Part shown: positions 1 through 64,000 of the stretch, piece after piece
Layout of the letters: the number at the start of each line of letters is the position of its first letter
Position numbering within the stretch: position 1 is the stretch's first letter
Source: Bacteroidota bacterium
Lineage (GTDB): Bacteria; Bacteroidota; Bacteroidia; UKL13-3
DNA: 64,000 bases
Direction of reading: 5' to 3'
Assembly: GCA_027488905.1 (NCBI GenBank)
Contig: JAIYAT010000007.1
Span: 310,001 to 374,000 of the forward strand
Program-made: the position numbers and the translations under genes
The notes under the pieces: model-generated
The model's database searches: none
What the model was told of the DNA's origin: nothing
The model's input: the letters and a program-made list of their open reading frames with translations, nothing else

Positions 1-1
1 C

Positions 2-394
2 TTTAATGTTTTTGAATTAATGTCTGCCATTGCGCATAGAAATTCGAAACGTGTTTTTTTTATCAACCATCATTTAAGTAGTAATAAGGATTTTTCGATA
101 ATTCCCTTGCTGACGCAGTTTAATAGCTTTTTTATGAAGGCTATTATTATGAAACAGCAAAATATTCGTGATCAAAAAGCCATGGCGGCTATGGGTGTTA
201 GATTCCCGCAATCTAAGGAATATGAAAAATTATTAGCCAATTATGGTGTTTTGGAGTTAGAGAAAATTATCGCCTTGGTGGCTGAATATGATTTAAAAAG
301 CAAGGGATATAACCAAAACAATGTTGGCGATAGTGAGTTAATGAAGGAGTTTTTGTTTAAAATTCTCTACAGACCACACCTTGAACCATTGTAA
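2..394 (+). CDS. holA: DNA polymerase III subunit delta, C-terminal part (5' end outside window)
   Basis: The reading frame is open from base 2 to the stop at 392-394, so this is the 3' end of a longer gene; the ATG at 20 is internal. The final third resembles the C-terminal collar domain of HolA: a segment like MAAMGV..PQSKEY followed by LEKIIALVAEYDLKSKGYN and a closing LMKEFLFKIL helix, the pattern EYD-KSKG...ELLKEL-YKIL seen in Bacteroidota delta subunits. HolA opens the beta clamp within the clamp-loader complex. Only about 130 residues of a protein of about 340 are present. The call rests on this tail alone, so a relative is possible but less likely. Confidence 0.75.
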   Translation, partial: FNVFELMSAIAHRNSKRVFFINHHLSSNKDFSIIPLLTQFNSFFMKAIIMKQQNIRDQKAMAAMGVRFPQSKEYEKLLANYGVLELEKIIALVAEYDLKSKGYNQNNVGDSELMKEFLFKILYRPHLEPL

Positions 395-409
395 AGTATT
401 TGAAAGCGG

Positions 410-440
410 TTTGCATTTTTTACCGAATTCACTACTTTTG
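410..440 (+). promoter_or_regulatory. Bacteroidota-type promoter for the Asp-box T9SS protein
   Basis: TTTG at 410-413 and TACTTTTG at 433-440 are separated by 19 bases. This is an exact match to the -33 TTTG / -7 TAnnTTTG consensus of the Bacteroidota primary sigma factor. It lies 36 bases before the ATG at 476 and just after the holA stop. Confidence 0.7.
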
Positions 441-475
441 ACAAAACAAGCTTAATAACCTTAAATTAATATACA

Positions 476-2341
476 ATGAAAAAAATCTACTTAATGGCCC
501 TTACAGCCCTTTCTGGTATTGCCTTCGCGCAAACCCCAAAGGTACTAAACGGACCAAATGTGGCACGTCAAGCAACTAAAGTAACAGAAGCAGAACAAGC
601 TGCTCCAACCAAAACTTTTCCTAAATCTGATTTTACATATCGTACTTTAGGTAAAAAATCTGTCTTATATAAAGTAGGTGAAACCCAAAATGACCAACAA
701 ACTAATGCGTCTATTTACCGTCGCGTTCAGTTATTGCCATCAGGAAAGGTATCTTTAACTTGGACAACAAGTGGCGATCCAGCTCCTTATGCTACGCGTG
801 GTGCTGGTTATAACCATTTTAATGGAACCACTTGGGGACCAGTTTCTTCAAATCGTATAGACGTAGAAAGAGCTGGTTTTCCTTGTTACGTTTACAATCC
901 TTCTACCAATGAAGAAATTATTACTTCTCACATTGTTAAGGCTGGAACGGGCAATGCAGGTGGAATATTGATGAACCGTAAAGTTGGCGTTGGTCCTGGA
1001 AATTGGACCTCAACAACAGTTCTTGATACAACTGCAACAATTCCTGGATTGTTATGGGCACAAACAGCTATTTCTGGTGATTACATGATTGTGATAGGTT
1101 CTTATACTGATTCTTCAGAAACTCAACCTAATCGTGTAGTTAAAAATGGTGTACGTACACCTCAAGTTTATTCACGTTACCAATTTAGCACAAACACTTG
1201 GTTGGTTAAAAATGCATGTTTACCTATGTATGATAACTCTCGTTATTATGCTGGTGGTGGTGATAATTACAGCATTGATGCAAATGGTTCTAATGTGGCC
1301 ATTTTAATTGGTGGTTTAACTGATGATTTAGCTTTATACAAATCTTCTGATGCTGGTGCTAATTGGGAAAAAACTATTATTGATTCATTTCCAGTACCTG
1401 CTTATAATTACAAAACTTTGTTTGACACTGCGTTTTCAAATGATGGATCTGTACACGTAACATTAGACAATAGTGGCAAAGCTCATTGCTTTTGGTCTAG
1501 AGCGCGTGTTTTGGACGATAATACTGATGATAATAATGTTACTTATTTCCCTGGACAAAATGCTATTTTGTATTGGAATGAGTCAATGCCAGTAGATTCG
1601 GCTAAGGTTATTGCAGGTATGCCAGATGAAAATAATAACAATGCCTTAGACCTTGCTACTAGCTGGAATGAGACTGGCGCACGTTATGGTAATCACTCTA
1701 TTCCAACCATGCCTTATGCTGCAATCTCAGACAATGGTATTATTTATTTAACCTATTCTTCTTTAACAGAAGAAGATATCAGTTCTGATGGGAAAAATTT
1801 CCGTGATGTATATTGCACTTTCTCAGCTGATGGAGGTAATACTTGGAGCGGAATTACAAACTTAACTGGTTGGATTGGTATCAATTTCGAACAAGTTTTT
1901 CCGTCTGTTTCTAAGAAAATGGATGGCCGTTTACACCTTACTTTCCTTCAAAAGACTTCTATTGGACGTTATGATGCTACCAATAACCCAGGAGCTGCTG
2001 GAACACATGATATTATGTATTTGGTAATTGATACAGCAGATTTAACCGCTGGTGTTACTGCATTAGCTAAATATAACAGTGAGTCATTTATGGTGGGTCA
2101 AAACTATCCTAACCCATTTAACACAACAACTAATATTCCTGTTAGCTTCAAGCATAACACTTCTGCTTCAATTAGCATTGTTGACGTTACTGGCAAACTT
2201 GTTTATAACCAATCATACCAAAATATTCCTGCTGGAAATGCAGATATTGAAGTAAGCTTAACTAATATTAATACTGGTATCTATTTCTACACAGTAGAAG
2301 CTGAAGGTATTAAAGTTACTCGCAAAATGATTGTTGAATAA
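476..2341 (+). CDS. Secreted Asp-box (sialidase-like propeller) protein with T9SS sorting domain
   Basis: This 621-residue protein has a signal peptide (residues 1-18, ending AFAQ). Two Asp-box motifs, S-x-D-x-G-x-x-W, are seen at about residues 290-297 (SSDAGANW) and 450-457 (SADGGNTW). These mark beta-propeller blades as in sialidases and BNR-repeat proteins. No sialidase catalytic Arg triad was identified, so enzymatic function is not claimed. The last 80 residues form a T9SS type-A sorting domain: NYPNPFN, then ITGKLVYNQ-like strands, then GIYFYTVEAEG and a KMIVE end. It should be exported by Sec and then T9SS and anchored or released at the cell surface. It has its own promoter and terminator, so it appears monocistronic. 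Confidence 0.8.
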   Translation: MKKIYLMALTALSGIAFAQTPKVLNGPNVARQATKVTEAEQAAPTKTFPKSDFTYRTLGKKSVLYKVGETQNDQQTNASIYRRVQLLPSGKVSLTWTTSGDPAPYATRGAGYNHFNGTTWGPVSSNRIDVERAGFPCYVYNPSTNEEIITSHIVKAGTGNAGGILMNRKVGVGPGNWTSTTVLDTTATIPGLLWAQTAISGDYMIVIGSYTDSSETQPNRVVKNGVRTPQVYSRYQFSTNTWLVKNACLPMYDNSRYYAGGGDNYSIDANGSNVAILIGGLTDDLALYKSSDAGANWEKTIIDSFPVPAYNYKTLFDTAFSNDGSVHVTLDNSGKAHCFWSRARVLDDNTDDNNVTYFPGQNAILYWNESMPVDSAKVIAGMPDENNNNALDLATSWNETGARYGNHSIPTMPYAAISDNGIIYLTYSSLTEEDISSDGKNFRDVYCTFSADGGNTWSGITNLTGWIGINFEQVFPSVSKKMDGRLHLTFLQKTSIGRYDATNNPGAAGTHDIMYLVIDTADLTAGVTALAKYNSESFMVGQNYPNPFNTTTNIPVSFKHNTSASISIVDVTGKLVYNQSYQNIPAGNADIEVSLTNINTGIYFYTVEAEGIKVTRKMIVE

Positions 2342-2360
2342 TATCATTGATATTCATCTT

Positions 2361-2390
2361 AAAAAAGGCAACCTTTGGTTGCCTTTTTTA
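2361..2390 (+). terminator. Rho-independent terminator
   Basis: GGCAACC TTT GGTTGCC forms a perfect stem flanked by A6 upstream and T6 downstream. It ends transcription of the Asp-box protein. The upstream A run would also make it work on the other strand. Confidence 0.85.
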
Positions 2391-2400
2391 TTTTACGGCC

Positions 2401-3387
2401 ATGCAGCAACACAAAGAATCTTTTAGAATTCAATCCATTGTATTAATCACTGGCCTCATTTTAATGATTGTGAAATTTGTGGCGCACCTTATTACAGGCA
2501 GTAACGCGATTTTAAGTGATGCGCTTGAGTCAATCATCAATGTGGCTGCTGGCGCTTTTGCACTTTATAGTATTAGAATGGCTGGCCGGCCAAAAGATAC
2601 AAATCATCCTTATGGACATGGGAAAATTGAATTTGTATCGGTAGGTTTTGAAGGAGGCTTAATTGTTTTGGCAGCCATATATATATTATTTGAAGCCATT
2701 CATTCATTTATCACTCCTACAAGCATTCAATCCTTAGACATTGGTATTTGGCTCACATTTGGTTCAGGAATAGTTAACTTAATTTTGGCATTGATTCTTA
2801 TGCATTATGGAAGAAAAAACAACTCCAATGCTATGGTTGCTGATGGTAAGCATTTGTTAACAGATACCTACACTTCTGCTGGATTGATTCTTGGTTTGGT
2901 ATTGGTTTATTATACTAATTTACTTTGGATAGACTCTCTAGTTGCTTTGCTTATGGGAGTAGTAATTTTGGTCACTGGTTTAAAGTTAATAAGACATTCT
3001 TTATCTGGCTTACTTGATGAAGCCGATGAGGAAATCATCAAAGGGATCCTTGTTTCCTTGAATGAAGCCAGAAAGCCAGAATGGATAGATGTTCATAACC
3101 TTAGAGTGGTAAAACATGGTGCAAATTATCATATAGACGCGCATGTAACTTTACCTTGGTATTGGACTTTAGAAAAAGCCCATGAAGAATTGCATAATTT
3201 AGAAATGATTATTGAAAAACATTTTGATAATGAAACAGAGTTATTCATTCATGCTGACCCATGTGTTACATCCTCATGCGCGGTGTGCGAACTGGCAAAC
3301 TGTTCAGAAAGAAAAGAGGTGTTTTCAAATAAAATAATATGGAATCTCGATTCCATCATTACCAATCAAAAACACAAGCTTAATTAA
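2401..3387 (+). CDS. Cation diffusion facilitator family metal transporter with Cys-rich tail
   Basis: I place the start at the ATG at 2401 (328 residues, MQQHKESFRIQ), because the upstream in-frame ATG at 2347 would put codons through the terminator. There are six predicted membrane segments (residues about 10-215) followed by a cytosolic domain (about 220-286). The TM5 metal site is present as H-x-x-x-D in ADGKHLLTDTYTS. The TM2 site reads DALESIIN, so the usual H/D-x-x-x-D positions appear to be Glu43 and Asn47, a subgroup variant whose metal choice I cannot predict. The tail has four cysteines spaced C-x4-C-x2-C-x4-C (about 288-301), which could bind metal. The family exports Zn, Fe, Mn or Co using the proton gradient. 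The 3' end overlaps the convergent FAD oxidase by 8 bases. Confidence 0.85.
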   Translation: MQQHKESFRIQSIVLITGLILMIVKFVAHLITGSNAILSDALESIINVAAGAFALYSIRMAGRPKDTNHPYGHGKIEFVSVGFEGGLIVLAAIYILFEAIHSFITPTSIQSLDIGIWLTFGSGIVNLILALILMHYGRKNNSNAMVADGKHLLTDTYTSAGLILGLVLVYYTNLLWIDSLVALLMGVVILVTGLKLIRHSLSGLLDEADEEIIKGILVSLNEARKPEWIDVHNLRVVKHGANYHIDAHVTLPWYWTLEKAHEELHNLEMIIEKHFDNETELFIHADPCVTSSCAVCELANCSERKEVFSNKIIWNLDSIITNQKHKLN

Positions 3388-4780
3388 AGATTTTTCCTGG
3401 GTTAAGAATGCCTTTTGGGTCAAATGCTGCTTTGATACTTTTCATCAATTGTAGCTGGTGTGCTGGCATTACAATTGGCATGTATTTTTGTTGAACCAAA
3501 CCAATACCATGTTCACCACTAATGGTTCCTTTAAGTTTTTTACATAACTCAAATATCTCAATGATGGCTAAGTTAATTTCGTGGTTCCAAAAATCGTCGC
3601 TCAATTTGTCTTTAAGGATGTTTACGTGCAAATTTCCATCACCTGCATGTCCATAACAAACCGTCCTAAAGCCATATCTGCTAGCAATTTCTTTTACGCC
3701 TTTAAATAGTTCTGGTAATTCGGCGCGTGGCACAACTGTATCTTCTTCCTTGTAGGTATTATTATGTTTGGTAGCCTCGCCAATGCTTCTTCTAAGCTTC
3801 CAGTAGTATTCTTTTTGGGCTGCAGTTTCTGCAAACAATACATCTATTGCTTGATGATTATACAAAACCTCGCTTATGGTTTCACATTCTTGCATCATAG
3901 CTGCGTAATTATTGCCATCAACTTCTATTAAAAGGTAGGCTCCAATTTCTTCTCCAATTGGGAATGGAATATTCAATAAATCGGCGGCCAATCTAAATCC
4001 GTCAGGTTCTATAAACTCACATGCAGATGGATTGGCGCCTGCTCTAAATATACCACTAACGGCTTCGCAAGCCCTTTCTGGCGAAGCAAAAGGTGCAAAT
4101 AGGAGTAGCGTATTTTTAGGCAAAGGCAGAACCTTCAATACCATTTTGGTAACTACGCCTAAGGTTCCTTCACTGCCTATCATTAGTTGGGTGAGGTTAT
4201 AACCAGTAGAGAATTTTAGTGTATTAGCTCCTGTTTCAATGATTTCGCCACTTGCTAATACCACTTCTAGGTTCAAAACGTAATCTCTTGTGGTGCCATA
4301 TTTTACTGCTCTTGGTCCACCACTACTATGTGCCACATTGCCACCTAAAAAGCATGAGCCTTTGCTTGCAGGATCAGGCGGGTAAAATAATTCTTTTTCC
4401 TTTAGAACATTTTGTAAAGCTTCATTAATTACTCCGGGCTCTACATGAACTTGAAAATTACGCTCATCAATCTCAATAATTTTATTGAATCTTTCCATGC
4501 TCAAGCTTACACCGCCCATAATTGGCAAGGAACCGCCACTCAACCCCGTGCCAGCACCTCTTGGGGTCACACATATATTTTGCGAATTACAATAGGTTAA
4601 AATTGATGCTACTTCTGCAGTTGTATTTGGTTTTAAAACCACTTCAGGAAAATAACATAAATCTTCAGTATAATCTTTGGCATTTTTGGCTAAATCATCC
4701 TGGTTTGTAAGCACATATTCTGGTCCTAAAATACCGCTAAAGTAATTAATATCTGTTCCGTCCAGCTTTTTAAATGTCAT
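3380..4780 (-). CDS. FAD-linked oxidase, GlcD / D-lactate dehydrogenase type
   Basis: This 466-residue protein has the VAO/FAD_binding_4 fold at about residues 40-220. Its pyrophosphate-binding loop PRGAGTGLSGGS is at 73-84, followed by GGNVAHSSGGPRAVKYGTT. The FAD-oxidase C-terminal domain follows, with the family signatures YGHAGDGNLHVN, SGEHGIGLVQQ and a FDPKGILNPGKIF end. Family members oxidise D-2-hydroxyacids such as glycolate, D-lactate or D-2-hydroxyglutarate and pass electrons to the quinone pool or an ETF. The substrate cannot be read from sequence. No GlcE/GlcF or LldEFG partner lies next to it. It is divergent from the DPP-IV gene, with a 48-base gap. Confidence 0.85.
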   Translation of the reverse strand: MTFKKLDGTDINYFSGILGPEYVLTNQDDLAKNAKDYTEDLCYFPEVVLKPNTTAEVASILTYCNSQNICVTPRGAGTGLSGGSLPIMGGVSLSMERFNKIIEIDERNFQVHVEPGVINEALQNVLKEKELFYPPDPASKGSCFLGGNVAHSSGGPRAVKYGTTRDYVLNLEVVLASGEIIETGANTLKFSTGYNLTQLMIGSEGTLGVVTKMVLKVLPLPKNTLLLFAPFASPERACEAVSGIFRAGANPSACEFIEPDGFRLAADLLNIPFPIGEEIGAYLLIEVDGNNYAAMMQECETISEVLYNHQAIDVLFAETAAQKEYYWKLRRSIGEATKHNNTYKEEDTVVPRAELPELFKGVKEIASRYGFRTVCYGHAGDGNLHVNILKDKLSDDFWNHEINLAIIEIFELCKKLKGTISGEHGIGLVQQKYMPIVMPAHQLQLMKSIKAAFDPKGILNPGKIFN

Positions 4781-4828
4781 GGTTCAAATATGCTTTTTTT
4801 TTTATTAGGTTTGAACCAAACATCGATT

Positions 4829-7000
4829 ATGAAAAAATATTTTATACTTTTATTTTTTACCACCTGCATCGTCTTTGGTTCAAACAGCCAAACTAAAATA
4901 ACCTTGGAAGACATTTGGACCAAAGGAACTTTTTCTGCTCGTGGGGTTGCGGGATTCAATTCACTAAACGATGGTAGGTATTATTGTAATTTAGACGAGG
5001 AACAGAATTTATTGCGATATGCTTTTGCAAGTGGAGAGGTGGTAGATACTTTGGTGAAAATAAGAGATGTTAAAAAGGCAAATGGCGGTTTGAACCTAAG
5101 CATTGCTAACTTTTCATTTAGTGATGATGAATCAAAATTATTGATTGCAACCCAAACTGAAAGTATCTATAGACATAGTAGTAAAAGTGTTTTTTATGTA
5201 TTTGATTTAAACAAGAAAACACTTATCAATTCTATAAAAGATGTGGTTCGATATGCTACATTTTCACCAGATGCTTCTAAGTTGGCATTTGTAAGAGATA
5301 ACGATTTATACTATTATGATTTTAGGTTGAACCAAGAAATTAGAATTACCAAAGATGGCAAAGAAAATTCGGTTATCAATGGAGCAACAGATTGGGTTTA
5401 TGAAGAAGAATTTGCTATTTGGAAAGGATTTGCTTGGAATGGCAATGGAGATAAGATTGCTTTCTATCGTTTTGACGAGAGCAAGGTTCCTCAATTTGAA
5501 ATGACAATCTATGGAAGTTTATATCCAAAGCAAGAAAAGTTTAAATACCCAAAAGCAGGGGAGGCAAACTCATTGGTGAATATTTTTGTATATGACATTA
5601 AAACAGAACTCATCACTGAAATTGAAACAGGCAAAGAAACAGACATTTACTTGCCTCGCATGCAATGGACGCAAAATAGCGAGGTGCTCTGTGTGCAACG
5701 CTTAAATAGATTGCAAAATAAATTAGAACTGCTTTTGGCTGATGCAAAAAATGGTAAATCGAGGGTGATTTACACAGAGACTAATGCTTATTATATTGAC
5801 ATTACTGATAACCTTAGTTTTTTAAAGGATGGAAAGTCTTTTGTTTTTACCAGTGAGCGCGATGGGTTCAACCATATTTATTTATTTGATTTAAATGGAA
5901 AGCTTCAAAAGCAATTAACCAAAGGCAATTATGATGTGGATGAGTTTTTTGGGGTGGATGAGAAAAGTAAGTTAGTTTACTATACTTCCTCTGAAGAGAA
6001 TGCTGCAGAACGTTATGTTTATGCAATTGGTTTAAACGGAAAGAACAAAGTTAAACTAAGCAAAGGCAAAGGTTGGAACAATGCTTATTTCAATTCAGAT
6101 TTTTCTTATTTCCTCAATGTTTATAGCAATATAAATACGCCTCCTGTTTATAATTTGTTAAATAGAAAGGGCGAAACCATTAGGGTTTTGGAGGATAATA
6201 GCGTCTTAAGGGAAAAATTAAAGAACTATTCAATTTCTAAAGCGGGTTTTGCCGAAATGCAAAATGAGCTGGGAGACAAAATGAATTACTTTAGTATTTT
6301 ACCGATGGGTTTTGATACTACTAAAAAGTATCCTGTTTTGATGTATGTATACGGCGGTCCTGGTAGCCAAACGGTGATGAACAGATGGAGTGGTGGGAAT
6401 TATTTTTGGTATCAACATTTAGCCCAACAAGGGTATATTGTTGTTTCGGTAGATGGCAGAGGAACTGGTTTTAAAGGGGAAAAGTTTAAAAAATGTACCT
6501 ACCTAAACTTAGGCAAATTTGAAATAGAAGACCAAATTTATGCTGCTAAGCAACTAGCCAAACTCCCTTTTGTGGACGCAAACCGAATGGGTATTTGGGG
6601 TTGGAGCTTTGGGGGGTATATGGCTGGCTTAGGCATTAGCAAAGGCAATGATGTTTTTAAAGCTGCAATTTCTGTAGCGCCAGTTACCAATTGGCGCTAT
6701 TATGACAATATTTATACAGAGCGTTTTATGCGCACACCGCAGGAAAACGGGCAAAACTATGATGATAATTCACCCATGAACCACGTAGAAAAAATTAAAG
6801 GAAACTATTTACTTATTCATGGCACTGCCGATGACAATGTGCATTTTCAAAATGCAATTGAGATGGTAGATCAAATGATTAAGAAAGGCGTGAAGTTTGA
6901 TTCTGAATTTTACCCAAATAAAAACCATGGTATTGGAGGAAGCAAAACGCGTTTGCATTTGTATGAGCGAATGACTAGGTTTTTGGTGGAGAAGCTTTAA
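4829..7000 (+). CDS. Dipeptidyl peptidase IV (S9B family)
   Basis: I prefer the ATG at 4829 (723 residues) because it begins a clean signal peptide, MKKYFILLFFTTCIVFGSNSQ; an in-frame ATG at 4790 adds 13 residues of non-signal character. An eight-bladed propeller (about 40-480) carries DWVYEEEFAIW, which contains the Glu-Glu pair that binds the substrate amino terminus. The alpha/beta-hydrolase domain has GWSFGGYM with nucleophile Ser593, Asp668 in HGTADDNVHF and His700 in NKNHGIGG. The family removes Xaa-Pro dipeptides from peptides in the periplasm or at the surface, in keeping with peptide-based nutrition and the two POT transporters downstream. A possible -7 box, TAGGTTTG (4806-4813), overlaps one copy of the dispersed GGTTTGAACC word. 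Confidence 0.9.
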   Translation: MKKYFILLFFTTCIVFGSNSQTKITLEDIWTKGTFSARGVAGFNSLNDGRYYCNLDEEQNLLRYAFASGEVVDTLVKIRDVKKANGGLNLSIANFSFSDDESKLLIATQTESIYRHSSKSVFYVFDLNKKTLINSIKDVVRYATFSPDASKLAFVRDNDLYYYDFRLNQEIRITKDGKENSVINGATDWVYEEEFAIWKGFAWNGNGDKIAFYRFDESKVPQFEMTIYGSLYPKQEKFKYPKAGEANSLVNIFVYDIKTELITEIETGKETDIYLPRMQWTQNSEVLCVQRLNRLQNKLELLLADAKNGKSRVIYTETNAYYIDITDNLSFLKDGKSFVFTSERDGFNHIYLFDLNGKLQKQLTKGNYDVDEFFGVDEKSKLVYYTSSEENAAERYVYAIGLNGKNKVKLSKGKGWNNAYFNSDFSYFLNVYSNINTPPVYNLLNRKGETIRVLEDNSVLREKLKNYSISKAGFAEMQNELGDKMNYFSILPMGFDTTKKYPVLMYVYGGPGSQTVMNRWSGGNYFWYQHLAQQGYIVVSVDGRGTGFKGEKFKKCTYLNLGKFEIEDQIYAAKQLAKLPFVDANRMGIWGWSFGGYMAGLGISKGNDVFKAAISVAPVTNWRYYDNIYTERFMRTPQENGQNYDDNSPMNHVEKIKGNYLLIHGTADDNVHFQNAIEMVDQMIKKGVKFDSEFYPNKNHGIGGSKTRLHLYERMTRFLVEKL

Positions 7001-7001
7001 A

Positions 7002-7034
7002 AGTCCATTGTCGATAGACCATAGTCCATGGACT
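7002..7034. repeat. Short palindrome cluster in the DPP-IV / PKD gene spacer
   Basis: AGTCCATTG, then GTC-GATA-GAC, then the perfect 12-bp palindrome AGTCCATGGACT (7023-7034) lie side by side just after the DPP-IV stop. There is no T-tract, so it is a weak terminator candidate. It may be a copy of a small dispersed palindromic element, but no second copy was seen in this window. Confidence 0.4.
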
Positions 7035-7058
7035 AAAAATTCTTAAGTGGATATTAAG

Positions 7059-7088
7059 ATTGTGCTGTTTTTTTTTAATATATCTTCG
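7059..7088 (+). promoter_or_regulatory. Possible promoter for the PKD protein
   Basis: ATTG at 7059-7062 and TATCTTCG at 7081-7088 are 18 bases apart, near the TTTG / TAnnTTTG consensus with one mismatch in each box. The ATG is at 7121. Confidence 0.35.
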
Positions 7089-7120
7089 AGTTGTATTTAA
7101 CCACCATAAAATTAAACGCC

Positions 7121-8797
7121 ATGAAAAAGATACATTTACCATTAATTGCAATCTTATTGTTTGCATTAAATGTGCGCATTGCTAGCGCAGCTTGCACCCC
7201 ATCTTTTACAGCTTCGATAAACAACTTTGTGGTAACCTTTACTAATACCTCAACTACCACAAGTGGTTTTCCAAATAAAATTGTATCCTATTGGAACTTT
7301 GGAGACAATACAGGTTCAAGTATCAAGAACCCTGTAAAAACTTATTCCTCTCCTGGTTTTAAAATAGTAAGTCTAACCATTAATGATTCTTTTGGTTGTG
7401 TTCAAACCTATATTGATACAATATTAATTGCGCCAGTTGGTAATTTTTGCAACGCATCTTTTATCAAATCTTTTAGTGGATTAAGCGTTTATTTTCAAAA
7501 CACTTCAAAAAATACTGATGGCTTAGCTAATGGCTTAACTTTTTTATGGAATTTTGGAGATGGCACAACTTCTCCAGGCACACACCCATACAAGGTATTT
7601 GCTACGCCTGGTAAAAAAATAGTTAGACTTGATATTAAGGATAGTGTTCAGGCCTGTTTTGCAACTAGGATTGATACCTTTTATGTTCATAATGCTAGCA
7701 CTTGTAATGCAAGTTATGTAAGTTCAAGAAATGGAATGACACTTAATTTTATTAATACTTCCACAACCATTTCAAGTGTTCCTAATAAGGTTAATTATTA
7801 TTGGGAATTTGGAGACGGAACCGTTTCAAATTTAAAAGACCCTGTTAAGACCTATTCAAATCAAGGTGCATGGAATGTCGTCCTAAGGATTCAGGATTCT
7901 TTAGGTTGTACTGATGTTGTTTCAGATACTGTTTTTGTGAGCCCAACGGGAACAAATTGTAAGGCAGCCTTTAGTAAAAGTGTGAATGGCTTGTTGGTAA
8001 ATTTTAATAGCACTTCTTTAAATTCAACTGGCTCAAGTGTTGGACTCAATTACCTTTGGTCGTTTGGAGATAGCACTACTTCGACACAGAAAAACCCTGT
8101 AAAAACCTACTTGACTAACGGGCCAAAATTAGTTAAACTTACAATTTCTGACAGTACCCAAGGCTGTTCTGATTCATATTATGACTCACTATTTTTGGTA
8201 GGTCCAACGGTTTACTGCAGTGCAAGGTTTGAAGTGGGATTTGATACCACCACTCCTTTTCAATTTTACATTTTAAACACAAGTTTCATTAGGCCAAACT
8301 CCACTTTTCTTTGGAATTTTGGGGATGGTGGAAGTTCTACCGCATTAGCACCTTCTCACACCTATGCCAATTTTGGTTCTTATCTGGTTTGCCTTACTGT
8401 CTCAGATTCGATGTGTACCAGTACTTTTTGTGATTCAGTAGGGATGGATTCTTCTGGCACTTTGCTTAAGCAAGGGAAGTTCGGTTTTAAAACTTTGGAT
8501 TATACAACCTTACTTTCTACCACTGGCAATAATACTGTGAATTCAAAATTGGAGTATTCTATTTTTCCAAATCCAACGAGTAGTCAATTTACAATAGAGT
8601 TGAACCTAAAGTCCGCCTCACAAGTTAAACTCATTCTAACAGACCTTTCTGGAAAGGTTTTGCTGGATAAGGAAATACAAGCAATTTCTGGTTTATGGAG
8701 TGAAAGTATAAATCTGAGCGAATTACAACCCGCAATTTATCTATTACATATTCAAACCAATGAAGGGTTTAAAACAAGCAAGATAATTAGGAACTAA
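7121..8797 (+). CDS. Five-PKD-domain surface protein with T9SS sorting domain
   Basis: The start is placed at 7121 (558 residues) because MKKIHLPLIAILLFALNVRIASA is a proper signal peptide; an in-frame codon at 7091 adds ten unconvincing residues. Five PKD repeats carry the signature W-x-F-G-D, with the Trp at residues 58, 143, 228, 313 and 398, an exact 85-residue period. Each is followed by an NP-KTY-like strand (SHTY in the last). Each repeat begins with a cysteine (C-x-A/P-S/A-F/Y), suggesting one disulfide per repeat. The last 80 residues are a type-A T9SS sorting domain (FPNPTSSQF...GKVLL...AIYLLHI). PKD domains usually serve as adhesive spacers or bind glycans and proteins; no catalytic domain is present. 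Confidence 0.85.
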   Translation: MKKIHLPLIAILLFALNVRIASAACTPSFTASINNFVVTFTNTSTTTSGFPNKIVSYWNFGDNTGSSIKNPVKTYSSPGFKIVSLTINDSFGCVQTYIDTILIAPVGNFCNASFIKSFSGLSVYFQNTSKNTDGLANGLTFLWNFGDGTTSPGTHPYKVFATPGKKIVRLDIKDSVQACFATRIDTFYVHNASTCNASYVSSRNGMTLNFINTSTTISSVPNKVNYYWEFGDGTVSNLKDPVKTYSNQGAWNVVLRIQDSLGCTDVVSDTVFVSPTGTNCKAAFSKSVNGLLVNFNSTSLNSTGSSVGLNYLWSFGDSTTSTQKNPVKTYLTNGPKLVKLTISDSTQGCSDSYYDSLFLVGPTVYCSARFEVGFDTTTPFQFYILNTSFIRPNSTFLWNFGDGGSSTALAPSHTYANFGSYLVCLTVSDSMCTSTFCDSVGMDSSGTLLKQGKFGFKTLDYTTLLSTTGNNTVNSKLEYSIFPNPTSSQFTIELNLKSASQVKLILTDLSGKVLLDKEIQAISGLWSESINLSELQPAIYLLHIQTNEGFKTSKIIRN

Positions 8798-8834
8798 AGG
8801 ATTTTTGAATCATTTAGCCCAAATTCACAAGTCC

Positions 8835-9491
8835 TCACCTTTCATTCATTACATCATAGTCACTAAGTGTGCTATTAAAAATATGTCTTCGTCTGTCTTG
8901 TAGAATAAATTTTATACGATTTGGATTAATATAATATTGGTCCTTTTCTGGCGCCTTTAACATGGCAAATATGCTTCTAAAGTTAATGGAAGATAGGTTA
9001 CCATTATCTTCTAAGATAAAAAACACCACAAATAAAGCAGTGTCTTTAGGCGTTGCGGTAATAATTTGTTTTTCATTAGTATTTAAGGGTGCAACTTCAA
9101 ACTTAATAGAATCTAGTTTTGAAAGATCTTCTTGTGTTAAAAATTCAAATCTTTTTAGGAATCCTATTCCTACAAATACACTTCTTGGGTTTTGAATATC
9201 AAACATAAATTGAACCTCTTTTCCTGGGAAAACTGGTCGGGTTAAACAACCAACTACAGCAGTTCTGTTTTGGCCTTCAAATTTAATTTGGGGTGTTATG
9301 CTTAACAATGCATCCTTTTTGGTTTGCTTGTATACATTGGCTCCGTGCCGAATTGGATACCAACCTTTAAAAGAACACTCAGACTCAAATTCGAAACAAA
9401 CATTTATTGAATCAAAGTTTGGGTTCATCAATAATCCTTGCCCAAACAAATGGTTGGCAAAAAAAAGCAATACTAAAAAAAGAGGTTTCAT
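8835..9491 (-). CDS. Secreted protein of unknown function with N-PNFDS opening
   Basis: This 218-residue protein has a signal peptide MKPLFLVLLFFANHLFGQ. The mature protein opens LLMNPNFDS...C...GWYPI. This resembles the carbohydrate-binding-like domain found at the start of many Bacteroidota OmpA-type surface proteins (N-x-N-P-x-F-E ... C ... W). Here no OmpA domain follows and there is no T9SS tail. I see no catalytic motif. It lies 21 bases downstream of the DUF4197 gene on the same strand, so the two are probably co-transcribed. Confidence 0.6.
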   Translation of the reverse strand: MKPLFLVLLFFANHLFGQGLLMNPNFDSINVCFEFESECSFKGWYPIRHGANVYKQTKKDALLSITPQIKFEGQNRTAVVGCLTRPVFPGKEVQFMFDIQNPRSVFVGIGFLKRFEFLTQEDLSKLDSIKFEVAPLNTNEKQIITATPKDTALFVVFFILEDNGNLSSINFRSIFAMLKAPEKDQYYINPNRIKFILQDRRRHIFNSTLSDYDVMNER

Positions 9492-9512
9492 GGCAAAGGA
9501 AGGAAGAGAGGG

Positions 9513-10250
9513 CTACTCCCCAAACACCTTTTGCAAAATTTCGCTAACCCTATGCATTGGGTCTCTTCTAATTTTTCTTTCTTCATCACCCACTTTTACA
9601 AATAAGCCATCTAATGCTTTTTCGGTAACATGTTGGCTCAATGAATTGGTTTTTATCTCTGGCCAAAGGATGCCGCCTAGTGAAGCATTGTTATATGCAT
9701 TGATTAAGTCGCCATACGCCTTTTCTGCTGAGGTATTTAGTAATAAAGGTTTGCTTAAAGAGGTTTGAATTTTTGGCTTAAACAAATCGGTTAAGGGTGT
9801 TCTTGTCTTAGAAGAAAGATATACTGTTGCCGCTGTATCTCCTCCATTTAAAATGGTAAATCCATCGGCTATAGAGATACCCGTAATGGCTGAAACAAAA
9901 ATTGACTTTGCCTCTGGTGCTGCATCTTCAGCAGCACGATTAATAGCAAGTACTGCATTATCTAAAAGAATTTGACCGCCCGGAATGCTGCTTAAAACAT
10001 TATAAACAGGTTCTGCTTCTTTTGGCAAAAGAATTTTAACAAATTGATCTTTATAATAACCATCTGCAACAGAAAGGTTGGAAACAGAAGTATCTGTGCC
10101 AACTTGAAGCGCCTCTTTTAGTCCTAAAACTACTTCATCATTGGTTAATCCAAGGTCTTCTAAAATCTTTGAAGCCTCTGCACAAGATTGAATGCTCAAA
10201 AAAGAAATTGCCATTAGGGCCATTAAAAAGATGTTTCTTAGTTTTTTCAT
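9513..10250 (-). CDS. DUF4197 domain lipoprotein
   Basis: This 245-residue protein has a lipoprotein-type signal (MKKLRNIFLMALMAISFLSIQSC), with a lipobox Cys at 23. The rest matches the layout of the DUF4197 family as I know it: an early helix GLTNDEVVLGLKEALQVGT, a central NRAAEDAAPEAKSIF segment, GGDTAATVYLSSKT, and a C-terminal KALDGLF...EERKIRRDPMHRVSEILQKVF. Function is unknown. It is predicted to be a mostly helical periplasmic lipoprotein. It is the first gene of a probable two-gene unit with the secreted protein at 8835-9491 and is divergent from the first POT transporter. Confidence 0.8.
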   Translation of the reverse strand: MKKLRNIFLMALMAISFLSIQSCAEASKILEDLGLTNDEVVLGLKEALQVGTDTSVSNLSVADGYYKDQFVKILLPKEAEPVYNVLSSIPGGQILLDNAVLAINRAAEDAAPEAKSIFVSAITGISIADGFTILNGGDTAATVYLSSKTRTPLTDLFKPKIQTSLSKPLLLNTSAEKAYGDLINAYNNASLGGILWPEIKTNSLSQHVTEKALDGLFVKVGDEERKIRRDPMHRVSEILQKVFGE

Positions 10251-10327
10251 GATTCAAAAATACAAGACTTTTACCAAATTTGAAAAAGTGCTAACAATAC
10301 ATATATTGCGTCTTTAACAATACTTAT

Positions 10328-11866
10328 ATGAGTCAACCAATACAAGCAAGAACAGACCACCCAAAAGGGCTCTATTTTTTGTTTTTTACAGAAATGTGGG
10401 AGCGTTTTAGTTATTATGGAATGCGTGCCATTTTTATCCTTTTCATGACCAAAGTGTTAATGATGCAGGATGCAGATGCTTCAGAAATTTATGGAAGTTA
10501 TACCGGTTTGGTTTATTTAACCCCGCTTTTAGGAGGTTATTTATGCGATAAGTTCTTAGGTAATCGTCGTAGTATTATTTTAGGTGGTATTCTTATGGCT
10601 TTTGGACAGTTTTTGATGTTTTTAAGTGCCTCTACAGGTGGTGGTCCTTCGGCTGTTTCTATCATGTGGGCTGGTTTAACTGCTATCATTATTGGTAATG
10701 GCTTTTTTAAACCAAATATCTCTACTATGGTGGGTCAATTATATCCTGCTGGTGACCGCAGAATTGATAGTGCCTTTACCATTTTTTACATGGGAATTAA
10801 CTTAGGAGCATTTTTCTCGCCTTTAGTATGTGGTTCAATGGATTTTAAATACGGTTTCTTGGCAGCTTGTATCGGAATGGTAGTAAGTTTGGTAACATTC
10901 ATTCTTTATCAAAAGAAATATCTTATTTCAGAAGAAGGTAAGGAAATTGGTTTACCTGTTCAAAAATTAGATTTCAAAAGCATTGGAATGATCATAGGTT
11001 CAATTGCGATTATTTTCTTTATGCTTAATTTCAAGCAAATGTTTAAAAGTGATATTGAAATTATCAGTTATCTTATTTACGGCGCAATGGTTGCTATGCC
11101 AATCATTATTTTAAGCGATAAAAGTTTGAACACCATTGAAAGAAATAGAATCATAGTAATTTTTATTTTGGCCTTTTTTGTTATCTTCTTTTGGGGAGCC
11201 TTTGAACAAGCTGGAGCCTCACTTACCTTATTTGCAGACAGACAAACAGACCGTATGTTAATGGGTTGGGAAATGCCTGCATCGTATTTCCAATCTATCA
11301 ATCCTTTGGCTGTTATTATTTTAGCACCTGTGCTTACCATAGTTTGGGGATTTTTATATAGCAGAAAATTAGAACCATCTTCTCCAAAGAAAATGGCGCT
11401 TGGACTTTTATTAGTTGCCTTAGGATACGTAGTTATTGCAATTGCTGTTAAAGGATTGGGCCTAGGCGATAAAGTGAGCATGATGTGGTTAATTTCTTTA
11501 TATGTAATTCACTCTATTGGAGAGTTATGTTTGTCGCCAATTGGTTTATCCATGGTTTCTAAATTAGCCCCTTTAAGATTATCATCGCTTATGATGGGAA
11601 CTTGGTTTTTAGCCAACGCTGCTGCCAATAAATTTGCAGGTACTTTAAGTGCTTTAATTCCACCTTCTGGAGATATCGACCCAAGTGTTCCAGTTAAGTA
11701 CCCAAGCATCATTGGTTTTGAAATTACCAATTTATATGAATTCTTTATGGTGTTTATTGTAATGACAGGAATTTCTGCTGGTATTTTGTTTATCCTAAGT
11801 TCTTGGTTGCAAAAAATGATGAACGAGAACCACAACGAATTTAAACCAGATATGGATGCACATTAA
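10328..11866 (+). CDS. POT-family proton-coupled peptide transporter (first of tandem pair)
   Basis: This 512-residue major-facilitator protein has 12-14 hydrophobic segments. The POT/PTR2 signature ExxERFxYYG is present as EMWERFSYYGMR near residues 22-33. The second signature appears as GGYLCDKFLGNRRSI at about residues 73-87, followed by GNGFFKPNISTMVGQLY. FFWGAFEQAGASLTLFA and GELCLSPIGLSMVSKLAP are also typical. The family imports di- and tripeptides with protons through the inner membrane. It is 6 bases ahead of a second POT gene, so the two form an operon. With the secreted DPP-IV nearby, this fits growth on protein. Confidence 0.92.
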   Translation: MSQPIQARTDHPKGLYFLFFTEMWERFSYYGMRAIFILFMTKVLMMQDADASEIYGSYTGLVYLTPLLGGYLCDKFLGNRRSIILGGILMAFGQFLMFLSASTGGGPSAVSIMWAGLTAIIIGNGFFKPNISTMVGQLYPAGDRRIDSAFTIFYMGINLGAFFSPLVCGSMDFKYGFLAACIGMVVSLVTFILYQKKYLISEEGKEIGLPVQKLDFKSIGMIIGSIAIIFFMLNFKQMFKSDIEIISYLIYGAMVAMPIIILSDKSLNTIERNRIIVIFILAFFVIFFWGAFEQAGASLTLFADRQTDRMLMGWEMPASYFQSINPLAVIILAPVLTIVWGFLYSRKLEPSSPKKMALGLLLVALGYVVIAIAVKGLGLGDKVSMMWLISLYVIHSIGELCLSPIGLSMVSKLAPLRLSSLMMGTWFLANAAANKFAGTLSALIPPSGDIDPSVPVKYPSIIGFEITNLYEFFMVFIVMTGISAGILFILSSWLQKMMNENHNEFKPDMDAH

Positions 11867-11872
11867 TTTGTC

Positions 11873-13381
11873 ATGAGCAAATTAACTTTATCAGAAATAC
11901 AGAATTTTAAAGGCAAGTACCCCAAGCAATTGTGGTACTTGTTTTTTAGTGAAATGTGGGAGCGTTTTAGCTTCTATGGAATGCGCGGAATGCTAATCAT
12001 TTTTATGGTGAGCAAGCTTAACATGAACTCAGAGGTGGCGAACCTGCAATATGGCGCAACCCAAGCGTTTGTTTACGCATTCACTTTTGTTGGGGGCATG
12101 TTTGCCGATAAGATTTTAGGGTATAGAAAATCGCTCTTTTGGGGCGGTATTCTAATGATTATTGGAAGTGTAATTTTGGCGGTTGACCCAACTCGGTTTT
12201 TCTTTACAGGAATTGGTTTTACCATTATTGGAACTGGTTTTTTTAAACCCAATATTTCTACCATCGTTGGTAAACTATATGCCGAAGGTGATACAAGAAC
12301 CGATGCAGGCTTTTCTCTTTTCTATGCTGGTGTTAACCTTGGCGCACTCATTGGTGGCTATTTATGTATCGCGGTGGCCAATGGTAACCTGTTAGAAAAT
12401 ATTGTTCCGATTGCCTTACGTTGGAATGTAGCCTTTGGTTTTGCCTCTGTAGTAATGGTAATTAGCTTACTCACCTTTGTAAATACCCAAAAAAGTTTAG
12501 GAGAAATAGGGGAGTCGCCTTTGCAAGATTTACCCAAAAATAAAAAGAACCTGTATGAGTGGTTAACCTTTGCAGGCTCCATTGCGTTTATTCCAGTAGT
12601 GATATTAATGGTTTCCAACGCAGCGTATACCGATTTGTTTATGAAAATTATTGGTCCTTTTTCTTTGGTATATCTCTTTTATGAAATGAAAAATTTCAAT
12701 GCCAAAGAAAATAAAAAGCTTTTGGCTGCCTTGGTTTTTATACTTTTCTCAATTTTGTTTTGGGCCTTTTTTGAACAAAGCGGAGGCTCATTGAGCTTGT
12801 TTGCTGCCAATAATTTAAACAATGAATTGTTGGGCGTAAAGCTTGACCCAAATGGCGTGAATAATTCGGCTAATTCTCTTTTTGTAATTGCATTTGCAGC
12901 CTTGGTGGGAATAGTTTGGATTTGGATGGCTAAGTTAAAAATTGAACCTAATACTGTTGTTAAATTTGGACTTGGGTTTTTGTTTTTAGCAGGTGGTTTT
13001 TATGTGTTTTATCAAACCCAATTCTTTGCCAATGAAAATGGTATCACCTCTTTAAATCTATTTGCTTTTGGTTGGTTTATCATCACATTTGGAGAGTTGT
13101 GTTTATCGCCAATTGGCATGTCTATTATGACAAAATTGTCTCCTCAAAAATTGCAAGCGGTAATGATGGGAATGTGGTTTTTGGCTAGCGCATATGGGCA
13201 ATATTTAGCTGGAATTTTAGGGGCAAACATTGCCAGTGCCTCAGAAAACTCCAATAACTTAGATAAACTTATCATTTATACCAATGGTTACAAGCAATTG
13301 GCCTTGTATGCCCTAATTGCAGGGGTTGTGTTAATTGTGATTTCGCCTTTTGTAAAAAAGTTAATGCAGGAAGTAAAATAG
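11873..13381 (+). CDS. POT-family proton-coupled peptide transporter (second of tandem pair)
   Basis: This 502-residue protein has the same signatures as its neighbour: EMWERFSFYGMR, GGMFADKILGYRKSL, GTGFFKPNISTIVGKLY, FWAFFEQSGGSLSLFA and GELCLSPIGMSIMTKLSP. The loops between membrane segments differ widely, so the pair is an old duplication and not a recent one. Different substrate preference is likely but not deducible. A terminator follows at 13406-13440. Confidence 0.92.
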   Translation: MSKLTLSEIQNFKGKYPKQLWYLFFSEMWERFSFYGMRGMLIIFMVSKLNMNSEVANLQYGATQAFVYAFTFVGGMFADKILGYRKSLFWGGILMIIGSVILAVDPTRFFFTGIGFTIIGTGFFKPNISTIVGKLYAEGDTRTDAGFSLFYAGVNLGALIGGYLCIAVANGNLLENIVPIALRWNVAFGFASVVMVISLLTFVNTQKSLGEIGESPLQDLPKNKKNLYEWLTFAGSIAFIPVVILMVSNAAYTDLFMKIIGPFSLVYLFYEMKNFNAKENKKLLAALVFILFSILFWAFFEQSGGSLSLFAANNLNNELLGVKLDPNGVNNSANSLFVIAFAALVGIVWIWMAKLKIEPNTVVKFGLGFLFLAGGFYVFYQTQFFANENGITSLNLFAFGWFIITFGELCLSPIGMSIMTKLSPQKLQAVMMGMWFLASAYGQYLAGILGANIASASENSNNLDKLIIYTNGYKQLALYALIAGVVLIVISPFVKKLMQEVK

Positions 13382-13405
13382 TTTCCTATAAACCTTATTT
13401 TTATT

Positions 13406-13440
13406 AAAGGGACTTGGTTCAAACCGAGCCCCTTTTTTTT
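13406..13440 (+). terminator. Rho-independent terminator built on a GGTTCAAACC word
   Basis: The stem GGGACTTGGTT pairs with AACCGAGCCCC (one mismatch, one G-T wobble) around the loop CA, followed by T8. The GGTTCAAACC word at 13416-13425 forms the apex of the hairpin. Confidence 0.8.
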
Positions 13441-13450
13441 ATATTTGACC

Positions 13451-14170
13451 ATGCTGCAAAATGTAGATTTAACCAAAGTTTTAGTATTAGACATTGAAAC
13501 AGTGCCTCAGTTTCCATCATTTGAAAAATTGCCAGAGCCATGGCAAAACCTTTGGAAGAAAAAGGCAGCCTCTCTTAAAAAAGTAGAAGACCAAACTGAA
13601 GTAGATATCTATCCACGTGCAGGTATTTATGCCGAGTTTGGTAAAATAGTATGCATTTCTTGTGGGTTTTTTAGTAAAAATGGAAGCGAGTATTTGTTTA
13701 GGGTAAAGTCGTTTTATGGCGAGGATGAGAAACAGTTATTGTCTGAGTTTTCGGCCATGCTCAATACCCATTTCAATAAACCCGACCATTCTTTGTGTGC
13801 ACATAATGGAAAAGAGTTTGATTATCCATTTATTGCTAGACGATGCTTGCTTAATGGCTTGGAAATTCCAATAATATTAGATATCGCAGGTAAAAAACCA
13901 TGGGAAATAAGCCTATTAGACACCATGGAATTATGGAAGTTTGGCGATTATAAAAGTTATACTTCTTTGGAATTATTGGCCGCTTCTTTTGATATTCCTA
14001 CACCTAAAGATGATATTGATGGAAGCATGGTTTGGAAAGTGTATTGGGAGGAAAATAACCTAGAACGCATTAAAACGTATTGCCAAAAAGATGTGGTAAC
14101 CACTGCTCAATTGTTGTTGCGATTTAAAAATGAAAAGCTCCTTCAAGAAACGCAGGTGCAATTGCTATGA
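13451..14170 (+). CDS. DnaQ-like 3'-5' exonuclease (PolB-like exonuclease superfamily)
   Basis: I place the start at ATG 13451 (239 residues). The DEDD motifs are visible: Exo I LVLDIETVP near residue 12-20, Exo II CAHNGKEFDYPFIARR in the middle, and Exo III YCQKDVVTTAQLLLRF near the C-terminus. The Exo III spacing resembles the DEDDy type without a clear Tyr, so the subclass is uncertain. This is the stand-alone predicted 3'-5' exonuclease family related to the proofreading domain of family-B polymerases. A perfect -7 box, TATATTTG (13440-13447), ends only 3 bases before the ATG, which would give a leaderless or nearly leaderless transcript. Confidence 0.8.
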   Translation: MLQNVDLTKVLVLDIETVPQFPSFEKLPEPWQNLWKKKAASLKKVEDQTEVDIYPRAGIYAEFGKIVCISCGFFSKNGSEYLFRVKSFYGEDEKQLLSEFSAMLNTHFNKPDHSLCAHNGKEFDYPFIARRCLLNGLEIPIILDIAGKKPWEISLLDTMELWKFGDYKSYTSLELLAASFDIPTPKDDIDGSMVWKVYWEENNLERIKTYCQKDVVTTAQLLLRFKNEKLLQETQVQLL

Positions 14171-14184
14171 TTATTATTTGCGCG

Positions 14185-15303
14185 CTAACTCCCTAATTTC
14201 TGCATCAAGTTTTGAATAATCCCGCTCCAGCTATAGGTTTCAAAAAATTGTTTGGGTAATGTGTTTCGGTTTGAACCAAAATGCGTTTGTATCAGCTGAA
14301 TGAAAGCCTCCCAATCTTGGTCTTTGGCAATTTTGAGATGATCGCCACATACCTTTGGATCAATGCCTTCAGCGCCCGTTACTGTGGAGATAACCGTTTG
14401 CCCTCTTCCCAAAGTATCAATGGCTTTGGTTTTAACGCCACCTCCGCTTAGAATGGGATTAATCATAACATCTACACCATCAATATAAGTTTCGATGTCT
14501 TCAACAAAGCCTAGGTAATGGCAATTTTTCAGGGCAGCAATGCCTTGAACCAATTCTGATGGTAAGTTTTTACCACAAATAAGGATACTAAACGTTTCTC
14601 CTATTTGTTGCTGTAGGCGAGGATAGATTTCATCCTTAATAAAAGCTACTGCATCGTAGTTTGGTTTATAGCTTAGCGTTGCAAAAAACAACAATAACTT
14701 ATGTGTTGATGGAAGTTTGTGCCGCTCAAGTAGAATTTGGCGTGCATTTTCAGTCTTAGTAGGCAATTCACTTTGTGGAATACCATAAGGGGTGAGTAAG
14801 GTTTGGTTCAAACCTAAACCAAATTGTTGAATGGCTTTGTGTTGGTCTATGTCACTAACAAAAATGACTAAATTGGATTGTTTGTAAACGAACTTTTCAT
14901 AGAAATAAAGTATACGCCACCAAGGTTTCCCCATGCTTTTAAAGCGTAGGTATTCTATGTTATTGCTTCTTAAGAAAACTTTTTTGCCCGTAAACCATTT
15001 GATAAAAGGAATCATCCAACCCATCCAAGGTTGGTCAAAGAATATAGCATCTGCTTTGAATTGCCTTATTTTAGTTAACAGCTTTGGAAGCAAAAAAACA
15101 TTAGCATATCGGCTAGGTTTAAATCGCATGCCAAAATCCAAATCAAAACTAATAGCCGTTTGGTCTATTGGGTTATAAGGGTCAACCGTAAACACCATCA
15201 CCTCATTTACCCTTGCCATGTACTCCAAAATATTCTGGGTAGAAATTTCTCCACCGGTGGTGGCTGGCAAAAAGGGATAGGAGATGATGGCGTAGATTTT
15301 CAA
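14185..15303 (-). CDS. Glycosyltransferase, GT4-like
   Basis: This 372-residue GT-B protein opens with MKIYAIISYPFLPATTGGE, the donor/acceptor glycine loop of GT4 enzymes. The C-terminal Rossmann half has LLFFATLSYKPNYDAV (a glycosyltransferase strand-loop), then NCHYLGFVEDIETYIDGVDVMINPILSGGGVKTKAIDTLGRG, where the E-x7-E motif is replaced by the GGGVKTK-type loop of this subgroup. These enzymes transfer sugars to lipid-linked glycans, capsule or surface proteins. It sits in a minus-strand run with the DNRLRE protein and a methyltransferase, so glycosylation of surface polymer is possible. It carries two GGTTTGAACC words (14268, 14805). Confidence 0.75.
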   Translation of the reverse strand: MKIYAIISYPFLPATTGGEISTQNILEYMARVNEVMVFTVDPYNPIDQTAISFDLDFGMRFKPSRYANVFLLPKLLTKIRQFKADAIFFDQPWMGWMIPFIKWFTGKKVFLRSNNIEYLRFKSMGKPWWRILYFYEKFVYKQSNLVIFVSDIDQHKAIQQFGLGLNQTLLTPYGIPQSELPTKTENARQILLERHKLPSTHKLLLFFATLSYKPNYDAVAFIKDEIYPRLQQQIGETFSILICGKNLPSELVQGIAALKNCHYLGFVEDIETYIDGVDVMINPILSGGGVKTKAIDTLGRGQTVISTVTGAEGIDPKVCGDHLKIAKDQDWEAFIQLIQTHFGSNRNTLPKQFFETYSWSGIIQNLMQKLGS

Positions 15304-15320
15304 AAAAGTTGATTCAAATG

Positions 15321-16793
15321 TTATTGAACAACCAATTTAGTTACCTTAGCATTTTTTTCATTTACAACCCTTAAAATGTAAGTTCCAGTTGAAAGATTTT
15401 CAATCTCTCCTAGGTAGAGTTGATTTTTGGTGTAATTAGGATTACTATAAATTATTTTACCTGTTAAGTCAATTAGTTCAACTTCTGAACCTAATCTATT
15501 ATCAAGATTAATTGTTAATACCTCGCTTTTACCAATTGGGTTTGGATATACTTCTAGATTATTTGACTTAGAAACATTTATTTCATTTGTTGAATTCGCT
15601 AATCTGTAGCATATTTTTAACTGAGGCCATTTAGTTTGATCAGTGTGGTCTGAATTTGCAAAAATTAAACTTCTGAATTTTACCTCATCGACTAATTTCA
15701 ACATCATTCCATGACTAGTAGTTTTGTTGTTATACATGTCAATCACAAGATTTTTAACATTAATATTTAGATAGTCTTGGGTAGAGGATGAACTTTCGGT
15801 TAAAGTAATTCTATTCATTGCAGTTGTAGAAGGTTGGTTATTCCAATTTACAGTATTTTCATCCCAAGTACCTGTAATTCTTTCTAAAAAGCACGAATTA
15901 GAACCTGAAAGCGAAGAATGCAATTGAGGATGGTCTGATGTGGTATTGCAATAAAGATTAAGGAAAGCGTCAGTAATAGTTGCATTTGCAGGAATTCCAC
16001 TTAAATCAAAATCAATTAAACCTCTTGAAACAAATTCTCCTCCGCTTGTCCATGCAATTGCAGCAAAATTAGCATAATTTCCGTAGTTTGTTGTTGGAGC
16101 GTTAGAGGTTATCCACGCATCCTTACCCAAAGATGGGCCAGGTTTTAAAGTAATACATGGGTCATTTGAAGGCATTTCATAAGTAACTATAAGTTTTGGT
16201 CTTTTTAACGGATTTACATGTTCTGAGTTTCCAAAAATTAAACTTCTAAATTTTTGTTCAGTAGCTAATTTAATCATAAAACCGTGATTATTTGCTGGAT
16301 TTGAAACCATATCAATTACCCAATTTAAAACATTGATATCCAAATAATCTTGAGTTGATGAAGTTGATTCGTTCAAAGTAATTTGACCTACATTAGTTGT
16401 ACTAGGTTGGTTACTCCAATTTACTCCAAACTCTGACCAACTGCTAGTTATTCTTTGTAGAAAACAACTGTTTGAACCTGATAAATTAGAATGCAATTGT
16501 GGATGGTCTGAAGTGGTATTGCAATAAAGAGAAAGTTTGGCATCAGTTATAATTGCATTTGTAGGAATGCTACTAAGATCAAAACTCATAAGGCCTCTGG
16601 ATACAAAATCACCTCCACTGCTCCAAGCAATAGCTGCAAAATTTGCATAGTTACCATAATTTGTAATTGGGGCATTAGAGGTTATCCAAGCATCCTTACC
16701 TTTGACTGAGTCTGGTTGTAAAGTTAATGTTGTTTGCGAGAAAATGATAGTAGAAAATAATACCATCAGAACGATTAGGCTAAATTGTTTCAT
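15321..16793 (-). CDS. Two-DNRLRE-domain secreted protein with T9SS sorting domain
   Basis: This 490-residue protein has a signal peptide ending at IIFSQ (residue 20). Two DNRLRE (TGF-propeptide-like jelly-roll) domains are arranged in tandem. The phrase GKDAWITSNAP-TNYGNYANFAAIAW-SGG starts at residue 32 and again at 223, a 191-residue period, and the shared stretches are nearly identical at DNA level too. That suggests recent duplication or gene conversion. The tail (about residues 410-490) is a type-A T9SS sorting domain: VYPNPIGKSE, IDLTGKIIYSN, STGTYILRVV. The family occurs as a structural module in surface-attached proteins. No active site was seen. Confidence 0.82.
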   Translation of the reverse strand: MKQFSLIVLMVLFSTIIFSQTTLTLQPDSVKGKDAWITSNAPITNYGNYANFAAIAWSSGGDFVSRGLMSFDLSSIPTNAIITDAKLSLYCNTTSDHPQLHSNLSGSNSCFLQRITSSWSEFGVNWSNQPSTTNVGQITLNESTSSTQDYLDINVLNWVIDMVSNPANNHGFMIKLATEQKFRSLIFGNSEHVNPLKRPKLIVTYEMPSNDPCITLKPGPSLGKDAWITSNAPTTNYGNYANFAAIAWTSGGEFVSRGLIDFDLSGIPANATITDAFLNLYCNTTSDHPQLHSSLSGSNSCFLERITGTWDENTVNWNNQPSTTAMNRITLTESSSSTQDYLNINVKNLVIDMYNNKTTSHGMMLKLVDEVKFRSLIFANSDHTDQTKWPQLKICYRLANSTNEINVSKSNNLEVYPNPIGKSEVLTINLDNRLGSEVELIDLTGKIIYSNPNYTKNQLYLGEIENLSTGTYILRVVNEKNAKVTKLVVQ

Positions 16794-16843
16794 TGGATTC
16801 TTATTAATTATTATAATGCAAAATAATAAATTAAACTACTTGT

Positions 16844-16851
16844 CAAAGTTA
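16844..16851 (-). promoter_or_regulatory. Candidate -7 box for the DNRLRE protein
   Basis: TAACTTTG on the minus strand is a perfect TAnnTTTG, 51 bases before the ATG at 16793. No TTTG was seen at the usual -33 distance, so support is partial. Confidence 0.35.
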
Positions 16852-16884
16852 AATTTTAGATTTTTACATTTAATTTCATTTGGT

Positions 16885-17784
16885 TTATTTATAAATTTCT
16901 ATTATCATCCTGTCTCCAGGAACCTTGAACCATTTGGTTAGATAGTAATTTATATATTGAAAGGTAACTTTAAATGCATTTTCCGCAAAATTACCTCTTA
17001 GAGTAATAGTGTTGGGTGGTTTAACATCTTCAGTAATGATTATTTTTTTGAATCCACATTTTTCAAACATTTTCTTAGCTGTTTTGGCATTAAACTCAGT
17101 TAAATGGTAGGGAGGAATATACATCGTTTTTTGAGAGCCAATGAGTTTATAAATTAAAAATGCAATTCTACTAGAAATCAAATTTAATGTACCAGGTAAT
17201 TGAATAAGCGCAACTCCACCCGGTTTTAAAATTTTATAAGTTAATTCCATTGCCTCAGTTGGGTTTGTAAAATGTTCAAGTACATCCCCCATCATGATTA
17301 CATCGAAATAATTTTCCTCAAGTTCTTTATTTAATAAATCAACCGAATAAGGTTTGTTAATTATATTAATTCCAAAATTCTTTTTTCCAAATTCAGCTGC
17401 AAATGTTGACAATTCAATACCTTTTACATTGTAGCCATTTTTACTTAAAACATAGATAAAGTTCCCGGTAGCGCAACCCACATCTAAAATGTTTCCAGTT
17501 TGGCAATATTGTTTAATTTGCTTTATACCTTCTTCATAATCACCTTTACTTAAAATGTCGAGGTAGGAAACTTCCATGTGATGTGTTTGTTTATCATCAG
17601 AAGTGAAATAATCATCCTCATACATATCTTTAATTTCTTGGTCAGTTGGCCTTGGCCAAATTGAAACTAATTGACAATTATTGCACGAAACACCCCATAG
17701 AAATCTATCCTTAAATGCGTATCTAAAAGGAATTGTTTTTCCATCTTCACCACCACATAGGTTGCATTTAAATTTTACATCCAT
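16885..17784 (-). CDS. Class I SAM-dependent methyltransferase with N-terminal zinc-ribbon-like segment
   Basis: This 299-residue protein begins with a four-cysteine knuckle (C-x2-C near residues 8-11 and C-x2-C near 35-38, then LVSIWPRPT). This is typical of sugar-O/C-methyltransferase relatives of the Methyltransf_23 type. The SAM-binding motif is GNILDVGCATGNFIYVL (about 93-109), followed by GIELSTFAAEFGKK, and motif IV DVIMMGDVLEHF. The C-terminal third is a variable target domain. Such enzymes often modify deoxysugars or glycan precursors, which suits the glycosyltransferase two genes downstream. The substrate is unknown. The gene looks more AT-rich than its neighbours by eye. Confidence 0.78.
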   Translation of the reverse strand: MDVKFKCNLCGGEDGKTIPFRYAFKDRFLWGVSCNNCQLVSIWPRPTDQEIKDMYEDDYFTSDDKQTHHMEVSYLDILSKGDYEEGIKQIKQYCQTGNILDVGCATGNFIYVLSKNGYNVKGIELSTFAAEFGKKNFGINIINKPYSVDLLNKELEENYFDVIMMGDVLEHFTNPTEAMELTYKILKPGGVALIQLPGTLNLISSRIAFLIYKLIGSQKTMYIPPYHLTEFNAKTAKKMFEKCGFKKIIITEDVKPPNTITLRGNFAENAFKVTFQYINYYLTKWFKVPGDRMIIEIYK

Positions 17785-17899
17785 TTATCCAAAATTGAGA
17801 ATTAACTAAGAATGCAAGTATAAAATTATATTTTCAGAAAAACCATTTACATTGGTGCAATTTGATGGATTGATAATAAAAGTTTCATTATTTTGAAAA

Positions 17900-18433
17900 A
17901 TGACTTCAGTAATATTACACCAATTAGAGTTCATAAAATTCATTGATAATAGTAAAATTATAAATAGAATTAATCAAATGGCATTAGAACTCACTATTGA
18001 CTTCTCAAACTCCAATCCTCTCTTCCTATCCGTACTCAATGGCTCGTTTATTTTCTCTGCCGATTTATTGAGGCAACTTGATTTTGCCTGCGAAATAGAG
18101 TTTGTAAAAGTGAGTAGCTACTCAGGAACCCAAAGTACAGGCGAAGTTAAACAAGTTTTAGGTTTAAGTAAACCAATTGAAAATAGAACAGTAATTATAC
18201 TCGAAGATATTATCGATTCTGGTTTAACCATGGATTTTTTACTCCGCGACTTGGCTCGGTTCAAGCCGAAACAATTAGAAGTTTGTACTTTATTATTGAA
18301 ACCGGAAGCCTTACAAGTAAAGCTTCCGGTTAATTATATTGGTTTTGAAGTAGCCAATGATTTTTTAGTGGGATATGGCCTAGATTATAATGGCTTGGGC
18401 AGAAACTTGCCACATATTTATAAAGCGGTTTGA
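17900..18433 (+). CDS. hpt: Hypoxanthine phosphoribosyltransferase
   Basis: This 177-residue protein is the usual HPRT length. The PRPP-binding motif VIILEDIIDSGLTM lies near residues 99-112. The catalytic flexible-loop region KVSSYSGTQSTGEVKQVLGL precedes it, and LNGSFIFSADLLRQL supplies the PPi loop. YIGFEVANDFLVGYGLDYNGLGRNLPHIY is the purine-binding C-terminal signature of Hpt. The enzyme salvages hypoxanthine and guanine to IMP and GMP in the cytosol. It shows a curious detail: its TGA stop lies inside a GGTTTGAACC word (18427-18436). It converges on the cold-shock gene with a 12-base gap. Confidence 0.9.
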   Translation: MTSVILHQLEFIKFIDNSKIINRINQMALELTIDFSNSNPLFLSVLNGSFIFSADLLRQLDFACEIEFVKVSSYSGTQSTGEVKQVLGLSKPIENRTVIILEDIIDSGLTMDFLLRDLARFKPKQLEVCTLLLKPEALQVKLPVNYIGFEVANDFLVGYGLDYNGLGRNLPHIYKAV

Positions 18434-18445
18434 ACCTAGCTTTAA

Positions 18446-18895
18446 TTAAGCCATTTTTACATTTACAGCCTGTGGGCCTTTGTGGTTAGTTTCTATTTCG
18501 AAACTCACTTTGTTGCCTTCTTTGATGTTTACAGTTAAACCAGATGAATGCACAAATACGCCTTCCTTGGTCTTATCATCTTTGATAAACCCATAACCTT
18601 TGCTTTCATTAAAAAAGGTTACAATACCTGTGCGATGCGGGTCGTATATCTCTGCCACTTGCTTGGCAACACCTATTTCGATATCTTCTAATTTAAATTC
18701 TTTTTTCCTACTTGGATCTGGTGGAACAGAAGTTAAATTTCCATTTTCATCAACATAGGCCATCATGTGCTCTATGCCCATACCTTTTGCAGAACTAGCT
18801 TTTCTTTGCTCTTTCTTTTCTTCTTTTTCTTTACGCTTGCGTACTTTTTGTTTTTCTTTTTCCTTCTTGCTGAAGGTTTCTTGTGATTTTGCCAT
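18446..18895 (-). CDS. Cold-shock-domain protein with charged N-terminal extension
   Basis: I place the start at 18895 (149 residues, MAKSQETFSKKEKEKQ); the ATG four codons upstream adds nothing recognisable. Residues 1-40 are almost all Lys/Glu/Arg, a likely disordered RNA-binding arm. The cold-shock domain fills about 85-149: RTGIVTFFNESKGYGFIKDD, EGVFVHSSGL, EGNKVSFEIETNHKGPQAVNV. It carries RNP-1 (KGYGFI) and RNP-2 (VFVH). This architecture is common in Bacteroidota. A role as an RNA chaperone is inferred from the family. Confidence 0.88.
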   Translation of the reverse strand: MAKSQETFSKKEKEKQKVRKRKEKEEKKEQRKASSAKGMGIEHMMAYVDENGNLTSVPPDPSRKKEFKLEDIEIGVAKQVAEIYDPHRTGIVTFFNESKGYGFIKDDKTKEGVFVHSSGLTVNIKEGNKVSFEIETNHKGPQAVNVKMA

Positions 18896-19053
18896 ATAAG
18901 TTAACAAAGATAATTGTTTATCTTACAGATTTTGAATTATTTTTCAACCTAAATTGATTTAGTTTTGCTCAAACAGGGTCAAACTAATTTTTTTTAATAA
19001 AAATCATTTTTTGAACCCAAATTATACTTTTTATTCGCATCAAAATTAACGCT

Positions 19054-19626
19054 ATGCTTAACATTGTACTTTTTGGCCCTCCAGGCGCAGGCAAAGGCAC
19101 TCAATCAGCCAAACTTATTGATAAATACCATTTGGTACATCTTTCTACAGGCGATATTTTTAGAGCCAATATCAAAGGTGGGACTGAATTAGGCGTGCTT
19201 GCAAAAAGTTATATCGACAAGGGTCAGCTTGTTCCAGATGAAGTTACCATTGGTATGCTTGCCGATGAAGTAAATAAATCAGCAGATGCAAAAGGATTTA
19301 TCTTTGATGGCTTCCCAAGAACTTCTGCTCAAGCTCAAGCCTTGGATAACCTGTTAGCTGAAAAAGGTACAGCAATTTCTATGATGTTGGCTTTGGAAGT
19401 TGAGGAGGAAGAACTCAAGAAGCGTTTGCTTATTAGGGGCAAAGATAGTGGCCGACCAGATGACCAAGACCCAACGATTATTCAAAATAGAATAAATGTT
19501 TACAACGCCGAAACAATGCCTGTAAAGACTTTTTATGAAGGTCAGGGAAAGTACCACGGCATCAATGGAATTGGTGAAATTGAAGATATTTTCAATTCAC
19601 TTTGCGAACATATTGACAAGCCATAA
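19054..19626 (+). CDS. adk: Adenylate kinase
   Basis: This 190-residue protein starts MLNIVLFGPPGAGKGTQSAKL, with the P-loop GPPGAGKGTQ at residues 7-16. STGDIFRANI, GFIFDGFPRTSAQAQAL (the adenylate kinase signature) and RLLIRGKDSGRPDDQDPTIIQNRINVY complete the NMP-binding and short LID regions. It is the short form without a zinc-binding LID. It interconverts ATP + AMP and 2 ADP in the cytosol. A strong terminator follows, separating it from obgE. Confidence 0.95.
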   Translation: MLNIVLFGPPGAGKGTQSAKLIDKYHLVHLSTGDIFRANIKGGTELGVLAKSYIDKGQLVPDEVTIGMLADEVNKSADAKGFIFDGFPRTSAQAQALDNLLAEKGTAISMMLALEVEEEELKKRLLIRGKDSGRPDDQDPTIIQNRINVYNAETMPVKTFYEGQGKYHGINGIGEIEDIFNSLCEHIDKP

Positions 19627-19647
19627 TATTTGGTCCTTTGTGTTGAA

Positions 19648-19677
19648 GCCTGCAAAAGCTATCTTTGCAGGCATTTT
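19648..19677 (+). terminator. Rho-independent terminator after adk
   Basis: GCCTGCAAA and TTTGCAGGC form a perfect 9-bp stem (19648-19656 with 19664-19672) around AGCTATC, followed by ATTTTT. Confidence 0.88.
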
Positions 19678-19690
19678 TAATTTATAGCAC

Positions 19691-20680
19691 ATGGCCGAGT
19701 CTAATTTTGTTGATTACGTAAAAATCTGTTGCCGTAGCGGAAAGGGCGGAGCAGGTGCCATGCATTTTCACCGCGACAAGCATACTACCAAGGGCGGCCC
19801 TGATGGCGGAGATGGCGGCCGTGGTGGTAATATTATACTCAAAGGAAGCGCAAATGTTTGGACGCTTTTACATTTAAAATTTAGAAAACACGTTATTGCT
19901 GAACCAGGAAATAACGGAGAATCTGCACTTAGAAGTGGTAAAGATGGTAAAGATGAAATTATAGAAGTACCTTTAGGAACAGTTGCTAAAGATGCCGAGA
20001 CCGGTGAAGTTCTCTTTGAGATTACCAATGTAGGAGAAACTCATGTGCTTCTAGCAGGCGGTAGAGGTGGGCAGGGAAACCACCATTTTAAATCTTCTAC
20101 CAACCAAACCCCACGCCATTCGCAACCAGGAGAAGAAGGTAAGGAAGAGTGGAAAGTTCTTGAGTTAAAAATATTAGCAGATGTTGGTTTGGTAGGATTT
20201 CCAAATGCTGGGAAGTCAACCTTGTTATCTGTTGTAACCGCTGCAAAACCCGCTATTGCAGATTATCCTTTTACTACCTTGGTGCCAAATTTAGGGATTG
20301 TTAAATACAGAGAATACCAGTCTTTTGTTATGGCAGATATTCCAGGAATCATTGAGGGTGCCCATGAAGGAAAAGGTTTAGGTACTCGTTTTTTAAGGCA
20401 CATAGAAAGAAATGCAACTTTGTTGTTTATGATTCCAGCCACCTCAGCAAACATCAAAGACGATTTTGCGGTTTTAAAAAGGGAACTCAAACTTTACAAT
20501 AAAGAATTGCTTAATAAATCTCGTTTGTTGGCAATTACCCAATGTGATTTGGTTAGCAATGAAGAAATAAAAGCCATTAAAAAGCTGTTGCCTCGTGTAC
20601 CACATGTTTTTATTAGCTCAGCTACTGGAATGGGAATTGATGAATTAAAAGATAAGTTGTGGGAATTGATAAGTGTATAA
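19691..20680 (+). CDS. obgE: GTPase ObgE/CgtA
   Basis: This 329-residue protein has the glycine-rich Obg fold at about 1-159 ([30 protein letters not shown]). The G domain follows: G1 [12 protein letters not shown]2 [10 protein letters not shown]3 [17 protein letters not shown]4 TQCD (for N/TKxD) and G5 SSATGMG. There is no C-terminal OCT extension, as usual for Bacteroidota. It is a ribosome-associated GTPase in 50S assembly. Its own terminator upstream suggests a separate promoter or read-through from adk. Confidence 0.95.
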
Positions 20681-20698
20681 TATTGTGGGTTTTAAAAG

Positions 20699-20714
20699 TA
20701 TTATCTTGATAATA
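20699..20714. promoter_or_regulatory. Inverted repeat upstream of the LysM outer-membrane protein
   Basis: TATTATC TT GATAATA is a perfect 7-bp inverted repeat in the 102-base gap between obgE and the LysM protein. It could be an operator. No T-tract follows, so a terminator is unlikely. Confidence 0.35.
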
Positions 20715-20782
20715 ACGTTCATTGCTTAACCTTGTGGTTTAATACGAGTTTTAATATGCAAAGGGATATTTCAGACCCTTAA

Positions 20783-22267
20783 ATGCATAAAATTGCTTTT
20801 CTTCTGTTTACAATTTGTTGTTTGGCATTTGCCTTTGGCGCAACAGCGCAACAAAAAATGAGGTCTGATACAATCGTTTTTTATAAAGTCAAACCAAAGG
20901 AAAATTTATATAGAATTTCACTTAAGTTTAATTGTACCATGCAGCAATTAATCGAGTGGAATCAACTACAAAATCCAAATTATGTTCAAGCAGGCCAATT
21001 GCTCAAAATCTACAATTATCCTGAGACAAAACTGAATCGTTTGAAGGAAGTAAAATCTACAAAGGATTCTATTGCCATAGTTGAGAGAAACATGATAAGG
21101 GATTCATTGGTTGCAAAATTGGTAATGAACCTGCTAAACTATGATTCCATTGCTAAGAAATTAAGCAAAAATTACTTAAAGAAGAATTATCCTGAAGACA
21201 ATTTATTGGATGGTACTCGTATCACACCGCGCGACGGACAATTTGATTCATCTGGACACATCAAATTTGGTGCTTATTTAAGTACCTATTACGCACATTA
21301 TAGTGATTCTGTTGGCGTTGGAAACTATGAAAGTTTTCCTACTTCAGCACCAATCAGCAATGCCTTTTCAATAAATATGCTGTTATTAGGCGCAAAGTAT
21401 CAGTCGGATAGGTTAAGAGGAAATTTTTTGCTTCATTTTGGTGACATACCTTCTAGTGGTTGGTCCAAAACTTTAAACATGATTCAAGAGGCCAATGCCG
21501 GATTTAGGTTGTTAAAAGGATTATGGTTAGATGCTGGTTTTTTTAGAACACACATTGGTGTAGAATCGATTCAGCCAAGGGAAAATATCACAAGCTCAAT
21601 TGCATTTGTGACCTACTTTGAACCCTATTATTTGAGCGGTGCAAAACTCACCTACAACCTTACACCAAGATTAAGTTTTCAGGTAAATACTTTTAATGGG
21701 TTTAACACTTTTGTGGAATCTAATAATAATAAGGCATTTGGGTTTTCAGCCTTATTCGACGTAAACAGCAAGTTAAGTCTAAATTTAAATACCATTTATA
21801 CAGATGAATCAGCAACTACCCAAACTGTTAAGCAACCAAGATGGTACTCTAATTTTTATTTAACCTATAAATCACAGTATTTGGATTTAGCTTTAGAAGG
21901 AAATTATGGCATTCAAGAAAATTCGCTTTTGAAAGATAAATCAAAGCAAGCAGAAATGTATAGTTCTTTATGTGTGGCTAAAATTAAGTTTAGTAAGCGT
22001 TTTGCAATTTATGGTAGAGCAGATTATTACAATGACTTAAATGAAATTTTAACAGGCCCAGTACTTAATGCTTCTCAAGAATCGGTAGGGTTGCATTTGT
22101 GGAGTGCCACAGGAGGATTTGAGTTTAAACCTATAGCAAATTCTTACCTTCGCACAGAATATAGGTATACAGAAACCATAGAGGAAAATCAGAAGATTTT
22201 TTATGTAAACAAATCTTTCAGCAATATCAGATATGAAATAATAGGTGCTTTAGGGTTTTGGTTTTGA
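20783..22267 (+). CDS. LysM-containing outer-membrane beta-barrel protein
   Basis: This 494-residue protein has a signal peptide ending ATAQ (residue 23). A LysM peptidoglycan-binding module lies at about 33-77 (FYKVKPKENLYRISLKFN...WNQLQNPNYVQAGQLLKIY). A long region of alternating amphipathic strands (about 150-494) follows and ends in IRYEIIGALGFWF, with a terminal Phe as in outer-membrane barrels. The barrel resembles porin-like DUF families that form channels. It could tether the outer membrane to peptidoglycan. Which solute, if any, passes is not visible. The final codons overlap one TTTGAACC word. Confidence 0.7.
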   Translation: MHKIAFLLFTICCLAFAFGATAQQKMRSDTIVFYKVKPKENLYRISLKFNCTMQQLIEWNQLQNPNYVQAGQLLKIYNYPETKLNRLKEVKSTKDSIAIVERNMIRDSLVAKLVMNLLNYDSIAKKLSKNYLKKNYPEDNLLDGTRITPRDGQFDSSGHIKFGAYLSTYYAHYSDSVGVGNYESFPTSAPISNAFSINMLLLGAKYQSDRLRGNFLLHFGDIPSSGWSKTLNMIQEANAGFRLLKGLWLDAGFFRTHIGVESIQPRENITSSIAFVTYFEPYYLSGAKLTYNLTPRLSFQVNTFNGFNTFVESNNNKAFGFSALFDVNSKLSLNLNTIYTDESATTQTVKQPRWYSNFYLTYKSQYLDLALEGNYGIQENSLLKDKSKQAEMYSSLCVAKIKFSKRFAIYGRADYYNDLNEILTGPVLNASQESVGLHLWSATGGFEFKPIANSYLRTEYRYTETIEENQKIFYVNKSFSNIRYEIIGALGFWF

Positions 22268-22283
22268 ACCAAAAAAAAGGCCA

Positions 22284-22775
22284 TTAAATTTTTGTTTCTT
22301 CAAATGAGCCTGTTTGTTTGTTTTTGCGGCAATTGTCCCAAGTAAAACATTTCCCATTCATGGCAATATAAACGCCATGCGGCAAAGTTTGGGCAAACGC
22401 AAGTGCGCTTCCAAGGTTAAATAAACCGTCGCTTGAACCAAATTTATATGGAATCATTGCGCCGGTTATAACGATAGTTTTGTTTTTTACGGTTTGAGCC
22501 AAAAAAGCACCAGTGTCAGTCATTGTATCAGTGCCATGCGTGATGACAATGCGTTCTTCTTCACAATTTTCGCAATTTTCTGCAATTAATTTGCGATCAC
22601 TATCTGTCATGTCTAAGCTATCAATGAGCATTAACGTGCGAATGGAGAGGTCTAATTTACTGCGACCAAGTTTTAAAATTTCATGAATGTGACTGTCTTG
22701 AAAAAAAAGCTTTCCAGTTAATTCATTGTATTCTTTATCAAAAGTGCCACCTGTTACAAATAATCTGATTGCCAT
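22284..22775 (-). CDS. Single-domain asparaginase-fold protein
   Basis: This 163-residue protein corresponds only to the N-terminal domain of type I/II L-asparaginase. FVTGGTFDKEYNE carries the first catalytic Thr (the TGGTI-like box), and ERIVITHGTDTMTDTGAFL carries the second (HGTDTM). IVITGAMIPYKFGSSDGLFNLGSALAFA follows. The C-terminal domain of the usual 330-residue enzyme is missing, and the sequence ends naturally with a Lys-rich tail. Stand-alone versions are known across bacteria, so this is probably intact and not a truncation. Activity on asparagine is uncertain. Confidence 0.82.
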   Translation of the reverse strand: MAIRLFVTGGTFDKEYNELTGKLFFQDSHIHEILKLGRSKLDLSIRTLMLIDSLDMTDSDRKLIAENCENCEEERIVITHGTDTMTDTGAFLAQTVKNKTIVITGAMIPYKFGSSDGLFNLGSALAFAQTLPHGVYIAMNGKCFTWDNCRKNKQTGSFEETKI

Positions 22776-22915
22776 GATGCAAAGAAAAGAATTTATTGGA
22801 TATGTTTTCCGTATTCATCTGATTCGCAAATTTGACAATCATAACCAAACATATTTAAACACTAATTGTCATAATTTACTACAACATTTATAGATTAAGC
22901 CATTACGCCACAATT

Positions 22916-22946
22916 CTTGTATTTTAAAGTGAATTGCATAGTTTCG
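22916..22946 (+). promoter_or_regulatory. Probable promoter for korAB
   Basis: CTTG at 22916-22919 and TAGTTTCG at 22939-22946 are spaced by 19 bases, one mismatch in each box from TTTG / TAnnTTTG. The ATG of korA is at 22978. Confidence 0.45.
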
Positions 22947-22977
22947 TAGCTTCATTTATAATTTATCATCTAAATTA

Positions 22978-24828
22978 ATGACTGCACATATAGATAAAGA
23001 AGTTGAATCTGTAGTAATTCGCTTTGCCGGTGACTCTGGCGATGGGATGCAACTTACAGGTACTCAATTTACTAATTCAACCGCCCTTTTCGGGAATGAC
23101 CTAGCTACTTTCCCAGATTTTCCTGCTGAAATACGCGCGCCATTGGGCACGTTGGCAGGCGTTTCGGGTTTCCAAATTCATTTTGGTTCAACCCGAGTTT
23201 ATACCCCTGGCGACCAATGCGATGTATTGGTGGTAATGAATGTTGCGGCTTTGAAAGTTAATTTAAACGGCCTCAAAAAGGGGGGAGTTATCATTGTTAA
23301 TACAGATGGATTTGATGCCAAAAACCTTCGTTTGGCAAATGTACCTGAAGCAGATAATCCTCTAAAAAATGATTCCCTTAGTGAATACGATGTTAAAACC
23401 ATCGATGTTACCAAAATTACTAGGACTGCCTTAGCAGATAGCGGATTAGGAACCAAAGAAATTGACCGTTGCAAGAACATGTTTGTATTGGGTTTAATTT
23501 ATTGGATGTACCACCGCGAAATGGACAATACCATTGATTTTATCAAGGCTAAATTCAAGAAGAATGAAGCTGTGATGAATGCCAATATCAAAACCTTGAC
23601 CGCTGGCTGGAATTACGGTGAAACCACAGAAATGTTTGCCAATAGGTTTAATGTAGCCAAAGCAAAAATGGACCCAGGTGTTTACCGTGGTATCATGGGA
23701 AATCAAGCTGCTACTTATGGCTTAATCGCTGCTGCAGTTAAATCTGGTTTGCCATTATTTTATGGCACTTATCCAATTACTCCCGCTTCTGACATTCTAC
23801 ATGAACTAAGCAAGTATAAGAACTTCGACATCAAAACCTTCCAAGCAGAAGATGAAATAGCAGGAATTTGTGCTGCTATTGGAGCATCTTTTGGTGGAAG
23901 CCTTGCAGTTACAGGATCTTCTGGTCCTGGTATTGCGCTTAAAACTGAAGCCATTGGACTTGCAACCATGCTTGAATTGCCGCTTGTGGTGGTAAATGTT
24001 CAACGTGCTGGTCCAAGCACTGGTTTGCCAACTAAAACCGAACAAGCAGATTTGTTGCAATCCTTCTATGGAAGAAATGGTGAGTGCCCAGTTGTTATTT
24101 TGGCCGCACAATCACCAGCAGATTGTTTTATCATGGCTTACGAGGCTTGCCGCATTGCCCTTGAACATATGATTCCAGTTTTCTTTCTTTCGGATGGATA
24201 TATTGCTAATGGCGCTGAGCCATGGAAATTCCCAACCGCTGCCGAATTACCAGCAATTACTGTTGCTTTTGCAGAGGCTAGAAACAAAGGCGATGAACCT
24301 TTTATGCCTTACCTGCGCGATGAAAAACTAGGTAGACCATGGGCAGTTCCAGGAACAAAAGGATTAGAGCATAGAATTGGTGGACTAGAAAAACAAAACA
24401 TTACAGGTAATATCAGTTATGATGCAATGAACCACGAAAACATGGTGAAATTGCGTCAAGAAAAAGTGGATAGAGTTGCAAATTATATTCCAGCACAAAC
24501 CATAGATAATGGTCCGGAAGAAGGCGATTTGTTGATATTGGGTTGGGGTGGAACTTACGGTGCGCTTAAAACTGCAACCTTGCAACTAAGAGGAATGGGG
24601 TACAATGTTTCACATGCTCATTTACGCTACCTTAATCCTTTCCCTGCCAATTTGGGTGAATTATTAAGTAAGTTTAAAAAGGTTGTGATTCCAGAACTGA
24701 ACAACGGACAGCTGGTGAAAATTATCCGTGACAAATATTTTATTGACGCTATACCATACAACAAAATCCAAGGTCAACCCTTTATGGCCGCAGAAGTTGT
24801 TGCTAAAATTAAAGAAATACTCGACTGA
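22978..24828 (+). CDS. korA: 2-oxoglutarate:ferredoxin oxidoreductase-type subunit alpha (gamma-alpha fusion)
   Basis: This 616-residue protein has a gamma domain at about 1-190, beginning [20 protein letters not shown]. The pyrimidine-binding alpha domain follows at about 235-450 ([19 protein letters not shown]-like, [37 protein letters not shown]). The C-terminal domain ends [12 protein letters not shown]...[13 protein letters not shown]. This fusion is typical of KorA/ForA. The complex oxidatively decarboxylates a 2-oxoacid to acyl-CoA with ferredoxin as acceptor, or runs in reverse. It is 2 bases upstream of korB. The exact 2-oxoacid is inferred from family habits, not from residues. Confidence 0.9.
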
Positions 24829-24830
24829 TT

Positions 24831-25856
24831 ATGACAGAAGTTGCAGAAAAATTAACCTCGAAAGATTTTGCTTCAGACCAAGAAGTGCGCTGGTGCCCAG
24901 GTTGTGGAGATTATTCTATATTAAAACAAGTTCAAACAGTTTTACCTGATTTGAACCGACCAAGAGAAGAGTTTGTATTTATCTCAGGAATTGGTTGCTC
25001 TTCGCGCTTTCCTTATTACATGGATACTTTTGGTATGCATTCAATCCATGGAAGGGCTACAGCAATTGCAACTGGTCTAAAAGCAACTCGCCCAGAGCTT
25101 TCTGTTTGGATTATCACTGGCGATGGAGACGCGCTTTCTATCGGAGGAAATCACTTCATTCATTTGCTACGTCGTAATCCGGATGTTAATGTTTTATTGT
25201 TTAACAACCAAATTTACGGGTTAACAAAAGGGCAATATTCTCCAACCTCTGAGCAAGGTAAGGTAACCAAATCAACCCCAATGGGAAGTTTGGATTATCC
25301 ATTTAATCCAATTGCTTTGAGCCTTGGTGCAGATGCTACTTTTGTGGCACGCAGTATGGATAGAGACCCAAAGCATCTTCAAACGGTAATCAAAAGAGGA
25401 TATGAGCACGCTGGTACTTCCTTAGTAGAAATATACCAAAATTGTAATGTATTCAATGATGGTGCTTTTGAAATATTTACAGAAAAAGGTTCTAAGAAAT
25501 TAGAAACCATTATGCTCGAAAATGGCAAGCCACTTGTGTTTGGTGAAAACAATGATAAGGGTATCAAACTTGATGGGTTCAAACCGATAATTGTAGATTT
25601 AAATGATGCCTCAGTAAACGACCTTTGGATACATGATGAAGAAGACTTGGTTAAAGCCACTATACTTTCGAGGTTTTATGATGATCCGAGTGTTGATGGC
25701 CATTTCCCAAGACCCTTTGGTGTATTCTATGTAAATAATAAAAAGGATACTTTCGACAACTTATTTAATGCTCAAATAGCCTATGCCAAGGAAACCTTTG
25801 GAAAAGGAGATTTAGACAAGTTAATTGCTGGTAAAGAAACTTGGGTGGTAAATTAA
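24831..25856 (+). CDS. korB: 2-oxoglutarate:ferredoxin oxidoreductase-type subunit beta
   Basis: This 341-residue thiamine-pyrophosphate subunit has [12 protein letters not shown], with the first cysteines of the iron-sulfur ligands. [25 protein letters not shown] follows, and the TPP motif is [22 protein letters not shown]...[16 protein letters not shown]. It partners with korA immediately upstream. No ferredoxin gene is adjacent. A strong terminator follows at 25897. Confidence 0.92.
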
Positions 25857-25896
25857 GTTTTGGGTTCGGTTTGAACCAAACCTAAATAAATGAATT

Positions 25897-25927
25897 AAGG
25901 CTGTATCATTATTGATGCAGCCTTTTT
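25897..25927 (+). terminator. Rho-independent terminator after korB
   Basis: AAGGCTGTATCA and TGATGCAGCCTT pair over 12 bp (one G-T wobble) around TTAT, followed by T4-AT. A GGTTTGAACC word (25868-25877) sits just upstream. Confidence 0.85.
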
Positions 25928-25957
25928 TATTTATAAATTTTTAAGAATTTTAAACAA

Positions 25958-25965
25958 TACTTTTG
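25958..25965 (+). promoter_or_regulatory. Candidate -7 box for the choice-of-anchor V protein
   Basis: TACTTTTG is a perfect TAnnTTTG, 21 bases before the ATG at 25987. The -33 region is only T-rich, without a clear TTTG. Confidence 0.45.
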
Positions 25966-25986
25966 AGGGAAATAATATACATAACC

Positions 25987-28569
25987 ATGAAACAATCTTT
26001 ACCAAAGCAACTTGCTAGGGTGCTTTTTTTACTAGTTTTAATAGGCATTTCAGTCTCAAGTTATACCAACAGTGGCGGTCCGGCAACTGGCAATACTGGT
26101 GCTCCCTCAGAAACTGCCTGCGGCGGCTGCCATGGCCCTGCAACAATTTCTGGAACTAATTATAATGCCATAACCCTTACTGGAATTGCAAGCAATAGTT
26201 ATGTTGCGGGTCAGACTTATACAGTAACCATCAGCGGCAATGCAGCCGCTACCTCACGAAATGGTTTCCAAATTACTTCGCTTAATTCATCCAATGCTGC
26301 AGCTGGTACATTTACAGCGGGCACTGGCAATACAGCTAGTAGTGCAGGTGGGAGAAATTACGTTACTCATAATTCAACTGGTAATACGCAAACTTCATGG
26401 AGCTTTCAATGGACAGCACCAAATCCTTCCGTTGGCAATATTACATTTTACTTGGCTTTCAACGCCACTAATGCCAACTCGGCAACTAGCGGCGACATAG
26501 TTTATGCCAAAACATTTACCATCACAAGTGCAGTTGCCACTCCAGTAGCAACAATCACTTCGCCCGCCAATGCATCTGTATTTTGTGTGGGTGATACGGT
26601 TCAATTTACTGGAACTGCTACCAACAGCCCTACTAGTTTTGCATGGGATTTCTTAGGCAATACGCCTGCCTCATCCGCACAACAAAATCCAAGAATAGTT
26701 TTAGGTCCAAATACGGGTTCTAGAACCATTAGGTTTAGAGCAACCAACGCAGGTGGAACTTCACCTAACGCGCAAATTGTTATCAATGTTGTGGCTAAGC
26801 CAACAGCAACTATTACGAGTTCAAATACAGTTATTTGTGGAACCGACTCGGTTACCTTAACAGCCAATGCTGGTAACGGACTTACCTATTTATGGAGCCC
26901 AGGTGGACAAATCACGCAAACTATTAAAACTGCAACACCTGGCAATTATACGGTTCGCGTAACCAATACAGGAAATTGTTCGGTAACCAGCGCTGCAACT
27001 ACGCTCACTGCTGGAGTTAAGCCTAGTTTAACTGCCACGCTTTCTAGCAATAATCTTTGTATTGGTGATAGCTTAGAAATTACCGCCACCGCTGGATTAC
27101 AAAACTATAAGTACTTTTTTGGTTCAACCCTAATGGATTCTAGTGTAAGCAATAAGAAAAAGTTCTTGATTAACACAAGTCTCTCAACAATTTTTGTTAC
27201 AGGTTCAAATGGGGTTTGTACCAGTGATCCAGATATAAAATCTGTTAGTGTTTCAACCAAACCTTCTGCTCCAAGTATTTCTTGTGGTCCAGTAAATTCT
27301 AACTTTGTTTCCTTTACAATTACGGGGAACAATCCACAAATTAGTTTGGATAGTGGTAAAACATATATTACTCCAAATCAAGGAAACACACATTTAATAA
27401 CTGGTTTAAGTCCTAATACACAGATTTTAGCATTTGCAAGAACAAGTACATCTGCTCCTTGTTTGTTTTCATTGGCAAGCAGTAAAAGTTGTGCTAGTGC
27501 AAACTGTACTCCTTTGACACTTCAAATAAAAGCACCAAGATATATTTGTACAAACAATCCAAATTCTGATAAAATGATTAGGGTTGTTTCTACCAATGCG
27601 ATTAATCCTTATTATAAATTTGATTACCCGCAACCCTTTCCTGGAAGTGGTTGGACAAAATCAGATTCTTTTCCTGCGCAAACTAACGTGCCATTAGATA
27701 GAGTTCATAAGGTAACTGTTATAGATTCTGCAAATGCATTTTGCCCAACTAAAGATACTAGTTTTACCATTACAGTTGTTAATATTCAGGCAATTAGTCT
27801 TCAATTGAATTTAGATAAAGTTAAGTATTGTTCAGGTGAGTCAATTACTTTTGATATTTCAAATCCTATTCCATCAAACATCAATAAGTTAATTTATTAT
27901 ACGGTTGTTGGTTCAAACCGAATTGAATTTGGCGCCAAAGCTAAACCTAATTATAAGTTTGGACCCGTTCCGCTGAATCCAAATTTCCCTAATGGAACAA
28001 TTGTAACTGCCCAAGCATTAGATTCTGCTTCTGGATGTGGCATTTTTTCAAATAATGCAACCATTAATGTGGATCCTTTACCAAATGTTGGTTTTACTTT
28101 TGCTAAAGCTAATTTAGAAGTTGAGCTAACAGATACGAGCAGCAATACCGTTAGAAGAAATTGGATCATAGATGGTGATACTTTCCCAACAACCAATAAA
28201 GTTTACCGTCATGTTTTTGGCACTGCTGGTTCAAAAGTGATTTTAATGGACGGCTTCACAGCAAATGACTGTAAAGGTAGCTTAAGTTTACCTGTAAATG
28301 TTGTAGCTACTGGCTTACTAGATGCTGCCAATATTTTAGGTATGCAGTTGTTTCCAAATCCTGCGAATGATAAAGTTACCATCAACTGGGGAGAAAGTGT
28401 TGGCCAATTGCAATTGAAAATTTATGATCAATTAGGAAAATTACTTTTAACCAAAGAAGTTATAAAAGGGGAGCAATTAGACCTTAAATCTTTTGCTGCT
28501 GGGGTTTATACCGTTCAATTAAATTCAGACGACAAACAAAGTCAGATAAGACTTGTCATAGGAAATTAG
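25987..28569 (+). CDS. Choice-of-anchor V protein with CxxCH motif and T9SS sorting domain
   Basis: The start is set at 25987 (860 residues) for the signal peptide MKQSLPKQLARVLFLLVLIGISVSS. The mature N-terminus reads GAPSETACGGCHGP, a C-x-x-C-H motif like a heme-c site, and continues as a Reeler-like domain (to about residue 180). This is the choice-of-anchor V layout. A long run of Ig-like and PKD-like modules follows, for example FAWDFLGNTP...NPRIVLGPNTGSRTI and YLWSPGGQITQTIKT. The end is a type-A T9SS sorting domain (LFPNPANDKVTINW, YDQLGKLLLTKE, AGVYTVQL). Whether heme is attached is unknown. A second CxxCH is absent. Confidence 0.82.
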   Translation: MKQSLPKQLARVLFLLVLIGISVSSYTNSGGPATGNTGAPSETACGGCHGPATISGTNYNAITLTGIASNSYVAGQTYTVTISGNAAATSRNGFQITSLNSSNAAAGTFTAGTGNTASSAGGRNYVTHNSTGNTQTSWSFQWTAPNPSVGNITFYLAFNATNANSATSGDIVYAKTFTITSAVATPVATITSPANASVFCVGDTVQFTGTATNSPTSFAWDFLGNTPASSAQQNPRIVLGPNTGSRTIRFRATNAGGTSPNAQIVINVVAKPTATITSSNTVICGTDSVTLTANAGNGLTYLWSPGGQITQTIKTATPGNYTVRVTNTGNCSVTSAATTLTAGVKPSLTATLSSNNLCIGDSLEITATAGLQNYKYFFGSTLMDSSVSNKKKFLINTSLSTIFVTGSNGVCTSDPDIKSVSVSTKPSAPSISCGPVNSNFVSFTITGNNPQISLDSGKTYITPNQGNTHLITGLSPNTQILAFARTSTSAPCLFSLASSKSCASANCTPLTLQIKAPRYICTNNPNSDKMIRVVSTNAINPYYKFDYPQPFPGSGWTKSDSFPAQTNVPLDRVHKVTVIDSANAFCPTKDTSFTITVVNIQAISLQLNLDKVKYCSGESITFDISNPIPSNINKLIYYTVVGSNRIEFGAKAKPNYKFGPVPLNPNFPNGTIVTAQALDSASGCGIFSNNATINVDPLPNVGFTFAKANLEVELTDTSSNTVRRNWIIDGDTFPTTNKVYRHVFGTAGSKVILMDGFTANDCKGSLSLPVNVVATGLLDAANILGMQLFPNPANDKVTINWGESVGQLQLKIYDQLGKLLLTKEVIKGEQLDLKSFAAGVYTVQLNSDDKQSQIRLVIGN

Positions 28570-28607
28570 TTTCAGTTAGAGATTGGGTTCAAACCTAACC
28601 TTAAAAT

Positions 28608-28656
28608 AAAAAGTGCCCTCTGCGAAAATGTAATAATCGCAGAGGGCACTTTTTTT
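28608..28656. terminator. Bidirectional terminator between convergent genes
   Basis: AAAAAGTGCCCTCTGCGA pairs perfectly with TCGCAGAGGGCACTTTTT around an 11-base loop. The A run on one side and T run on the other let it serve both the T9SS gene and the convergent methyltransferase. Confidence 0.9.
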
Positions 28657-28668
28657 AGTAGCAAAAAT

Positions 28669-29838
28669 CTAAGCTTCTTCTTCAGTCGCTAATTTTCTTT
28701 TATCCCTTGTGCCTTTATAAATTTCAAACTTATGGTAGCGGCATTCTAGGGCGCCATTAAATAGAGGAATTCTTTTAGATGGGGCTAATCCTACTTTTTT
28801 AAGGGCAGGAATATTTGAGGAGATAACCCACACATCATACCCGTTAAATTCCTTTTTCATGATGTCTCCCATTAACTTATAAAATGCACCGATTTCTTCA
28901 ATGGGCAATCTTTCTCCATAAGGTGGATTGATAATCATAAGTCCGCCGCCTTTAGGGCCTTTTGCCTCTTCAAACCTTTTGTTGCTTACGGTAATGTCTT
29001 CTGCAACATGCGCTCTTTCTGCATTTTCCCTAGTAATTTCAATGGCTTTAAAGGTTTTGTCGCTACCCGCAATGCTGGCTTTAGAGGGTCGCATGTTTTT
29101 AATGGCTGTGGCTTTCACACTTTCAAAAATGCCTTTGTCAAAGTTTTTCCAACTTTCAAAACCAAAACGTTCTCTGTATAAATTTGGCGGCATGTTTCTA
29201 GCAATCATGGCCGCTTCAATCAATAAAGTACCACTTCCGCACATGGGGTCGTAATAATTGCCTTCGCCATTCCAGCCTGTAAGCATTATCATACCTGCTG
29301 CTAGCACTTCATTGATAGGAGCCAAGGTGCTATCTGTTCGGTAGCCTCTTCTATGTAAACTTGCGCCAGAACTATTAAGGGCAACGCTTACTTCATCATC
29401 ATGGATGTGAATGTCTATGCTTAGGTCGGGTTGATCCAAATCTACGCTAGGCCGAACCCCATATTTGTCTCTAAATTGGTCGACAATAGCGTCTTTGCAC
29501 TTAAGAGAAACATAATGGGAGTGAGAGAAAAAGTCACTTCTTAGACTTGTATTGATAGCCAAAGTTCCATCTTTATCAAGGTATTTATCCCATTCAATTT
29601 CTTGAATCCCTTTATAAAGTTTGTCTTCATTAATAGCATAAAACTTATGAATTGGAACCAATACTTTTAGCGCAGTTCTAAGGCTTAAGTTGGCGTGGTA
29701 CATAATGCTTAAATCACCACTAAAACTCACAGCGCGGTTATGGGCTTGTACCTCTGTTGCCCCTAAGTTTTGCAACTCTTCTTCCAATAATTCTTCTAAG
29801 CCAAATTGTGTTTTGGCAACCATTTTTATCATTTCCAT
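28669..29838 (-). CDS. THUMP-domain 23S rRNA methyltransferase, RlmL/Trm11-like
   Basis: This 389-residue protein has a THUMP RNA-binding domain at about 1-165 (AKTQFGLEELLEEELQNLGA...). The UPF0020 methyltransferase domain follows. It has the TDSTLAPINEVLAAGMIMLTGW substrate segment, YYDPMCGSGTLLIEAAMIARN as the SAM loop, and the catalytic IINPPYGERL. This matches the N-terminal half of E. coli RlmL (N2-methylation of 23S rRNA G2445). The C-terminal RlmK half is missing, as usual for Bacteroidota. An alternative start five codons in (MVAKTQ) is equally plausible. Specificity for the rRNA position is an inference. Confidence 0.85.
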   Translation of the reverse strand: MEMIKMVAKTQFGLEELLEEELQNLGATEVQAHNRAVSFSGDLSIMYHANLSLRTALKVLVPIHKFYAINEDKLYKGIQEIEWDKYLDKDGTLAINTSLRSDFFSHSHYVSLKCKDAIVDQFRDKYGVRPSVDLDQPDLSIDIHIHDDEVSVALNSSGASLHRRGYRTDSTLAPINEVLAAGMIMLTGWNGEGNYYDPMCGSGTLLIEAAMIARNMPPNLYRERFGFESWKNFDKGIFESVKATAIKNMRPSKASIAGSDKTFKAIEITRENAERAHVAEDITVSNKRFEEAKGPKGGGLMIINPPYGERLPIEEIGAFYKLMGDIMKKEFNGYDVWVISSNIPALKKVGLAPSKRIPLFNGALECRYHKFEIYKGTRDKRKLATEEEA

Positions 29839-30027
29839 ACCCTTTAGGATTGTGGGCGAAGGTAAGGTTTAAATTTTATTACAATAACATAGTAAAATGA
29901 ATACTTATTAAAATGAAACTAGCTGAAAATTATTTTTAAGCCAAGAAGTTTGCTGAAGTTAAATATTAAAGGTGTTTTAATTAACATGTCGTAAAACAAT
30001 TGTAATATGTTTCGCAATGGTTTAAAG

Positions 30028-30369
30028 TTATTTTTTTTCGATATCTTGTATGTCCTTTAGCAGATCAAAAAGTTCCTTTTCAGATAAATTATCTTTTTCA
30101 GATTTATCATAAATTGAAAGTAGATACACACTATTTTGGTCTATAATAAAATTTGTAATAACCCTTCCTCCTCCTGATTTTCCTTTTCCTTTAGAAGCAA
30201 TTGAAATGCGAATTTTGAAGCAATTATTTCCTAAATTGGTTCCCTGTTGAGGGGATTCCTGTAAACTTTCTATTAATAATGAAAACTCATTTTTTAACGA
30301 TGGGTATTTTTTTGATAATCGCTTAATTTGCTTTCTGAAAGTTGGAATAGCAATAATACTATAACTCAT
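30028..30369 (-). CDS. RelE/ParE-superfamily toxin
   Basis: This 113-residue protein has the small RelE-fold pattern: IIAIPTFRKQIKRLSKKYPSLKNE, then RISIASKGKGKSGGGRVITNF (the basic strand carrying the Arg/Lys residues expected at the RNase site), then SVYLLSIYDKSEKDNLSEKEL. It overlaps the upstream antitoxin gene by 11 bases, typical of type II toxin-antitoxin pairs. RNA cleavage at the ribosome is the family role; gyrase poisoning (ParE-like) cannot be excluded. It is followed by about 190 bases without a gene. Confidence 0.8.
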   Translation of the reverse strand: MSYSIIAIPTFRKQIKRLSKKYPSLKNEFSLLIESLQESPQQGTNLGNNCFKIRISIASKGKGKSGGGRVITNFIIDQNSVYLLSIYDKSEKDNLSEKELFDLLKDIQDIEKK

Positions 30370-30565
30370 CCAATAAATCTTTAGCAGGTATTCCTTTTAA
30401 TTTTCCTTGCTTAATTAATGATAACTCATTAACGGCATCCTTAATTTCTTCCATAAGTAAAGCCTTTTCATCTGACAGCAATTTTGCTTTAACGTATGAT
30501 AAGCCTTTTAGCACTTCTAATAAGTGCAGGGCTTTATTGTCCTTGATATCTAAAAGTACTTTCAT
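30359..30565 (-). CDS. Antitoxin of RelE-type pair
   Basis: This 68-residue protein, MKVLLDIKDNKALHLLEVL..., is mostly helical and acidic at the end (AKDLLDEL). It shares its layout with small antitoxins that precede SKGKGKSGG-type RelE toxins in Bacteroidota. No DNA-binding domain is evident, although the N-terminal strand (KVLLDI) may form a ribbon. It is the first gene of the pair and overlaps the toxin by 11 bases. The AT-rich 140 bases upstream contain TAAATTTG on the minus strand (30626-30633), a -7 candidate. Confidence 0.72.
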   Translation of the reverse strand: MKVLLDIKDNKALHLLEVLKGLSYVKAKLLSDEKALLMEEIKDAVNELSLIKQGKLKGIPAKDLLDEL

Positions 30566-30704
30566 AACATTTTAATTCTTTTTTATAGATAATTACAATA
30601 CTAAAATTGTTTATTATAGTAAATACAAATTTATTTAAAAACTACCACTATCAGGAATTAATTTATCTCGGAAAAAAATAATAGTTGAAATGCAAATTAC
30701 CCAT

Positions 30705-31847
30705 TTATACTTTCTGAAACCCAATGGGTTTTCCTTTTTTAGTGTCATTAAAATCTTTATCGCTTTGGTTGTAAATGGCAGTTAAACTCATGGGTTCTGT
30801 TAATTGCGTTTTAAAGCCTAATTTATTGGAGAGTTTTTGGGTTTTCTCGATTTCTAGTTCTTTAAATTCATATTTTGCAATGAGTCTTCCTTTTCTCATC
30901 AATGCGCCATCTATTTTAGAAATATCTGTATTAAAAGAGCAGATAATCTGAACGTTTAATGAATCTGCCAAAAGTCCATCCGAAATATTTAACAATGCAG
31001 AAACAGGTGAATTACCATCTTTTTCTCTGTCTACAACTATGTTTTCTGCGTCTTCAATAACCAAAATAGAATTGGGATGGTCTACCAAAATAGAAATCAA
31101 TTCGGGATTAGTAATGGCAGAAGCCATGTTCGGAGGCAAGAAGATTACATTCTTTTTTAAGGAAGCAATAAGGTAACGAATGTAGGAGGTTTTACCAGTT
31201 CCTGGTTTGCCATGTAACACTACCAAACCCTTGTCATTCTTACGAGAAAGTCGCTTAATTATAGTCTGGTGAATTTCTTGAAAATCATCATTGTAATTGT
31301 CTATGATGTTTAGTTTTGGTTTTTTGATTGGGCAATGTACAGTCTCAATTCCTGTCATACCGCTGTAAAGCAACAAAATCTCTGGCTTCCCTTTTACAAT
31401 TCGTTTCTTAAATTTATGGATGCCTTTTACCACTTCTTCTACTTTGGGTAAGTCTGTTTTGCGGAATAAAAAGCGCACCATAGATTGGTTTGTGTCAAAA
31501 TCAACTAACAAATCTTCAAATAGAAAGTAAAAGATATCATCTAATTCTGCTTTGTTTTGCTTTTTAATGTATTGCCTGCTAAAGTAAAAGTCGTTAATCT
31601 CAGGCTCATAATTTTTTACAAACCAATTATTTGCCTTTTGGCAGTCAATGTCTATTTCACTGATGAAATTTGGAATACAATTAAAATGCGCTGCAAAAAG
31701 CGTCATTTCATTAATATAAATATCCCTTCTTCCATTAAATACGTTAGAAAGATCCATTTTTGCTATAGTTTCAGACAAGCTCATTGGGTTTTTCGTGGCA
31801 ATTGGATTTGGGTGGTTTTGTGTTTTTTTCATTTGTTTAGGTTTCAT
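30705..31847 (-). CDS. AAA-family ATPase
   Basis: This 380-residue protein has Walker A GKPGTGKT at residues 213-220 and Walker B ILVIEDAE at 261-268. Sensor-1 is IICSFNTDISKID, followed by LMRKGRLIAKYEF like the arginine-finger region of BCS1/FtsH-type AAA proteins. The N-terminal 200 residues match nothing I can name and probably form a substrate-specific domain (YFLFEDLLVDFDTNQ...). No protease domain or membrane segment was found. It lies beside the toxin-antitoxin pair, on the same strand, 139 bases upstream. The accessory setting suggests a defence or stress role, but this is speculative. Confidence 0.78.
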   Translation of the reverse strand: MKPKQMKKTQNHPNPIATKNPMSLSETIAKMDLSNVFNGRRDIYINEMTLFAAHFNCIPNFISEIDIDCQKANNWFVKNYEPEINDFYFSRQYIKKQNKAELDDIFYFLFEDLLVDFDTNQSMVRFLFRKTDLPKVEEVVKGIHKFKKRIVKGKPEILLLYSGMTGIETVHCPIKKPKLNIIDNYNDDFQEIHQTIIKRLSRKNDKGLVVLHGKPGTGKTSYIRYLIASLKKNVIFLPPNMASAITNPELISILVDHPNSILVIEDAENIVVDREKDGNSPVSALLNISDGLLADSLNVQIICSFNTDISKIDGALMRKGRLIAKYEFKELEIEKTQKLSNKLGFKTQLTEPMSLTAIYNQSDKDFNDTKKGKPIGFQKV

Positions 31848-31964
31848 AAAGCTGTAAAAAATATCAAGAGAGCTAAGGTAAAAACTAAATAAAAATAGTA
31901 AGTCACAAATTATCCATAGTGCTTAGTTTAATCGAGAGTAAGGAAAAAAGTATCATTTTATCCC

Positions 31965-31972
31965 TACTTTCG
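31965..31972 (+). promoter_or_regulatory. Candidate -7 box close to start codon
   Basis: TACTTTCG is one mismatch from TAnnTTTG and lies only 4 bases before the ATG at 31977. That would give an almost leaderless transcript. No -33 TTTG at the expected spacing. Confidence 0.3.
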
Positions 31973-31976
31973 AGGC

Positions 31977-32663
31977 ATGAATTTTAGACTAGTAATCCTT
32001 TTCTTTTTTGTGTTCGGTTTGAACCTAAAGTCCGTTCAAGCATGCAAATGTTCCCTTATTTCCATTGAAGATAATTACAAACGTGCTGGATTAATTTTTT
32101 ATGGTAAACACTTAGGTTCTTTTACCTCAAAAGAAGTTTTTGATGCAAATGGTAAACCGTTAAAAGTTGAGAATTTTCAAGTCATTCGCTTTTATAAGGG
32201 TGCTGATGATGCTGTTTTAAAACAAGACAGTGCCTTTAAAATTTCTTTGCAATCTACTTGCAACAAAACTTCTTGTGGCTTTTGTTTTAATACGGGCAAA
32301 AACTACTTGGTTTACGCCTCCATGCACGAGGGCGTATTGGGTGTTGAAACCGATTTGTGCTCACGTAGCAAAGAGATTTTGCAAAATAACTTTATTATTT
32401 CTGGAGGTGTAGACCCAGATGCAGGAAAAGACGAAACCAAAGAATTGATGCGTCTTGCAGCCAATGATACCATTCCTAATAACTTAGTTGCTCAAGGCTT
32501 GAAATGGCATGAAAATAAGCTAGCAGATGAAGAAATAAAAAAGCGATTACAAAAGGAATTAAGAAAGAAAAACAGCATGAGTCTAACCTTAGCTACCACT
32601 ACCTTAATCTTATTTTTTTATGTAATTTTGGGTTGGTTCAAACCGAATAGAAAAAAGGTTTAA
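31977..32663 (+). CDS. Secreted netrin/TIMP-like domain protein with C-terminal membrane anchor
   Basis: This 228-residue protein has a signal peptide ending SVQA. The mature N-terminus is C-K-C-S, the same Cys-x-Cys start used by tissue inhibitors of metalloproteinases, whose amino-terminal Cys chelates the target's zinc. SLISIEDNYKRAGLIFYGKHLG and FKISLQSTCNKTSCGFCFNTGKNYLVYA fit the netrin (NTR) OB fold, and five further cysteines follow after the first pair. A helix-rich stretch leads to a single C-terminal membrane segment (about 201-219) and a basic end. Bacterial NTR-like proteins are known, but their targets are not. The signal peptide and the last codons both lie in GGTTTGAACC words. 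It overlaps convergent priA by 4 bases. Confidence 0.68.
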   Translation: MNFRLVILFFFVFGLNLKSVQACKCSLISIEDNYKRAGLIFYGKHLGSFTSKEVFDANGKPLKVENFQVIRFYKGADDAVLKQDSAFKISLQSTCNKTSCGFCFNTGKNYLVYASMHEGVLGVETDLCSRSKEILQNNFIISGGVDPDAGKDETKELMRLAANDTIPNNLVAQGLKWHENKLADEEIKKRLQKELRKKNSMSLTLATTTLILFFYVILGWFKPNRKKV

Positions 32664-35122
32664 CCTGGGTCAACATCTGCAAAGGCAATAATACCGCGCA
32701 GCGATTTATCTTCATAAAGTTGTTTCAAAGCGGTTTTTATTAAAGCTTTGCTTTGTAACAAACTATTGGATTGACGGCTAATTTTTATGAGAATTTCTTT
32801 GATGTAATAATTCCTAATCTTGCTCACATATGGACTGGCAGGGCCCATCATCATTGCTTGTAAATTGGGTTCAAGCAAATTTCTAAGTTTAGTTCCTGCA
32901 TATTCAGCCATATTATAATCTCGGTGTTTTACTACGAGTTTTATCAGTCTAAAAAATGGAGGGTAAGCAAACTTTTCTCTGTCTTCCAATTCTTTTTCTA
33001 ACAATGGCAAATATTGATGTTGCTTCAACAGTTGCAAAACATAATGGTTAGGCAAGGTGGTTTGAACGATTACTTTCCCTTGCTTATGTTTTCTTCCTGC
33101 TCTGCCACTCACTTGCATAAGCAGTTGCATGGCACGCTCATGTGCTCTAAAATCTGGGAATTGCAGCAAAGCATCCGCATTGATAATTCCCACCAAATTC
33201 ACATGTTCAAAGTCGAGTCCCTTGCTCAACATTTGGGTGCCTACTAAAATGTCGAACTGCCTGTTTTCAAAACTTCTAATGATTTCTTCGTGGCCATGTT
33301 TGGTTTTTGCTGCGTCTAAATCCAAACGCGCCACACGTGTTTTGGGATATAGTTCTCCTAATTCATCTTCAACTTTTTCGGTGCCTGTTCCTTTTAAACT
33401 CATATGAGGAGAGCCACAAGTATGGCAACTTTTTGGAATAGCTGCCGTATATCCACAATAATGACATTTTAAAGAGTCGATGTATTTATGGTAGGTTAAA
33501 CTAATATCGCAATTTTTGCATTTAGGAACCCATTCGCATTTATTACAACTTAAGAAGGGTGCGTAGCCACGTCTGTTTTGGAAAAGAATGATTTGCTCAT
33601 TGTTTTGCAAAGTTTCTTCAATGGCTTGGTGTAAAGCAAAACCAATGTCCTCCTTCATCATTTTCTTGGTTCTTCTTTCTTCGCCAAGGTCGGAAGTTTC
33701 AATCTTTGGAAGGGCTACATCATGGTAACGTTTATCCATTATTACCCAACCATATTTGCCTGTTTTGGCCATGTAATAAACTTCCATAGAGGGTGTGGCA
33801 GAACCTAACAAAGTTTTGCAGTTATGGATTTTTGCTAACATCATGGCTGCATCGCGCGCATGGTAGCGGGGTGCAGGCTCTTGTTGCTTATAGGAGCTCT
33901 CATGTTCTTCGTCTACAATTACCAAACCTAACTCCTGAAACGGCAAGAAAATAGAACTGCGAGCACCAATTACCACGCGGTATTGGCCATCGTTTACTTT
34001 GTTCCAAATTTCTACCCGCTCTTGGTCGTTAAACTTGCTATGATAGGCTATGCAATGTTCCCCAAAATACTTATTAATGCGCTTAATAATTTGCGAGGTG
34101 AGTGCAATTTCAGGCAATAGGTATAAAACTTGTTTGCCGCTGGCAAGCGCTTCTTCAATGAGTTTAACATACACGTGTGTTTTGCCACTGCCTGTAACAC
34201 CTTGCAACAAGGCCACTTCTTTTTCTTCAAATGATTGCTTTAAAGCCGAGTATGCTTCTTCTTGGTTTGGGTTCAAACTGAAACTTTCTTTTGCTAAAAG
34301 TTCCATTTGCAAGCGGTCTATGTTTATTTCAAAAGGTTGAAGAACTTCGTTTTTGATTAAGGTTTGTAAGGAAGAAGCTGCATTTCCTCCAAACTTTAAA
34401 ATACTACTTCTGTCGGTTAACTCATTTAGTTGTTTAAGGTGCAAATAAGACATCAAAATTTGCAGTTGTTTTGGCTTTTTTTCAAGTGTGTCAAAAAGCG
34501 CCGCAAGGTCTTTTTCTTTATCATAAATTGGGTTCAAAGCAAAACAAGTAATGGTTTTAGGCTTGTATTTTCCTTGCAGTTCTTCTCTAATTCGAATCAT
34601 GCCTTTGCTCACCATACTTTTGATGAGTGGAAAAACATTTTTGAGTCGCACAATATCCGAAACATCTGATAAAGTGAGCTCCGCTTGTACTTCCAAAGCT
34701 TCCCAAATTAGAAATTCTTTTTGGTCGAGTTCAATTGAATTTGGGTTAAATTCTTCATTGGCTTCAATTCTTGTTGCCGATTCCAATTTGAGGCCAGCTG
34801 GCAACGCTGCTTGCATCACATCACCTAAGCTACATAAATAATATTGGCTCATCCAATCCCAAAAATGAAAATGAATGGGATGCAATAAGGGTTTATCATC
34901 TAAAACACTATAGATGTATTTTGCTTCATAGCCTTTGGGAGGCGAGTGGTGTATTTTGGCAATTAAGGCCGAATATATTTTGCGTGCACCAAATTGAATT
35001 GCTACTCTTTTTCCAATGGCGATTTCTGATTCCCACTCACGCGGCACCCTGTAGGTAAAGAGAGCATCGAGGTGTAATGGCAGCATTACATCAATAAAAA
35101 CAGCAAAAATTTCTTCCGACAC
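32660..35122 (-). CDS. priA: Primosomal protein N' (replication restart helicase)
   Basis: This 820-residue protein has the N-terminal 3'-DNA-binding domain (VDVMLPLHLDALFTYRVP). The helicase core carries Walker A LLQGVTGSGKTHVY and motif II VIVDEEHESSYKQQ. The zinc-binding insertion is CNKCEWVPKCKNCDISLTY...CHYCGY...CHTCG, and the second RecA lobe has GTQMLSKGLDFEHVNLVGI and QVSGRAGRKHKQGKVIVQT. PriA reloads the replisome at stalled forks. It is probably co-transcribed with pepD upstream (5-base gap). Confidence 0.95.
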   Translation of the reverse strand: MSEEIFAVFIDVMLPLHLDALFTYRVPREWESEIAIGKRVAIQFGARKIYSALIAKIHHSPPKGYEAKYIYSVLDDKPLLHPIHFHFWDWMSQYYLCSLGDVMQAALPAGLKLESATRIEANEEFNPNSIELDQKEFLIWEALEVQAELTLSDVSDIVRLKNVFPLIKSMVSKGMIRIREELQGKYKPKTITCFALNPIYDKEKDLAALFDTLEKKPKQLQILMSYLHLKQLNELTDRSSILKFGGNAASSLQTLIKNEVLQPFEINIDRLQMELLAKESFSLNPNQEEAYSALKQSFEEKEVALLQGVTGSGKTHVYVKLIEEALASGKQVLYLLPEIALTSQIIKRINKYFGEHCIAYHSKFNDQERVEIWNKVNDGQYRVVIGARSSIFLPFQELGLVIVDEEHESSYKQQEPAPRYHARDAAMMLAKIHNCKTLLGSATPSMEVYYMAKTGKYGWVIMDKRYHDVALPKIETSDLGEERRTKKMMKEDIGFALHQAIEETLQNNEQIILFQNRRGYAPFLSCNKCEWVPKCKNCDISLTYHKYIDSLKCHYCGYTAAIPKSCHTCGSPHMSLKGTGTEKVEDELGELYPKTRVARLDLDAAKTKHGHEEIIRSFENRQFDILVGTQMLSKGLDFEHVNLVGIINADALLQFPDFRAHERAMQLLMQVSGRAGRKHKQGKVIVQTTLPNHYVLQLLKQHQYLPLLEKELEDREKFAYPPFFRLIKLVVKHRDYNMAEYAGTKLRNLLEPNLQAMMMGPASPYVSKIRNYYIKEILIKISRQSNSLLQSKALIKTALKQLYEDKSLRGIIAFADVDPG

Positions 35123-35127
35123 TTAAG

Positions 35128-36582
35128 TTAAGCCTCTTTAATATTTGCAATTACTTCAAGTAAGTACTTCCAGAATTTTTGAACCGAACTAATCTGAACA
35201 CATTCGTCTGGCGAGTGCGCACCCCTAATGTTTGGTCCAAATGAAATCATTTGCATTTGAGGATAGTTAATGCCTAAAATGCCACATTCTAAGCCAGCGT
35301 GAACAGCATTTACATGCGGTTTTTCGTTAAACATACTTTCGTATTGTTGTTGCATCAATTTAACAATGGCCGAATTGGGCAGGGGAGCCCAACCTGGATA
35401 TTCGCCTTTGGTTTGGGTTTCGCCATTTAAGAATTCCAATGCACTTACAATCATTTCTGTTAGGTCTAGTTTTTCAGAATCTACAGAACTTCTGCAAAGG
35501 CAATGTATTTCGTAGGTTTCGTTTTGAACCAAAACCCTCGCAAGGTTATTTGAGGATTGAACAAGACCGTCGATGCCTGGAGTCATTCGGTAAATGCCGT
35601 TGGGTATAGTATATAAAGCACCAATGAGATTTTTAGTAAAGGCCGCTGGCAAGCAATGTATGCTAGTTGCTTCAGAAGCGCTCATACTTAGCATCAGTTG
35701 TGGATCGGTTAATAAATTTTCAGTAGAAAATATACTTGCCAAATTATGAATGATGCTTGCCAAAATATTAGATTCATTAGCAGGGATTGCAATCACTGCA
35801 ACAGCTTCCCTAGGAATGGCATTGCGCAAACTGCCACCATCAAACTTAACCAATCTAAAAGCAATGGTTTTTTGAATTTCTTTTAAGGTTCGGGTCATTA
35901 ATTTATTGGCATTGGCTCTGCCCAAATGAATGTCCATTCCAGAGTGCCCGCCAGTTAAGCCATTTACCGTTAATGTGAATGTTTTCCAGTTGCTTGGAAC
36001 AGGTTCTGCGGCATAGGTTCCTAAACCAGAAACATCAATGCCCCCTGCACAACCAATGCAAAGTTCTCGATCGTCTTCGGTATCTAGGTTTAGCAAAATA
36101 TTTCCATTTAAAACACCTGCTTCAAGTCCTTTTGCCCCTGTCATGCCAGTTTCTTCATCTATTGTAAAAAGGGCCTCGAGGGCAGGATGGGGAATATCCT
36201 TAGAACTTAACAAAGCCATAATAGCGGCAACTCCAATACCATTATCGGCTCCTAAAGTGGTGCCACGTGCTCGCACCCAATCGCCATCAATATACATGTC
36301 GATGCCTTGGGTAGCAAAATCAAATTGGGTATCTGCATTTTTTTGGTGCACCATGTCTAAATGGCTCTGCAAAACAAGGGTTGGCCTTGCTTCCATACCA
36401 ATTGTTGCTGGCTTTTTAATGATAACATTTCCAACAGCATCCTTGGTTGTCTGAAGTTGCAATGAGGCGCCAAAATCCAACATAAACTGAATGATTTGTG
36501 CTTCCTTTTTAGAAGCTCTTGGTATGGCATTTAGGGCAGAGAAATGATCCCATAATGCTTTTGGTTCAATGTTGTTTAACAT
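35128..36582 (-). CDS. pepD: Aminoacyl-histidine dipeptidase (M20 family, cytosol non-specific dipeptidase)
   Basis: I start at 36582 (484 residues, MLNNIEPKALWDHFSALNAIPRASKKE), which matches the normal PepD length. A longer frame to 36669 reads through the duplicated peptidase tail and is rejected. Metal-site motifs are VLQSHLDMVHQKN (His, Asp), LGADNGIGVAA (bridging Asp), TIDEETGMTGA (catalytic Glu-Glu) and a C-terminal HAGLECGIL, with the final His in GAHSPDE. It hydrolyses Xaa-His and other dipeptides in the cytosol, completing the use of peptides from DPP-IV and POT transporters. The gene ends 5 bases before priA. Confidence 0.92.
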   Translation of the reverse strand: MLNNIEPKALWDHFSALNAIPRASKKEAQIIQFMLDFGASLQLQTTKDAVGNVIIKKPATIGMEARPTLVLQSHLDMVHQKNADTQFDFATQGIDMYIDGDWVRARGTTLGADNGIGVAAIMALLSSKDIPHPALEALFTIDEETGMTGAKGLEAGVLNGNILLNLDTEDDRELCIGCAGGIDVSGLGTYAAEPVPSNWKTFTLTVNGLTGGHSGMDIHLGRANANKLMTRTLKEIQKTIAFRLVKFDGGSLRNAIPREAVAVIAIPANESNILASIIHNLASIFSTENLLTDPQLMLSMSASEATSIHCLPAAFTKNLIGALYTIPNGIYRMTPGIDGLVQSSNNLARVLVQNETYEIHCLCRSSVDSEKLDLTEMIVSALEFLNGETQTKGEYPGWAPLPNSAIVKLMQQQYESMFNEKPHVNAVHAGLECGILGINYPQMQMISFGPNIRGAHSPDECVQISSVQKFWKYLLEVIANIKEA

Positions 36583-36629
36583 GTTGTTTGAAAATAGTGC
36601 ACTAAAATAGGGTAAAACTTGGAATTGGC

Positions 36630-36684
36630 CATCTACCATTAAAAACTCCTCCCAATCCCAATTACCCAACTAAAGGAAGTGCTT
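36630..36684 (-). repeat. 55-bp direct repeat, left copy (displaced 3' end of the M1 peptidase gene)
   Basis: On hand alignment 49 of 55 bases match 38452-38506. In the minus strand it encodes TSFSWVIGIGRSF and a stop, matching TAFRWVVGIGRSF at the end of the M1 peptidase; identity continues 11 bases past the stop. It lies just upstream of pepD, with the Fic gene between the two copies. It could be a remnant of a lost paralogue or an attachment-like junction. Confidence 0.8.
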
Positions 36685-36726
36685 GATTTTTAAATTGGTA
36701 TGAGTTTTTTAACTTAAATTTACGAC

Positions 36727-36846
36727 GTTTACTAATTTTAGCACAATAAAGTTTACTAATTTTAGTACATTTGTGTTTACTAATATTAGTACATGCATGT
36801 TTACTAAGATTAGTATAAGTATGTTTACTAAGATTAATACGTAAAA
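36727..36846 (+). promoter_or_regulatory. Five 24-bp direct repeats carrying palindromes: probable operator array of the Fic gene
   Basis: Repeats begin at 36727, 36751, 36775, 36799 and 36823, an exact 24-bp period. Each starts GTTTACTAA and holds a TACTAA-nn-TTAGTA palindrome. The third copy is a perfect 14-bp palindrome, TACTAATATTAGTA; the first and last are the most degenerate. The array ends 9 bases before the Fic ATG at 36856. The centres are about 2.3 helical turns apart. This is the layout of an autoregulatory operator or of iterons; it lacks the unique spacers of a CRISPR array. Confidence 0.8.
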
Positions 36847-36855
36847 ATTAAGATA

Positions 36856-38409
36856 ATGGCAACTCCACAAGAGAAATTTGTTGAGGCACTTCGCCTTTTA
36901 AAGGAACTACAAGACAAAGGAATAGTGGGCATACATTATTCTAACCTTCCCAACATAAAGCACAGGCAATTGCTTATCAAACATGGCTTTATTCGCGAGG
37001 TAAGCAAGGGTTGGTATATTGCTACTGATCCTGCTGAAATGGAGGGTGAAACAACTGCTTGGTTTAGTTCATATTGGGAGTTTATTGCACAATATCTTGA
37101 ACATAAATACTATGAAAACTGGTGTTTGTCTGCCGATCAATCTTTGGCCATACATGCAGGTAATTGGACAATTCCAGAACAATTGCTAGTCAGATCCTCG
37201 AAAGGAAATAACAAACCAACACCTTTACCTTATTCAACCTCTTTTTTTAATTTAAAAACTGAAATACCTTCAAAGGAGCATTTGGTTGTTTACAAAGGTA
37301 TTAGAATATACAGTTTACAAGCGGCGCTTGTCTATTGCTCTGCAACGTCATTTTCTTATCATCCCATTGATGCCCGCACTGCGCTTTCTCAAATTAGAGA
37401 TGCTTCTGAGGTATTGCCAATTCTTTTAGATAACGGCCATACAAAATATGCTGGTCGCTTGGCAGGGGCTTTTCGAAATAATGCCCAAGAAAAAATTGCA
37501 GTTCAAATCATCGAGACCTTTAAGCAAGCGGATTATGAAATTAGGGTAGAAGATCCCTTCAACCATAAACTTACCATACAGCTTTCAAATCGCACAAGTA
37601 CACCTTATGTTAACCGTATTCGCCTCATGTGGCAGCAAATGAGAGCGGTTGTTTTAGCGCATATACCACCTGCAATATTATTGCCTAAAGTGCATCAAAT
37701 ATTGTTCAAGGAAATAGATGATATTTATCTTACAGATGCTTACCATTCATTATCTATTGAGCGTTATAAAGTAACTCCTGAATTGATAGAAAAGGTTAGT
37801 TCAGGCAAATGGAATTTAAAGGAAAATATTGAGGATAGAAAACAAAGAGATGCCATGGCTGCAAGGGGTTACTATCAAGCATTCTTGGCAGTTAAAGCAT
37901 CCATTAAATCAATTCTTGAGGGTGGTAATCCGGGCGCTGTTGCAAACAACCAACATTCAAAGTGGTACCGAGAATTGTTTGATCCAAGTGTGTCAGCAGG
38001 AATTTTGCGACCATCTGATTTGGCAGGATACCGCAGTCATCAGGTGTACATTGGTAATTCCAAACATGTCCCATTAAGTGTTGATGCCATGCGAGATGCC
38101 ATGCCCGTTTTGTTTGAATTGTTGGAAGAAGAAAAAGAGGCAGCTGTAAGATCTGTTTTGGGTCATTTTATATTTGTTTTTATTCATCCTTACATGGATG
38201 GAAATGGCCGAATTGGTCGCTTTTTAATGAATGTGATGCTTGTCACCGGTGGCTATCCATGGATTGTGATACCCTTTGAAAATAGAGATGAATACATGAA
38301 GACGCTTGAAAGTGCTAGCGCTGATATGGATATTGAACCCTTTGCTAAGTTTATTGGCATTTTGCTCAAAGAAAGCCAATCTGGAAATCGGCGAGCTATT
38401 TTACCCTAG
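36856..38409 (+). CDS. Fic-domain protein with AbiEi-like N-terminal half
   Basis: This 517-residue protein has an N-terminal winged-helix-like segment (about 5-60: LRLLKELQDKGIVGIHYSNLP...LIKHGFIREVSKGWYIA). The following region resembles AbiEi-type antitoxins (YENWCLSADQSLAIHAGNWTIPEQLLVRS). The Fic core at about 290-500 has the full catalytic motif HPYMDGNGRIGR at 444-455. It therefore should transfer AMP or another nucleotide to a target protein. A putative inhibitory motif, SLSIER, at 298-303 (Glu302) precedes the core as in class II Fic proteins, so the enzyme may be self-inhibited. Five operator-like repeats lie directly upstream and 55-bp repeats flank the unit, suggesting a mobile, self-regulated toxin-antitoxin fusion. 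Confidence 0.85.
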   Translation: MATPQEKFVEALRLLKELQDKGIVGIHYSNLPNIKHRQLLIKHGFIREVSKGWYIATDPAEMEGETTAWFSSYWEFIAQYLEHKYYENWCLSADQSLAIHAGNWTIPEQLLVRSSKGNNKPTPLPYSTSFFNLKTEIPSKEHLVVYKGIRIYSLQAALVYCSATSFSYHPIDARTALSQIRDASEVLPILLDNGHTKYAGRLAGAFRNNAQEKIAVQIIETFKQADYEIRVEDPFNHKLTIQLSNRTSTPYVNRIRLMWQQMRAVVLAHIPPAILLPKVHQILFKEIDDIYLTDAYHSLSIERYKVTPELIEKVSSGKWNLKENIEDRKQRDAMAARGYYQAFLAVKASIKSILEGGNPGAVANNQHSKWYRELFDPSVSAGILRPSDLAGYRSHQVYIGNSKHVPLSVDAMRDAMPVLFELLEEEKEAAVRSVLGHFIFVFIHPYMDGNGRIGRFLMNVMLVTGGYPWIVIPFENRDEYMKTLESASADMDIEPFAKFIGILLKESQSGNRRAILP

Positions 38410-38451
38410 CACTAGAAATACTCTTATTGACCATCGTTTAAAGTCTAAAAT

Positions 38452-38506
38452 CATCTACCATTAAAAACTTCTCCCAATACCAACTACCCATCTAAAGGCA
38501 GTGTTT
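38452..38506 (-). repeat. 55-bp direct repeat, right copy (3' end of the M1 peptidase gene)
   Basis: This copy includes the last 15 codons and stop of the M1 peptidase gene and 9 bases beyond. It is the partner of 36630-36684, in the same orientation, 1,822 bases apart start to start. Confidence 0.8.
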
Positions 38507-41500
38507 TGGGTTTCGCCGTATAAAGGCTGACTAAGATAAAACGGCATATCAAAACGAAGGGTCAAAGGTTTTGGGTCATCCAAAATTCCCCATTTTTTGA
38601 TGGTTAAAGCAATGCCTGCACCTGCATCTGCTAAAACACTTGTTTCGAGTTTTAGGTTGCCAAATTGTTTGCCTAAAAAACCTGCATCTGCAAATAAATA
38701 ACTATCAAGGTGAAGAAACTTGCTCAAACCTTTTGGTTTTATAAAATCTAGGTAATTGTCAAAGTCAACTTCTACATTTATGGAAGTGCCGTATTTGCCA
38801 CTTATTGCTTCGAACTTTGTATTGTCTAGGGTGATAAAATTTAAATACCCTGCATATCCTCTTAGGTTCAAACCGCCCCCTAATTGAAAATGATTGCCTG
38901 CAGTTGTATAATTCATCCATTGCTCAGGCACAATTCCGGCAGCACGTGTGAATTTATTTTCTAGCATTTCTTCTGTGCTAGCACCAGCCAAATTGATTAG
39001 AAATTCTCCAGGCACACTTCCGCCATCTATATATGCAGCAAACAACCTACTCCGCAATTCTAACTTATGAATTTTGTTGCTTTGAACCAATTGCCCATCT
39101 AATCCTGCAAAATTGTACTTTGAAAAAGGCGCCATTCCTTTAACGTTTAGGGTAAACTTTCCTAGACCATTAAGCAGTTGGTAGCTTCTTTCATAGGTAA
39201 GGTTAAGGGAGTTTACCCAGTTATTAAGACTTGAAACATTGGGCATACCTATGAACAAAATTTCAGGTACAGAACTAACCGGATTAAAAGTATAGGACTG
39301 GCTGTTGCCTAAGTAATACATTTGATGGCGTTTCATGGCTTTAACCGAAGCCCTAAATGTATTTTTACCTATTGTATTTTGCCAACCCACTTTATAAAGG
39401 CTTAAGCCATCCAAAAACCTGCTTTGAACAAATACTTCTTGAAACTTTTTAATTCGATGGCTGTAGCTAAATTGGTAATGGAATAAATCAATACCAGGAC
39501 CTCTTTTGTATTGTTCTGCTTTACGATTGGTAGCCTGCCCTGTATTGTGCCAAAGTGTAAAGCTAAACCGATGTTTTAGGTTAAGGTAATTGCCATTCAA
39601 ATGCAAGCCAACTTTAACGCCATCATAATTGTTGTACCATACATCCGGACGCCATTTGAGCAAATAATTATGCCTATTGGGTGGCGATGAAATTTGATGA
39701 TCAAAACTAAACAGCACAGGTAGTTTTTTTGAATTGTCGAGTAAGTTTATATCTGCAAGGCGTTTGCTTGGGTCAATTACAACATCCTTTACTTTTCCTG
39801 TAACAGGCACCAAAACGGTATGGGTTGGATTAAGCAATCCCCAACCTGTCCATTTAGGTAAAACGGTGGCAGCAGTTTGTTTGTTGAACCAAGTGTTTGA
39901 GATATAGAAATTTTGTGAGGTATTGTCTTTATAACTTATGCTAAAATCAAGTGGCATTTGCATTTCGCCCTTTCTTTTAAAGGTAATGGCCACTGTATCT
40001 TTGTTAATTTGCTTTACGCGCGACACGCTGTAGTTAATGGTTTTAGTAGTTTCCATCCATTGGTCGAAGAACCAATTTAAATCTACATGGGTATATTGAA
40101 TGATGCTATTTCTAAAATCTTCAAAATAGGGGTGAGCCATTTTCCATTGGTTAAAATAATGTTGCATAGCGGCTAAGAAAAGCGAATCGCCAAGCACATA
40201 TTGCAAGTTATACAACATGGTGGCAGTTTTGTAATACACATTGCTATATCCTCCGCCATGATGCAAGGCGCCGTTAAAGTCGTCGCTGTGCGTGTTAAGC
40301 GGCATGTCTAAGTTTAAGATAGCATCTCTAAGGTAGCCATACATCACGGTTTGATCCAAACTAGACAGGGGGATATAGTTTTTTCCTATATAGCTATTTT
40401 TATTCACTTTGGTTTCGCCCCGCAAACGACTCATGCTCCAATGGGTTAGAAATTGTGTAAAGCCTTCATCCAAACTTGCTCGGTAGGTTTCGTTATTTCC
40501 AACCATACCAAAGAACCAGTTGTGGCCAATCTCGTGGGCAAATAAGCCGTAATAGCCTGGGGAGCGACCGTTATCTAAAGTTAGCATTGGGTATTCCATA
40601 CCATCACGTGCATCGGCCACAATCATTTTTGGGTAAGCATAGGTCCCAAAATCTTTGCTATAAGTTTGAATGATGAGGGCATTAAACTTTGCTGCATCCT
40701 GCCAACCCGCAGCATGTGGTTCTTGTGCTAGCGAAATGCAACGTACTTTACCTCTTGGATTGCCCGGCATTGGCAATTTGTATTCTCCAATGCGGTAAGT
40801 TGGATCGGCAGTCCACGCAAAATCGTGGGTGTTTACTGCTTTAAATCGCCATGTTTTTGTTTTACCATCAATCGGAATTATTATAGAAGCAGCTTGCCCA
40901 TAAGGTTTGTCTTTAAAATTGCTAATCTCTAACTTGGCTCGAAGGTCCTCGGGGAGCACTTCAGCTTCATTTTGAAGTTCGCCAGTTGCATCTAAAATAT
41001 AATGGGATGGAAGGGTAAGGTTAATGTCGAATTGGCCGAAATCTCCGTAGAATTCTTTGCCTAAATGTTGTGCGGTTTCCCAACCAAATTTTCTATCATA
41101 CACACAAATACGTGGATACCAATGCACACCATCATATTGTTTGTTGCCTTGGTCGTCTTTAAACATTTTCATCCTCCGGCGTTGGTTGCCGCCATCGTCA
41201 AAATAGGTTTCGAAGTTAATTTGAAAAGTGGCGCTTGAATTGGGGAGTATGGGTTTGTTTAGCTTCAGCTTCATGATTGAATAATCTATGGTTGGTGTTG
41301 CCAATTCCCCATTTACTAAAACACGCGAAATAACAGTGCCTTTGCCATCCAATTCATATTTTCCAAATTTCTGTTTGAATCCATTGGCCAAGTTTAATTG
41401 CTCGAGGTAGCCTCCTTTTAAAAAGGCATTTTGGTACAAATGGAAATACACTTCATATAAAGTATCAGGAGAATTATTTGTGTAAATTAGTAATTCTTCT

Positions 41501-41691
41501 GCGGTAACAATGTCTGTATTGTCATTAACTTCGGCATTAATTTTATAGTGAACATCCTGCTGCCAATAGGCATTGTGGGGTTTTCTGTTTTTCCAATAAT
41601 AAGGATTTTCTGCGGAGGCAAAATCAAAATCTTGGGCAAAACCTGAGGTAATAAGAAGGCCAAAAAATATAGAAAATACGGTTTTCTTCAT
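38461..41691 (-). CDS. Large M1-family metallopeptidase with C-terminal outer-membrane-like domain
   Basis: This 1076-residue protein has a signal peptide ending SGFAQ (residue 19). The zinc site is HEIGHNWF, with His386, Glu387, His390 and the third ligand Glu409 in SLDEGF; the spacing H-E-x2-H-x18-E is exact. The M1 core covers about 50-600. The remaining 450 residues are rich in alternating strands and end FRWVVGIGRSF, like the aromatic end of an outer-membrane barrel. The whole may be an outer-membrane-bound aminopeptidase. The usual GAMEN substrate motif is not seen in standard form; ARDGMEYPML stands near its place. The last 15 codons are duplicated at 36630-36684. Confidence 0.85.
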   Translation of the reverse strand: MKKTVFSIFFGLLITSGFAQDFDFASAENPYYWKNRKPHNAYWQQDVHYKINAEVNDNTDIVTAEELLIYTNNSPDTLYEVYFHLYQNAFLKGGYLEQLNLANGFKQKFGKYELDGKGTVISRVLVNGELATPTIDYSIMKLKLNKPILPNSSATFQINFETYFDDGGNQRRRMKMFKDDQGNKQYDGVHWYPRICVYDRKFGWETAQHLGKEFYGDFGQFDINLTLPSHYILDATGELQNEAEVLPEDLRAKLEISNFKDKPYGQAASIIIPIDGKTKTWRFKAVNTHDFAWTADPTYRIGEYKLPMPGNPRGKVRCISLAQEPHAAGWQDAAKFNALIIQTYSKDFGTYAYPKMIVADARDGMEYPMLTLDNGRSPGYYGLFAHEIGHNWFFGMVGNNETYRASLDEGFTQFLTHWSMSRLRGETKVNKNSYIGKNYIPLSSLDQTVMYGYLRDAILNLDMPLNTHSDDFNGALHHGGGYSNVYYKTATMLYNLQYVLGDSLFLAAMQHYFNQWKMAHPYFEDFRNSIIQYTHVDLNWFFDQWMETTKTINYSVSRVKQINKDTVAITFKRKGEMQMPLDFSISYKDNTSQNFYISNTWFNKQTAATVLPKWTGWGLLNPTHTVLVPVTGKVKDVVIDPSKRLADINLLDNSKKLPVLFSFDHQISSPPNRHNYLLKWRPDVWYNNYDGVKVGLHLNGNYLNLKHRFSFTLWHNTGQATNRKAEQYKRGPGIDLFHYQFSYSHRIKKFQEVFVQSRFLDGLSLYKVGWQNTIGKNTFRASVKAMKRHQMYYLGNSQSYTFNPVSSVPEILFIGMPNVSSLNNWVNSLNLTYERSYQLLNGLGKFTLNVKGMAPFSKYNFAGLDGQLVQSNKIHKLELRSRLFAAYIDGGSVPGEFLINLAGASTEEMLENKFTRAAGIVPEQWMNYTTAGNHFQLGGGLNLRGYAGYLNFITLDNTKFEAISGKYGTSINVEVDFDNYLDFIKPKGLSKFLHLDSYLFADAGFLGKQFGNLKLETSVLADAGAGIALTIKKWGILDDPKPLTLRFDMPFYLSQPLYGETQNTAFRWVVGIGRSF

Positions 41692-41750
41692 AGGTGCAAA
41701 ATAATATTTTTACAACAAACCATCGCTGCATTCATTAGCTTTGCCATAAT

Positions 41751-42704
41751 ATGAATCAATTAAAATTAGGTGACAAAGTTCGTTTTGTAAATGAGTCGAT
41801 GGAAGGAATAGTTACTTCATTGAAAGATAAAAACTTAGTAGGTGTTACGGTAGAAGACGACTTTGAAATTCCGGTAATGGCAAGTGAGTTAGTGAAAATT
41901 AAGTTTGAAGAAAAGGCTGGCAATAATCAACCAGAGCTTCCAGCGGCAAAGGCTTTCAAAGGAAACTCGATTCATCCTTTAGGTGTTTTCTTTGCCTTTG
42001 ATAGGGTTGGAGAAGATGGCATTGAGTTGTTTGTTCACAATAATTTATCCGAGTGGGTTATCCTAAATGTGTTTCAAAAAGAAGATGGTGTTTACCATTT
42101 ATGGCAACAATTGAAATTAGAAAGGGAAGAAACTTTACTTTTAGGTAAATATAAATTTTCATCCATACAAGAATGGAAAACCTTATTGGTTCAAATGCTG
42201 CCTGTTGAATCGCATACGGTAAAGCCTGGAAGTTTGGTTCAAACCGAATTAAACTTTGGCGTTAAAAAATTCCATCAATGGTTAAAGCATTGTTTCTTTT
42301 TGAACCGACAAGCTTATATGCTAAGGTTAGATGAGGTTTTGGAGCCTTTGAATTTAAAGGCTTTGACACAAAGAGATTTTGCTGAAACGCCTTCCTCAAA
42401 TGTTAAAAATTTAAAAGATAAACCTGCCAGCATCATCGACTTACACTATGATGCTTTGCAACGCAATGGATACGGAAGTGCAACAGATATCACAGCTTTT
42501 CAAATGGATATTTTTACGCAAACTTTGGAGGCTGCCTTTGTCCATCAAATGAAAGAAGTAGTTTATATTCATGGCGTTGGTAACGCCTATTTGAAAAATA
42601 AAATTCGCACTTGGTTAAGCAAGCATCCCGAAATGGTGAGCGAGTTTGAAGAAGCCGATTTATTACAATTTGGCAATGGCGCCACCTTGGTTAAATTAAA
42701 ATAA
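41751..42704 (+). CDS. DUF2027 and Smr domain protein
   Basis: This 317-residue protein has an N-terminal SH3-like DUF2027 start, LKLGDKVRFVNESMEGIVTSLKDKNLVGV. The middle domain (about 60-190) is a beta sandwich. The C-terminal Smr domain at about 225-317 has IDLHYDAL and VVYIHGVGNAYLKNKIRTWL, the LDLHG...HGxG pattern of MutS2-type nickases/nucleases; here the DLHG Gly is Tyr. It is common in Bacteroidota, and its exact role is not known. Its stop is directly adjacent to the convergent response-regulator stop. TAGCTTTG (41736-41743) is a -7 candidate 7 bases before the ATG. Confidence 0.82.
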   Translation: MNQLKLGDKVRFVNESMEGIVTSLKDKNLVGVTVEDDFEIPVMASELVKIKFEEKAGNNQPELPAAKAFKGNSIHPLGVFFAFDRVGEDGIELFVHNNLSEWVILNVFQKEDGVYHLWQQLKLEREETLLLGKYKFSSIQEWKTLLVQMLPVESHTVKPGSLVQTELNFGVKKFHQWLKHCFFLNRQAYMLRLDEVLEPLNLKALTQRDFAETPSSNVKNLKDKPASIIDLHYDALQRNGYGSATDITAFQMDIFTQTLEAAFVHQMKEVVYIHGVGNAYLKNKIRTWLSKHPEMVSEFEEADLLQFGNGATLVKLK

Positions 42705-43178
42705 TTACGACAACAACTCTTGTCTAAGGATAAACTCCATTTGATCTGCACTGCGCTCTGCCGCATCTGTGCGCTTGGCTTTTGTTCTAATTTCCTCTTC
42801 TTCTGCAAACTTAGCGATTGCCTTTTGTATTGTTTCATCCAATAAAGGCTCTTCCCAAGGTTTGTTTAAGTAAGCGAAAATCTTCCCTAAGTTTACAGCA
42901 TCAACAGTGTCTTCAAAATTGGCAAAACCTGTAAGCATAATTCTAATTGGAAAGGGATGAAGGTCAACTAGTTTTTTTAAAAATTCTACACCTGTAATCT
43001 CTGGCATGCGTTGGTCGGTTATGACAACTTGAATATCAGGATTTTTCTCTAAAACACCTAAAGCATCTAATGCACTAATGGCAATAAATACGTGATATTT
43101 TATACGAAAACATGCCTTAAAAGACATGAGGTTATTTTCTTCATCATCTACATACAATACCTTAATCTTTGTACTCAT
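42705..43178 (-). CDS. Stand-alone response regulator (receiver domain)
   Basis: This 157-residue CheY-like receiver has the acidic pair Asp11-Asp12 (LYVDDEENN), phospho-acceptor Asp55 in VITDQRMPE, Thr in MLTGFAN and Lys in LNKPWEEP. The LNKPW and EEP features match receivers that pair with 7TMR-DISM kinases and RpfG-like regulators. No output domain follows; the last 35 residues are a charged helix (EEEEIRTKAKRTDAAE). It is divergent from the 43265-49441 operon, whose last gene has a very similar receiver (LYVDDE-NNLMSFKA in both). Confidence 0.88.
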   Translation of the reverse strand: MSTKIKVLYVDDEENNLMSFKACFRIKYHVFIAISALDALGVLEKNPDIQVVITDQRMPEITGVEFLKKLVDLHPFPIRIMLTGFANFEDTVDAVNLGKIFAYLNKPWEEPLLDETIQKAIAKFAEEEEIRTKAKRTDAAERSADQMEFILRQELLS

Positions 43179-43264
43179 AATGTTTACCTAAACTTAAACT
43201 CAAATATAAAAGTAATTATTTATTTTGCTATTATTGTTATTCAAACAGCAAATATAATGTTTTA

Positions 43265-45523
43265 ATGGAGTATACAACTTTGCAAATTACGCCTGAAATT
43301 TTTAAATTTACCCAAGCTGTTGAACTTGAGAAATGTATTTCAAGTCTTAAAGAAATCAGTCCTTTAAGGGTATTTGATAGCATTCAATTACAACTTAAAG
43401 ACCTTTATAAATGTTTACATCCTCAATTACCGTTTTCTGCAGAAGGTTTTGAAGTTTGGCTTAGGGATAAATTAGAGGATAAGCCATTGAGTTGTTATGG
43501 CAATTGGATTTGGTATCCTAATGAGGGGGAGCTGGTTCATCTTTTGCCAGAAAATGAATTTATTTTGGTTCGAACCAATCGAAATAAATATAAAATAACT
43601 CAACAAGAGCAAGAAATTTTGGGCCAAAAAGTTGTCGGAATTATTGGTCTTAGTGTCGGTCAAACGGTTGCCATTGCCATTGCCATGGAACGTGGTGCAG
43701 GAGAAATAAGATTGGCAGATTTTGATACCATTGATTTAAGCAACCTTAACCGTTTGCGCTGCTCAATTACAGACATAGATCTAAACAAAGCAGAGATTTG
43801 TGCTAGAGAAATATGGAGAATTGACCCCTATCTTAAGGTTCGAATTTTTAAAGAGGGTCTTCATGCCGGAAATATTGATGCATTCTTTACAGAGGGCGCT
43901 AAGCTAGATTTGTTAATAGAAGAATGCGATGCCTTGGACATTAAAGTTTTGGCTAGACATAAGGCAAAAGCGCTAGGAATTCCAGTTTTAATGGAAACCA
44001 ACGACCGCTGTTTAATAGACATAGAACGATTTGATTTAGAACCAGAAAGGCCCTTGTTACACGGCTTAATGGGAGACCTCGACCCTGAGAAACTGAAAGG
44101 ATTAAGTCAGGAAGAAAAAATAACTTACTTGATGCCAATGGTCGGATTGCAAGCTTTATCTGAGCGCATGAAAGCCTCAATGATTGAAGTGCAAAGCTCG
44201 ATAAGCAGTTGGCCGCAATTGGCTTCTGCTGTAACTATGGGAGCAGGTGTGGCAGCAGATTTAAGTAGAAAAATCCTTTTAAATGAATCTACGGTTTCAG
44301 GCAGATTTTATGTTGATTTAGACGAGTTAATTCCACAACCTATTCAACAAAAAACAGCAATTGAATCGGAAATCAGACCTGTTTTGTTGCAAGAACAAGA
44401 GTTAAAAGCCTATATTAGCAAGGCTCGGTTTGAACCTAGACCAGATTTGCTAGATGAAATAGAGAAGCAAAATTTATTGAAAGCATGTATTCATGCGCCG
44501 TCAGGCGGGAATTGCCAGCCATGGAAATTCTATTTTCACCAAGGAAATTTGTATATTTTTCATGAGATGCACCATTCTGTTTCTATGTTAGATTTTGGAC
44601 ATTTTGGTACTTATCTATCCATTGGAGCAGTTGTTGAAAATGCTAGAATTTATGCAAATTCACTGGGTTTGCTTTTGAATTGTAATTATTTTCCAGATGC
44701 AAGTAATACCCTGCTAGTGGCGGCCTTGAATTTTAAAAAGTCTTTTGGTCAAGTTGGTCATGATTTAACTGTTCAACAACTCTTTGAGCGCCATACAAAT
44801 CGGTTATTTACAACAAGAAAGGAATTAGTTGTTGAACATGAAAAAGCCTTGCTCGACTTGATAGGTTCAAACCGAATTGGCAACCTTACTTTGATTAAAG
44901 ATGCAGCTGAAATGAAGGAAGTTGCTGAAATATTAACTGAAGCAGAAAAGTTGTTGTTATTGAATCCACGAGGACATCAAGATATATTTGAAAGAGAAAT
45001 TCGTTGGACGAAAGAGGAAGCTGAGGCAAAAAGGGATGGAATTGATTTAGCCACATTAAATATGAGCAAGGCAGAGGTTATTGCCCTAAAAGTAGCTGGC
45101 AGCAGAAAAGTAATGGAGTGGGTGAGTAAATTTGATGGGGGCGAGTCATTTAAGAAAAACACTAAAAAAGCCATTGCAGCCTCTTCTGCTATAGGAATAT
45201 TAAGTATGCCATTTCAAAATGTTGAAGCATATTTGCATGGGGGAGAATTAATGGAGCGCATCTGGATAAAATGCAATGTATTGGGATTGGCATTTCAACC
45301 AGTAACACAGTTTAGCTATTTATTAGCAAGAGCTGTAAACAAAGGAAATGGTTTGAATAGGGTTGAATATGGAAAATTAATTGAGTTGAAAAATCAATTA
45401 ATTTTAAAGTTTCCAAATCTAAATCAAAGGGAGATTGTATTTATATTTAGAATTGGTTACACAGAAAAAACACCAGTCATGGCTATGAGAAGGGAGATTG
45501 AAACAATGGTAATTAAAGACTAA
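43265..45523 (+). CDS. E1/ThiF-like and nitroreductase fusion protein (Rv1355c-type)
   Basis: This 752-residue protein has a ThiF/E1-like adenylation domain at about 120-330. It shows VVGIIGLSVGQTVAIAIAME as the nucleotide loop, RLADFDTIDLSNLNRL, then ECDALDIKVLARHKAKALGIPVLM. A nitroreductase-like FMN domain follows at about 390-740 (LLKACIHAPSGGNCQPWKF; GILSMPF; GLAFQPV near the end). This pairing is known from Rv1355c-family proteins, function unknown. In azoline-forming RiPP enzymes, E1-like cyclodehydratases and FMN dehydrogenases act on one peptide, so a small-molecule or peptide-modifying role is a reasonable idea. It begins a four-gene run with 0, -4 and -8 base junctions. Confidence 0.8.
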   Translation: MEYTTLQITPEIFKFTQAVELEKCISSLKEISPLRVFDSIQLQLKDLYKCLHPQLPFSAEGFEVWLRDKLEDKPLSCYGNWIWYPNEGELVHLLPENEFILVRTNRNKYKITQQEQEILGQKVVGIIGLSVGQTVAIAIAMERGAGEIRLADFDTIDLSNLNRLRCSITDIDLNKAEICAREIWRIDPYLKVRIFKEGLHAGNIDAFFTEGAKLDLLIEECDALDIKVLARHKAKALGIPVLMETNDRCLIDIERFDLEPERPLLHGLMGDLDPEKLKGLSQEEKITYLMPMVGLQALSERMKASMIEVQSSISSWPQLASAVTMGAGVAADLSRKILLNESTVSGRFYVDLDELIPQPIQQKTAIESEIRPVLLQEQELKAYISKARFEPRPDLLDEIEKQNLLKACIHAPSGGNCQPWKFYFHQGNLYIFHEMHHSVSMLDFGHFGTYLSIGAVVENARIYANSLGLLLNCNYFPDASNTLLVAALNFKKSFGQVGHDLTVQQLFERHTNRLFTTRKELVVEHEKALLDLIGSNRIGNLTLIKDAAEMKEVAEILTEAEKLLLLNPRGHQDIFEREIRWTKEEAEAKRDGIDLATLNMSKAEVIALKVAGSRKVMEWVSKFDGGESFKKNTKKAIAASSAIGILSMPFQNVEAYLHGGELMERIWIKCNVLGLAFQPVTQFSYLLARAVNKGNGLNRVEYGKLIELKNQLILKFPNLNQREIVFIFRIGYTEKTPVMAMRREIETMVIKD

Positions 45524-46210
45524 ATGATTAGAATTCGTGCATTTAAGGTGACAGATGACCACTCTGCCTGCTTGAGGTACATCAAGGGGCACCATTTGGT
45601 ATTAGAGTCTTATGGCGTTACTAAGGTTACCTCTTTAAATGCAGATTGGATAGATGACCCAAATACTTATGCGATTATAGTTGAATCAGAAGACAGCAAA
45701 AAGGTTTATGGTGGAGGAAGGGTTCAGATTAAAAGTGATACCTTAAAAATGCCTATGGAAGATGCAATAGCCATTTTGGATGATAGAATTTATGAATATA
45801 CTGAAAAAATTGGGAAGTATCAGGTTGCAGAGTTTTGTGGGCTTTGGAATTCTAAAGAAATAGCTGGATATGGAATAGGTAGCATTTATATGGGCAGAGT
45901 GGGAGTTGCAGTAGCCTCCCAGCTTGGCGTGCAATTAATGGCCTTATGTTCACCTGGAACCTTACGCAATTGCTTAAAAGTGGGTTTTGATATAATACGA
46001 GAATTAGGTAACAACGGAACTTTTTATTATCCTAAGGAAGATTTAACGGCAACTGCACTTATAATTAATGATTTAGTTAATTTACCCTTTGCCAATCCAG
46101 ATGAAAAATTGGCAATTGAAAAAATAAAATCTAACTTGAGCGGCGGAGCTACAGAAAAAGGGCCAAAAGGCGTAATGGATTTTATATATGATTTGCAAAT
46201 AAACCGATGA
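45524..46210 (+). CDS. GNAT-fold acyltransferase-like protein
   Basis: This 228-residue protein starts directly after the stop of the fusion gene. An acetyltransferase/autoinducer-synthase-like fold is suggested by AIIVESEDSKKVYGGGRVQI, KYQVAEFCGLWNSKEIAGYGIGSIYMGRVGVAVAS and LMALCSPGTLRNCLKVGFDIIRELG. The pattern around E-x-x-G-L-W and the CoA-binding-like GIGSIYMGRVG recall FeeM/LuxI-type N-acyltransferases more than ordinary GNATs. Similarity is weak, so the acyl donor and acceptor are unknown. Coupling to the E1-nitroreductase upstream and the kinase downstream suggests it helps make a signal that the kinase senses. Confidence 0.6.
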   Translation: MIRIRAFKVTDDHSACLRYIKGHHLVLESYGVTKVTSLNADWIDDPNTYAIIVESEDSKKVYGGGRVQIKSDTLKMPMEDAIAILDDRIYEYTEKIGKYQVAEFCGLWNSKEIAGYGIGSIYMGRVGVAVASQLGVQLMALCSPGTLRNCLKVGFDIIRELGNNGTFYYPKEDLTATALIINDLVNLPFANPDEKLAIEKIKSNLSGGATEKGPKGVMDFIYDLQINR

Positions 46211-48354
46211 AGAAAATTATACTTTTTTTAAGTTTCTTGCTTACTTCAATGCTTTCATATGGGCAGAAGCCTATTCTATTTGAAGGGGCCAAGCAACTTG
46301 TCTTTGAACAAAGTATTTATTTAATTGATTCATCAAAAGTTGCTGGTCCAAATGAAGTAAATCAAGCTATACGTGAAGGAAAGGGTTTTACAGGGGTATT
46401 AGATTTAGACTACACAAAGTATCCTGTTTGGGTATGTTTAAAAGTTTTGAACAAATCAAAAAGTGACCGGTTAACCATAACAATAGAAAATCCATTAATA
46501 GATTCAGCCGCCTTATTTTTGAATAATGTCTCCCAACTTCCATATCAACAAAATTATCTAGGAGAAGGGTATAAAAATCGCTCCTCAACTGGTACTTACC
46601 TAAGATTTAATTTGCCTTCTGAAATAGGAGATACATGTACATTTTTGTTAAAAGTATCTGGAACAGAACAAATGCTTTTGCCTTTAACTATTCAAACTGA
46701 AAAGGAAAGTCTTTCTAGTTCCATGGAAAGAAATTTAATTTACGGTATTTTTATTGGTGTAGTGCTTGTAATGTTCTTTTATAACCTCTTTGTGTTTTTC
46801 TCCACTAAAGACCAAAATTACTTTTATTACATACTTTATATACTTTTTATAGGTTTGGGTCAAGCCACCTTAAGTGGACATATTTACGCTTTATTGTTGG
46901 GAGATTATGCTGTTTTACATAAACTTTCTATCGTTGTTTTACCAGCAATTTCGGGTATTACTGCGATTTTATTTATTCAACATTTTTTACAAGTTGATAA
47001 GTTTGAACCCAAACTAAATAAAGCCTTATGGGTGATTTTGGTTTCTTATGGACTAGCAGCATTTGTTAGAATTTTAGGCTATCATCAAATTAGTGCAAGA
47101 ATGATGGATAGCATTGGATTACCTGGTGCAGCATTGGTTTACATAATTGCCATAAGAATCTATAAAAAGGGAGTTAAATCTGCCATTTATTTTATCATTG
47201 CCTGGACTGTCTTCATTGTTGGGGTTGCCCTTTTTGTATTGCGAAATTTTGGATTGGTTCCTTTAACGCCTGTTACAACCTATACTTTACCTTTTGGTGC
47301 GGCAATTGAAGTTGCTTTGTTATCTTTTGCACTAGCCAATAAGATAAACACACTTCAATCCGAAAAAAGTGAAAAGGAAAAGGAAGTAATGATGGCCATG
47401 TTAGAGAATGAGCGGCTAGTGCGAGAACAAAATGAAATTTTGGAGCATAAAGTTAAGGAAAGAACTACTGAATTGTATCAATCAAACAACCAATTATCTG
47501 AAGCAATTACCAATTTAAGAAACACCCAAACCCAACTAATTGAACAAGAAAAAATGGCGTCTTTGGGTCAGCTTACTGCTGGAATAGCGCATGAAATAAA
47601 CAATCCAATAAACTTTGTAACTTCAAATATTAGTCCTTTGAAAAGGGATATTAAAATGCTTACTGATTTAATACATTCACTCGAGGAACAAGTTGGTTTA
47701 GAAGGCAGCATTGAAGAAAAGAAAGCTAAAATAGAAAGTTTAAAGGAGGAAATTGACTATGAATATTTACAAGAAGAACTTGGCTTTTTGCTAAAAGGTA
47801 TTGATGATGGCGCCCACAGAACTTCTGAAATTGTAAAAGGTTTAAGGATATTTGCAAGGCAAGATGAAGACACACTGCTTGAAGCGGATTTAATAGAAGG
47901 GATTAACTCAACGCTTGTCATTTTGAACAATCAATTAGCTGGAATTAAGATTGAAAAGGATATGCCAAGGCATCTTCCTATTCAATGTTATCCTGGAAAA
48001 CTCAATCAGGTTTTTCTTAACTTGCTAAGTAATGCAATTTATGCTATTCATGAACGACATAAAGATTCTGAAAATGGATTGATTATTATAAAGGTTGAAC
48101 AACAGGAAGATGATGTTTTTATTAAACTTGAGGATAACGGAACTGGCATGTCTGAAGAGGTGAAGAATAAAGTGTTTGAGCCCTTTTTTACTACCAAACC
48201 TGTTGGAGACGGAACTGGATTAGGCATGTCAATAGTTTTTAAAACCATAGAAATGCATCATGGGAAAATTAAGGTAGAATCCCAATTAGGAAAGGGAACT
48301 TCCTTTGAAATAATTTTGAAAAAATCTATAAACCAAACTTCTAAAAATGTCTGA
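46207..48354 (+). CDS. 7TMR-DISM sensor histidine kinase
   Basis: This 715-residue protein has a signal peptide (1-19). A periplasmic 7TMR-DISMED2 beta-sandwich spans about 22-170. Seven membrane segments (about 175-385) begin YGIFIGVVLVMFFYNLFVF, and a coiled coil lies at about 393-445. The HisKA helix has phospho-acceptor His462 (GIAHEINNPINF), and the ATPase has NQVFLNLLSNAIYA, EDNGTGM and FEPFFTTKPVGDGTGLGMSI. The DISMED2 domain is related to carbohydrate-binding folds, so it likely senses a soluble ligand. It overlaps the acyltransferase by 4 bases (ATGA) and the next gene by 8. Confidence 0.92.
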   Translation: MKKIILFLSFLLTSMLSYGQKPILFEGAKQLVFEQSIYLIDSSKVAGPNEVNQAIREGKGFTGVLDLDYTKYPVWVCLKVLNKSKSDRLTITIENPLIDSAALFLNNVSQLPYQQNYLGEGYKNRSSTGTYLRFNLPSEIGDTCTFLLKVSGTEQMLLPLTIQTEKESLSSSMERNLIYGIFIGVVLVMFFYNLFVFFSTKDQNYFYYILYILFIGLGQATLSGHIYALLLGDYAVLHKLSIVVLPAISGITAILFIQHFLQVDKFEPKLNKALWVILVSYGLAAFVRILGYHQISARMMDSIGLPGAALVYIIAIRIYKKGVKSAIYFIIAWTVFIVGVALFVLRNFGLVPLTPVTTYTLPFGAAIEVALLSFALANKINTLQSEKSEKEKEVMMAMLENERLVREQNEILEHKVKERTTELYQSNNQLSEAITNLRNTQTQLIEQEKMASLGQLTAGIAHEINNPINFVTSNISPLKRDIKMLTDLIHSLEEQVGLEGSIEEKKAKIESLKEEIDYEYLQEELGFLLKGIDDGAHRTSEIVKGLRIFARQDEDTLLEADLIEGINSTLVILNNQLAGIKIEKDMPRHLPIQCYPGKLNQVFLNLLSNAIYAIHERHKDSENGLIIIKVEQQEDDVFIKLEDNGTGMSEEVKNKVFEPFFTTKPVGDGTGLGMSIVFKTIEMHHGKIKVESQLGKGTSFEIILKKSINQTSKNV

Positions 48355-49441
48355 ATTTAAATTAGCCAAACCAGTTGTTCTTTATGTAGATGATGAACGC
48401 AATAATTTGATGTCATTTAAGGCTTCTTTCCGTTTGGATTTTGAAGTATTATTAGCGAATTCGCCAGATGAAGCTTTTGATTTACTGAAGAAACATAAAC
48501 CACAAGTAATCATTTCGGATTATAGAATGCCTTTCATGACTGGTGTAGAGATGTTTGAGAAGATTCGCTTAATCCATCCAGAACCTTTTCGCGTTTTGCT
48601 AACTGCGTACGGAGATGTTGAAGCTTTAACAGATGCAATTAATAAAGGTCAAATATTTCGATACATAAAAAAGCCTTGGATAGAAGATGAAATAAGAAAC
48701 GTAGTAAAAGATGCCACCGAGTATTACCATACCAAATGGTTGCTAGAAGAAAAAAATAGAGAATTGACTGAGGCATACAAAGAATTAGATAGATTTGTTT
48801 ACTCCGTTTCCCATGATTTACGTTCACCACTTATGGGTATTTTAGCCATTGCAGGATTCCTTCAAAAGACTCAGAAAATGGATGAGGTGCATGAGTTTGG
48901 AGACATGATTACCAGTAATGTTACACGGCTGGATGAATTTATCTCAAATCTCCTAGAATATTACAAGGTAAAACGAGGTGAGCTAACCATTTCTAGTGTC
49001 AAATTTGAAAAGTTATTAGAAGAAATCAAAGGTATTTATGCCATCGAGATGATGGAAAAGAAAATCAATTGTGAAATTTTTGTTTCCCAAAATGAAGAAT
49101 TTAGAAGCGATAAACTTGTTTTGTTAATTGTGATTCAAAATTTAATATCCAATTCTATCAAGTATCAAAAACTCGATAATCATGATAAACAAATATTAAT
49201 GTCTGCAACAGTGAATAGAGGAGAAGTTACTATCACTGTAAAAGACAATGGAATTGGCATAGGCAAAGAATTCCAACCTAGGGTATTTGAAATGTTTTTT
49301 AGGGCATCCTCGCAAGCAATGGGCTCTGGAATTGGCCTTTATAACGCTAATATGGCCCTAAATAAATTGGGCGGTGAAATAACTATAGAATCCGATACAG
49401 GACAAGGAACTACCTTCATTTTGAAAATTCCAAGCAAATAG
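48347..49441 (+). CDS. Receiver-histidine kinase hybrid
   Basis: This 364-residue protein has an N-terminal receiver (about 8-125) with Asp58 (VIISDYRMPFMTG). A HisKA helix with His156 (RFVYSVSHDLRSPLMGIL) and an HATPase domain follow (NLISNSIKYQ, VKDNGIGIG, GSGIGLYNA, GTTFILKIPS). There is no membrane segment, so it is cytosolic. It is probably phosphorylated by the 7TMR kinase on its receiver and then autophosphorylates or controls a further partner, perhaps the lone receiver at 42705-43178. It closes the operon. Confidence 0.9.
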   Translation: MSEFKLAKPVVLYVDDERNNLMSFKASFRLDFEVLLANSPDEAFDLLKKHKPQVIISDYRMPFMTGVEMFEKIRLIHPEPFRVLLTAYGDVEALTDAINKGQIFRYIKKPWIEDEIRNVVKDATEYYHTKWLLEEKNRELTEAYKELDRFVYSVSHDLRSPLMGILAIAGFLQKTQKMDEVHEFGDMITSNVTRLDEFISNLLEYYKVKRGELTISSVKFEKLLEEIKGIYAIEMMEKKINCEIFVSQNEEFRSDKLVLLIVIQNLISNSIKYQKLDNHDKQILMSATVNRGEVTITVKDNGIGIGKEFQPRVFEMFFRASSQAMGSGIGLYNANMALNKLGGEITIESDTGQGTTFILKIPSK

Positions 49442-49482
49442 AAATTCTTGCGCAAACAGCTCTTCTTGCTTAACTTGCGTCA

Positions 49483-52200
49483 ATGAAATTTCTAAAAATT
49501 TTTGGAATTAGCCTAGTTGTTTTATTCCTACTCTTATTAATTGCTCCTTTTCTTTTTAAAGGCAAAATTGTAGCTGCTGTTAAAAGTGCAACAAACGAGC
49601 AACTAAATGCCACACTTTCTTTTAATGAAGACATTGGCTTAAGCTTAATCAGTAGTTTTCCTAATTTATCTTTAACCATTAAAGATATTACACTAATTAA
49701 CAAAGCACCATTTCTTGGAGATACGCTTTTTGCTACTAAAGAATTTAACGCTGTTTTAGATATTATGAGCGTTATCAATGGGGAACAAATCAATATTCGA
49801 AAAGTATTCTTGGATCAACCCAAAATTTATGCAGCAATTCTTCCTGATGGTTCTGCCAATTGGGATATTGCCTTAGCAGATTCAACTGCGTCGCAAACGC
49901 CAGAAGATACTGCTAGTTCAGCCTTTTCTCTCAAATTAAGAAGCCTTGAAATCAAAGAAGGGCATCTTATTTACGACGACAAACAGGGCAAAATGAAAGC
50001 CGCTCTTCATAACCTTAATTATAAACTTTCTGGAGATTTTTCAGAAACACTTATGACCATGTTAAGCAATCTTACTATTGAAGCGCTAACCTATGAAATG
50101 GATGGGATAACTTATTTAAACAAAGTTAAGGCTGCAATGGACGGAACTATTGAGGCAAATCTCAACCAAATGCAGTTTGCCTTTAAAGAGAATACCTTTA
50201 AACTTAATGCCCTAGAAATGGGACTTGATGGAACTTTTGCCATGCCAGGTGATGATATGGTTATGGACCTCAAATGGGGGGTTAAACAAAATGATATTGC
50301 GCAATTCTTATCCCTAATTCCTGCCGTTTACGCCAGCGATATGAAAGACCTTCAATCAAAAGGTAAGCTTACGCTAAACGGTTTTATCAAAGGAACTTAT
50401 AATGAAACAGCAATGCCAGGTTTCGGTTTGAACCTAAGCATTGACGAGGGTTGGTTTAAATACACAGCTTTGCCTTATCCATTAGAAGCATTAAATGTGA
50501 AATTAACAGTTAATAACCCTGATGGAGTACCAGACCATACTGAAATTAACCTAGAGAAACTACATTGGTTATTACAAGGTGATGCTTTTGACGCCAAATT
50601 AATTGCAAAAACACCTGAAAGCGATCCTTATGTAGATGCTGTTTTTGCAGGAAAAATTAACCTAGGAAACATTGCCAATTTAGTTCCCTTGCCCACTGGT
50701 ACACAGTTACAAGGCGTTTTAACATCAGACCTTTCTGCAAAAGGAAATATGAGTACGTTAGATAAAGGCAATTATGAAGCCTTCGAAGCCAAAGGAAGCT
50801 TGCAAATTTCTAAATTGCTATATTCTACAACTGATTTGCCTAAGCCTTTCAAAATAAATGAAGCAAGCATGAATTTTACGCCAAAGCAAGTGCTACTTAA
50901 TAATTTCGATGCTGCCATTGGCAATAGCGATTTTAAACTTAATGGTGCCTTAGAGAATTTTTATGGGTACTACCTCGGTAATGCAATCCTAAAAGGAAAT
51001 TTAAACCTCAATAGCCAATTGTTGGATGCTAACGAATGGTTAAGTGATGACCCAGCAGAGGCAGCTACTGAAGATACAGCTGCAATGAGTATTGTACTTT
51101 TACCAGAAAATATAGATTTTCAGTTTAATAGCAATATTCAGAAATTATTATACACTAACATGGAAATCACAAACTTCAAGGGTGGTGTTCATTTGGCAAA
51201 TAAGCAATTAGATTTACAAAAAATTGCATTGGACTTATTAGGTTCAAACATGAAGTTGGATGGATTTTATGAAACTAAAAATCCAATGGTGCCAACAACC
51301 AAAATTGATTTTAGTATACAGAATTTAGATGTTCAAGCTGCTTATAAAACCTTCAATACTGTTAAGAAATTGGCTCCAGCAGCAGAAAACATCAGTGGAA
51401 AAATTAGTACGGTATTTACTATGAATACAGCTTTAACCTCCACCATGCAACCTGATTTAAATACCTTGATAGCTGAAGGTTATTTGAGTATTCCACAGGC
51501 ATCAATTGGAAACATTAATGCCCTAAACAAGGTTGCCGAGGTCTTAGCTAAACCAGAGTACAAACAAGTTTCAGTTACCAATGCAAAAATAAACTGGAAG
51601 GTATTAAATGGTAGAGTTTATACTGAACCTTTTAATGTGAAAATGGGTACACAAAACATTGAGTTAAGTGGTTCAACTGGTTTGGATCAAACCATTGCCT
51701 ATAATGGAATAATAAACATTCCACGCAAAGACCTTGGTGCAGCTGACGCCGCAGTAGATGCTGCCATTAAACAGTTTAATTCAGCATTAGGTTCAGACCT
51801 TAAACTAAATGAAACATTGCCATTGGTGTTAAACATTGGAGGCACTTTTACCAAGCCAGAAGTTAAAACTAATCTAAAAGAATTATTAAGTAATCAAGCG
51901 GGTTCTGTTAAAGATAAAGCCTTAGAGGAGGCAAAAAAGAAAGCCAAAGAACTAGAAGCAAAAGCACGTGAAGATGCTGCAAAACTGCGCAAAGAGGCTG
52001 AGGATAAAGCAAAGGCTGAGACCCAAAAATTGAAATCAGAAGCAGAGGCTAAGGTAAATGCCGAGAAAGAAAAATTGAAGAAAGAAGCTGAGGCTAAAAA
52101 GAAAGAAGCAGAGGCCAAAGCCAAAGCAGAAGCAGACAAAGCTAAGAAGCAAGCTGAAGATGAGGCCAAAAAGAAGTTAAAGGGACTTCTAAAACCATAA
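49483..52200 (+). CDS. AsmA-family protein with Lys/Ala/Glu-rich C-terminal coiled coil
   Basis: This 905-residue protein has one N-terminal membrane anchor (about 5-22), followed by the AsmA opening FKGKIVAAVKSATNEQLNATLSFNEDIGLSLISSFPNLSLTIKDI. It is rich in beta strands throughout, consistent with the lipid-conducting bridge fold of AsmA/TamB relatives. The AsmA_2-like part is at about 650-800 (ISGKISTVFTMNTALTSTM). From about residue 810 to 905 the sequence is a run of Lys, Glu and Ala heptads, an extended helix that could reach across the periplasm. Family members move phospholipids between membranes. It is 4 bases from the next gene. Confidence 0.82.
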   Translation: MKFLKIFGISLVVLFLLLLIAPFLFKGKIVAAVKSATNEQLNATLSFNEDIGLSLISSFPNLSLTIKDITLINKAPFLGDTLFATKEFNAVLDIMSVINGEQINIRKVFLDQPKIYAAILPDGSANWDIALADSTASQTPEDTASSAFSLKLRSLEIKEGHLIYDDKQGKMKAALHNLNYKLSGDFSETLMTMLSNLTIEALTYEMDGITYLNKVKAAMDGTIEANLNQMQFAFKENTFKLNALEMGLDGTFAMPGDDMVMDLKWGVKQNDIAQFLSLIPAVYASDMKDLQSKGKLTLNGFIKGTYNETAMPGFGLNLSIDEGWFKYTALPYPLEALNVKLTVNNPDGVPDHTEINLEKLHWLLQGDAFDAKLIAKTPESDPYVDAVFAGKINLGNIANLVPLPTGTQLQGVLTSDLSAKGNMSTLDKGNYEAFEAKGSLQISKLLYSTTDLPKPFKINEASMNFTPKQVLLNNFDAAIGNSDFKLNGALENFYGYYLGNAILKGNLNLNSQLLDANEWLSDDPAEAATEDTAAMSIVLLPENIDFQFNSNIQKLLYTNMEITNFKGGVHLANKQLDLQKIALDLLGSNMKLDGFYETKNPMVPTTKIDFSIQNLDVQAAYKTFNTVKKLAPAAENISGKISTVFTMNTALTSTMQPDLNTLIAEGYLSIPQASIGNINALNKVAEVLAKPEYKQVSVTNAKINWKVLNGRVYTEPFNVKMGTQNIELSGSTGLDQTIAYNGIINIPRKDLGAADAAVDAAIKQFNSALGSDLKLNETLPLVLNIGGTFTKPEVKTNLKELLSNQAGSVKDKALEEAKKKAKELEAKAREDAAKLRKEAEDKAKAETQKLKSEAEAKVNAEKEKLKKEAEAKKKEAEAKAKAEADKAKKQAEDEAKKKLKGLLKP

Positions 52201-52204
52201 CCGC

Positions 52205-53434
52205 ATGCGTAAATTACTGCTTTTACTTTTTGTATTATTTCTTCGGTTTGAACCTAGCTTTTCACAGGTGTATGGTTGCACAGATCCCTTAGCAACTAAT
52301 TATAATAGTGCAGCTACTAGAAATAATGGCTCTTGCTTATATGCTAATGCGAGTATTGCTCCTGTTAAGTCTACCTTAATTTCTGACACACTGAATGAAA
52401 GTTCTGGCTTAATTATTTATGGAAACCGACTTTTCACGCACAATGACAATACCAATTTAAACTTATATGCCTTGGATTCAATTACTGGCAAAATTGTTAA
52501 TACTTATGTGGTAAAAGGTGCTAGCAACATCGATTGGGAAGACCTTACACAAGATGCAGAATTTTTTTATATTGGAGACTTTGGAAACAATAGCAGCGGC
52601 AATAGAAAGGATTTGAAAATATATAAGATAAGTAAAGTTTCTTTGCTTTCCCGCAATCCTTTGGTTCAAACCATAACATTTGCATATGAACCCCAAACTG
52701 ATTTTAGCCCACAAGCCGCCAATCAAACCAACTTCGATTGCGAGGCAATGGCAGCTGGCAAAGACTCCTTGTATTTATTTTCTAAAGAATGGATAAGCAA
52801 TATAACGAGAGTTTATTCAGTGCCAAAAGTTCCTGGAAATTACAAACTTAAGCCTTCCTCTTCTTATGATGTTAAAGGTTTAATTACTGGTGCATCCTTG
52901 CTAGAGGATAAGAGAGTTTTATTGCTTTGTGGCTACTCCACTTTGCTTCAACCATTTTTATATTTGATGTATGATTATGAACCAGGTAATTTCTTTAGTG
53001 GCAACAAGAGAAAAGTACAATTGGATTTAGGTTTTCACCAAGTTGAAGGAATTGCTTCATTAAATGGGAAACAAGCATTTATTAGCAATGAGCATTTTGT
53101 TAAACAACCTTTAGCAAATAATCCTCAAAAAATTCATGCACTAAATTTATCTAGTTTATTGTCAAATTACTTGGATAATCCGCCAACCTCATTGCCTAAA
53201 ATTGCAACTAGAAATGAAGATATTACAGTTTTTCCAGTGCCTAGCGATGGCGTTTTTAACCTAAAAGGCTATTACGGTACTTTGGAGTTGTTTAATACTG
53301 CTGGAGAATTGTTAAAGCGATTTGAACCAAGTGAAGGTTTGCGAAAAATTGATTGTTCAGACTTGCCTTCTGGAATTTACTTTCTAAGAGGAAATGAAAT
53401 AGAAACTATTAAACTGAGTGTTGAAAAGCCTTAA
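52205..53434 (+). CDS. Secreted propeller-like protein with T9SS sorting domain
   Basis: This 409-residue protein has a signal peptide ending PSFSQ, followed by the Cys-linked motif YGCTDPLATNYNSAATRN-NGSC, a small module seen in many Bacteroidota surface proteins. The middle (about 55-310) has SSGLIIYGNRLFTHNDNTN...DWEDLTQDAEFFYIGDFGNN, like the SdiA-regulated/esterase-like propellers. The tail (about 335-409) is a type-A T9SS sorting domain (VFPVPSDGVFNLKG...SGIYFLRG). No catalytic site is recognised. The signal peptide contains a GGTTTGAACC word (52245). Confidence 0.75.
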   Translation: MRKLLLLLFVLFLRFEPSFSQVYGCTDPLATNYNSAATRNNGSCLYANASIAPVKSTLISDTLNESSGLIIYGNRLFTHNDNTNLNLYALDSITGKIVNTYVVKGASNIDWEDLTQDAEFFYIGDFGNNSSGNRKDLKIYKISKVSLLSRNPLVQTITFAYEPQTDFSPQAANQTNFDCEAMAAGKDSLYLFSKEWISNITRVYSVPKVPGNYKLKPSSSYDVKGLITGASLLEDKRVLLLCGYSTLLQPFLYLMYDYEPGNFFSGNKRKVQLDLGFHQVEGIASLNGKQAFISNEHFVKQPLANNPQKIHALNLSSLLSNYLDNPPTSLPKIATRNEDITVFPVPSDGVFNLKGYYGTLELFNTAGELLKRFEPSEGLRKIDCSDLPSGIYFLRGNEIETIKLSVEKP

Positions 53435-53507
53435 GAAATTTTTGTTAATTAATTTCTTGCAGAGTATTTTTAATATTGATATAATTGAAGACATTTTATT
53501 TATTTAT

Positions 53508-54299
53508 ATGAAAAAAAATATACTTTCATTTTTGTTTTTACTATTAATTAGCTCTAAAGGTTTTTCTGCTTTAATGGTAGAAAATTTAAACATAACTGTT
53601 AATGCTGCTAATCCAACTGCAAACATTACTCCTTCATTTGTACAGTCACCTTTATTTTCTGTTAACTATTTCGCAGCTCCAGGTTCAATATCTATAATTG
53701 GAAAGAATGTTGCTCAATTTAAAAGTAAACTAGTTGCTGACCTTATTATTCAAAACAACTACCATCCAACTAGACTCTATAATAACAGCAATGCAAGTGG
53801 TTATAGAAATTATTACACTTCACCAATATTTTTTTCAAACAATTCCTTAGGCTTTGTAAATAGATTTTCTGGTTTAGGTAATCAATATATTGCTGGTCAG
53901 GCTATTTTTACAGAAGGAGATACCATAAATTTTTGGATATTGGTTAATTTAAGTGAAGACGCTTCAGAGTTAAAAATTGTTAAAATAGGATATGAAGACG
54001 TATCTGGAAAATTTCCTCAAACAGGTACAGAAGGAATGAATATTCCAATGGGAGTTAATGAGAATTTAGCTTCTAAATTGAATATTTATCCGCAACCAGC
54101 CAACGATGCCATAAATATTGAAATGCTAGGTAAGCAAATTGTTTCTAGTAACTTATTCAACCTTAATGGCGATTTAATTGCTCAGTATGGTTTAACTGCC
54201 AATAGGATTGAAGTAGCTCATTTGTCTAAAGGTGTATATATTTTACAGGTAAAATGTAGTGAAGGTATTGTTACCAAGAAGGTGATAATTGGGGAGTAA
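53508..54299 (+). CDS. Small secreted protein with T9SS sorting domain
   Basis: I start at ATG 53508 (263 residues) because MKKNILSFLFLLLISSKGFSA is a signal peptide; upstream in-frame codons from 53418 overlap the previous gene and look random. The mature part (about 25-180) is a beta-rich domain of unknown family (VAQFKSKLVADLIIQNN...IFTEGDTINFWILVNL). The last 75 residues are a type-A T9SS sorting domain (IYPQPANDAINIEM, NLNGDLIAQYG, KGVYILQVK). It is followed by a strong terminator. Confidence 0.75.
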   Translation: MKKNILSFLFLLLISSKGFSALMVENLNITVNAANPTANITPSFVQSPLFSVNYFAAPGSISIIGKNVAQFKSKLVADLIIQNNYHPTRLYNNSNASGYRNYYTSPIFFSNNSLGFVNRFSGLGNQYIAGQAIFTEGDTINFWILVNLSEDASELKIVKIGYEDVSGKFPQTGTEGMNIPMGVNENLASKLNIYPQPANDAINIEMLGKQIVSSNLFNLNGDLIAQYGLTANRIEVAHLSKGVYILQVKCSEGIVTKKVIIGE

Positions 54300-54318
54300 C
54301 ACAATAATTAAATTTTAT

Positions 54319-54359
54319 AAAAAAGGGACATTTCTAGCTGATAGATTTGTCCTTTTTTT
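54319..54359 (+). terminator. Rho-independent terminator
   Basis: AAAAAAGGGACA, a 17-base loop and TGTCC followed by T7 form a short stem with A/T extensions. The T-run borders the stop of the convergent M20 gene at 54358, so it may work for both. Confidence 0.7.
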
Positions 54360-55542
54360 ATGCCTTTAATTCTTCTAAAGCAAGCCAAGACATAAGTCCA
54401 GCACCAATTGCCAAAGCATCCTCGTCAATATCAAAGGTAGGTGTATGGACGCCTGAAATTATCCCTTTTGATTCATTTCGAGTTCCTAACCTATAAAAAC
54501 ATGAAGGCGCTGTTTGAGAGAAATAAGCAAAGTCTTCAGCAGCCATCCAAATGTCTAAGTCTAGCACATTTTCTTTGCCTAAATAGGCTTCTGCTGCTTG
54601 CTTAGCTCTTTTCGTGAGCGCTGGGTCATTCATAAGAAAGGGATAGCCTTTTCTAATATCAAAATGAATGCTAGCATTGTTTGCCTTAGCAATTCCTTCT
54701 GCAATTTCTAACATTCTTTCGTGTGCCTCAGCTCTCCATTTTTCATCAAGGGTTCTAAATGTTCCTTCTAGGAATACTTCATTTGGAATAACATTGGTAG
54801 CACCATTGGCTATTACTTTTCCAAAACTTAATACACTTGGCACAATAGGATTGGCGCTTCTGCTAACCACCGTTTGAAGTGCATTGATTAATTGTGCCAT
54901 AACCACAACTGGATCTACCCCAAGATGTGGCATGGCTCCATGGCCTCCTTTGCCTTTAATGGTAACGTAAATTTCATCTGTGCTAGCCATATACAAGCCA
55001 CTTCTAAAACCAACTTTCCCAACAGGTATCAAAGGCATTACGTGTTGACCCAAAACATTATTCACAGATGGATTTTGCAGAACACCTTCTTTTATCATTA
55101 AGGAAGCACCTCCTGGAAGTTTTTCTTCTCCGGGTTGGAATATCAATTTTATACTTCCTTCAAATTCATTTTTAAGTTGGTTCAAAACGCTAGCCACACC
55201 TAACAAACAGGTGGTATGCACATCATGACCGCAAGCATGCATTACGCCAACATTTACAGATTTGTATGGAACATCATTTGCTTCTGTAATTGGCAATGCG
55301 TCCATATCTGCGCGCAAGGCAATTATTTTTTTACTGGGATTTTTACCTTCAATTATAACTACTAAACCAGTAGTAGCCATTTCTTTTATATCTGTAATTC
55401 CTAATGCTAATAGTTGAGCTTTAACATAGCTCATTGTTTGGTGTTCTTGAAAAGATAATTCTGGATGAGCATGCAGATGTCTTCTTATTTTACTTAGTTC
55501 TTCGGCATTTTGCCCAATCAATGACTTTATTTTATCAATCAT
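54358..55542 (-). CDS. M20-family amidohydrolase (N-acyl amino acid/hippurate hydrolase type)
   Basis: This 394-residue protein has the metal motifs MHACGHDVHTTCLLG (Cys, His, Asp and second His), IFQPGEEKLPGGASLMIKEGVL with catalytic Glu-Glu, GQHVMPLIPVGKVG, and a C-terminal ALAIGAGLMSWLALEEL. RADMDALPITE is the family opening. Members remove acyl groups from amino acids or indole conjugates. The true substrate cannot be read. It is divergent from nothing nearby and ends against a terminator; the cyclase gene lies 36 bases upstream on the same strand. Confidence 0.9.
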   Translation of the reverse strand: MIDKIKSLIGQNAEELSKIRRHLHAHPELSFQEHQTMSYVKAQLLALGITDIKEMATTGLVVIIEGKNPSKKIIALRADMDALPITEANDVPYKSVNVGVMHACGHDVHTTCLLGVASVLNQLKNEFEGSIKLIFQPGEEKLPGGASLMIKEGVLQNPSVNNVLGQHVMPLIPVGKVGFRSGLYMASTDEIYVTIKGKGGHGAMPHLGVDPVVVMAQLINALQTVVSRSANPIVPSVLSFGKVIANGATNVIPNEVFLEGTFRTLDEKWRAEAHERMLEIAEGIAKANNASIHFDIRKGYPFLMNDPALTKRAKQAAEAYLGKENVLDLDIWMAAEDFAYFSQTAPSCFYRLGTRNESKGIISGVHTPTFDIDEDALAIGAGLMSWLALEELKA

Positions 55543-55578
55543 TTCTCAAAGTTAATATTTAGTATTTATTCACCAAGC

Positions 55579-58380
55579 TTAGGCTTGGTTTGAACCCACA
55601 AAATACATGTCTATTTCTCCCTTGCCTTTTGCAGAAACCTTACCTCTATGGATACACATAAATTTATCTTTTATCAATTCATAGGTACTTTGGCTTATGT
55701 TTACCTTACCTACTTCTCCTGAAGATTCCATGCGTGAAGCGGTATTTACAGTGTCTCCCCAAATATCGTAGGCAAACTTTTTTATACCCACAATTCCTGC
55801 CACCACTGGGCCTGTATGCACACCTATCCTAATTTCGAAATAAGGCAATTGTTCAGCAATTTTTTTTGCCTTTCCCTCTTGCATAAATTGACAAATTTCA
55901 AGAGCTGCCTTTACTACGTCCTCTGCATGGGTTTGGTTTGGAATTGGCAAACCACCAGCGGCCATGTATGCATCTCCAATGGTTTTAATTTTTTCAATAC
56001 CATGTTTATGCATAATATGGTCAAATGCAGAGAAACACTCGTTTAAATCACGCACCAATTCTTTCGGACTGAGTGTTTCAGACAAGGCAGTAAATCCTTT
56101 AAAATCTGTAAACAAAACGGTAACTTCCTCAATTAATTTGGCTTCTGCAGCCCCTGTAGATTTTAATTCTTCCGCAACTTCAGCTGGTAAAATATTGAGT
56201 AATAACTCATCACTTCGCTTTTTCTCTTTAGCAGTTCTTCTTAATCCCATAAAAATGGAACCTGCTAGTAAAAGCATTAAAATAGTGCCACCTATAAATA
56301 AATTTCTTTGTGCATTTTTAGTTTCTATTTCTTGTTTTTGTGTTTCAACTAAGGCTTGTTGTAATTCCTTTTCTTGACCCAATACTGTCAATTGGGTAGC
56401 TTGCAGTTGCTTTTCCTTTTCAGATATAGTAAGTTGTTTTTCTTTATTTTGCTTTTCTGCTTTTTCTTTTAAATAAGCAAGATGTTGTAAGTCTTTTTCT
56501 TTATGGGTGAGTTCTAAATCCATTTGTTTTAATCCAAGTTCTTGTTGGCTTCTTGCGAACATTTCTTCACTTAGTTGCTTTTCAAATTTCAATTTAGTTT
56601 CATTTTTGTCAAAAGCATACAACATTTCTTTGCGTTCATTCTTACCCTTGATTGCATCTTTCTCAATGCTATCTCTTAGCATAATATAATTCTTATATGC
56701 TTCATAGGCTTTTGGAAAGTCGCCTTGCTTTTGATAAATCTCACTTAGGCTAGCATAGTTTTCTTTTTGACCCAATAACCTCCCAATTTCCTTGTTGATG
56801 GAAAGAGCTCTGCTGGAGTATTCTATAGCTTTTGTATAACGTTCAATAGGAACAATTCCCATAGCAGTTAGACCTGCCTCCGAGGCATTATAATACACCT
56901 TCCCAATATTACCAAGGTTAATGGCCATATTGGCTTTGTTTCCAAGTTGCTCAAAAATGCTTAGGGCTTTTTGATTATAGTCTAAAAATTTGGGATAATC
57001 AGAAAGTGCTTGATAAACATCCCCAATATTTCCAAGTGTTTCGGCAAAGGCATTTTTATCTCCAATTTGCTCATTGATGCTTTGTGCTTTCTGATAATAA
57101 TCTAACGCTTTGGGGTAATTTGCCAAGTAATAATACTCAAGACCAATGTTGTGCAAAAAATTTGAAATGCTTGTTTTATTCCCTATTTGCTCATTTATGC
57201 TAAGTGCCCTTTGATAGTTTTCAATTGCTTTTTCATGTTCAAAAAGATTAGAATTAACCAATCCAATACCGCCATAAGCAAACGCCATTCCTACCTTATT
57301 TCCAATCTGTTCATGTATATTTAGTGCTTTTTGGAAGTTTTCAAATGCTTTTGGATAATCAGAATAACTCAAATATATATTTCCCAAATTCCCATGAATA
57401 GTGGCAATAGTTCCTTTGTTTTCTAATTGTTCATGAATTAATAAGGCTTTTTGAAAATTCACTAATGCATTTGGGTAGTCCAAATTATTGTAAGAAATCA
57501 TAGCTATGTTTACCAATAAATTTGCAGCCTCACTTTTATTGCCTATCTGTTCATAAATACTCAAGGCTCCTAAGTACTTTTCCTGTGCTTTGGTATAATC
57601 TGAAAGCGCAGCATGAACCGATCCAATGCTGTTTAGATTTGAAGCCATTCCAATTTTATAGCCTAAACTTTCATTTATTTTTAAAGCATTTTGTAGGTTT
57701 TCAAATGATTTAGGAAATTCGGAAAGGCATTTATATGCTTGCCCAATACCTGATAGATTATTTGCAATGTTGCTTTGATTCCTTAATTGCTCTTGTGTGC
57801 GTAGTGCTTTTTGATAATATTCTAAAGCTTTTAAACAATTAGAATTTTTGAGGTGGTAATTTCCAATACTTTCATTCGAAAGGGCAATACCCATTTTGTT
57901 ATTCAATGTCTCAAATTGTTGTAAAGCATTTTCAAAAAGATCCAGGCCCTTTTTTCCTGCTCCTTCTCGTAAATAAATATTTCCAATATTTAAATTGTTT
58001 AATGCCGCTCCAAATTTATTTTTCTGTTTTTGATTAAGGATAAGTGCTTTATTAAAACAATCCAATCCAAGAGAATATTCATTCTTAGCTGTATGATTTA
58101 ATCCTTTGTTATGGAATGCCTCTGCTAATAAAATTGGATTGTTGAGGTTTTGTGCCAAGCTAATGGCCAATGTGCTGCTTTCAATACCTTTGTTAGGGTT
58201 TATTTTAGCATAGCAAAAAGCTAGTGCATTAAGTGTTTTTAACTTTGAACCATCTTGTTTTGTTTGGCGCTCGCTGACTTTTATTAAACTATCAAGTGAT
58301 AATTCTTTAAGGTTTGTTTGCGCCGTTATGGTTCCAATAAGGAGAAATAAACTACTTAAATACAAAAAGAATTGTTTCAT
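55579..58380 (-). CDS. TPR-repeat membrane-anchored adenylate cyclase (class III)
   Basis: This 933-residue protein has a signal peptide (1-20). A long array of tetratricopeptide repeats at about 55-560 is built on the pattern NIGNIY...YPKALENFQKAL-I-EQIGNK. A coiled coil (about 600-690), one membrane segment (about 690-712, FIGGTILMLLLAGSIFMGL) and a cytosolic cyclase domain follow. VTVLFTDFKGFTALSE contains metal Asp 1. IEKIKTIGDAYMAAGG has a Lys in the adenine-specifying position and metal Asp 2. YDIWGDTVNTASRME carries the transition-state Asn and Arg. It should make cAMP from ATP and sense a protein or peptide in the periplasm. A GGTTTGAACC word lies over the last codons. Confidence 0.9.
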   Translation of the reverse strand: MKQFFLYLSSLFLLIGTITAQTNLKELSLDSLIKVSERQTKQDGSKLKTLNALAFCYAKINPNKGIESSTLAISLAQNLNNPILLAEAFHNKGLNHTAKNEYSLGLDCFNKALILNQKQKNKFGAALNNLNIGNIYLREGAGKKGLDLFENALQQFETLNNKMGIALSNESIGNYHLKNSNCLKALEYYQKALRTQEQLRNQSNIANNLSGIGQAYKCLSEFPKSFENLQNALKINESLGYKIGMASNLNSIGSVHAALSDYTKAQEKYLGALSIYEQIGNKSEAANLLVNIAMISYNNLDYPNALVNFQKALLIHEQLENKGTIATIHGNLGNIYLSYSDYPKAFENFQKALNIHEQIGNKVGMAFAYGGIGLVNSNLFEHEKAIENYQRALSINEQIGNKTSISNFLHNIGLEYYYLANYPKALDYYQKAQSINEQIGDKNAFAETLGNIGDVYQALSDYPKFLDYNQKALSIFEQLGNKANMAINLGNIGKVYYNASEAGLTAMGIVPIERYTKAIEYSSRALSINKEIGRLLGQKENYASLSEIYQKQGDFPKAYEAYKNYIMLRDSIEKDAIKGKNERKEMLYAFDKNETKLKFEKQLSEEMFARSQQELGLKQMDLELTHKEKDLQHLAYLKEKAEKQNKEKQLTISEKEKQLQATQLTVLGQEKELQQALVETQKQEIETKNAQRNLFIGGTILMLLLAGSIFMGLRRTAKEKKRSDELLLNILPAEVAEELKSTGAAEAKLIEEVTVLFTDFKGFTALSETLSPKELVRDLNECFSAFDHIMHKHGIEKIKTIGDAYMAAGGLPIPNQTHAEDVVKAALEICQFMQEGKAKKIAEQLPYFEIRIGVHTGPVVAGIVGIKKFAYDIWGDTVNTASRMESSGEVGKVNISQSTYELIKDKFMCIHRGKVSAKGKGEIDMYFVGSNQA

Positions 58381-58505
58381 AAAATTGCTATCTATTGGTT
58401 TTCAACCTATACAATTAAAGTGAATAAATTAAACTTTTCTGTTTTTTTTTAATCAAACCGAAGGAAAATATTTCTTTTGACGTCTAATGCTATAAATTTA
58501 CTTCC

Positions 58506-58754
58506 ATGAAACTGAATAAAAATATCGCTGTAAGTGATAATGGGTTTATATTTAACCCACTAAGTGGTGATTCTTTTAGCACCAATCCAATTGGACAAGA
58601 AGTTATTCGTTTGATGAAGGAACAAAAAACGAAAGAAGAAATCGTTAAAACTTTGGCTCAAAAATACAACTCTGAAGAGGCTAATATTGAAAAGGATTTG
58701 GTTGATTTTTTTCAAATGCTATTATCATATCAATTGATTTCTGAGCATGAATAA
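58506..58754 (+). CDS. PqqD-like peptide-chaperone protein
   Basis: This 82-residue protein has the PqqD/RRE fold pattern: short strands MKLNKNIAVSDNGFIFNPLSGDSFSTNPIG, then helices EVIRLMKEQKTKEEIVKTLAQKYNSEEANIEKDLVDFFQMLLSYQLI. Proteins of this family bind leader peptides of RiPPs and present them to modifying enzymes. It overlaps the ATP-grasp gene by 8 bases. No precursor peptide or radical SAM gene was found beside it; the 125 bases upstream encode no peptide starting with ATG of useful length. Confidence 0.82.
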   Translation: MKLNKNIAVSDNGFIFNPLSGDSFSTNPIGQEVIRLMKEQKTKEEIVKTLAQKYNSEEANIEKDLVDFFQMLLSYQLISEHE

Positions 58755-59796
58755 AAGAAAAATTACCGTTGCAGTTTCTGGCCTAAACAATATTGATAGT
58801 CCAGGTCCAGGAATTCCTGTTATAAGAGGACTTAAAGAAAGCTCCAAATTTGAAGTTAGAATAATTGGTTTGTCCTATGAGAATCTTGAGCCAGGTTTAT
58901 ACTTGCATGAATTAGTAGATAAATCCTATTCTATTCCCTTGCCATCATCTGGCATGGATAGTTTGTTACAAAGACTTGCCTATATCAATAGCATTGAGAA
59001 TTTAGATGTTATCATCCCAAATTTTGATGCTGAATTGCACAGCTTTATAAAATTAGGTCCGATTTTAAAACGCGATTATGGTATCTCGAGTTTTATGCCT
59101 GATTTAGAAACCTTTGAGAGCCGCCATAAATCTGTATTGTTCGAGTTTGGCGAAAAGAACGAAGTAAAAGTGCCTAAAAGCAAAATGATTTTCAGTCCAA
59201 ATGAAATTTTAGCCGTAGGAAATAGCTTTGGTTTTCCGTTAGTTGTTAAAGGAAAATACTACGATGCCAGCATTGCAGCAACCCCCGAACAAGCTATCAA
59301 TTATTTTCATAAGATTTCAGCCAAATGGGGTTTACCTATTATTCTTCAAGAATTTGTTAGTGGTAATGAAGTAAATGTTACCGCAATTGGAGATGGAAAT
59401 GGTAACTGTATTGGCGCAGTTCCAATGCGAAAACTTTACATTACAGATAAAGGCAAAGCTTGGGCTGGAATTTCTTTATTAGATGATGAATTAATTGAAA
59501 TCACCAATAGGGTAATTGGAAATTCTAAGTGGCGTGGTGGTTGCGAACTAGAATTTATAAAAACCAACTCAGGAGAATATTATTTATTAGAAATGAACCC
59601 ACGGTTTCCTGCTTGGGTGTATTTGGCTGTAGGTTGTGGTCAAAATCACCCAGAGGCATTGGTAGCAATGGCTTTAGGTGAAGAAGTAAAGCCTTTTGAA
59701 TCTTATCAGAATGGAAAATTGTTTGTGCGCTATAGCTTCGACCAAATTGTCGATTTAGCAGAATTTGAAAAAATATCAACTTTAGGAGAATTATAA
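58747..59796 (+). CDS. ATP-grasp ligase (carbamoyl-phosphate-synthase-like subgroup)
   Basis: This 349-residue protein has a preATP-grasp domain, starting ITVAVSGLNNIDSPGPGIPVIRGLK. The ATP-grasp core follows: VPKSKMIFSPNEI, PLVVKGKYYDASIAATPEQA, IILQEFVSGNEVNVTAIGDG and the metal-binding YYLLEMNPRFPAWVYLAVGCG. The layout is like PylC and peptide ligases of the same superfamily, which join carboxylates to amines. The substrate is unknown. It lies between the PqqD-like protein and the PLP decarboxylase, so it may condense an amino acid onto a carrier or peptide. Confidence 0.85.
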   Translation: MNKRKITVAVSGLNNIDSPGPGIPVIRGLKESSKFEVRIIGLSYENLEPGLYLHELVDKSYSIPLPSSGMDSLLQRLAYINSIENLDVIIPNFDAELHSFIKLGPILKRDYGISSFMPDLETFESRHKSVLFEFGEKNEVKVPKSKMIFSPNEILAVGNSFGFPLVVKGKYYDASIAATPEQAINYFHKISAKWGLPIILQEFVSGNEVNVTAIGDGNGNCIGAVPMRKLYITDKGKAWAGISLLDDELIEITNRVIGNSKWRGGCELEFIKTNSGEYYLLEMNPRFPAWVYLAVGCGQNHPEALVAMALGEEVKPFESYQNGKLFVRYSFDQIVDLAEFEKISTLGEL

Positions 59797-59797
59797 A

Positions 59798-61156
59798 ATG
59801 ACCAAGTTAACATACGAAAGACCTGTTATTCAGAAATTGAATACCGGCACAATGAATAAGTTTGGTTCTAGAACCGAATACACACCTGTAACTCATATTG
59901 AAGGAGTTTCTGTCAAGTCTTTAATGGCCGACTATGGTTCTCCTTTGTTTGTCATTAGCGAGCCTCAGATCAGAAGAAATTACCAAAGTGCGGTAAGGGC
60001 TTTCAAAACGCGATACCCAAAAGTTCAATTTGCATGGAGTTATAAAACCAATTATCTCAATGCAGTTTGTAATGTATTTCATCAAGAAGGTGCCTGGGCA
60101 GAAGTTGTTTCTATTTTTGAATACCAAAAGGCAATCAAAAATGGGGTACCAGGGAATAAAATCATTTTTAATGGTCCAGATAAATCTGCTGATGATTTAA
60201 GAACTGCAATCAACAATCATTCTTTAATTCATATCGACCATTTTGATGAATTATACATGTTGATAGAAATTGCCCAAGAGTTAAAAACAAAAGCTACCGT
60301 TGCCATTAGGGTAAACATGGATACTGGCATTTATCCAATTTGGGATAGGTTTGGTTTTAATTATGAAAACGGACAAGCCTGGAATGCCATCAATAAAATC
60401 ATGAGCGCCCCAGAGTTAGAACTTCATGGATTGCATTGTCATATTGGAACTTTTATGTTAAGTGCAGGTGCATATGCCACAGCTGCTTGGAAACTATGTG
60501 ACCTAGCTTGGAATGTCAAACTTAAATGGAATCACATGATTCAGTATTTAGATTTGGGTGGTGGCTTTGCATCAGCAAATACGCTGAAAGGAAGTTACCT
60601 GCAAGGCTCAGATATTATCCCAAGTACCGAAGATTATGCAGATGCAATCGCAACAACCATTCTTAACTTTGGGTTCAAACCAGATGAATTGCCAATGTTG
60701 TTTTTAGAAACAGGAAGATCGCTTATTGACGATGCTGGTTATTTATTGGGGTCTGTGCTTGCAACTAAGCGACTTAGCGATGGAAGAAGAGCCACCATCA
60801 TGGATTTTGGCGTAAATTTATTGTTTACTGCGTTTTGGTATAATCATAAGATTTCACCAGCCCAAGAGTTTTCTCATCACACAGAAGATATGGTGTTATA
60901 TGGTCCATTATGCATGAACATCGATTGTATAAGAGAAAGCATCAATTTACCATTATTGTCAAAAGGAGATCAAGTGGTGGTGCATAGGGTAGGAGCTTAT
61001 AATATGACCCAATGGATGCAGTTTATTCAAATGAGACCAAATGTTGTTATGGTTGATGCTAAGCAAAATGTACATTTGATTAGAACCAAAGAATCTATTG
61101 ATACCATGTTGAGATATGAGCTTGTTCCAGAACATTTAGAGCAGTTTAAATTGTAA
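59798..61156 (+). CDS. Fold-III PLP decarboxylase (DAP/ornithine decarboxylase-like) with leader-like N-terminus
   Basis: This 452-residue protein has PLP lysine Lys83 in FAWSYKTNYL. LHGLHCHIGTFML, DLGGGFASAN, and FLETGRSLIDDAG (the EPGR box read as ETGR) follow, and YGPLCMNIDCI carries the conserved active-site Cys. This resembles diaminopimelate decarboxylase. Residues 1-22 have no counterpart in LysA: TYERPVIQKLNTG has the spacing of Y-x-x-P-x-L/I in lasso-peptide leaders. It begins one base after the ATP-grasp stop and is followed by the transporter fusion after 3 bases. Decarboxylation of a basic or diacidic amino acid, possibly ligated, is the inferred reaction. Confidence 0.85.
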   Translation: MTKLTYERPVIQKLNTGTMNKFGSRTEYTPVTHIEGVSVKSLMADYGSPLFVISEPQIRRNYQSAVRAFKTRYPKVQFAWSYKTNYLNAVCNVFHQEGAWAEVVSIFEYQKAIKNGVPGNKIIFNGPDKSADDLRTAINNHSLIHIDHFDELYMLIEIAQELKTKATVAIRVNMDTGIYPIWDRFGFNYENGQAWNAINKIMSAPELELHGLHCHIGTFMLSAGAYATAAWKLCDLAWNVKLKWNHMIQYLDLGGGFASANTLKGSYLQGSDIIPSTEDYADAIATTILNFGFKPDELPMLFLETGRSLIDDAGYLLGSVLATKRLSDGRRATIMDFGVNLLFTAFWYNHKISPAQEFSHHTEDMVLYGPLCMNIDCIRESINLPLLSKGDQVVVHRVGAYNMTQWMQFIQMRPNVVMVDAKQNVHLIRTKESIDTMLRYELVPEHLEQFKL

Positions 61157-61159
61157 AAT

Positions 61160-63298
61160 TTGAAGATTCCCCAACGTTTTAGTTTCTGGATAAATAGTGT
61201 ATTGAATAGCTATGCACAAGTGTTCTTTAGCCTTAATAAAGTTTTGGCCATAACCTTGTTTGCAGTAACTTTTATCAATCCAAGTGTTGGTGTATTTGGA
61301 TTGCTAAGTGTCTTGGGCAGCAATGTGATGGCCTATGTTTTAGGCTTTGATAAAAAGCAAGTTGAAAAAGGGATTTATGGTTTTAATGCATTATTACTTG
61401 GCTTGGCATTGGGTTATTTATATGCCTTTTCACTTGCCTTTCTGTTATTATTCATCATTTCCATTTTTGCCGTTTTTTTTATCACAGCAGCTTTACAGGC
61501 CTCTATGGGTAAAATAAATTTACCATTTTTAAGTCTGCCATTTTTGTTTTGCTATTGGATGATTGCATTGGCTTCGCCTCAATTAAGTGCCTTAAGTTTC
61601 AAGATTATACAAACTTCACAAGTTGAGTTTAGCTACCTTGAATTTCCAGCTTTTTGGAAAGTGTTTTTTAATACGCTATCTGCTACCTTTTTCAATAAAT
61701 CTGTTTGGGGTGGTTTATTAATTGCCATTGCATTGTTTCTTTCTTCACGAATTGCTTTTAGCTTAGCCTTATTAGCCTACCTTTCTGCGTATGGTGCTTA
61801 TCAAGTTTTTGGCGTTGATGTAGCAGCATTAACAGATAACTTGGTTGGTTCAAACTTTATCTTTTTTGGAATTGCCATTGGCTGCTTTTACCTTATTCCA
61901 AATGTGTATTCTTATTTAACAGTGATTGTTTTTACACCAATTTTAATGCTGTTATTGGTCGGTTTGAACCAAGCGTTTGCTGTGTTTCATTTAAATGGGT
62001 TTACACTTGCATTTACATTGTTAACGATGTTGGTTTTGTATGCCTTGCACCACAGGTGGATTCCTCGCTTTTTATACTTGGTGCAAATCCAGTATTATTC
62101 TGCAGAAACTACAATTTATAAATATCTAAGCGCAGTAAAAAGGTTAAAGTATGCGCATCACAATCAATTTTCGCTTCCCTTTTTTGGAAGCTGGAAGGTA
62201 AGTCAAGGTTACGAAGGTAAGTTAACTCACTTGGGCGAATGGAGTAATGCCTTAGATTTTGTAATTAGCGATGAGCAAAACAAAACGTATCAGCTAAGTG
62301 GATTAAAAATGAGTGATTATTATTGCTACAATAAACCTGTTTTAGCTCCTGCAGATGGACTTGTGATTCAGATAGTTAATCACATAGACGATAATGAGGT
62401 TGGTGAGGTGGATACCAAACAAAATTGGGGAAATACCATTATTCTTAAACATGCCGAAGGTTTATTTTCTCAAATAAGTCATCTGAAAAAAGATTCTTTT
62501 AAGGTTAATGAAGGCGCATGGGTGAGTAAAGGAACTGTTATAGCAAGTTGTGGTGCAAGTGGAAGGTCTCCAGAGCCACATATTCATTTTCAAATTCAAC
62601 AATCTCCTTTGATTGGTTCAAAAACTTTGACTTACCCCATTGCTTATTTTATGAGTCAAGATGCTGCTGGATTGCAGTTAAATTACTTTGAGGTACCAAA
62701 AGAAGATGCGCACATTTTTAATGTAGAAACCCAATCTTCTTTAAAGCAAGCTTTCGATTGGCAACCTGGCAAAAAATTAGTTTGGTTCAACCAAAAACAC
62801 CCTTCTAAATTAACCAGTTTTGAAGTGTTTACAGACGCCTATAATAGAACTTATATTTTTTGCGCTTCAACAGGTTCTTACGCCTATTTCATTAATGATG
62901 GCACTCGCTTTTACTTTACCGATTTTGAAGGGGATAAGAAGGGTTTTCTTTTTCAATTGTATCTATCGTGTTTTTCAGTATTATTAGCACATTATCCAGC
63001 ACTCAAAATGAAAGATAACATCCCACAAATCCATTTTCAAGTGCCAATATTGCATTGGGTTCAAGATGTAGTTGCGCCATTTTATGTTTTTAATAAGGTG
63101 GTTTTCGAAGGTGAAAGTTGTTTAACTGAAACTTCTGCAATGCAGACTAATTATTTGCTTTCAAGTGAAATTGTAACGCGTTTTATGGGATTAAAAGTAG
63201 CAGCTCAAAGTTACAAAGTAGCTATTGGAAAGAAAGGCTTAGAAAAAATAGAATTTCAACAAAATGGTTTTAATGAAGAGTGGCTATGCATAAACTGA
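61160..63298 (+). CDS. Urea-transporter-like membrane domain fused to M23 peptidase
   Basis: This 712-residue protein is read from a TTG codon at 61160, since no in-frame ATG precedes the family's usual N-terminus (INSVLNSYAQVFFSLNKVLAI). Residues about 15-310 form the hydrophobic repeats of the UT/AmtS-like urea transporter (ALLLGLALGYLY; LPFLFCYWMI). Residues 350-510 form an M23 endopeptidase: His357 and Asp366 (THLGEWSNALD), GLFSQISHLKKDS and His474/His476 (EPHIHFQ), all zinc and catalytic positions. Another 200 residues follow without a known domain. This fusion is known in Bacteroidota but its role is not described. M23 would cut peptidoglycan or a peptide near the channel. Confidence 0.82.
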   Translation: MKIPQRFSFWINSVLNSYAQVFFSLNKVLAITLFAVTFINPSVGVFGLLSVLGSNVMAYVLGFDKKQVEKGIYGFNALLLGLALGYLYAFSLAFLLLFIISIFAVFFITAALQASMGKINLPFLSLPFLFCYWMIALASPQLSALSFKIIQTSQVEFSYLEFPAFWKVFFNTLSATFFNKSVWGGLLIAIALFLSSRIAFSLALLAYLSAYGAYQVFGVDVAALTDNLVGSNFIFFGIAIGCFYLIPNVYSYLTVIVFTPILMLLLVGLNQAFAVFHLNGFTLAFTLLTMLVLYALHHRWIPRFLYLVQIQYYSAETTIYKYLSAVKRLKYAHHNQFSLPFFGSWKVSQGYEGKLTHLGEWSNALDFVISDEQNKTYQLSGLKMSDYYCYNKPVLAPADGLVIQIVNHIDDNEVGEVDTKQNWGNTIILKHAEGLFSQISHLKKDSFKVNEGAWVSKGTVIASCGASGRSPEPHIHFQIQQSPLIGSKTLTYPIAYFMSQDAAGLQLNYFEVPKEDAHIFNVETQSSLKQAFDWQPGKKLVWFNQKHPSKLTSFEVFTDAYNRTYIFCASTGSYAYFINDGTRFYFTDFEGDKKGFLFQLYLSCFSVLLAHYPALKMKDNIPQIHFQVPILHWVQDVVAPFYVFNKVVFEGESCLTETSAMQTNYLLSSEIVTRFMGLKVAAQSYKVAIGKKGLEKIEFQQNGFNEEWLCIN

Positions 63299-64000
63299 TA
63301 GTAGGTTTTTTATTGTTTTTTTCTTTCGTTTCAAAGGCTCAAACGCCTACTGAAAGCTATATTGATAGTCTAAGTTATGCCTATTTTAATCAATATGACT
63401 ATTCCGAGTTAAAACAACTTGGTAAAGAAAGTTTAAAGCAAGGAATAGATTTCTTTTACCTCAGAACGCGATTGGGAATTGTTGCTTTTAGAGAGGCAAA
63501 CTATGAAGCAGCTTGGCATCATTTTGAGAAAGCCGAAAAAATGCAAGCTGGCGATGTTGTGGTTTTAGAATACCTATATTGGAGTTATGTATATACTGGA
63601 CAAAATGATAAGGCAAACGCCTTATTTGAAAAATATCAAAGTTTGGTTCAAACAATTCTCCCTGGAATTGCCAATAAACAACAAAGTGAAATTGAGATTG
63701 GCACACTGCAAACCCAAAACCAAAAGAATTACTTTGATCAGGTATTAAGAAAAACAGGTGATGCTTATGCAGGTGGGAGTTTCTTTTCTTCTATGCATTA
63801 CTTGAGGTTGTACCATGAACAAAGGTTTAAACATAATTGGAGGTTCTTTGCCGGTGCTGGTATGTATCAGGTTCAAAGCTTTTCAAATGTTTGGACCGAA
63901 AACCAATTTCCACCGCCCGATAGCTTTTCCATAAAACAAAGTGATCCAAATGTTCAACTTAATTTTGGACTGTCAAAATTGTTTTCTAATGGCATTCGTG
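63286..64000 (+). CDS. Outer-membrane beta-barrel protein with TPR-like N-terminus (3' end outside window)
   Basis: The frame is open from ATG 63286 to the last base (238 codons visible), overlapping the previous gene by 13 bases. The signal peptide is MHKLIVGFLLFFSFVSKAQ. Residues 25-115 look like two to three TPR-type helix pairs (YDYSELKQLGKESLKQG; FREANYEAAWHHFEKAEKM). From about 150, alternating aromatic strands begin (GGSFFSSMHYLRLYHEQRF; WRFFAGAGMYQVQSFSNV), typical of a barrel. It is the fifth gene of the operon and probably the outer-membrane partner of the transporter-peptidase. I cannot name the family. Confidence 0.75.
   Translation, partial: MHKLIVGFLLFFSFVSKAQTPTESYIDSLSYAYFNQYDYSELKQLGKESLKQGIDFFYLRTRLGIVAFREANYEAAWHHFEKAEKMQAGDVVVLEYLYWSYVYTGQNDKANALFEKYQSLVQTILPGIANKQQSEIEIGTLQTQNQKNYFDQVLRKTGDAYAGGSFFSSMHYLRLYHEQRFKHNWRFFAGAGMYQVQSFSNVWTENQFPPPDSFSIKQSDPNVQLNFGLSKLFSNGIR

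Follow-up and report, generated by a model that had tools for sequence, protein, structure and literature searches.

At the end of the window, by which we mean the whole 64,000-nucleotide stretch of Bacteroidota DNA analysed here (GCA_027488905.1, contig JAIYAT010000007.1), lies an operon whose six genes form a conserved unit across the phylum. The first four genes encode a PqqD-family protein, an ATP-grasp ligase, a fold-III PLP decarboxylase and a fusion of a urea-transporter (UT) fold with an M23 domain, and they are nearly always followed by the genes for a TPR protein and a barrel-type protein. We read the whole as a self-contained biosynthesis-and-transport operon, in which PqqD would dock on the decarboxylase, the ligase would make an amide conjugate, the PLP enzyme would decarboxylate it and the product would be exported, a reading to which we give a little less than an even chance. 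Its enzymes all belong to established families, and its proposed mechanism is a variation on RRE-guided biosynthesis. It is conserved and widespread, yet apparently unstudied; no paper on this gene combination was found in the open literature, where most subscription papers are missing.

Layout and conservation of the operon

The features of the operon, in coordinates of the window, are the following:

58506 to 58754, + strand: PqqD-family protein (discrete RRE type), 82 aa, from the ORF and Pfam
58747 to 59796, + strand: ATP-grasp ligase, 349 aa, with an 8-base overlap with the PqqD gene
59798 to 61156, + strand: fold-III PLP decarboxylase, 452 aa, 1 base after the ATP-grasp gene
59798 to 59866, + strand: leader-like N-terminal tail of the decarboxylase, residues 1–23 (MTKLTYERPVIQKLNTGTMNKFG)
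61160 to 63298, + strand: UT-M23 fusion (urea-transporter/M23), 712 aa, 3 bases after the PLP gene
61160 to 62140, + strand: UT-fold channel, fusion residues 1–327 (Pfam; Z 35.6 to 3k3f)
62156 to 62605, + strand: M23/LytM-fold domain, fusion residues about 333–482 (Pfam; Z 14.4 to 7qrl)
62606 to 63298, + strand: beta-rich C-terminal domain of the fusion, about 230 aa, without a Pfam or PDB sequence relative
63280 to 64000 in the window, running on to the equivalent of 64599, + strand: exported protein of TPR plus outer-membrane-barrel type
Equivalent of 64602 to 65207 (L004:14602-15207), + strand: sixth gene, periplasmic TPR protein, 201 aa

The ORF calls confirmed the five genes that had been proposed from the sequence alone, with junctions of -8, 1, 3 and -13 bases. 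The fifth gene starts either at 63280 (GTG) or at 63286 (ATG, which gives the 13-base overlap with the fusion gene) and leaves the window, its full product of 439 aa being read from sequence beyond it. A search downstream of 64000, suggested at that stage for a precursor and more enzymes, yielded the sixth gene for the 201-aa TPR protein and no conserved precursor ORF.

With regard to family membership (Pfam), the PqqD protein reached 49.4 bits to PF05402 (cut-off 23.4), of which it is the sole match in the window's genome, and the ATP-grasp protein reached 36.4 bits to ATPgrasp_Ter (cut-off 29.1), with an E-x-N-x-R motif (282–286) and K168 invariant in 19 orthologs. The PLP enzyme matched Orn_Arg_deC_N with 102.5 bits as well as Orn_DAP_Arg_deC, and its conserved residues are K83, H215, GGG 254–256, C372 and D376. 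The fusion matched both UT (PF03253; 160.7 bits, cut-off 25) and Peptidase_M23 (58.4 bits, cut-off 28.7).

Scanning GTDB contigs gave 587 or more matching stretches, of which the top 80 were fetched. All 75 homologous loci whose flanks were long enough had the genes for PqqD, the ATP-grasp ligase, the PLP enzyme and the fusion together, usually in this order, and the grouping of these genes is therefore not due to chance; the TPR gene was additionally found in 72 and a recognisable barrel-type gene in 63 of these loci. Neighbours beyond the six genes varied by clade, which indicates that the co-occurrence is not mere synteny. Furthermore, when 395 genomes were sampled from across the phylum, the PLP ortholog and the fusion occurred in an identical set of 34 genomes and were adjacent in every one. 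Neither the locus counts nor the genome counts take account of relatedness. Both results support the sequence-only reading, according to which these genes act together, and the near-perfect co-occurrence is the opposite of the rare association that it had named as contrary evidence. The distribution of the fusion is patchy (60 relatives); in the checked genomes with a full-length fusion, the adjoining PLP enzyme was 66–99% identical, while the canonical lysA-like paralogs of these genomes were only 24–28% identical. In distant members, the TPR gene lies upstream of a shorter exported protein of about 275–300 aa.

The apparent absence of PqqD from some loci was an ORF-calling artefact, as a six-frame search detected PqqD in every interior locus. 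A defence system was also rejected, the sole match being a partial one of PqqD to PbeC (15.7 bits), and the search for plasmid carriage gave no match at E 1e-60. In three loci (L131 of genome G064, L084 and L121), the UT and M23 parts were read as two ORFs, which in L131 comprise 358 and 393 aa with a stop read within the UT match; assembly or frame errors are possible, and the halves may function as separate chains. Loci L105, L114 and L118 show that culturable Pedobacter carry the operon. Records titled Candidatus Kuenenia stuttgartiensis (L049) and Bifidobacterium breve (L109) carried the operon at 75% identity and are probably mislabelled metagenome bins.

Among 120 upstream neighbours scanned, LytTR domains (21), LytS-type kinase domains (13), GNAT proteins (11), AraC-type helix-turn-helix proteins (9) and Metal_resist/LTXXQ proteins (3) were found, so that in several clades the operon seems to be controlled by regulators that respond to the envelope or to metals. 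None of these types lies directly upstream of the window's copy. There, a divergent gene (55579–58380, - strand) encodes a protein in which TPR repeats are joined to a catalytic domain of the adenylate/guanylate cyclase type (201 bits), present at that place only in this genome and its nearest relative (L026). A scan for sigma-70-type promoters did not rise above shuffles, the sigma-70 model not being apt for Bacteroidota. Some upstream regulators (L036:5821-6426, L098:3468-4088 and others) combine an AraC-type helix-turn-helix with an N-terminal region that weakly resembles heavy-metal-associated domains. Just upstream in L041 (14458-14997, - strand) and L042 (14496-14999, - strand) are genes for a CnrX/Spy/CpxP-like periplasmic protein (Metal_resist and LTXXQ in L041) and for a short anti-sigma-factor-like protein. 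In a distant clade (L132, L136, L138 and L140), a secreted protein of about 280–290 aa, with a mature start like QWNSEWNSS...SGWISF, is encoded closely upstream of PqqD and may be a seventh component there. Directly downstream of the TPR gene, an AHSA1/SRPBCC-domain gene (L004:15214-15630) is present in six loci, all of the clade to which the window belongs.

The decarboxylase, its proposed substrate class and its N-terminal tail

The window's genome encodes three fold-III decarboxylases: the operon enzyme, a separate lysA product (401.6 bits to TIGR01048, cut-off 297.9) and an arginine-decarboxylase-like protein (153.9 bits to speA, below its cut-off). That the ligase and decarboxylase might be ordinary lysine biosynthesis genes, in a genome with no other lysA, had been put forward as a possible refutation. 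The operon enzyme does reach 222.2 bits to TIGR01048, but this remains below the cut-off, and where LysA usually has the Glu of its CESxD motif, the operon enzyme has Met. With a separate, canonical lysA present in the genome, the pair is not one for lysine biosynthesis, an explanation to which we attach almost no probability.

The nearest NCBIfam and PDB sequence match of the operon enzyme was FigC/FslC, an N-citrylornithine decarboxylase (235.7 bits to the FslC model NF041039, cut-off 500), with which it shares a GPxCMxxD motif. When its structural model was compared with known structures, Methanocaldococcus DAPDC (Z 43.2) and FigC (7kh2; Z 42.8, rmsd 2.5, 396 aligned residues) were tied, and thus the fold alone cannot choose between them. 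FigC, SbnH, AcsE, MccE and BtrK belong to one clade that also holds DAPDC, and these five enzymes decarboxylate conjugated or carrier-bound amino acids (PMC7857480). The citryl group in FigC has been modelled as held by H357 and R387 (PMC7857480), which align with I375 and Q405 of the operon enzyme; given these replacements, the substrate would carry another group than citryl, and a citryl-amino-acid (siderophore) decarboxylase was rejected as a candidate. In contrast to FigC/FslC, the operon has no NIS synthetase, and FigC itself lacks the leader-like tail described below.

A second relative, BtrK (Z 39.9), is likewise a fold-III decarboxylase and acts on a tethered amino acid. In the butirosin system, which comprises the ligase BtrJ, the decarboxylase BtrK and the acyl carrier protein BtrI, this decarboxylase is paired with an ATP-grasp ligase. 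The operon differs in having PqqD and a tailed decarboxylase, whereas no carrier-protein family was detected when its proteins were searched with Pfam and NCBIfam. As the best match is FigC/FslC, and several members of its clade act on conjugated or carrier-bound amino acids, we propose a conjugate chemistry in two steps. The ATP-grasp ligase would form an amide or isopeptide at an amine or carboxylate in the side chain of an amino acid, after which the PLP enzyme would remove the alpha-carboxylate from the conjugate. By analogy with FigC, SbnH and BtrK, we consider the chances of this order of events to be evenly balanced. As to the product, a decarboxylated amine or amide conjugate is likeliest.

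Wherever the N-terminus of a PLP ortholog could be read, it carried a tail of about 23 residues of the type MxKxxYERPxIxKxNxGxMNKFG, and the strict pattern [YF]xxPx[ILVM]x5Gx3Kx[GA] was present in 106 of 109 orthologs. P9 and K21 were invariant (weighted), and Y6, E7, G17, N20 and G23 were conserved at 0.94 or more. The weighted mean entropy was 1.21 bits for tail residues 4–23, in comparison with 1.77 for the linker (24–37) and 1.19 for the remaining core, and synonymous differences dominated among tail codons between near relatives (e.g., 11 to 2). In the AlphaFold2 model (64 sequences), residues 1–24 had pLDDT values below 50 (block means 32 and 35), while the blocks beyond residue 30 were mostly above 90; the tail is thus predicted to be disordered. 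Structural alignments began at model residue 26 with FigC and at 30–31 with BtrK, and the genome's own LysA has no tail, its fold beginning directly at the N-terminus.

Regarding the motif itself, PqqD- and lasso-type RREs bind W/Y/LxxP/L/I sequences in the alpha3/beta3 groove, and YxxP is an established recognition sequence for them (PMC12710340). The lasso precursors treated in one study (PMC10368454) carry YxxPxL at -17 to -12 before core Gly1. The tail has the same 17 steps from Y6 to G23 as the lasso leader from its Tyr to Gly1, with P9 and I11 also in register. In motif and register, the tail resembles an RRE recognition sequence, with PqqD as its candidate binding partner. Two differences count against this: isoleucine mostly takes the place of the leucine, and the invariant Lys21 stands where lasso leaders usually have a conserved Thr(-2). 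We propose that PqqD would bind the tail and thereby join the decarboxylase and the ATP-grasp ligase, so that a separate precursor peptide would be unnecessary, and on balance we lean towards this proposal.

A different explanation gives the tail a structural role in the decarboxylase dimer, unrelated to PqqD, e.g., as an N-terminal arm lying across the active site of the other subunit, and has PqqD act on the ATP-grasp enzyme or another partner. The strong conservation of the tail, up to the fold, would fit this, and low pLDDT also affects segments 264–272, 340–347 and 403–407, which may lie at the dimer interface, so that the low values in the tail may instead mean a missing dimer partner. 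However, the tail is missing from FigC, BtrK and LysA, a more variable linker connects it to the fold, its motif is of the class bound by PqqD-type RREs and the gene for the genome's sole PqqD lies two positions upstream of the decarboxylase gene. We thus regard a dimer arm as rather unlikely, albeit deserving of some weight.

The proposed docking of PqqD on the tail bears directly on the precursor question. The sequence-only reading had seen no precursor gene, and this held for the fetched loci, where small-ORF clustering revealed no conserved precursor ORF in the 700 bp on either side of the operon or in the gaps between its genes. The clusters obtained were fragments of neighbouring LytTR, AraC, GNAT, TPR and AHSA1-type genes or were limited to few close relatives. 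In the 18 genomes that a tail profile matched, it gave a single strong match each, always in the decarboxylase gene and otherwise at noise level, and hence no stand-alone copy of the leader motif in these genomes. It is still conceivable that the operon is a RiPP pathway whose precursor lies elsewhere in the genome or is too short or variable to detect, since a discrete PqqD/RRE with an ATP-grasp enzyme is a RiPP-like set and many RREs are without an identified precursor (PMC12710340). Against the background of both searches, we find this improbable. The notion that PqqD presents a peptide was therefore retained in altered form: a recognition-type sequence does exist, but at the N-terminus of the decarboxylase, and so a separate precursor is probably not needed.

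The operon resembles lasso and PQQ RRE systems (B1/PqqD, YxxP leaders) in its discrete PqqD-type protein, its YxxPx[I/L] motif and its Tyr-to-Gly spacing. It differs from them in that the motif sits on an enzyme, with no separate precursor, and in the absence of a B2 protease, an asparagine-synthetase-like cyclase (both by Pfam) and a radical SAM enzyme. In agreement with the earlier suggestion, no standard RiPP class matches this gene set. The operon works like an RRE-guided pathway, yet it has no precursor of the RiPP kind and also falls outside the definitions of LysA, FigC and butirosin systems.

The UT-M23 fusion and the envelope proteins

The model of the fusion (pLDDT 87) showed a complete UT fold followed by an M23/LytM fold. 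The UT part aligned with dvUT (3k3f) over 309 residues (Z 35.6, rmsd 2.4), and the M23 part with DipM (7qrl; Z 14.4), while the score of the fusion to TIGR03441 was 97 bits, with a cut-off of 274.6. Four dvUT positions were compared, Q24, T130, E187 and T294, of which Q24 and E187 belong to the urea site; their spacing was checked on the printed sequence. The glutamine was kept in 18 of 19 orthologs, T130 was replaced by Ser in 17 of 19, E187 by A, S or Y in all 19, with no Glu in any, and the T294 position held S or T. Loss of the urea-binding glutamate makes urea unlikely as the native solute. The channel is therefore like dvUT and UT-B in its complete fold and its Q24, and unlike them in the E187 and T130 positions and in its fusion to an M23-fold and an orphan domain. 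This orphan C-terminal domain (62606–63298) was conserved in 28 aligned orthologs.

UT proteins have both termini in the cytoplasm, which places the M23-fold domain, located after the last UT helix, probably on the cytoplasmic side and away from peptidoglycan. The net charge of the fusion was +1.1 at the N-terminus, +3.2 in the C-terminal tail and -2.2 in the mid linker. Within the M23-fold domain, D366, H441, H474 and H476 were invariant. The His that normally stands four residues ahead of the Asp in the zinc motif (HxxxD plus HxH) is missing; H357, nine residues before D366 and also invariant, may substitute for it. The peptidase at the membrane that had been anticipated is doubtful, given the probable cytoplasmic side and the lack of HxxxD in its usual spacing. 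Tentatively, and with less than even confidence, we suggest that this probably cytoplasm-facing domain binds or trims the conjugate instead of peptidoglycan.

A signal peptide, helical repeats in the N-terminal region and a C-terminal part rich in strands mark the fifth protein, for which no Pfam family was above cut-off. An ortholog gave weak TPR and NfrA_C matches, and from these features together we read the protein as an outer-membrane barrel, although one that is poorly conserved. The sixth protein, with TPR repeats, likewise carries a signal peptide. The combination of an exported TPR domain, a barrel-type region at its C-terminal end and a separate periplasmic TPR protein recalls the PgaA, BcsC and NfrA exporters; the similarity is weak and, in contrast to these systems, the operon has no glycosyltransferase or synthase partner.

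Since a UT-type channel is passive, the direction of transport cannot be read from sequence. Outer-membrane barrels often import, and the operon could be one for uptake and catabolism, in which barrel, TPR protein and channel import a small amide that the enzymes process; both the passivity of UT channels and the commonness of import among such barrels are compatible with this. Nonetheless, a ligase that consumes ATP and has its catalytic residues is more in keeping with synthesis, the operon lacks a SusCD or TonB partner and the TPR-plus-barrel design is like that of exporters, and we judge uptake to be unlikely. For the export that we favour, the small product would cross the inner membrane via the UT-fold channel, with its lost urea-binding glutamate, and would reach the outside via the periplasmic TPR protein and the barrel, a route that we put forward as plausible, with confidence somewhat below even.

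A possible carrier version of the proposed mechanism and wider implications

In a more far-reaching version, which we consider quite improbable, the decarboxylase would be its own substrate carrier: PqqD would present the tail, the ATP-grasp enzyme would load an amino acid onto it, with the invariant Lys21 of NKFG as the obvious acceptor, the enzyme's own PLP domain would decarboxylate it and the product would be released, possibly by the M23-fold domain on the channel, directly into this dedicated channel. If true, this would amount to an RRE-guided assembly line, with a single polypeptide serving as leader, carrier and catalyst.

RRE domains are used in genome mining for peptide natural products. 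If PqqD-type proteins dock on recognition sequences borne by enzymes, a part of the orphan RREs would be enzyme-scaffolding adaptors. The operon would also add a new metabolite, a urea-channel fold put to another use and a protein domain without an assigned family.
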